DNA of 25,168 bases from Chloroflexota bacterium (GTDB lineage Bacteria > Chloroflexota > Anaerolineae > J102). The notes under the pieces are model-generated. The model saw nothing but the letters and a program-made list of their open reading frames with translations, was not told where the DNA came from and ran no database searches. The stretch covers positions 1 through 25,168 of the forward strand of contig JAADFV010000288.1 of assembly GCA_013152695.1 (NCBI GenBank), written 5' to 3'. Below are positions 1-25,168 of this stretch, piece after piece; the first letter of the stretch is position 1, and every line of letters starts with the position of its first letter. The translations under genes and the position numbers were made by a program.

Positions 1-1
1 T

Positions 2-49
2 GGCAGCCAACACATCGCCATGTACCGCACTGCTCTCAGCCCTCACTGA
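2..49 (+). CDS. C-terminal tail of an upstream gene (partial)
   Basis: An open frame enters from the left edge and ends at TGA (47-49). It encodes 15 residues, GSQHIAMYRTALSPH. The next gene starts 2 bp later, so this is very likely the last part of the preceding gene of the polysaccharide cluster. A tail of the type HI.MYR is common at the end of GT4-family glycosyltransferases, but 15 residues are too few to assign a family. The frame is seen; the glycosyltransferase identity is a guess from position. Confidence 0.45.
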   Translation, partial: GSQHIAMYRTALSPH

Positions 50-51
50 TT

Positions 52-1254
52 ATGATCTCCGGACACAGCATCGTCTGCTTCTCACCTAATCAATGGCATG
101 GTATGTGGCGTAATCGCCAGCAAATCATGTCAAGGTTGGCTCGCCAAAACAAAGTCCTCTTTGTAGAACCGGCCGGTTATTTCCGCGACACTTTAATCGC
201 ACTTCGCTCCCAGGGACGAGGTATTTTGCAGCGGGCACAACTCGAATCCCCCCTCCCCAATCTCTGGGTCTATCGTCCCCCTGCCTTTGCCCCCATCTCC
301 GGGCGGGCGCCGCTCAGTAATATTACTTTTGCCTGGCGTCGGCACCAATTGCGGCAGACATTGCAGCAGCTGGACATGTCCGACCCCATTCTCTGGGTTT
401 TCCAATACCACCTGGGAGAAATGATCGGTCAGCTCGATGAACGACTCACCATCTATCACGCAGTCGACGAATACTCCGCCTATACGGATGTCAAGACCCC
501 CGAGCAACGGCAACGCATCCAACGCCTGGAAGCGGCCGTCATTCGCCAGGTCGATCTCGTTTTTGTAACGTCGCCGGCTTTGCATGCCAGCAAAAGTAAA
601 CTCCACCCCCATGTCGTTTTAACGCCAAATGGTGTAGACTATAACCTGTTCGCCAACCCCCAACTCAACGGCCAACGTCCTCCCGACATGGCGCACCTTT
701 CTCTCCCCATCATCGGTTACATCGGTGCCATCAACGAAAAACTAGACCTCGATTTACTCATTTTCAGTGCCCGCCGGCATCCCGACTGGAGCTTTGTCCT
801 CGTTGGCCCTGTTCTCATCTCCCGACAACTCCAACAACTCCAGACCCTCCAACAACTCCCCAATGTCCACTTCTTTGGCCAGCGTCCCTACCAGGAGCTC
901 CCCCAATACATGCGTGCCTGTGACATTTGCACCATTCCTTACCAGCGCAACGAGTGGACCCGCAATATCAGCTCACTAAAACTCTACGAATACCTGGCCA
1001 ACGGCGCTCCCATTGTCTCCACCGATATCCCCGCTGCCCGCGAATTTGCCGACGTTGTTCACATCGCCAACGATCCCCTTGCTTTCGATACCGCCCTCAG
1101 CCAGGCCTTGCAAGAAGCCGGTCCTGCCCAGCGCCAGAAATTACAGGCCGTTGCCCGTCAGCACACCTGGGAACAGCGGATCGAAGACATTTCTGCCGCC
1201 ATCGAACAACACTTGGCCTCAAAAAATAAAGTCAACCCTACGATAACACCATGA
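52..1254 (+). CDS. Glycosyltransferase, GT1/GT4-like (TuaH-type)
   Basis: A 400-residue GT-B-fold glycosyltransferase, expected in the cytoplasm or at the inner face of the membrane, moving a sugar from a nucleotide donor onto a growing polysaccharide. The N-terminal half opens with a hydrophobic strand followed by WHGMWRNRQQIMSRLA, as in TuaH-like enzymes that begin FS...W....RP..... The central YHAVDEYSAY (about residues 140-149) matches the Y..VD....F motif of that group. The C-terminal donor-binding half has PNGVDYNLF (about 197) and ISSLKLYEYLANGAPIVST (about 305-325), whose Glu sits where GT4 enzymes bind the nucleotide-sugar. The start lies 2 bp after the previous stop, and the stop overlaps the next start by 4 bp (ATGA), so it is one operon. 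Donor and acceptor cannot be read from sequence. Confidence 0.85.
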   Translation: MISGHSIVCFSPNQWHGMWRNRQQIMSRLARQNKVLFVEPAGYFRDTLIALRSQGRGILQRAQLESPLPNLWVYRPPAFAPISGRAPLSNITFAWRRHQLRQTLQQLDMSDPILWVFQYHLGEMIGQLDERLTIYHAVDEYSAYTDVKTPEQRQRIQRLEAAVIRQVDLVFVTSPALHASKSKLHPHVVLTPNGVDYNLFANPQLNGQRPPDMAHLSLPIIGYIGAINEKLDLDLLIFSARRHPDWSFVLVGPVLISRQLQQLQTLQQLPNVHFFGQRPYQELPQYMRACDICTIPYQRNEWTRNISSLKLYEYLANGAPIVSTDIPAAREFADVVHIANDPLAFDTALSQALQEAGPAQRQKLQAVARQHTWEQRIEDISAAIEQHLASKNKVNPTITP

Positions 1255-2480
1255 CTACTGCTCCAGATCAAGAATTTGGCGCCTATTTGCGCATCATTAC
1301 CCGCCGCTGGTGGCTCCTGATTCTCCTTCCCATCGTCACAAGTGTAGTTATTCTGGCCCTGAGCAGCACCAGCCAGGATGAATACATCTCCTATACACGC
1401 TTGCAAATCCTCCCCATAGACCCCACCGAAGTCTCCCTTTTTACCCCCACTCGCTTCACAACGAATAGCGAGCAAGTACAAACCATTCAAGATGAATTTT
1501 GGGAAGTCTTCATGTCCAAGGCGGTCGCCCGCCGCACCATTGCCGACATGAAACTGAACATGACTCCCGAAGAATTGATCAAACGGCTTGAAACCCAGCA
1601 ACAATTTGACTTCTTTACCGGTTCCGTGCGCATGCCAGACCCCGATCTGGCCCAACAAACACTTAGTGTCCACATCCAAAATGCACTGATCACCTACCGC
1701 ACTATTCAGAGCAAGCCGGCTGAGATCAGTCTCTCCTTCCTCGAAAATCAAATCGAGGAGCAGAGTAGCGTCCTTGCCAACGCCAAGGCTGCCCTCGAAA
1801 AGTTCCAGCTCGAAAACGAACTCAGTGATCTCAGCCGCGAAGTTACAGCCTATCAAGATCTTAATCGGGCTATGCAAAACGATCGAGATCAAACAACGGT
1901 CGAGGCTGAACGTAACGATCGTCTCGCCATGGAATTTCGCCGCATGGCCGCGGACAACCTGGCCCAGGCAGAGACCCTGGCTGCGACCCTGCCCACAACA
2001 GACACCCTCACTACTGACTCAACCCAAATTCTAGACAGAATCGAATCTCTACGTAACCTCGCCTACAGCCAGGAGCGTAGTGCCGAAGAATACGAAGCGA
2101 TCGCCGCCGGCCATCGTGCTGCCATTGTCGAATACAACCGCCTCCTTGATGCCCGTCAGCAGCGCCTTGTCTATCTCCTTGGCTTACAAAAACGCTACGA
2201 AGAACTGGTCAATAAGGTCAGCCGCGCTCAGACCACCTACAACTTCCTCGAAGACAAAGCTAACGAAGCCCGCCTCAAACTCAATCAGGGCAAAAATATC
2301 GGCTACTTGCAAATCATCGATCCTGCCAATATGCCTAGTGCCCCTGTGCCCAAACGTACTACGCAACTCCTTCTCGTGGGCATCCTCATCAGCCTCCTCG
2401 TCGGTGTCATTCTCGCATTCATCCTCGAAGCGATCGAAAAGAGTCTCGATGGCCGTCATAGCACCACCCTCCCCGAATAG
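1251..2480 (+). CDS. Wzz-type polysaccharide co-polymerase / chain-length determinant
   Basis: A 409-residue inner-membrane protein with the classic Wzz layout. A short cytoplasmic N-terminus (FGAYLRIITRR) precedes a transmembrane helix at about 20-37. A large extracytoplasmic part follows, rich in Glu, Gln and Ala and predicted to be coiled coil (about 165-340). A proline-containing PSAPVPKR stretch sits just before a second transmembrane helix (about 371-392), and the tail is short and cytoplasmic. In known systems such proteins control polymer length or couple polymerisation to export. There is no fused BY-kinase domain (no Walker A or Tyr cluster at the C-terminus), so it is the two-helix form alone. 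It starts inside the stop of the preceding glycosyltransferase (ATGA overlap), which suggests translational coupling, and is followed 10 bp later by another glycosyltransferase. Confidence 0.85.
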   Translation: MTTAPDQEFGAYLRIITRRWWLLILLPIVTSVVILALSSTSQDEYISYTRLQILPIDPTEVSLFTPTRFTTNSEQVQTIQDEFWEVFMSKAVARRTIADMKLNMTPEELIKRLETQQQFDFFTGSVRMPDPDLAQQTLSVHIQNALITYRTIQSKPAEISLSFLENQIEEQSSVLANAKAALEKFQLENELSDLSREVTAYQDLNRAMQNDRDQTTVEAERNDRLAMEFRRMAADNLAQAETLAATLPTTDTLTTDSTQILDRIESLRNLAYSQERSAEEYEAIAAGHRAAIVEYNRLLDARQQRLVYLLGLQKRYEELVNKVSRAQTTYNFLEDKANEARLKLNQGKNIGYLQIIDPANMPSAPVPKRTTQLLLVGILISLLVGVILAFILEAIEKSLDGRHSTTLPE

Positions 2481-2490
2481 TTGCTGAGTC

Positions 2491-3729
2491 ATGCCCTCTC
2501 CCCGCATCCTCTTCATCGACTTTGCCCCCAGCGCCGGAGGCTCGATACAGAGCCTCCGCCACATACTCACCCATCTTCCCCGCCAGCGTTACCAACCGCT
2601 GGCGTTGCTCTCTCCTACGGTAGCTCAGGAGTTCGCTCGGTACGGCCTCGACTTGCCCATCTTCAGCTACGATGCCCACCAGGGGACGCCCCTGCCAGCC
2701 GGAAGCAGTACGGCTCAAATCCAGGCCAGCTCCCTGGCCGCACGCATCCGCAATCATCGCCGGTGGGGCTCAGTCTGGCGGATGGGGAGTATCGCGCGTC
2801 GACTGGGGGCACGGACGTGGCCAACGGCGCGGTTCATTGCCCGGCTCATTGCCAGCGAGGATATCGATCTCGTCCATCTCAACGATGCCCTCCCCCTGGC
2901 CGAGCCCGGCATTCTTGCTGCCTGGCGCCAACATTGCCCCAGCGTCATCCTCGTACGCTCCTTTACGCCCATCGACCGTTTTCACACCTGGATTAGCCGC
3001 CTTCCGGCTGCAGCCATCGTCACCTCTCGCCCCTTGCTCGAGAATCAGCGCCAACAGGGCGCGCGTTTCAAGAACATCACCATCATTGCCAATGCTATCG
3101 ACCCCGGCGAGTATCAGGGTAAAGCCGATCGGCCGGGTGTACGCCGGGAATTTGGGCTCAGTCCCGATGCTATCCTCGTGATCGTCGTTGGCCGGCTTAT
3201 GCGCCGCAAAGGCCTCGATATCTTCTTGCAGGCTCTTGCCCAGGTGATTCCCCAGCATCCTCAACTCCATGCCCTCATTGTCGGTGGCGAAGAAATCAAC
3301 GAAATCGGCCTGCAAAGCCAGCTCCAGCAGCTTGCACAAGACCTGAGTATCATCGATCACGTCCACTTTACCGGCCCCCGCGGCGATGTCCCCCGTCTTT
3401 TGCAAGCAGCCGATATTGCCAGCTTTGTTCCCAGGGAACCGGAGCCCTTTGGCCGGGTGATCATCGAGGCCATGGCCGCGGGCCTCCCCGTGATTGGTGC
3501 CCGCCATGGCGCCATTCCCGACATCATCCGTGAGGGTGAGACCGGTTTGATCGTTCCTGCTGCCGACCCCTCTGCTCTTGCCGTCGCCCTGCAGCAACTG
3601 CTGGCCCAACCTGCCCTTGCTCACGCCATGGGACAGGCTGGCCGTGCTCGTGTCGCCAGCCACTACAGCATCAAGCAGCAAATCCGACAACTCACAACCC
3701 TTTACGACCAAATCCTGGACACACGCTGA
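2491..3729 (+). CDS. Glycosyltransferase family 4
   Basis: A 412-residue GT-B glycosyltransferase. The N-terminal strand ILFIDFAPSAGGSIQSLRHI has the Gly-rich acceptor-side loop typical of GT4. The C-terminal half carries the linker VVGRLMRRKGLDIFLQAL (about 230-248) and the donor site EPEPFGRVIIEAMAAGLPVI (about 317-336), which is the E-x7-E motif of retaining GT4 enzymes, followed by GAIPDIIREGETGLIVP. An alternative TTG start 10 bp upstream opens a different frame and is a shadow. The stop TGA shares its A with the ATG of the next gene (1-bp overlap). It is part of the polysaccharide operon. Substrate unknown. Confidence 0.9.
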   Translation: MPSPRILFIDFAPSAGGSIQSLRHILTHLPRQRYQPLALLSPTVAQEFARYGLDLPIFSYDAHQGTPLPAGSSTAQIQASSLAARIRNHRRWGSVWRMGSIARRLGARTWPTARFIARLIASEDIDLVHLNDALPLAEPGILAAWRQHCPSVILVRSFTPIDRFHTWISRLPAAAIVTSRPLLENQRQQGARFKNITIIANAIDPGEYQGKADRPGVRREFGLSPDAILVIVVGRLMRRKGLDIFLQALAQVIPQHPQLHALIVGGEEINEIGLQSQLQQLAQDLSIIDHVHFTGPRGDVPRLLQAADIASFVPREPEPFGRVIIEAMAAGLPVIGARHGAIPDIIREGETGLIVPAADPSALAVALQQLLAQPALAHAMGQAGRARVASHYSIKQQIRQLTTLYDQILDTR

Positions 3730-4865
3730 TGCGTATTCTGATCATGGGACCTTTTCCTCTCCCTGAGGAACCTTTGGCCGGAGGGGCAATGGCCGCCGTC
3801 TACGACCTTGCCCAAGGCCTGGCTCGCCGCCCCCAGCTCGAAGTCCATATCGCCTCAGCTCATGTCGGCATTGCGCCCAGACAAGATCGACTGGGCGCCC
3901 TCACCATCCATCGCCTGCCCATCACTTCCGGTAGGCGCCTACGCTGGCAGCGCGATATGCGCCGAGCACTGCTACAGATCGTCCAGCAAACACAGCCCGA
4001 CCTTATCCATGCTCACGGCACCAACTTTTACGCTGCTGCAGCCCTCGATGCCTCGCAACCCAGCGTCATCACCGTACATGGGATCACTTACGACGAAGCT
4101 CGACGCAGTCGCACACGCGGCATGAAAACACAAATCGTCTGGTGGTATGATGCTCTCTACGAAGCCTGGGTATTGCATCGTTCCAGGCACTGCATCGCTA
4201 TCAGTCCCCATGTACGCCAGGCCTTCTCCCGCTTCTCTCATATCCGCTGGCACGACATCCCCAACCCCATCGCCGACGACTGCTTTGCCCTCCCCCTCCG
4301 TGCCCAACCCGGCCGCATCCTCCTCCCTGCCCGCGTCATCCCTCGCAAAGGTATCGATATTGCTATTCGCGGCCTTGCCACCATCGCTCCCCAAAATCCA
4401 CAGTTGCAACTACGCATTGCCGGTGAAACCACTACCGATCCCGACTACGTAGCCCATTGCCGGCACCTCATTAGCCAGTACCACCTGGAACGAAATATTC
4501 ACTTCCTTGGCGTCCTCTCCCGGCCCGCCCTCCTTGCCGAATATGAAAGCGCTGCCGTCGTTGTGCTGCCGTCCCACCAGGAAACCGCCCCCATCGTCAT
4601 CGCCGAAGCCCTGGCCGCGGGTTGCCCTGTTATTGCCACATCCGTGGGCGGTGTTCCCGACATGATCGAAGCTGAAACCACCGGTTTACTGATCCCGCCC
4701 GACGATCCTCAGGCTCTCGCAGCCGCTTTCCAGCACTTCTTCGCCCATCCCGAAAGGTGCCGCCGTTGGCCTGAAAATGCCCGCGCTGCTGCCCAACCCT
4801 ATCGACTCGACAGCGTGGTTGATAAAACATTAGCCGTCTACGAAGAATTGGTGGTATCATCCTGA
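3729..4865 (+). CDS. Glycosyltransferase family 4
   Basis: A 378-residue GT4 enzyme, the third glycosyltransferase in the cluster. The start MRILIMGPFPLPEEPLAGGA is the usual first beta strand and Gly loop; HAHGTNFYAAAAL and VITVHGITYDE are characteristic of the acceptor domain. The donor domain shows LLPARVIPRKGIDIAIRGLA (about 195-214), then QETAPIVIAEALAAGCPVIA (about 284-303) with the E-x7-E pair, and GGVPDMIEAETTGLLIP. The ATG overlaps the preceding stop by one base, so expression is probably coupled. It is the last gene of the tightly packed cluster; the next gene begins 25 bp later but belongs to an unrelated family. Confidence 0.9.
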   Translation: MRILIMGPFPLPEEPLAGGAMAAVYDLAQGLARRPQLEVHIASAHVGIAPRQDRLGALTIHRLPITSGRRLRWQRDMRRALLQIVQQTQPDLIHAHGTNFYAAAALDASQPSVITVHGITYDEARRSRTRGMKTQIVWWYDALYEAWVLHRSRHCIAISPHVRQAFSRFSHIRWHDIPNPIADDCFALPLRAQPGRILLPARVIPRKGIDIAIRGLATIAPQNPQLQLRIAGETTTDPDYVAHCRHLISQYHLERNIHFLGVLSRPALLAEYESAAVVVLPSHQETAPIVIAEALAAGCPVIATSVGGVPDMIEAETTGLLIPPDDPQALAAAFQHFFAHPERCRRWPENARAAAQPYRLDSVVDKTLAVYEELVVSS

Positions 4866-4890
4866 CAAACATGTTCACCCCCCTAAAAAC

Positions 4891-5730
4891 ATGCACCCTG
4901 TCACCCCTATTTTCGTTAGTGAACTCTTTCCGCCCCTACGGCAGGAACTCCTGACCCTCCTGCGCAGCCTCTCCCCCGGCGACTGGGAGCGAGCAACGCC
5001 CTGCAGTGGCTGGACGGTAAAAGACGTTGTCGCCCACCTCTTGGATGGCGATTTACGGCGCCTGTCGCTGCAGCGCGATGCCCTGCCTCCGCTGCCGCCT
5101 GACAGGCCTCTGACAACGAACTCCGACTTGATCGCCTATCTCGATCAACTGAATGCCGTCTGGGTAGAGGCTGCCCGGCGTTTGAGCCAGCGCCTGCTAA
5201 TCGACCTTCTCGCCTGGATAGGCCCGCAGCTCGACAACCACTTCCGTACCCTGGATCCCTTTGCCCCGGCCATGTTTCCCGTGGCCTGGGCCGGTGAGCA
5301 GACTTCGCAGAACTGGTTTGATATGGCGCGGGAGTACACAGAAAAATGGCACCACCAGCAGCATATCCGCCAGGCAGTCGCTGCTCCCCTCCTGAACGAA
5401 CGCCGATGGTTGGGCCCCGTACTCGATACATTCATGCGTGCAGCCCCCTTCGCCTGGCAAGGTACTGTAGCAGCGCCAGGAACACAGGTACTGATCGAGA
5501 TCAGAGGGGAGGGAGGAGGGCAGTGGACACTGCGTAAACAGGATAATAGCTGGCAACTGTACACAGGTCGGGGTGAAAACCCGGCCACTGTCGTCACCCT
5601 GGCTGATGATTTGGCCTGGCGTCTCTTCAGCAAGGGTATCACTCCTGGCGAAGGGCGGCGCCACGCCGAAATCAACGGTGATCCATTCCTGGCGCAGCCA
5701 TTATTCAAAATAGTCAGTATCATGGCATAA
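4891..5730 (+). CDS. DinB-fold / maleylpyruvate isomerase N-terminal family protein
   Basis: A 279-residue soluble protein of the DinB-like four-helix-bundle superfamily (actinobacterial-type maleylpyruvate isomerase N-domain). The diagnostic N-terminal stretch reads LSPGDWERATPCSGWTVKDV followed by VAHLLDGD. The family metal-binding triad is plausibly His49 (VAHLL), His154 and His158 (WHHQQH). The C-terminal 80 or so residues form a separate alpha/beta domain (QGTVAAPGTQVLIEI...) as in family members with a C-terminal SCP2-like domain. Characterised relatives are thiol-dependent isomerases or transferases using mycothiol or bacillithiol; most members are uncharacterised. No clear ribosome-binding site precedes the ATG. 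It sits between the polysaccharide cluster and the ECF genes, and its link to either is unknown. Confidence 0.75.
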   Translation: MHPVTPIFVSELFPPLRQELLTLLRSLSPGDWERATPCSGWTVKDVVAHLLDGDLRRLSLQRDALPPLPPDRPLTTNSDLIAYLDQLNAVWVEAARRLSQRLLIDLLAWIGPQLDNHFRTLDPFAPAMFPVAWAGEQTSQNWFDMAREYTEKWHHQQHIRQAVAAPLLNERRWLGPVLDTFMRAAPFAWQGTVAAPGTQVLIEIRGEGGGQWTLRKQDNSWQLYTGRGENPATVVTLADDLAWRLFSKGITPGEGRRHAEINGDPFLAQPLFKIVSIMA

Positions 5731-5775
5731 TCAGCAAGAATATTCCTTCTATCTCGACAATATGTGAGAATCTTT

Positions 5776-7473
5776 ATGACCGAACCAACCATTGCGGTAA
5801 CAGATCTGTCCTATCGCTATCGTGGCGAAAAACACTCAGCACTCGACAGCATCACCCTGACGATGAATCGTGGCGAATTTTTGGTCGTCATGGGCGCCAG
5901 CGAAGCCGGAAAAAGTACTCTGGCCGCCTGCATGAATGGTCTTATTCCCCATTTCCACAAAGGACGGCTGAAAGGGAATGTCGTGGTGCTGGAGAGAAAT
6001 ACACGCGAACACAAAGTGGCGGAGATGGCCGAAGTCGTGGGACTTGTGTTTCAGGATTTCGAAGCACAATTGTTTTCTACCAATGTAGAACTAGAGGTAG
6101 CATTTGGACCCGAGAATTTTGGTGTCGATCGTGACGAGATTGAGCGACGTATCGAAGAAAGTCTGGCCTACGTGGGCTTGACAGAGTTTCGGCATCGTTC
6201 GCCTTCCACCCTCTCGGGGGGGCAAAAGCAAAAATTGGCCATTGCCTCGGTGTTGGCTATGCATCCCCAGGTGTTGGTGATGGATGAGCCCACAACTGAT
6301 CTCGATCCCATCAGTAAACTCGGTATTTTCGAAATTACCAACCAGTTGCGCAAACGCGATGACATTACCCTCATTGTCGTGGAACATGAAACCGAAGAAG
6401 TGCTGCAAGCCGATCGAGTTGCACTCATTAAGGAGGGAAAGCTGGTCAAGATCGGTGATGTCCGTTCGATTCTGCAAGAGGTGGAGCTTCTGGAATCGTT
6501 GGGGGTAATGCCCCTGGGTATTCCCCGCTTCTTCAAAGCGATGGGCTACACGGAGCTGCCTCTGACGCCTGACGAAGGTGTGGAAGCATTCAAGCAGGCA
6601 GGCTGGAGTATCGACGAAAGCGCCTACGAGACCCTCGTTGCTGAGGATCAGGCGGCGATCGATGCCCTTACCCAGCCCATCATCCAGTGCCATGGCCTCG
6701 AACATACCTATCCCAACGGCGTCAAAGCCCTACAGGGGATTGATATGGAGATTATGGCTGGAGATATGGTTGCCATCGTCGGGCAAAATGGCAGTGGCAA
6801 AACCACTCTGGCCAAACACTTCAACGCCCTCCTCTTCCCCACCTCCGGCGAAGTATTTGTGCACGGCAAGCCCACGAAAGAACAAGGGGTATTCAAAATT
6901 GGCCAAAAAATCGGCTATGTTTTTCAAAATCCTGACCATCAGATCTTCTCGGAAACCGTCTTTGACGAGGTTGCATTCAGTCCCCGACTGCGGAAACTAC
7001 CGGAAGACGAGGTAAAAATACGGGTGACCAAAGCGCTAGAGGCCGTAGGATTGGCAGGTATGGAAGAAGAAGACCCCTTCAGCCTCACCAAGAGCGGTCG
7101 CCAACGCGTAGCTGTCGCCTCGGTGCTGGCAGCACAACCCGAAGTTCTTATCCTCGATGAGCCCACCACCGGCCTCGATTATGCAGAACAGCGCGGCCTG
7201 ATGGACATGGTAAGGCAGCTCAACGAAAATGGCAGTACCATCATTTTTGTCACCCATCACATGTGGGTTGTGGCCGAATACGCCCAAAAAGTATATGTCA
7301 TCAAAGATGGTAAAGTCTTTCTGCAGGGAACGACACGGGATGTGTTTTCCCATGAGGAAAAGTTGATGGAAGCCTCATTGCGGCCACCCCATTTCGTGCA
7401 ATTTGCCAACCGTCTAGGCAAAACCTTCCTTACCCCCGAAGAACTAAAGCACTGTTTGCACCTCGGAGCCTGA
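5776..7473 (+). CDS. ECF transporter duplicated ATPase (two fused EcfA/CbiO domains)
   Basis: A 565-residue cytoplasmic ATPase with two ABC domains in one chain, the energising part of an energy-coupling-factor transporter. Domain 1 has Walker A GASEAGKS (40-47), signature LSGGQ (146-150), Walker B VLVMDEP and the switch His in VVEHE. Domain 2 has Walker A GQNGSGKT (336-343), Q-loop VFQNPDHQIF, Walker B VLILDEP and VTHH. Its signature is degenerate: LTKSGRQR (437-444) where LSGGQRQR is expected, so one of the two ATP sites may be impaired or specialised. I chose ATG 5776 because GAGA lies 6 bases upstream; an in-frame GTG at 5764 would add four residues without a ribosome-binding site. It is followed 2 bp later by the T component. 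From memory, similar duplicated ATPases occur in the predicted methionine-related ECF transporters (Mts). Confidence 0.92.
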   Translation: MTEPTIAVTDLSYRYRGEKHSALDSITLTMNRGEFLVVMGASEAGKSTLAACMNGLIPHFHKGRLKGNVVVLERNTREHKVAEMAEVVGLVFQDFEAQLFSTNVELEVAFGPENFGVDRDEIERRIEESLAYVGLTEFRHRSPSTLSGGQKQKLAIASVLAMHPQVLVMDEPTTDLDPISKLGIFEITNQLRKRDDITLIVVEHETEEVLQADRVALIKEGKLVKIGDVRSILQEVELLESLGVMPLGIPRFFKAMGYTELPLTPDEGVEAFKQAGWSIDESAYETLVAEDQAAIDALTQPIIQCHGLEHTYPNGVKALQGIDMEIMAGDMVAIVGQNGSGKTTLAKHFNALLFPTSGEVFVHGKPTKEQGVFKIGQKIGYVFQNPDHQIFSETVFDEVAFSPRLRKLPEDEVKIRVTKALEAVGLAGMEEEDPFSLTKSGRQRVAVASVLAAQPEVLILDEPTTGLDYAEQRGLMDMVRQLNENGSTIIFVTHHMWVVAEYAQKVYVIKDGKVFLQGTTRDVFSHEEKLMEASLRPPHFVQFANRLGKTFLTPEELKHCLHLGA

Positions 7474-7475
7474 GC

Positions 7476-8258
7476 ATGGATGCCGAACTTTATCTCGATT
7501 ACAATACCGTTATTCACCGCCTGGATGCCCGCACAAAAATAATTCTCTTTGTGTATTCCTTTGTTGTCCTCGTCCTTTTCGAAAATCCCTTGTGGATGCT
7601 TCCCATCGCTTTCCTCATCGTCTTGCATACGGCACTGGCTCGCTCATGGCGCAATCTCTGGCGTATTCGTGTTTTGCTTACCATTCTTACCGTATGGAGC
7701 CTGATTCTTTGGAATTTCTTTGCCAGTGGTGATACCCACTTGTTCTGGCTGTTCGATAAAGAATCTATGCTATTCAGCGTCGCCCGTACCATGCTCCTTT
7801 TGCTCATGATCACCTCCGGTGTCAACCTTATCAGCACTACCCGCAACGAGGAACTGGTACTAGGAATGATTCGCCTGGGCCTCCCCTACCGTGTAGGCTT
7901 TGCCATTTCTACGGCCCTGCGTCTGGTGCCGACCACTGCTGCCAGCTTACAGACTATCGCCCAAGCCCAACGCAGTCGCGGCCTCGACCTGGATAGCGGC
8001 AACATTCTGGAACGTATGCGCAAATACGTGCCCCTCTTGATTCCGGTCTTCATTACCACCATTCGCAGTACCAATGTATTCGGTATGGCTCTGGAATCCA
8101 AGGGTTTTGGTGCGCGCGAAGACCGCACCTTTTATTTGCAATTGAACATGACAATACTTGACCGCATCCTCCTCATTGGGGGGGGGCTGTTTGTCCTCAT
8201 ATCTATTTACCTCAAGCTTCGCGGCTATGGCGATATCCCCGGCCTCAGCCGTTTCTAA
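7476..8258 (+). CDS. ECF transporter transmembrane component EcfT (CbiQ family)
   Basis: A 260-residue polytopic membrane protein that couples the two ATPase domains to a substrate-binding S protein. It has four or more hydrophobic segments (about 22-58, 66-82, 100-125, 225-245) and a long cytoplasmic helical region. The two Ala/Ser-Arg-Gly coupling motifs of the family are seen as AQRSRGLDLDSGN (about 163-175) and ALESKGFGA (about 204-212); in known structures these helices dock on the ATPase. The ATG lies 2 bp after the ATPase stop, with GGAG about 8 bases upstream. Its S partner is most likely the QueT-family protein encoded at 10661, which has no other energising module in the window. Confidence 0.92.
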   Translation: MDAELYLDYNTVIHRLDARTKIILFVYSFVVLVLFENPLWMLPIAFLIVLHTALARSWRNLWRIRVLLTILTVWSLILWNFFASGDTHLFWLFDKESMLFSVARTMLLLLMITSGVNLISTTRNEELVLGMIRLGLPYRVGFAISTALRLVPTTAASLQTIAQAQRSRGLDLDSGNILERMRKYVPLLIPVFITTIRSTNVFGMALESKGFGAREDRTFYLQLNMTILDRILLIGGGLFVLISIYLKLRGYGDIPGLSRF

Positions 8259-8283
8259 GAGCGCCTCTCATAAACTTGCGCTC
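8259..8283 (+). repeat. Short hairpin after the EcfT gene
   Basis: GAGCGC (8259-8264) and GCGCTC (8278-8283) can pair across a 13-base loop directly after the EcfT stop. There is no T run after it, so it is at best a weak pause or processing site in the 141-bp gap before the isomerase gene. Confidence 0.25.
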
Positions 8284-8399
8284 AGTCCCATAACGGACGA
8301 AAATCCTTTGTAGAAACACCTGACAAGACTGTTCTAATCCTCTTGTGCCTTGGCGAGAGACCATTAAAGAAGTCTCAGATAATCCCCAGGAGCTTGACA

Positions 8400-9440
8400 A
8401 TGCCAAACATCAGCGAAATCAATAATCTGCTCCCCTGGTTGTTGCGTCGCGAAAATGTGGCCCGTTATGAAGATGGTGTCGTCTGGATTGGCGATCGCCG
8501 CAAATATCCCTTTGCCAGGGAATTTGTACGCTGTGAGGATGTGGAAGAGGTGGCACGGGCTATCGAGGAAATGGTCACCCAGGGGGGTGGTCCCTGGGTT
8601 GCAGCCTGTTTTGGCATGGCCATGGCCGCCCGCCAGGTTGCCGGTAAACAACCCGACGAGGTACGAACAGCGCTTGCTGCTGCCCGCACCCGCCTCGTCA
8701 ACACCCGCCCCACCAATACAGCTCTCGCCCGCCGTCTCGACGACTTGATGCAAGTGGCCCTTCAAGCCCTGGCGCAAGAAAAATCGGTCGAACAAGCTAT
8801 TCTCGATTGGCTGGAAGCTTTGCGCGATCGCGGTTACGAGGATTATGCTGTCCGCGCCGGTTACGGTGCCAGCCTTATGGATGACGGTGATGGCATTCTT
8901 ACCATGTGCTTTGCCGAAACCGCCTTCATTCTCAGCCTGGCTTTTGCCCAGCAGCAAGGCAAACATCTGCATGTCTTCACACCGGAGACACGGCCCTATT
9001 TGCAAGGAGCACGGCTTACCGCCCCTAGCATCCACGAACTAGGTATTCCCGTCACCGTCATCACCGATAACATGCCCGCCTACGTCATGTCCCAAGGCAA
9101 AATCCAGAAATACTTTACGGCCGCCGACCTTATCACTCTTGATGGACATGTCGTCAATAAAATCGGCACCTTTCAAAATGCGATCACCGCCCAGTACCAT
9201 GGCATCCCTTACTTTGCCTTCATGTGGGGAGTCGATCGCGAAAGTCCAAATCGAGCCTCCATCGTCATCGAAGAAAGGGATGGGCGCGAAGTGAAGAAGT
9301 GTCGCGGCCTGCCCACAACTCTCGACGATATTCCTGCCTACTACCCCGCCTTTGACATCACCCCTCCCCACCTTGTCGCCGGAATTATCACCCGCAAAGG
9401 TGTGTTAAGCCCTTACGATCTGGCGAATCAACTCACATAA
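8400..9440 (+). CDS. MtnA-like isomerase (aIF-2B/MTR-1-P isomerase family)
   Basis: A 346-residue cytoplasmic protein of the 5-methylthioribose-1-phosphate isomerase / eIF-2B alpha family. The ATG at 8400 is set by a good AGGAG 7 bases upstream; an in-frame TTG at 8343 is unlikely. The presumed catalytic pair is present: Cys170 (ILTMCFAETAF) and Asp243 (FTAADLI), with Lys254 in VNKIGTF and Arg103 in NTRPT. The C-terminal YPAFDITPPHLVAGIITRKG matches MtnA well. However, the phosphate-contacting loop RGAPAIG of MtnA is replaced by QGGGPWV (61-67), losing its Arg, and GADRIAANGD is replaced by AADLITLDGH. It may therefore isomerise a different aldose phosphate or an unphosphorylated sugar. It lies 13 bp before the MtnP-like gene, whose product would supply its usual substrate. 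Confidence 0.85.
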   Translation: MPNISEINNLLPWLLRRENVARYEDGVVWIGDRRKYPFAREFVRCEDVEEVARAIEEMVTQGGGPWVAACFGMAMAARQVAGKQPDEVRTALAAARTRLVNTRPTNTALARRLDDLMQVALQALAQEKSVEQAILDWLEALRDRGYEDYAVRAGYGASLMDDGDGILTMCFAETAFILSLAFAQQQGKHLHVFTPETRPYLQGARLTAPSIHELGIPVTVITDNMPAYVMSQGKIQKYFTAADLITLDGHVVNKIGTFQNAITAQYHGIPYFAFMWGVDRESPNRASIVIEERDGREVKKCRGLPTTLDDIPAYYPAFDITPPHLVAGIITRKGVLSPYDLANQLT

Positions 9441-9453
9441 GGTTGCAGCATCC

Positions 9454-10251
9454 ATGTCCACCGCCATCATTGCTGGTACCGATATTTACCAAATCCCTGG
9501 CCTTACCTTCAGCACAAAAACCATCCAGACTCCCTACGGCGATGCCATCGTTAACATCGGTGAGGGGGAATACAGCGATCTTGTCTTTCTCCCCCGGCAC
9601 GGCCCCCGGCACACCGTCCCTCCCCATCGCATCAACTACCGCGCCAATATCATGGCCCTGCAGATGCTGGGCGTACAAAGCATCCTTGCCGCCTATGCTG
9701 TCGGCTCCATTCAACCCGATATCCCCCCAAAATCACTGGTTATCCTGGATGATTTTCTTGACTTTACCTCCGATCGCCCCTTCACTTTTTACGAAGGCGG
9801 CGACACCGGCCTTGCTCATACGATAATGAGCCCACCCTATTGCCCCACTCTCAACCAACGACTGCGCGAACTGGCGCCCGAATTTGAGCTTGAATTGCGC
9901 CCAGGCGGTACTTACGTGTGTACCAATGGCCCCCGCTTCGAGACACCGGGAGAAATTCGCATGTACCGGCAACTCGGTGGTGATGTCGTTGGCATGACGG
10001 GCGCCCAGGAAGCCACGCTGGCGCGTGAGTTAGGAATACACTTTGCCGGAGTGGCTCTTTCCATCAACTGGGCCGCCGGCATCGAATCTACCATCCGTAT
10101 TGTCAACGAAGGCCAAGAGGTGATCCGGGCACGTTTACTGAAACTCTTTCTCAAAACCCTGGCGACCACCCACGATTTTTCCTGCCCCTGCCACCACTCT
10201 GTTCTCTTCACACACCGTCCTGTCGCTAAATCCACCCAAATGCATGCTTAA
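9454..10251 (+). CDS. MTA/MTI phosphorylase (MtnP-like, PNP superfamily)
   Basis: A 265-residue cytoplasmic nucleoside phosphorylase of the PNP/MTAP family, expected to split a 5'-methylthio-nucleoside with phosphate into a purine base and 5-methylthioribose-1-phosphate. Family landmarks are FLPRHGPRHTVPPHRINYRA (45-64), YAVGSI, the GTYVCTNGPRFETPGEIRMY block (152-171) and VGMTGAQEATLARELG. The phosphate loop is AGTD (7-10) rather than GGSG, keeping the hydroxyl residue Thr9. The purine-recognition segment reads SINWAAGI with Asn205 and Ala207. Adenine-specific MTAPs have Asp residues there, while 6-oxopurine enzymes such as methylthioinosine phosphorylase have Asn. A methylthioinosine substrate is thus possible. 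The last 25 residues (FSCPCHHSVLF...) are an unusual tail. It is followed by a 409-bp gap before the ECF S gene. Confidence 0.85.
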   Translation: MSTAIIAGTDIYQIPGLTFSTKTIQTPYGDAIVNIGEGEYSDLVFLPRHGPRHTVPPHRINYRANIMALQMLGVQSILAAYAVGSIQPDIPPKSLVILDDFLDFTSDRPFTFYEGGDTGLAHTIMSPPYCPTLNQRLRELAPEFELELRPGGTYVCTNGPRFETPGEIRMYRQLGGDVVGMTGAQEATLARELGIHFAGVALSINWAAGIESTIRIVNEGQEVIRARLLKLFLKTLATTHDFSCPCHHSVLFTHRPVAKSTQMHA

Positions 10252-10660
10252 CTATCAAGCACGACTTTGACAGAGAAACTAACAAAAAACCAAACCGAAC
10301 AATACTCGATTCCCTTTTTAGTGCCTGTTTATTATTCAACATCCTCTTGCAAATTACGATAACCTGCCGAAAGATGAACATCACGGAGGTGCTTATGGTA
10401 TTGATTTCCTGAGCAAACAGAATAGTCCTGGCGAGCTTTTATGCCGTTTTGCATGTCAGAGTCAATCGGGCCGATTCACAGTTCTTCATCATTTTTTTAC
10501 GACAGGAGAATCTGTCAGGCTTTCACAGACGCATTTTTTACTACGAATCCCCGTTGTTGGCAACGGCATTGCAGAAAAACGGCTATAAAAATCTGACTGA
10601 CACGCACCCCATTCATTCACATTGTTTTTTCATTCCATTTTTCCTCCGGAGGGAGCTATC
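10252..10660 (+). promoter_or_regulatory. 409-bp leader of the ECF S-component gene, several inverted repeats
   Basis: This non-coding stretch is long for an otherwise compact + strand block. It contains an odd-centred palindrome AATCGG-G-CCGATT (10464-10476), a hairpin GACAG/CTGTC (10501-10516, 6-base loop), a hairpin CCGTTG-TTGG-CAACGG (10551-10566), and a TATAAA box (about 10585) without a good -35. A strong GGAGG (10385-10389) sits 5 bases before a five-codon frame MVLIS (10395-10412). Finally, CCTCCGGAGG (10643-10652) overlaps the ribosome-binding site of the S gene. The sequence does not match any riboswitch class I can recognise, including SAM-I. A 71-residue frame here (10449-10664) has no coding character. 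A regulatory leader is inferred, not shown. Confidence 0.4.
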
Positions 10661-11497
10661 ATGAAAGAAGTCGTACGTATGTGGCAAAACACCCGGATGA
10701 TTATCCTGGTGGCATTGTCAGCAGCGATTTACGCTGCATTTCTGATCGCCTTTAAGGGTGGTATCGTCATCGTTCCCGGCATCACCGAGGTTCGCCCAGC
10801 CAATGTCTTTCCTCCTATTTTTGGCCTGCTCTTTGGCCCCGCCGGTGCTTGGGGATCAGCCATCGGTAATCTCATTGGCGATATTTTTGGTGGCACCTTT
10901 GGCCCTGGCTCCATCTTTGGCTTCTTCGGCAACTTCGCCCTCGCTTTCGTCCCCTACAAAATGTGGGGCGCCTGCTTCGGCCTTGTCTCCAAAGATGATA
11001 TTGCCCCCACCACCAACACCCTCAAAAAGCTTATCGCCTTCGAATTGGTCACCCTCATTGCTTCGGCGGCATGTGCCGTCATTATCGCCTGGTACCTCGA
11101 CCTGACCGGTATCGTTCCTTACGCCTTCCTGGCCATTACGATCACCGTCAACAACTTTGTGGCCAGCGTCGTGTTGGGCCCCATCCTCCTCACCTTGCTC
11201 TATCCTCGTATCAAACGCTGGGGCCTGATGTGGACCGATATCATGGATAAGGACGACGTCGCTAAGGGCTTTTCGCCCCAGTTGGGCTCAATCCTGATGA
11301 CAGTTGGAGCCTTAGGCGGCCTTATCATCGGCATCCTCGTCGCAGTTAGCGCTGCCGGACAGGAAATTTACGGTTTTAGCGGCGCTACACAGAACACAGC
11401 CGTGTGGCTGGTCGTCTTGCCCTTCCTCATTTTGATGATCGTGGGAGGCTTCATGCTTTCGGGCCAGGAGCAATTCGTCGAAGAAGATTGGGACTAA
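10661..11497 (+). CDS. ECF transporter S component, QueT family
   Basis: A 278-residue membrane protein with six or seven hydrophobic segments, the substrate-binding part of an ECF transporter. The block ITEVRPANVFPPIFGLLFGP (41-60), followed by GSAIGNLIGDIF, matches the QueT family signature. QueT proteins are named for queuosine precursors, but family members also occur in predicted methionine/methylthio-compound ECF systems, and this one lies between an MtnP-like and a Cys/Met PLP enzyme. I chose ATG 10661 because GGAGGG ends 7 bases upstream; an in-frame TTG at 10622 adds 13 poor residues. Family members are typically near 170-200 residues. The extra C-terminal part (about 205-278) holds an acidic cytoplasmic loop (DIMDKDDVAKG) and two further hydrophobic segments. 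Its energising partners are probably encoded at 5776-8258. Confidence 0.8.
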   Translation: MKEVVRMWQNTRMIILVALSAAIYAAFLIAFKGGIVIVPGITEVRPANVFPPIFGLLFGPAGAWGSAIGNLIGDIFGGTFGPGSIFGFFGNFALAFVPYKMWGACFGLVSKDDIAPTTNTLKKLIAFELVTLIASAACAVIIAWYLDLTGIVPYAFLAITITVNNFVASVVLGPILLTLLYPRIKRWGLMWTDIMDKDDVAKGFSPQLGSILMTVGALGGLIIGILVAVSAAGQEIYGFSGATQNTAVWLVVLPFLILMIVGGFMLSGQEQFVEEDWD

Positions 11498-11519
11498 CAA
11501 CCCCTTATCCTCGGCAACA

Positions 11520-11546
11520 CGCAGCAATCTGATACACGTTGCTGCG
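11520..11546 (+). repeat. Hairpin 1 upstream of the PLP enzyme
   Basis: CGCAGCAA (11520-11527) pairs perfectly with TTGCTGCG (11539-11546) across an 11-base loop, 22 bases after the ECF S-component stop. No T run follows, so it is not a canonical intrinsic terminator; it could be a transcript 3' end or part of a leader. Confidence 0.4.
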
Positions 11547-11573
11547 GTATTCTCGTTCATCTTTCCAGCTTTC

Positions 11574-11607
11574 CAGGGTGAGTTGCCATCTCCGGTAACT
11601 CACCCTG
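11574..11607 (+). terminator. Hairpin 2: 11-bp perfect stem (attenuator or terminator-like)
   Basis: CAGGGTGAGTT (11574-11584) and AACTCACCCTG (11597-11607) form a perfect 11-bp stem with a 12-base loop. It ends 24 bases before the ATG of the PLP enzyme. It lacks a following T tract, so factor-independent termination is uncertain. Its place between two genes of a likely common pathway makes attenuation, an operator or an mRNA boundary all possible. Confidence 0.45.
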
Positions 11608-11631
11608 AGTCCATTTATCCTCAGAGCTCAT

Positions 11632-12885
11632 ATGACTACCCTTTCCGCCCAATCCGGCCTTAGTACGATCGTCACCCATTATCAAGAAGGCGATAATCCC
11701 CTCAACGCCCACATCACCCCCATCTACCAAACGTCCACTTTCAGTTTTCCGGATGTGGCCACAGCGAAACGGGTCTTCGCTGGCGAAGAGAAAGGCTACA
11801 TCTATTCCCGCGCCGGCAATCCCAACGCCACACAATTGGCGCAAAAAATCGCCTATCTCGAAGGCCTGGATCTGATCCGCCAGCAGCCCGAGCGAGCGCC
11901 TGAGGAAATCGTCTTTGGTCGGGTCACAGCCTCTGGTATGGCTGCTATCAGCTCGGCGATTTTGGGGCGCGTGCAGGCGGGACAGACCGTCATCAGCCAG
12001 CGTCATCTCTATGGGAATGCTTATCGCTTCTTCAACGAAGTTGCTCCTCGTCTAAACATCAATACGGTTTGGGTAGACGATATCTCGGCGGAGGGCTGGC
12101 AGGCAGCCTTTGCTGCCCATCCTGAGGCTGTCATTGCCTATGTGGAAACGCCGGCCAATCCAACCATGGACATTATCGACATGGCCGCCGTATGTGAAAT
12201 CGCCCATACTCACCAGGCTTGGGTCATCGTCGACAACACCTTCGCTACCCCTTATCACCAACGTCCTCTTTCTTTCGGCTGCGAGATTGTCGTCCATTCC
12301 ACCACCAAATACCTTACCGGCCATGGTCTACTCATCGGTGGGGCCATTGTCAGCAGCGAGCAAGACTTCATGACTGCTCCTCAAGATGGCGTAGCTCTCA
12401 TGATGCGTGTCATGGGCCCTGCAGTCAGTCCCTTCGACGCCTGGCTTGGTAATATCGGCCTCAAGACCTTCGAGCTACGTATGCAACGCCATGCCGAAAA
12501 TGCCATGGCTATCGCCCAATGGCTTCAGGAGCAGCCCCAAGTCGAACGCGTCCACTACCCCGGCCTTCCTTCACACCCCGGCCACGCCATCGCCTGCCAA
12601 CAGATGTTCAACGGCTTCAGTGGCATGATTTCCTTTGAGCTCAAAGGTGGTTATGATGCCGGTGTCGCCCTTATGAACCACGTGCGCCTGGCCACTCTTG
12701 CCGTGAGTTTGGGCAATGTCGACACCCTGATCGAGCATCCTGCCAGCATGACCCATGCCAGCGTCCCTCCTGAACAGCGACTGAAGATCGGAATTAGCGA
12801 CGGTCTTGTTCGCTTTTCCGTAGGCATCGAAAATGTCCAGGATATCATCGCTGATTTGGAACAGGCTTTGCAGGCCGCCCTCTAA
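11632..12885 (+). CDS. Cys/Met metabolism PLP-dependent enzyme (trans-sulfuration family)
   Basis: A 417-residue PLP enzyme of the cystathionine gamma-synthase / gamma-lyase / O-acylhomoserine sulfhydrylase family. The PLP Lys is Lys226 in VVHSTTKYLTGHG. Other landmarks are YSRAGNPNATQLA, the substrate-binding ASGMAAI, VETPANPTMDI, VDNTFATPYHQRPL, SPFDAWLGNIGLKTFELRMQRH and the C-terminal HPASMTHASVP...SVGIE. The Cys that marks many methionine gamma-lyases (LYGCT) is absent; here the segment reads LYGNAYRFF, so a lyase call is not supported. A short insert (DLIRQQPERAPEE, about 81-93) lies before the ASGM motif. The context with methylthioribose salvage fits reassimilation of methanethiol or sulfide onto O-acetylhomoserine (MetY-type), but gamma-synthase activity is equally possible. 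Confidence 0.8.
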   Translation: MTTLSAQSGLSTIVTHYQEGDNPLNAHITPIYQTSTFSFPDVATAKRVFAGEEKGYIYSRAGNPNATQLAQKIAYLEGLDLIRQQPERAPEEIVFGRVTASGMAAISSAILGRVQAGQTVISQRHLYGNAYRFFNEVAPRLNINTVWVDDISAEGWQAAFAAHPEAVIAYVETPANPTMDIIDMAAVCEIAHTHQAWVIVDNTFATPYHQRPLSFGCEIVVHSTTKYLTGHGLLIGGAIVSSEQDFMTAPQDGVALMMRVMGPAVSPFDAWLGNIGLKTFELRMQRHAENAMAIAQWLQEQPQVERVHYPGLPSHPGHAIACQQMFNGFSGMISFELKGGYDAGVALMNHVRLATLAVSLGNVDTLIEHPASMTHASVPPEQRLKIGISDGLVRFSVGIENVQDIIADLEQALQAAL

Positions 12886-13139
12886 ATTACCTCGACGTCC
12901 AGCCCGGTATTTCCGTTTCTCGACGATGAGCAGTAGCTATCGACTACGCCTCGAACAAAGCCACGCCGTGGTCACAAAATCCTAACCGGCGAAAAAGGAG
13001 AGCGGAAGGCGGGAAACAGAAGACGGCAGAGGGTTAGCCCAATTTGTATCTTGTTGGGTGAGGTGACGATCGCTTAGGCTATTTCATGAGATACAGCTAA
13101 CTGCCTCTTCGAGACTGTAGCATTATGCCAAGCTGTGTC

Positions 13140-13168
13140 TTGCTTGCCGCGCGGGGCTAGTGTACAAT
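13140..13168 (+). promoter_or_regulatory. Sigma70-type promoter for the phosphatase-like gene
   Basis: TTGCTT (13140-13145) and TACAAT (13163-13168) are separated by exactly 17 bases. Transcription would begin near 13175 and give a leader of about 100 bases before ATG 13273. It is the best promoter match in this intergenic region. Confidence 0.5.
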
Positions 13169-13194
13169 TCATAGAGATAAAGCCGACTGGTTGT

Positions 13195-13232
13195 TGCTAC
13201 ATGGGCGTAGGGTCTTGGTTGCGCATGTAGCA
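13195..13232 (+). repeat. 9-bp inverted repeat in the 5' leader
   Basis: TGCTACATG (13195-13203) pairs with CATGTAGCA (13224-13232) across a 20-base loop. It lies downstream of the predicted transcription start and 40 bases before ATG 13273, so it could be an mRNA hairpin or a regulator site. It also buries the alternative ATG region at 13234. Confidence 0.4.
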
Positions 13233-13272
13233 CATGCCTTACTTCAGTTTTCCCCCATTCCCCGAGGCTATC

Positions 13273-15459
13273 ATGTCCCAAGCGCTTCAAACTGATATCA
13301 GTATTCTCAGCCTCGCCTACGGTCGTCGTGAGCGATACACACCGACAGTGCGTGTCATCGAACCAGCCAGTGGCATCGCTCCTGCGGAAGGAAAAGGCAA
13401 TCTTTATGTTTTGATCGAAGTGGAAGGAGGTGATCAGGGGCGTGCTCGTCTTTATCGCGATATCCTAAATACCATTCAGGAGACATACTACTTCCACAAA
13501 GGCGACGTCATTTCTGCCCTCACAGAGGCCCTTCTTGCTGTCCACCACCATATTCAAACCTACAACACCAGCCATCGTACCGATTTTACAGCAGGAGCCA
13601 CCTGTTTAGTGGCAACAGGCGCAGAAATCGTCTCGGCCCAAGCAGGCCCCACAATTCTTGCCGTCCGCACAAGCGCCGGTTTGCAATGGTTTTCGCCCCT
13701 CAACGACGAAGACTACGTTCCCTTAGGCGCGGCTACTCTCCCTTCCATCGAAATCGGCCAGACACCGGGAGAACCGGGTATTGTCATCGTGGCCATGAAC
13801 AGTACCTGGGCCAATTATCTCGAAGTACCGGTCATGCTCGAAGCAACATCGGTACCGCGCTCCCAGGCCGTGGCCGATCAACTGGCAGGCATTGGCATCG
13901 ATTCGCCAGAAGAACTCACCTTACTTATCGTTACCCTATCTGAGACCGAACCACGCCTGGCAGCCCGGCTCAAATCCTCAGCCAGCACCGCAGAAAAAAG
14001 TGCAGAACAGCGTGCCACTCCCAGCACATCCATCCCGCCCACGCGCCCCCCTCGTTCAGAAGCGGTGCCCGCCTTTCCTGACGATTCGCGGAGTACTGAC
14101 GCCCCTAGTAGCCAGTCGCCAACCCCCGTCTCACCCGGTAACAGCTTCGACCTCCGCAGTGTGTTGGGGCCCATCACCGAACGTACACCCCGCCCGCGAC
14201 GGCGGAAAATCACCCCGGCCGAAAAAGCACGACGCAAAGAACGGAAACAGCAAGGGCCATCCCGTCGTATTCCCTTTGTCCTGACCCTTGTGGTCATCCT
14301 GATCCTGGCCACAATCCTCGTCGCAGCCGGTATGTGGTACTACCAGGGACGCCAACGCGCCAAGGTTTTCAGCGAATATATGGATGGAGCCCGTGTCAAC
14401 TACAATGCTGCCATCAGCACCACCGACGAAAACCAGGCACGCCTTTATCTGCAAGCTGCGCAAGAACAACTCGAGCAGGCAGCGCTGTTTTCACCAGAAA
14501 ATGCCGATATTTTACAGTTGCGAAACCAAATTGCCGAGACTCGGGCCCGTATCAATCATGTTGCCTCCTTGATGGCCGGCTTCGACCTACCCCTCGTTAG
14601 TTTCGACACGACAACACAGACGCCAACCACCGTTTTTGCCGACGGTCTCAACGTTTACATTCTCGATACGAAAAAAGGAATTCTCGAGCGCTACCAACTC
14701 GATGAAAATACCGGGGACCGCCTTAGCACCAATCCCCCCGAGACCCTGATTGAAACAGGCATGACCGTTGACGGTAAGCGGGTGGGAGAGCTGGCTTATG
14801 CCGTATGGGCTCCGGCCGCCGGCAACCGCATCACCTCCGGACCTCTCGTACTCGACCGCAGCAACCAACTGTTTGGTTACGAAGATGGTATCGGCCCCAT
14901 TTATGCTGCTCTGGCAGATAATCCAAATTTGGGATTCGTCGGCGGTATGTACTACTACTTTGGCAACATCTATCTCCTCGACAAAAACAACTCGCAAATC
15001 TGGCGTTACAAGCCCAACGGCGATCTCTATGATCTACCCCCCGAGCCTTATTTCGCCAACGAAACCAATGTCAATCTTAGCTCGGTGATCGATGTCGCGA
15101 TCGACGGCGCTGTTTGGCTTTTACATCCCAATGGCACCATTTTACGCTACTTTGGCGGCGTACAAGAGGCCTTTGCTTTAGATCAGATCGATCCACCCTT
15201 GAGCGATGCGGTCGCTATTTGGGCTGACGATGCCGATCCTCCTGTAGGACGACTCTACCTGGCTGATGCGGCCAGTAATCGTATTCTCGTTTTTAGCAAA
15301 GAAGGAAAACTGATCAGCCAACTCATGCCCGCCGATCATCCCCATATTCTCAATAGTCTGCACAGCATGTATCTTGATAAAAACGCCAATATGATTTATG
15401 CCCTGACTGAGAATGCACTTTACCTGGTACCCCTTCCCCGGCTTGATGCCGAACAATGA
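13273..15459 (+). CDS. Degenerate PP2C-like / TM / beta-propeller membrane protein
   Basis: A 728-residue single-pass membrane protein. Residues 1-215 or so resemble a PP2C fold (LYVLIEVEGGDQGRARLYRD where PP2C has the VADGMGG block; TAGATCLVATGAEIVSAQAG where PP2C has the GDSRAY strand). The metal-binding Asp residues are missing, so phosphatase activity is unlikely. A Pro/Ser/Thr-rich segment and a basic stretch (RRRKITPAEKARRKERKQ) follow, then a transmembrane helix at about 333-356. Next comes a helical TPR-like part (about 370-425) and a C-terminal extracytoplasmic region of repeated beta-blade units (for example DGLNVYILDTKKGILERYQL and GNIYLLDKNNSQIWRYKPNG). I chose ATG 13273 with GAGG 5 bases upstream; an in-frame ATG at 13234 would add 13 residues. 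The LCP gene follows 47 bp later, which suggests a cell-envelope role. Confidence 0.7.
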   Translation: MSQALQTDISILSLAYGRRERYTPTVRVIEPASGIAPAEGKGNLYVLIEVEGGDQGRARLYRDILNTIQETYYFHKGDVISALTEALLAVHHHIQTYNTSHRTDFTAGATCLVATGAEIVSAQAGPTILAVRTSAGLQWFSPLNDEDYVPLGAATLPSIEIGQTPGEPGIVIVAMNSTWANYLEVPVMLEATSVPRSQAVADQLAGIGIDSPEELTLLIVTLSETEPRLAARLKSSASTAEKSAEQRATPSTSIPPTRPPRSEAVPAFPDDSRSTDAPSSQSPTPVSPGNSFDLRSVLGPITERTPRPRRRKITPAEKARRKERKQQGPSRRIPFVLTLVVILILATILVAAGMWYYQGRQRAKVFSEYMDGARVNYNAAISTTDENQARLYLQAAQEQLEQAALFSPENADILQLRNQIAETRARINHVASLMAGFDLPLVSFDTTTQTPTTVFADGLNVYILDTKKGILERYQLDENTGDRLSTNPPETLIETGMTVDGKRVGELAYAVWAPAAGNRITSGPLVLDRSNQLFGYEDGIGPIYAALADNPNLGFVGGMYYYFGNIYLLDKNNSQIWRYKPNGDLYDLPPEPYFANETNVNLSSVIDVAIDGAVWLLHPNGTILRYFGGVQEAFALDQIDPPLSDAVAIWADDADPPVGRLYLADAASNRILVFSKEGKLISQLMPADHPHILNSLHSMYLDKNANMIYALTENALYLVPLPRLDAEQ

Positions 15460-15506
15460 GCCTTAGCTATCTTGCCATCGCGAGCAGAGCGAGATAGACT
15501 TATGCT

Positions 15507-16979
15507 ATGAGTTCCAAACAACACTCCTACCCCTCGCAACCTCAATCCCGCCACAATGCTCTTTCGGGAGCAGTACTAGCGGGATTGTTGGTGCTTTTTC
15601 TGGCAATCTTTGCTTATGCCAGCTATCTCTTCTTTCAAACGACGCGCTCGATCATTCTCAACGCCCCTCAGGTTGTGAGCGCTCGTAACAACGATACCCT
15701 TCCCACCAACACCACCGCCAACACTCCCACCGACAACACCTCGACCAATCCCCAGCCGGCAGGTACTCAAACCCAACCGGCACAGTCACCCATCACTCCC
15801 TTGTTGGCCCCGCGTTGGAATGAACAGGAGCCGATCAACATCCTGCTGTTAGGGATCGACCAGCGTCCGGGCGAAAGAGGCTATTATCGTACCGATACGA
15901 TGATTGTTCTGCATATCGACCCCAACTCCGGGAAAATCGGTATGCTTTCCCTGCCGCGCGATCTGTGGGTGCAGATCCCTGGCTTCTACGAAACCAGGAT
16001 CAACATGGCACACTATCTGGGAGATTCAGAAGGTTATCCGGGAGGCGGCCCGGCCCTGGCCAAAGAGACCGTTTCCCAATTCCTCAATCAACCAATTCAC
16101 TATTACGTTCGCATCAACTTCCAGGGATTTCGTGCCTTGCTCGATGAAATCGGCTGCATCAATATCGATGTACCCAAAGACATCAACGATCCCACCTTCC
16201 CTGATGACAACTATGGCTATGATCCCTTCTACATCAAGGCGGGACATTACTGCATGGATGCTGAGACTGCGCTCAAATATTCCCGTACTCGCCATGTCGA
16301 TAATGACTTTGGCCGTATGCAGCGCCAGCAACAAGTAATCATTGCCATCAAGAACAAAGTTCTAGAGGCAGGAACCTTGCCACAACTGATTGCCCGTATC
16401 CCCACATTGCTGGATATCTTGGCTGATTCAGTGCAAACCGATATGCCTCTCAGCCAGCAAATCACCTTGGCGAATCTTGCGCGCAAGCTCGACACCAACA
16501 ACATTCAGCGCCTTGTCATCGACGACACGATGACTGAGCGTACAATTCTTGCGACCTCTGGGGCCGATGTCTTGCTTCCGAAAATGGATGTTATTCAGCC
16601 GGCTGTGGCAGCTTTCTTTGCCCCCAGCAATGCCACTGCCACCCCAGCTACCACTGATCCCATCCGTGAGCAATTGGCTGCGGAGAATGCCGCCATTGCT
16701 GTGCTCAATGGCACGCCACGAGCCCAGTTGGGCGAACAGGTGGCCACCTGGTTACGTGATCAGGGCTATAATGTCATGGGATACGCACCCGCGGATCGGA
16801 GTGATTACGCCCAAACACAACTCATCGACTATAGTGGTAAGCAATTCACCTTACAGCAGTTAGCCAATTTGTTGGCCATCGCCGATGAAAACATCCGCGC
16901 CGGCGGTGGTGGTAACCAACAAATAGACATCCAATTGATCATTGGTGCCGATTTTCAATTCCAGGCACTTTCGCCCTGA
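15507..16979 (+). CDS. LytR-CpsA-Psr (LCP) family protein with LytR_C domain
   Basis: A 490-residue membrane-anchored protein. A signal-anchor helix lies at about 19-43, then a Thr/Pro/Asn-rich linker (65-95). The LCP domain spans about 110-290, with ILLLGIDQRP, YRTDTMIVLHID, MLSLPRDLWVQIPG, and YSRTRHVDNDFGRMQRQQ holding the arginines that bind the polyprenyl-pyrophosphate lipid in studied members. A LytR_C domain follows at about 395-485 (IAVLNGTPRAQLGEQVATWL). LCP proteins transfer glycopolymers from lipid carriers to peptidoglycan or other envelope acceptors outside the membrane. The polysaccharide cluster at the left of the window could supply such a polymer. No strong ribosome-binding site precedes ATG 15507. 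The gene is probably co-transcribed with the phosphatase-like gene. Confidence 0.9.
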   Translation: MSSKQHSYPSQPQSRHNALSGAVLAGLLVLFLAIFAYASYLFFQTTRSIILNAPQVVSARNNDTLPTNTTANTPTDNTSTNPQPAGTQTQPAQSPITPLLAPRWNEQEPINILLLGIDQRPGERGYYRTDTMIVLHIDPNSGKIGMLSLPRDLWVQIPGFYETRINMAHYLGDSEGYPGGGPALAKETVSQFLNQPIHYYVRINFQGFRALLDEIGCINIDVPKDINDPTFPDDNYGYDPFYIKAGHYCMDAETALKYSRTRHVDNDFGRMQRQQQVIIAIKNKVLEAGTLPQLIARIPTLLDILADSVQTDMPLSQQITLANLARKLDTNNIQRLVIDDTMTERTILATSGADVLLPKMDVIQPAVAAFFAPSNATATPATTDPIREQLAAENAAIAVLNGTPRAQLGEQVATWLRDQGYNVMGYAPADRSDYAQTQLIDYSGKQFTLQQLANLLAIADENIRAGGGGNQQIDIQLIIGADFQFQALSP

Positions 16980-17032
16980 CGTTATCGTAATCTCCCGTGG
17001 CACATTCAAAACGGCGCTCATTTTTTAGCAAA

Positions 17033-17054
17033 CATGACATGAATCATGGTCATG
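17033..17054. promoter_or_regulatory. Imperfect 22-bp palindrome upstream of the first CBS gene
   Basis: CATGAC (17033-17038) and GTCATG (17049-17054) flank an ATGAATCATG core that is itself nearly symmetric. It lies about 40 bases before the CBS-protein start, in the 115-bp gap after the LCP gene. It has the size and symmetry of a dimeric regulator site, but no known operator was recognised. Confidence 0.3.
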
Positions 17055-17094
17055 GGGCCAAGGCTGTGTAAAAATACCAGCAGGAGATATGATT

Positions 17095-17526
17095 ATGCTA
17101 GTGCGCGATGTTATGACCCCCAATCCCATTACAATCGAACCAACCCACTCGATTGGCACAGCCTTGGCGCGTATGCGTCGCGGCGGCTTCCGTCGCTTGC
17201 CTGTGGTAGAAGATGGTAAACTCGTCGGTATTGTTACCGATCGCGATCTGCGACTGGCCATGAATTCGCCTTTCGTGCTGCGTGAAGGCTGGTACGACAG
17301 CTATCTCATGGAACATATCGAAGTACGTAGCTGCATGACAGAACGCCCTATCACCATCTCCCCCGATGCAGATATCATCGAAGCGGTGCAATTGTTGAAA
17401 AATCAGAAAATCGGTGGAGTCCCGGTAGTCGAAAACGGAAACTTAGTTGGCATTCTCACCGAAACAGATCTGCTCAACTGTTTGCTAGAGCTTTTGCAGG
17501 AACAACAGGCTCACACAGCTGCCTGA
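17095..17526 (+). CDS. Tandem CBS-domain protein
   Basis: A 143-residue cytoplasmic protein consisting only of two CBS domains. CBS1 runs from VRDVMTPNPITIEPTHSIGT to GKLVGIVTDRDLRLA (about 3-56), and CBS2 from VRSCMTERPITISPDADIIE to GNLVGILTETDLLNCL (about 75-135). A linker of about 20 residues (PFVLREGWYDSYLMEHIE) separates them. Such pairs form Bateman modules that bind adenosine nucleotides or SAM in studied members; the GIVTDRDL and GILTETDL segments carry the usual Thr/Asp ribose-binding positions. I placed the start at the second ATG because AGGAG (17082-17086) is 8 bases upstream of it but only 2 bases from ATG 17089. Partner and ligand unknown. Confidence 0.85.
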   Translation: MLVRDVMTPNPITIEPTHSIGTALARMRRGGFRRLPVVEDGKLVGIVTDRDLRLAMNSPFVLREGWYDSYLMEHIEVRSCMTERPITISPDADIIEAVQLLKNQKIGGVPVVENGNLVGILTETDLLNCLLELLQEQQAHTAA

Positions 17527-17543
17527 ATGAATGACACAATGTT

Positions 17544-17565
17544 TAGCGATTGACGTCTATCGCTA
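17544..17565 (+). repeat. Hairpin between the two CBS genes
   Basis: TAGCGAT (17544-17550) pairs with ATCGCTA (17559-17565) across an 8-base loop, 18 bases after the first CBS stop. No T run follows, so a terminator is not established. The rest of the 162-bp gap has no clear promoter. Confidence 0.3.
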
Positions 17566-17688
17566 TAGCTGTGGACGGCAGGTCTTGTCCGCTTTTCTGG
17601 CTCAAACCCCACACCTCGACGGGCTGGTAGATCCTGCCGGGTTGACACTTCACTTCACCCTAACGCACCACGTTCTTGGGAGGGCGCC

Positions 17689-18123
17689 ATGCGACGCTAT
17701 CTGATTCGTAACATCATGTCTCAGCCACCGGTTGTGGTATCTTGGGATGCACCAGTTCTAGAGGCCGCGGCTCTGATGGAATCGCGCGATATCCGCCGAC
17801 TGCCGGTTGTCAATGAGCGTAATCGCGTCATCGGCATCATCAGCTTGGGCGATGTGCGAGAGGCCACGTCTGTGTATGCCATTGCCAACCCCTATGCGCC
17901 GGAGCAGGATGAAATCGTGCTTGCCGTGGATGAGGTGATGAGTATGCCTGTATACACGGTCAAGCCCGATGATGATCTACTGACAGCTGTACGGCTCATG
18001 CTGGAACACAAAATCGGGGGAGTTCCCGTGGTAGATGCCGAAGAGCATCCTGTGGGTATGGTCACCGAATCCGACATCTTCCGGCTGCTCCTGCAATGGG
18101 GTGAATCTACCGAGGAAGAATAG
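17689..18123 (+). CDS. Tandem CBS-domain protein
   Basis: A 144-residue protein made of two CBS domains, a paralogue of the preceding gene product. CBS1 spans IRNIMSQPPVVVSWDAPVLE to RVIGIISLGDVREA (about 6-62), and CBS2 VDEVMSMPVYTVKPDDDLLT to HPVGMVTESDIFRLLL (about 82-138). The first domain has GIISLGDV instead of GIVTDRDL, losing the usual Thr/Asp ribose-contact pair, so only the second site may bind a nucleotide normally. The ATG has a strong GGGAGGG about 5 bases upstream. It ends 9 bp before the convergent minus-strand gene. Confidence 0.85.
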   Translation: MRRYLIRNIMSQPPVVVSWDAPVLEAAALMESRDIRRLPVVNERNRVIGIISLGDVREATSVYAIANPYAPEQDEIVLAVDEVMSMPVYTVKPDDDLLTAVRLMLEHKIGGVPVVDAEEHPVGMVTESDIFRLLLQWGESTEEE

Positions 18124-18142
18124 ATCTCCTTTTCATTCTTCC
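18114..18142. terminator. Hairpin shared by convergent genes
   Basis: GGAAGAAT (18114-18121) pairs with ATTCTTCC (18135-18142) across a 13-base loop containing TTTT. It spans the stop codons of both the CBS gene (+) and the TP-linker protein (-), the expected place for a bidirectional terminator. The stem is A/T-rich and has no long T tail, so it is weak. Confidence 0.35.
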
Positions 18143-19398
18143 CGCAACACTACGGGTAGATACAAAAGGACTTGTTCGCCGCAAGCCGTAAGCTGTACAT
18201 TCGTCACATACCAGGAAACAGGATGGTCTGAAGTGCGCGCCTGGAAATAGAGGCGGAGAGGAGCTCCTGTGGCTGGGGATAGATTTGATGTAAGGGTTTG
18301 CCAATGTCTACGCTCGGCTTCTCCCCCAAAACGTGCAACCGTGTCGATGACAGTGTCATCAAGTTGGCGCAAAGTAATGGTGAGTGCTTCCTCAGCCGTC
18401 AGTACTGTTTCTCCAGCAGCATCCAACACCCAGGATAGACTGAGTTGCAGGTTGGCCCCGGCCGGCACAGAGGCAATGTCTTGATAAAGATATTGGTCGG
18501 TGTAAGTCGCACCACCGAACCAGGCACCATGATAAGAAGTACCGACCGTATCGGTGTAAGTCGCAGTGAGGTACAGGTTTTGCATCCAGCCTTCGTAACC
18601 ATCATCGCCAGCCTTAAAGTCGGGGTTGCTCAAGAGCTCCTGGCAAGCTGGCGGAGGAGTGGAAGTAGCAGAGGGTAAAGGCGTGAGGGTGGGCGTGGGA
18701 GAGGAAGTTGGGCTGGGTGTGGCCGTTGCTGTGGGAGAAGCGGTCAGAGTTGGTGTGGCAGTAGGTGTGGGTGTAGTCGTAGGCGTGGGCGTCGTCGTCG
18801 CCGTTGGCGTGGCAGTCGGAGTATGGGTAGCGGTGGGAGTAGGCGTAGCCGTAGGGGTAGCAAGCAAACAGCCTTCGATGACGGTCTGCGGCGCCGCGCA
18901 GACGCGTACACTTACGTCATCGACATACATCGAGGTTACACCGCCACTATCACTATTGCGTACACCAAAATTGAGAACAATGTCCTGATCCAAAAACTCG
19001 CTAATCTCGTAACTACAGGTCACCCAGGCCTGATCGTCTCGCACGTCGTCCCAAACTGTGCGTAAGAGGGTCAGATAAGGTGGTTGCAGGATCTGCAAGT
19101 ATTGCAGGTCTTCACTATCGAAAGGGGCACTGCGGGGCCACATGTGCCATTGCAGGTAGAGATGTTCACCCGCTGGTACCTTAATGGTCTGGCGCATAGA
19201 CGAAAAGGAGAAAATCGGATCGCCATCCACAATGCCTAGGCGGGCGCTACGCTGGGGACTGAGAAACTGCTCGTTGCTGTAACCTCCCTGAACGGCCGTG
19301 GCAGGAAAATTCCAGCCACCGGCGCCTTCCATGTCGCCGTTCACAACCCATTCTGTGCAATCACCTTGAGCCTGATTAGCAGGGGGAGACTGGGCCAA
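18133..19398 (-). CDS. Secreted two-domain protein with TP linker; 5' end apparently frameshifted
   Basis: A 421-residue open frame read from a TTG at 19398. Residues about 10-168 and 251-407 are two beta-rich domains that look like carbohydrate-binding/jelly-roll modules (WVVNGDMEGAGGWN, LLSNPDFKAGDDGYEGWMQN; both start with an N-P/G-D-F/M-E pattern and end in Y/WVTNVQL or MYVDDVSV). Between them is a Thr/Pro-rich linker (181-250). The protein ends in LLYLPVVLREE, a tail I associate with secreted Chloroflexota proteins. A clear signal peptide lies directly upstream in another frame (ATG 19454), so the intact gene probably runs 18133-19454 with a -1 shift near 19398. It is last in the minus-strand operon, 4 bp after the subtilase stop if counted from that ATG. 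Ligand unknown. Confidence 0.7.
   Translation of the reverse strand: MAQSPPANQAQGDCTEWVVNGDMEGAGGWNFPATAVQGGYSNEQFLSPQRSARLGIVDGDPIFSFSSMRQTIKVPAGEHLYLQWHMWPRSAPFDSEDLQYLQILQPPYLTLLRTVWDDVRDDQAWVTCSYEISEFLDQDIVLNFGVRNSDSGGVTSMYVDDVSVRVCAAPQTVIEGCLLATPTATPTPTATHTPTATPTATTTPTPTTTPTPTATPTLTASPTATATPSPTSSPTPTLTPLPSATSTPPPACQELLSNPDFKAGDDGYEGWMQNLYLTATYTDTVGTSYHGAWFGGATYTDQYLYQDIASVPAGANLQLSLSWVLDAAGETVLTAEEALTITLRQLDDTVIDTVARFGGEAERRHWQTLTSNLSPATGAPLRLYFQARTSDHPVSWYVTNVQLTACGEQVLLYLPVVLREE
18649..18858 (-). repeat. Low-complexity Thr/Pro linker repeat
   Basis: About 210 bases of imperfect 6-base periodicity encode a run of T-P, T-A and S-P units with no other residues of note. Linkers of this kind separate extracellular domains and are often O-glycosylated. 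The repeat is prone to slippage and to assembly error. Confidence 0.8.
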
Positions 19399-19454
19399 AG
19401 GAGAGCCAGGGTAAAAAGGAGGGAGAGCAGAAAAACGTATAAGTAGGATTTCAT
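19341..19454 (-). other. Out-of-frame signal peptide for the downstream secreted protein
   Basis: ATG 19454 opens a 37-codon frame whose first 20 residues, MKSYLYVFLLSLLFTLALLW, are a textbook signal peptide: a basic start and a long hydrophobic core. It begins 4 bases after the subtilase stop TAA (19459-19461). After Leu19 this frame turns into shadow sequence, while the -1 frame gives AQSPPANQAQGD, a plausible cleavage site and mature start. The junction is in CTTTGG at about 19395-19400. Read as a broken or mis-sequenced start of the gene at 18133, not as a separate gene. Confidence 0.6.
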
Positions 19455-19458
19455 AATC

Positions 19459-21843
19459 TTAGCGTAAGGCCAGGGCCTGGCGGACAGCAGCATAAGCATT
19501 GACAATGCCATAGCCAGCGCCGGAATCTGGATATTCGTCAGGTGTGCCGCAACCATCATCTACACCCGTGTAAGGCGTGGCGGTTTCAATGAGGATGCGA
19601 CGAGTGGTATCGATGTCGCCTCGCAAGGCAGGGTTGGCCGACCACATCAAAGCTACCACGCCGGCTACATGGGGTGCTGCCATCGAAGTTCCTTGCGCGA
19701 CAAACCAACCTCCCCCGGGCCAGGCAGACAGGATTTTCTCGCCGGGAGCGAGGAGGGTGGGATTATGGGAACCATCGGGAGAGAGGGTATTTGGTCCCCG
19801 GCTGGAAAAGGAAGTGAGATTGCCCTGAGCATCGATGGCGCCTACCGAAAGGACATCGCCATAGTTGCCGGGAGGAGTTTGCAACGAGTCGCAGGCGGGA
19901 CCATCATTGCCAGCAGCGGCGACAAAAAAGATACCGGCAGCACGTAAGGCCGCGGTGGCCTGCCACAAAGTCAACTGGTCGCAGCCTTCAAGTAAAGGGG
20001 GACAGCCCCATGAATTGGTACTGATATCGGCTGCCAGCTCGGGACGTCCCTCGTGTAGAGGATCGCCATCCCCTGGATGCGGCGCCAACATAAATTGCAT
20101 GCAATCGAGGTAGTAGGCGGGATTTCCTAAATTGCGTACCAGATTGGCGCAAGCAAACCAGGTCGCGCCGGGCGCCACACCAATGCCGCCCTGCCCTAAA
20201 GCAGTGCCTAAGGTGTGCGTACCATGTCCACTGTTGTCGTATGGACTTGGCTGATGCCTCCAGGGGTCGAACCAGTTGTAAGTATCGCCCATATCGCGGC
20301 CACGATAGCTATCGGCCAGGGCGGGATGATGTACATCGACGCCGCTATCGGACTGACCAATGACAATACCCTCGCCAGTAACGCCAAATTCTGACCAGAC
20401 ACGGGGCGCCTCGATTTTTTCGATACCCCAGGGATTGAGGTCTCCCTTCTTGTTGATGCCGGGAGGAGAAGAGATGGGCTCGGGTAAAGGGCGCAGGGTG
20501 GGACTATAGAGGATGCGGTCTACATCATCGCGGCGAGATATCTGCCAGCGCCGAAGCGCCGAAGCATGGACTTCAATGCCATTCACCAAATAATAACGAG
20601 TATAGTCGATATCACGGCTATCCAGCCATTGTAGCAGATCGACCTGTGTCTGATCGGCTTGATCGACCAAGGTACGATACACCCATGCTCGTCTTTCGTC
20701 CACGTCGGCAATGTTGTAAGCCGGGGTCACATCAGCCTGCGAGGTCAAAACGACAAAAAAGTCGTCGCCATAAAAGCCGGGTTGTCCCGCCAGGAAATAG
20801 AAGCCCGCAGCAGCAACCGCCCCCACTACGCCCGCAGTCAGCCAAATCGTCGGTAAAGGAGGGTGCAGGAGCCGATCGGCCAGAGCCCCAAGAACGAGGG
20901 CCAGCAACCAGCCGAGCAGAAAATCGATGGTGGTAGCCCACAACGTCCAGCGGGCGACATCGCCATCCAGCAGGGTAAGAAGATTGGTCTCACGAGGGTC
21001 GGCAAAGGCAAAGGGGCCAAAGACGACTACAACCGCTAAGACAAAACCGCTGCCGATATCATAGCGCGAGGATCGGCCCTGGATGAAGGCGAGGGGGAAA
21101 CCCAGCGCCGGTAAAACGCCTGCCAACAGGGCTTGCGTGTCCATTTGTCCCCAGGCACCGGCGATAGCAAAGAGCGCCGTTGCCAAAGTAATGCCGCCCA
21201 GCCACACATTGCCCGTCGGTGTCTTCGCCGTTGCGGCCAAATGGGGCATGAGATAAGCGGCCAGCCCTACCGCGAGTAGCGCCAATCCTGACGCTTGTAA
21301 CAAAGCGATGAACGTATCGAAACCATCACCCAACGCCCCTAGTTTTAACCAGGGAAGAAGGAGGACAAGGCCAATACTGAGCATGAGACCAAGGCTGGGA
21401 CCAGGACGGCGCTGAATCCGTCCCCGGTGGTTGAGCCACAAGAGCAGCCCTGTTCCCATCCCCACACTCAAACCGGCGCGGAAAAGCGCCGCAGCATAGG
21501 TTGAGATGGGGGAGAAGAGCAGGCGAGGGAGGAGCAGCAACAAGGCGGCAAAACTGGCCATCAAAATCACACGAATGACCGCCGCCTGTCGACGATCACG
21601 TACGAACAGCAGCAATGAGCCCGGAAGCAGCACAGCCAACGGCGCAATGACCCCAAAGGAAAGAATGCGGGGAATGCCCGGTTCGATCTTGCTGAGTAGC
21701 CCGGACCAGGCCCAAAACAAGGTGCCTCCTTGCACGACCGCCGTTACAAGAATCGACCATCCCAATAGGCCCCAGACGAGGAACCAGAGCAGGGGATTAC
21801 GTTCGGAGCGCGTGGCGGGAGGAACAAGGGAGGTTGTGTTCAT
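19459..21843 (-). CDS. Subtilase (S8) fused to a polytopic membrane domain
   Basis: A 794-residue protein. Residues 1-355 hold about ten hydrophobic segments (for example 19-38, 60-80, 90-110, 151-169, 177-199, 214-232, 262-281, 304-322, 333-352) with no recognised family. Residues about 362-450 (FFVVLTSQADVTPAY ... GIEVHASALRRW) resemble an I9-type propeptide. The peptidase S8 domain (about 472-794) has the full triad: Asp499 (IGQSDSGVD), His540 (NSGHGTHT), Ser720 (GTSMAAPHVAG), with oxyanion Asn646 (AAAGNDG). The protease would face outside the cytoplasm, tethered by the membrane domain; most bacterial subtilases are simply secreted. The ATG overlaps the cofE-like stop by one base (TAATG), which suggests coupled translation. 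The gene for the secreted TP-linker protein follows at once. Confidence 0.88.
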   Translation of the reverse strand: MNTTSLVPPATRSERNPLLWFLVWGLLGWSILVTAVVQGGTLFWAWSGLLSKIEPGIPRILSFGVIAPLAVLLPGSLLLFVRDRRQAAVIRVILMASFAALLLLLPRLLFSPISTYAAALFRAGLSVGMGTGLLLWLNHRGRIQRRPGPSLGLMLSIGLVLLLPWLKLGALGDGFDTFIALLQASGLALLAVGLAAYLMPHLAATAKTPTGNVWLGGITLATALFAIAGAWGQMDTQALLAGVLPALGFPLAFIQGRSSRYDIGSGFVLAVVVVFGPFAFADPRETNLLTLLDGDVARWTLWATTIDFLLGWLLALVLGALADRLLHPPLPTIWLTAGVVGAVAAAGFYFLAGQPGFYGDDFFVVLTSQADVTPAYNIADVDERRAWVYRTLVDQADQTQVDLLQWLDSRDIDYTRYYLVNGIEVHASALRRWQISRRDDVDRILYSPTLRPLPEPISSPPGINKKGDLNPWGIEKIEAPRVWSEFGVTGEGIVIGQSDSGVDVHHPALADSYRGRDMGDTYNWFDPWRHQPSPYDNSGHGTHTLGTALGQGGIGVAPGATWFACANLVRNLGNPAYYLDCMQFMLAPHPGDGDPLHEGRPELAADISTNSWGCPPLLEGCDQLTLWQATAALRAAGIFFVAAAGNDGPACDSLQTPPGNYGDVLSVGAIDAQGNLTSFSSRGPNTLSPDGSHNPTLLAPGEKILSAWPGGGWFVAQGTSMAAPHVAGVVALMWSANPALRGDIDTTRRILIETATPYTGVDDGCGTPDEYPDSGAGYGIVNAYAAVRQALALR

Positions 21844-22601
21844 TAGCGGAAGAGATCGAGATCATGAGGGCGGAGGAGATCACGAAGATGCCCCTCACCA
21901 GGAGGATAAGGAACGCCGCGTAAATGGATGATGGGGGAGTTCTCTGCCGTGCCCCCCTGTAACAACGAGGCTGCCGCGGCAATTTCGTCGGCAATGCCCA
22001 AAACCGTCACTTGCAATTGCCGCCGAAAGAGATCGTCGTGCCCGCGTTTATCGGCCAGGGGTAGAAGGCCGGCCACGCCAATAGCAACACCTACCGTGCC
22101 CAGCCGCCAGGCTCGTCCGTGGCTATCATTGATGACAATGGCAATATCAGCGCCGCTGGCCGCCTGGAGCTGTTCTCTCAGGGCCTGAGCCGAGGCATCG
22201 GCGTCACGCGGTAACAACAACACCAGATCATCATCATCTGCCACATTAGAATGATCGATCCCTGCATTGGCGCAAACAAAGCCATTACGATGTTCTACCA
22301 CAATCAAACCTGGTCGCAGGCGCAACACTTTGTTCGATTCAGCAAGAATCAACTCGATCAGGCGTGCATCCTTTTGGCAAGTTTGGGCAATCTCCTGTGC
22401 CGCAGGAGAAGGCTTCACCTCGCTCAAACGGTAGAAACGATTCTCGGCTTTGGAAATGATCTTGGAAGCGTAAACGAGCACATCACCCGTCTGCAAACTG
22501 ATCCGTGCTTGCTGCAAGGCAGCTAAGGTGATGGCAGCCAGATCATCTCCTGCTTGTACCAGGGGAATATCGGGGAGAGCGGTGGCAGTAAGCTGAGACA
22601 T
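21843..22601 (-). CDS. cofE: Coenzyme F420-0:L-glutamate ligase, CofE-like
   Basis: A 252-residue cytoplasmic enzyme expected to add the gamma-linked glutamate tail to F420-0 using GTP. It matches the CofE family in length and motifs: the N-terminal GDVLVYASKIISKAENR (39-55) with the family VV..K.VSK.EGR pattern, NGFVCANAGIDHSN, the LLLPRDADASA block, and INDSHGRAWRLGTVGVAIGVAG (about 157-178), which corresponds to the metal-binding DTFGRPWR...VAIGVAG motif. Here DT is replaced by DS, a conservative change. No second (FbiB-like nitroreductase) domain is fused. It lies 40 bp downstream of the npdG-like gene and overlaps the subtilase start by 1 bp. The pair shows that the organism probably makes or uses F420. 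Confidence 0.88.
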   Translation of the reverse strand: MSQLTATALPDIPLVQAGDDLAAITLAALQQARISLQTGDVLVYASKIISKAENRFYRLSEVKPSPAAQEIAQTCQKDARLIELILAESNKVLRLRPGLIVVEHRNGFVCANAGIDHSNVADDDDLVLLLPRDADASAQALREQLQAASGADIAIVINDSHGRAWRLGTVGVAIGVAGLLPLADKRGHDDLFRRQLQVTVLGIADEIAAAASLLQGGTAENSPIIHLRGVPYPPGEGHLRDLLRPHDLDLFR

Positions 22602-22641
22602 GAATTGGGGAGCTAGTTGAAATCAGGGGGGCGGGCATACC

Positions 22642-23331
22642 CTAAGTGGATGTGGCGCTGTCGGAAGGTAAGCCGGTGATTCGAATACCGGCGCTGCGGG
22701 TCTTGTAAATGGTATTGATCGAGATAAGCAAGGGTGTAAGACCTTCGGCCACGGCTGCATTTTGCAAGGCGCCGGCATGAATGCCGCGCATGCCGGCCGC
22801 CGCCGCCAAAGCTATTGCTACAGCCCGTGCCGCCTTTTTATTGCCACACACCAGCACATCACAGTCGATTTTATGTTCGACATCGGCAAGGTGATGGGCG
22901 CCCACGTTTTGGAAAGCAGCCACAACCGTGACATCATCTCCCACCTGGGCCTGGGCTTCCATGGCAGCAGAACCACCCGGAGGGGGCGTGTAACGCCCTT
23001 TCTTTTCACCCAATAAGGGGGCGACGATTGTCACCAATATTTTACCGGGCAAAGCTGCTTGAATACTCTCTAAAATCACTTTCTGCGATTCATAAGGAAC
23101 CGACAACACGACTATATCCGCTTCCTGGCTGGCACTTAGATTGTCTGTGCCGCGTATCTTGCCACTCCCCAGGCGTTCACTCAGCTCGGCCGCGACCTTG
23201 GCACCTTTTTCGTGAGAACGCGAACCAATCACGACATCAAGGCCTGCACGCGCCCAGCGTAACGCCAAACCCGAGCCTTCGGCACCAGTGCCTCCAATCA
23301 CAGCGATCGTACCTAAGTCTTGTACATTCAT
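22642..23331 (-). CDS. npdG: NADPH-dependent F420 reductase, NpdG-like
   Basis: A 229-residue cytoplasmic oxidoreductase that moves hydride between NADP(H) and coenzyme F420. The Rossmann nucleotide loop is IAVIGGTGAEGSGLALRWAR (9-28), followed by VVIGSRSHEKG, where Ser/Arg after the second strand is typical of NADP binding. Further family marks are ADIVVLSVPYESQ, the loop TPPPGGSAAMEAQ, FQNVGAHHLAD and DVLVCGNKKAAR. The length is normal for the family. AAGGAG (23340-23345) lies 8 bases before the ATG. It is the first gene of the minus-strand group, with its own promoter-like sequence upstream, and is followed by the cofE-like gene. Confidence 0.9.
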   Translation of the reverse strand: MNVQDLGTIAVIGGTGAEGSGLALRWARAGLDVVIGSRSHEKGAKVAAELSERLGSGKIRGTDNLSASQEADIVVLSVPYESQKVILESIQAALPGKILVTIVAPLLGEKKGRYTPPPGGSAAMEAQAQVGDDVTVVAAFQNVGAHHLADVEHKIDCDVLVCGNKKAARAVAIALAAAAGMRGIHAGALQNAAVAEGLTPLLISINTIYKTRSAGIRITGLPSDSATST

Positions 23332-23352
23332 GCAGAATTCTCCTTGAAATAA

Positions 23353-23383
23353 AATATAGCATGGTGTAAGGCTTTATTGTAAA
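23353..23383 (-). promoter_or_regulatory. Promoter of the npdG-cofE group
   Basis: On the minus strand, TTTACA (23383-23378) and an extended -10, TGCTATATT (TATATT at 23358-23353), are separated by 19 bases. The spacer is long, but the TGn before the -10 compensates in known sigma70 promoters. Transcription would begin near 23346, giving a very short leader containing the ribosome-binding site. Confidence 0.45.
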
Positions 23384-23441
23384 CCATTTACGCCCATTCG
23401 TCATTAGTCGCATAGGGTGTAATCTTGCGCATGGGCCTGCT

Positions 23442-23470
23442 TTGGGCGACTTGCCAGACCGTGCTATACT
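23442..23470 (+). promoter_or_regulatory. Promoter of the SH3b lipoprotein gene
   Basis: TTGGGC (23442-23447) and TATACT (23465-23470) are exactly 17 bases apart, in the divergent region between npdG (-) and the lipoprotein gene (+). The leader would be about 140 bases. The -10 is good and the -35 is partial. Confidence 0.4.
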
Positions 23471-23616
23471 TTTCAACCAGTCGCCATGATCGCATCCACC
23501 AACCCCTCCAATCCCAACCTCCCAACCTTCGCCTCTGCGAGCAATCTTTATTCATCCGAGATCGATACTTGTGTACGCACTGATCATTGCGATACCCATA
23601 AAATAGGAACGAAGTC

Positions 23617-24597
23617 ATGAAAACCAAACGCGTCCTTATCCCCCTCATCGTGGCCATTCTCTTCATAACCACTGTGGGCTGCGCCATCACCTCCTCGTTC
23701 GGTAAGAAGGAGGTGACTCCCGAAACCGTGGCTGCACGGCCGACCCTACATCCTACCTTCACGCCCAGCCCTGTCCGGCCGACACAGCCCCCACCCCCCA
23801 CTGCCTCCACCTCCCAACAAGCTCTCCCTACAGCCACGACTGAGTCTGCTGTCGAGGCCACGGCAGCACCGACCGATACACCGCCACCCCCTTCACCTAC
23901 CCCCGTACCTCCAACCCCAACACCCTCCACTCCCCAGGTAGAAGTCACGGCGAATACGGTTAATTTGCGAGGTGGCCCTGGCACCAACTACCCGCGTCTG
24001 GGGAAAGTTGTCAAAGGAACGAAGCTCGATATTATTGCCCGTAATCAGGCTGGCGATTGGTTCCAGATCAAGACGGCCGAGGGTAAAACCGCCTGGATCA
24101 TCAATGACAAGCGCTGGACACGCCCTCTCGCTGAAGTCGGAGCTATCGTCATCGCTCAGAACATCCCCACACCTCCCCCTACCCCCAAACCGCGACCCAC
24201 CAACACACCCGCACCGACCAACACACCGGTGCCTTCGTATCCCTTCCAGGCCAGCGGCCCCCTTGCTAACGCTTCCGGTAATGCCTTTCTCAACATCTTT
24301 GCCGCCGTGCAAAGTAAGGATGGGAGTTGGCTGGCTGGATATCGCCTTCAGACCAAACGCTCGGGGGCAGATGCCGGCTATAGCGAAGTATCCCGGCCCG
24401 GGCCTAGCGATGCCACTTGTCCCGACTGTGGGGATAACCGCAAACAGAACCTGAAATACGAATATCCCAACCAGGCTCCGGCTGACTGGGAAGTATGGCT
24501 GGTCGATGGTGGTGGTAATCAGGTGAGCAACACCATCAAATTCAGCACCAATCCCAGCAACCTGCAGTGGTTCTTCATCCAGTTCACCACCAAATAG
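23617..24597 (+). CDS. SH3b-domain lipoprotein
   Basis: A 326-residue lipoprotein. The signal MKTKRVLIPLIVAILFITTV is followed by the lipobox VGC with Cys22 as the lipid-modified residue. A Pro/Thr linker (about 42-107) follows, then a bacterial SH3 domain (about 108-175: VNLRGGPGTNYPRLGKV, GTKLDIIARNQAGDWFQIKT, TAWI), a second Pro/Thr linker (about 188-208), and a C-terminal domain (about 209-326) with a CPDC pair (Cys268, Cys271). SH3b domains in such proteins bind cell-wall or surface polymers. The C-terminal domain is not recognised. GGAA is the only purine stretch before the ATG, 8-9 bases upstream. A second lipoprotein of the same type follows 30 bp later. Confidence 0.8.
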   Translation: MKTKRVLIPLIVAILFITTVGCAITSSFGKKEVTPETVAARPTLHPTFTPSPVRPTQPPPPTASTSQQALPTATTESAVEATAAPTDTPPPPSPTPVPPTPTPSTPQVEVTANTVNLRGGPGTNYPRLGKVVKGTKLDIIARNQAGDWFQIKTAEGKTAWIINDKRWTRPLAEVGAIVIAQNIPTPPPTPKPRPTNTPAPTNTPVPSYPFQASGPLANASGNAFLNIFAAVQSKDGSWLAGYRLQTKRSGADAGYSEVSRPGPSDATCPDCGDNRKQNLKYEYPNQAPADWEVWLVDGGGNQVSNTIKFSTNPSNLQWFFIQFTTK

Positions 24598-24627
24598 CAG
24601 CCACCCACTAATTCCCCTCTCCCACCC

Positions 24628-25168
24628 TTGAAATCCTCATCCCGTTCTCTGGTTTTGCTTATCCTCCTCCTGGGCATCACCCTGGGCTGTACCAGTGTGG
24701 GACGCCTCGTGGTGGCACCCACACCTACCCCCACCGCCACCCCTCACCCAACCTTACGCCCTACCAATACGCTCACACCCACCCCCACGATCACCCCGAC
24801 ACCCACCTTTACGCCGACCGGCATCCCCACGGAAACACCCACCTCCCTTCCCTCGGCCACACCCACCCTCACCCCGACCCCTATTCCCGTGGCCAATGCC
24901 CGCGTGCTCAACGCCAATGTCAATGTACGTAGCGGTCCTGCCATCACCTTCCCCCGTGTGGGCGAAGTGCACAAGGATGAGACCTACGGCATTATTGGTG
25001 CTAATCCTGCCGGCGACTGGTGGAAGATATGCTGCTTCGACAACAACCAATCCGGTTGGGTGCGGGGTGATTTATTAGAAATCAGTGGACCGCTTGGTGA
25101 TGTGCCCGTGGTGATTGTGAACACGCCGACTCCGCGTCCCACAGCCACCTTCACGCCCATCCCCCCCA
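24628..25168 (+). CDS. SH3b-domain lipoprotein (3' end beyond window)
   Basis: An open frame of 180 codons from TTG 24628 to the window edge. It opens with MKSSSRSLVLLILLLGITLG followed by Cys21, a clear lipoprotein signal. A Thr/Pro linker (about 31-85) comes next, then an SH3b domain (about 89-150: NVNVRSGPAITFPRVGEV, GIIGANPAGDWWKI, SGWVRGDLL). A new Thr/Pro linker is beginning at the edge, so at least one more domain is expected. It is a paralogue of the preceding gene product and is spaced from it by 30 bp, so the two are likely co-transcribed. TTG is the only plausible start; no good ribosome-binding site is seen. Confidence 0.75.
   Translation, partial: MKSSSRSLVLLILLLGITLGCTSVGRLVVAPTPTPTATPHPTLRPTNTLTPTPTITPTPTFTPTGIPTETPTSLPSATPTLTPTPIPVANARVLNANVNVRSGPAITFPRVGEVHKDETYGIIGANPAGDWWKICCFDNNQSGWVRGDLLEISGPLGDVPVVIVNTPTPRPTATFTPIPP

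Follow-up and report, generated by a model that had tools for sequence, protein, structure and literature searches.

A conserved gene block joining an ECF transporter to divergent nucleoside salvage enzymes suggests a route for uptake and breakdown of an S-adenosylmethionine-derived nucleoside

The window analysed here, a 25,168-nucleotide stretch of DNA from a Chloroflexota bacterium, carries at positions 5776-12885 a gene block encoding, in order, a fused EcfA-A' double ATPase, EcfT, an MtnA-like isomerase, an MtnP-like phosphorylase, a QueT-family S component and a Cys/Met-metabolism PLP enzyme, which confirms the block as first noted from the sequence. The conserved operon, whose genes are presumably co-transcribed, suggests a dedicated uptake-and-breakdown route for a nucleoside derived from S-adenosylmethionine (SAM). 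With a probability of about one half, we read it as an ECF importer for a SAM-derived 5'-modified purine nucleoside, whose breakdown in Chloroflexota would resemble the DHAP shunt rather than the MTA cycle that returns methionine.

The transporter is complete. EcfA-A' (5776..7473, forward strand, in a frame open from a GTG at 5764) contains two ABC ATPase domains (PF00005 in two stretches; TIGR04520, 479 bits), the second with LTKSG replacing the LSGGQ signature, a degeneracy present in all 35 aligned proteins including that of the window. It is followed by EcfT (7476..8258, forward), a CbiQ-type T protein by PF02361 (95.7 bits). The S protein (10661..11497, forward) matches PF06177 at 63.1 bits (cut-off 33.7) and is predicted by structural modelling to adopt the ECF S-component fold over residues 3-186. 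All three features are common to other ECF transporters (4hzu, ThiT, RibU, FolT), and the first-pass annotation was right to tie a complete ECF transporter to MtnP/MtnA-type enzymes. MtsTUV is a predicted ECF system linked to a SAM riboswitch, and no ECF system for MTA-type nucleosides was found in the literature covered, which lay mostly outside subscription journals. As far as literature abstracts tell, the substrates of ECF systems are micronutrients such as vitamins, cofactors and heme.

Relatives of the S protein are publicly annotated as 'QueT transporter family protein', and the S components of the QueT/QrtT queuosine-precursor transporters belong to the same Pfam family. A queuosine-precursor transporter with incidental enzyme neighbours would account for this name and for the PF06177 match, but we consider it very improbable given the steady linkage to enzymes of SAM by-products in two phyla. 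Unlike QueT/QrtT, the window S has different gene partners and, in its model, two extra C-terminal helices (known QueT proteins are shorter). Rfam at gathering scores detected no riboswitch, preQ1 included, in the window or in seven relatives, and no queuosine gene occurred among the scanned neighbours, a selection of ORFs; the queuosine association on which the first-pass annotation could have foundered was thus not seen, and this reading was set aside.

The same gene order is shared well outside this genome, a point that the annotation had left to be checked. Among 41 loci found with S, A and T are both present in 36, MtnP in 35 and MtnA in 32, and a deaminase of the MTA/SAH type directly follows S in 29; it does not adjoin S in L002, L003 and L006. 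The closest solved relatives of this deaminase include 4f0r (named MTA/SAH deaminase) and 4dyk (labelled amidohydrolase), and its search at genome level covered 14 of 33 genomes. An RpiR/SIS-type regulator heads the block at 14/41 loci, and the genes that recur across the 41 loci do not include a kinase. A class II aldolase, absent from the window, lies within ~6 kb of S at 10/41 loci by a neighbour count whose thresholds miss weakly similar aldolases (e.g. that of L013), and anywhere on the stretch around the locus at 14 loci by clustering; the linked aldolase matches fuculose- and ribulose-1-phosphate aldolase models below their cut-offs. In one candidate search, only the 8000 candidates with the most shared words were scored, and the MAG labels of L005 (Desulfuromonadales), L018 (Rhodobacterales) and L030 (Syntrophobacterales) are doubtful, possibly from misbinning. 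We count the conserved block and the deaminase in favour of nucleoside import; against it count the absence of a deaminase adjoining S in the window, the distance of the aldolase in most loci, and distant S groups that go without these salvage enzymes. One such group (L038-L040, S 46-50% identical) adjoins sugar-acid-type genes, namely an enolase-superfamily protein and a UxuA-like protein, with A and T not found by the queries used; five further genomes (L154-L158) have A and T after S, with no salvage genes by these queries, and L153 has A-T-S alone.

The two enzymes between T and S do not appear to be MtnP and MtnA proper, as had been claimed. The phosphorylase (9454..10251, forward) scores below the cut-offs of both TIGR01694 (MTA phosphorylase; 232.2 vs 274.85) and PRK09136 (methylthioinosine phosphorylase; 212.5 vs 223), and its best solved relative is 3ozb, which we take to be the methylthioinosine phosphorylase of P. 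aeruginosa. The base site holds Asn (205 in the window) in 36/36 operon proteins and Asp in 20/20 canonical MTAPs, presumably marking 6-oxopurine- and 6-aminopurine-type enzymes, respectively. The following loop is ~6 residues shorter than in canonical MTAP, and in alignment the operon proteins have no histidine where the putatively assigned PNP-like protein of L111 has one, a position that presumably serves the 5' hydroxyl. By these sequence features, the enzyme is a divergent paralogue.

The isomerase (8400..9440, forward, in a frame open from a TTG at 8343) belongs to the IF-2B family (PF01008), passes the PRK05720 cut-off and falls below that of TIGR00512 (218.7 vs 279); 2yvk is the closest structure to its model (pLDDT 90.7). 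Cys189 and Asp262 (numbered from 8343), presumably the catalytic pair of MtnA, are retained. At the RGA loop, which we take to be the substrate loop, R and A are replaced by Q and G in 30/30 operon rows and kept in 19/19 canonical rows (from 19 of the 20 loci fetched). This alignment leaves out L057, whose alignment is too short, and L031-L033, shown apart, which read Q-S-G at the loop and have most of the other changes of the operon type; the drd-like isomerase of L103 reads RGS. The operon proteins form their own clade (support 99/97) in a midpoint-rooted tree that carries a long-branch warning, above all for L103. We thus regard this 'QGG-type' enzyme, as judged from its sequence, as a divergent MtnA paralogue.

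Genome searches covered relatives of the window organism: 33 of the genomes of the 41 loci, and 34 for adenosylhomocysteinase (AHCY). Canonical MtnA exceeds its cut-off in 27/33 and canonical MTAP in 24/33, suggesting that the operon copies have a different or an additional role. ARD/MtnD (PF03079) is matched in 1/33, weakly (27.1 bits), as compared to 5 of 14 known control genomes, two above cut-off; with 32/33 genomes lacking a match, classical methionine salvage was rejected. The PLP enzyme (11632..12885, forward; PF01053, 432.7 bits) has methionine gamma-lyases as best solved relatives and scores 421.4 with TIGR01328, below the cut-off of 549.7. Its presence near S in the window, L002, L007 and L010, together with the MtnP, MtnA and deaminase families, would suit an MTA or MTI importer that supplies the methionine salvage pathway itself, in which the PLP enzyme would recycle methanethiol. 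We find this reading unlikely: in addition to the canonical enzymes and near-absent ARD, the substrate loop of the isomerase is altered, a PLP gene occurs at only 3/41 loci (those named), an occasional neighbour rather than the pathway member it was taken for, and the partner in Rubrobacteria is AHCY-like, with no phosphorylase found beside it by the queries used. In sum, the transporter-enzyme tie and its conservation stood, whereas the eventual return to methionine found no support. Methylthioribose, also proposed earlier, is an unlikely substrate because the phosphorylase acts on nucleosides, and the recurrent genes include no kinase.

The DHAP-type shunt that the annotation had suggested considering fits better than the classical cycle: set against the ARD count, class II aldolases occur in 32/33 genomes, although a family this widespread (12/14 control genomes) is of little diagnostic value when found at other places in a genome. 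In our preferred reading, S would most likely bind a 5'-modified purine nucleoside from S-adenosylmethionine (5'-deoxy or 5'-thio type), with uptake powered by A-A'-T. Inside the cell, the nucleoside would be treated in its 6-oxopurine form: the MTA/SAH-type deaminase would yield an inosine-type nucleoside, the MtnP-like enzyme would release hypoxanthine and a 5-modified ribose-1-phosphate, the QGG-type paralogue would convert the latter to the ribulose-1-phosphate, and the class II aldolase would cleave this to DHAP and an aldehyde. An MTA-phosphorylase- or kinase-type enzyme, an MtnA paralogue and a class II aldolase cluster in the DHAP shunt, such paralogues may occur alongside the canonical enzymes of salvage, and transporters for sugars, or a putative permease, are encoded in some clusters (PMC6079011, PMC10986504, PMC12632272). 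The drdK-drdI-drdA (5-deoxyribose) and E. coli mtnK-mtnA-ald2 clusters thus share enzyme types and coexisting canonical paralogues with the present block. In contrast to them, the block has an ECF transporter with a dedicated S, a deaminase of the amidohydrolase type in most cases and no recurrent kinase; its isomerase lacks the RGA loop of canonical MtnA, and its aldolase is often not adjoining, with the phosphorylase, isomerase and aldolase set present in some relatives. The P. aeruginosa route of MTA deaminase, methylthioinosine phosphorylase and MtnA uses the same three enzyme types, 3ozb being the solved phosphorylase nearest to that of the window; its MtnA is canonical, and we know of no linked importer. 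Deamination of MTA and phosphorolysis of methylthioinosine in P. aeruginosa are described in PMC6302742.

Two other substrates have to be weighed. If the system were a general purine nucleoside importer, unmodified inosine or guanosine would be catabolised through ribulose-1-phosphate, as the Asn base site (like that of 6-oxopurine phosphorylases), the RpiR regulator and the below-cut-off match to ribulose-1-phosphate aldolase would allow; however, the operon phosphorylase lacks the histidine of the L111 protein, further PNP-like genes seem present in these genomes (weak TIGR01694 matches) and Rubrobacteria have an AHCY partner, making this distinctly improbable. Alternatively, SAH or SIH could be imported for disposal by deamination, phosphorolysis to S-ribosylhomocysteine-1-phosphate, isomerisation and action of the PLP enzyme on the homocysteine part, with an AHCY/SIHH-like enzyme handling the same substrate in Rubrobacteria. 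One substrate would then account for both enzyme sets, and both the shortened phosphorylase loop and the altered isomerase might make room for a larger 5' substituent. Yet we know of no precedent for SIH phosphorolysis, AHCY was found in 28/34 genomes (in G031 and G034 in addition to the linked copy), and the Rubrobacteria enzyme has lost its presumed homocysteine-protonating histidine, so that we judge it quite unlikely.

In Rubrobacteria, the order A-T-S-AHCY was found in 13/13 places. This AHCY, also from a family acting on adenosine-type thioethers, which we count in favour of nucleoside import, scores 599.9 bits with PRK05476.2-3 (cut-off 275) and 485.3 with TIGR00936 (below 497.6), and retains the NAD motif GYGWCGKG, but it has lost two conserved histidines. 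That of the HxTxE/HxExK motif is Pro or Ala in 13/13 linked proteins and His in 11/11 other aligned AHCYs. According to PMC10978960, this histidine is important for catalysis, HxExK marks inosine-type substrates, and nucleosides arising as SAM by-products undergo deamination at the outset and are then processed as inosine forms; a histidine protonating sulfur is described in PMC13406329. We take the latter to be the residue lost here, which would protonate homocysteine as it leaves. The resulting motif, [P/A]xExK, says little by itself about the base, since it is inherited from an HxExK ancestor kept in the same genomes. Deamination would come first, as in the archaeal DadD/S-inosylhomocysteine hydrolase route (M. 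jannaschii, T. maritima), from which the present systems differ in the phosphorylase and isomerase of Chloroflexota, the missing histidines of Rubrobacteria and the importer joined to both. Residues typical of their families are missing from both the isomerase and the Rubrobacteria AHCY, so that the actual reactions may lie farther from those assumed here. Tentatively, and at less than even odds, the two systems may define a new ECF specificity class, an S family whose substrates are SAM-derived 6-oxopurine nucleosides with a 5' modification, and for which altered, duplicated SAM-cycle enzymes were recruited independently in two phyla. The Chloroflexota would then use the phosphorylase with a QGG-type aldose-1-phosphate isomerase of putatively new specificity, and the Rubrobacteria enzyme may be a redox-driven nucleoside lyase, not a thioether hydrolase. 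If true, SAM-derived waste nucleosides would be scavenged as nutrients by a dedicated ATP-driven importer, a large S family that at present carries the QueT name by default would gain a function, and two enzyme specificities, of the QGG-type isomerase and the His-less adenosylhomocysteinase, would be new.

A PF07992 gene, which we read as thioredoxin reductase-like, follows AHCY in 5/5 scanned Rubrobacteria loci; it was taken as an ordinary neighbour. A deaminase-phosphorylase fusion in long deaminase-family proteins (L078-L082, L111, L115) was dropped because the C-terminal third had no NCBIfam match in L078 and L080, the two scanned. In the gap between MtnP and S, most relatives carry an extended Shine-Dalgarno 80-107 nt upstream of S, the only element alignable among them, and a conserved RNA structure was dropped; the window has a degenerate form, in which a five-codon ORF comes after a Shine-Dalgarno-like CGGAGG (10384..10412, forward). 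Finally, the gap between S and the PLP gene holds a perfect 11-bp inverted repeat (11574..11607, arms 11574-11584 and 11597-11607, unstranded), a possible terminator or operator.

We scanned GTDB species genomes with an alignment of S, the QueT-related EcfS protein, and tallied the neighbours of S at the resulting 41 loci by tblastn. The double ATPase EcfA-A' (A) and EcfT (T) were found in 36/41 loci, the MtnP-like phosphorylase in 35 and the MtnA-like isomerase in 32, confirming the first-pass annotation, which had noted, at 5776-12885, an ECF transporter with salvage-type enzymes coded between T and S: the gene block is a conserved system and, by the features tested, the window locus is an ECF transporter. 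A deaminase-type amidohydrolase lay downstream of S in 29 loci, an RpiR regulator upstream in 14 and a class II aldolase no more than about 6 kb away in 10 (14 loci carry a member of the aldolase cluster anywhere on the stretch). Several stretches are short: L006 and L023 start within the operon, L030 stops just past S, and L001 and L008 stop less than 300 bases from S. No deaminase followed S in L002, L003 or L006; in L002, a close relative, S is followed by the PLP-dependent Cys/Met-metabolism enzyme, as in the window. This enzyme, previously counted with the system, is not a steady partner (3/41 loci; adenosylhomocysteinase, AHCY, 2/41). L031-L033 keep the order A-T-MtnP-S-deaminase, with a cupin, an SDR and the MtnA paralogue farther downstream, and in L032 and L033 the aldolase is the last gene of the set. 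The second ATPase half (window 5776-7473) has a degenerate ABC signature (LTKSG, MTKSG or LTKGE) in all 35 aligned proteins including that of the window, which may leave EcfA-A' with a weak ATP site among its two. A perfect 11-bp inverted repeat with no T run after it lies between S and the PLP gene (11574-11607).

Judged from their sequences, the operon MtnA and MtnP are paralogues of salvage enzymes. Canonical MtnA (TIGR00512) scored over cut-off in 27/33 relatives' genomes; 30/33 also had a second hit, scoring about 188-216 bits, which was the operon copy where places were compared. In a tree of 57 MtnA-type proteins, 33 operon copies formed one clade (99/97) apart from 19 canonical ones. 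Fixed differences separate 30 operon from 19 canonical rows: the R and A of RGA are replaced by Q and G, the catalytic Cys is followed by F and E instead of N and G, with ~8 residues deleted behind them, and DQ is replaced by DR; Cys, Asp, NK, RPT and QGARL are retained in the rows shown. In B. subtilis MtnA, substrate is bound by RGA, R94, Q199 and NK. The closest fold to the operon isomerase is MtnA (2yvk). In the same tree a third MtnA-like type, with QGGPP and IAG after the Cys, was sister to the operon clade; it is coded at L108 7046-8068, L109 6454-7512 and L110 5955-7028, in the genomes of L002, L003 and L008, and at L110 its gene overlaps a Mur-ligase-type gene.

The phosphorylase diverges similarly: operon MtnP copies score about 205-244 bits with TIGR01694, canonical MTAP is over cut-off in 24/33 genomes, and weaker matches that may be purine nucleoside phosphorylases are also present in the 33. 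Asn205 is found in 36/36 operon MtnP proteins versus Asp in 20/20 canonical MTAPs, and part of the loop that follows is absent compared with the latter. An Asp at this place is characteristic of 6-aminopurine phosphorylases, an Asn of those for 6-oxopurines. The closest solved protein is 3ozb, the P. aeruginosa methylthioinosine phosphorylase. A reading of the two enzymes as MtnA proper and canonical MTAP is not supported.

The deaminase belongs with the MTA/SAH/5'-deoxyadenosine deaminases: it scored 433.8 with PRK09045 and 369.3 with PRK07228, all matches being under cut-off, and its closest solved relatives include 4dyk and 4f0r, the latter named an MTA/SAH deaminase. Deaminase-type proteins of about 665-710 aa occur at L078-L082, L111 and L115; of these, L078 and L080 were scanned, and neither had an NCBIfam match in its C-terminal third. 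The linked class II aldolase matches models of fuculose- and ribulose-1-phosphate aldolases, with scores below the respective cut-offs; its family is present in 32/33 genomes, which says little since 12/14 controls have it too. Substrate would pass through deamination, phosphorolysis, isomerisation and aldol cleavage. Methionine salvage, the destination first proposed, was not retained for this set, acireductone dioxygenase (ARD) being matched in 1/33 genomes (5/14 controls). The series parallels DHAP shunt or drd clusters, in which salvage-enzyme paralogues can stand beside canonical ones and transporters are sometimes included (PMC6079011, PMC10986504, PMC12632272); by this resemblance the set is a candidate DHAP-shunt-like member. 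The openly licensed literature searched yielded no ECF importer for such nucleosides.

Related clusters occur in these genomes. A drd-like MtnA-MtnP-class II aldolase cluster, followed by a dihydroxy-acid dehydratase-type gene, lies at L103 7123-9757 (G009:C45), in the genome of the L010 operon; its MtnA falls on the canonical side of the tree on a long, unsure branch. L002's genome has a second, putative sugar-phosphate salvage cluster, L117 (G002:C35), which encodes an RpiR regulator 47% identical to that of the operon, a TIGR00512-type MtnA, a kinase of APH type that may be MtnK-like, Dak1/Dak2 and a further ABC ATPase. L104-L107, in the window relatives G001, G002, G003 and G007, have two successive divergent MtnP-type genes and a class II aldolase.

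We consider a 5'-modified nucleoside the candidate imported compound, and give this reading as a whole, import with DHAP-shunt-like breakdown, about even odds (0.5). Against nucleoside salvage stand the unsteady partnership of the aldolase and the PLP enzyme, and the S groups in which the queries used found no salvage enzymes: S-A-T groups at L154-L158 (S about 50% identical), A-T-S alone at L153, and L038-L040 (S 46-50%), which also lack A and T and where S is followed by enolase-superfamily and UxuA-like proteins, genes of sugar-acid type. The hosts of L038-L040 are Zixibacteria, an uncultured bin and Latescibacterota, and a galactokinase lies upstream of S in L038 and L039. Of the 199 genomes in a class sample, 30 gave an S match of any strength; among the 34 matches listed, 14 were strong (124 bits or more).

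Two genomes, that of Rubrobacter taiwanensis (L037) and that of an actinobacterial bin (L036), have an AHCY-type gene directly after S. Within Rubrobacter's class, S was found in 12/39 genomes at 13 places, all in the order A-T-S-AHCY (L036, L037 and 11 further places, L142-L152; at two of these 11 the contig end truncates AHCY). Genomes G031 and G034 each have another AHCY elsewhere, of canonical type. The HxExK histidine is Pro or Ala in 13/13 ECF-linked proteins versus His in 11/11 others, and a second conserved histidine is Gly or Ala in the 11/11 that cover the region versus His in 10/10 others. PMC10978960 describes HxExK enzymes as favouring inosine-type substrates and the motif's His as important for catalysis, and PMC13406329 has the leaving sulfur protonated by a His, taken here to be the one lost. 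Rubrobacter canonical copies likewise carry HxExK, so the base preference is inherited.

Finally, the MtnP-S gap contains an extended Shine-Dalgarno sequence, AGGAGG within AAAGGAGGTG. AGGAGG occurs in 33/36 loci, against an expectation of 1.3 when two-base blocks are shuffled and 1.8 when windows are drawn at random from the same strand. Its distance upstream of the S start codon is mostly 80-107 nt, and 164 nt in L002. It is missing in L006, L018 and the window, which has a degenerate form at 10384-10412. The equivalent stretch had AGGAGG in 1/31 cases before EcfA and 0/28 before the deaminase. Nothing else is conserved in the gap, and in 28/33 loci no ATG, GTG or TTG lies 3-11 nt behind the motif. 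It resembles STAB-SD, an mRNA stabiliser in Bacillus, and by this analogy is a possible stabiliser of that type. L010 seemingly has two tandem copies, at 9832 and about 9913.
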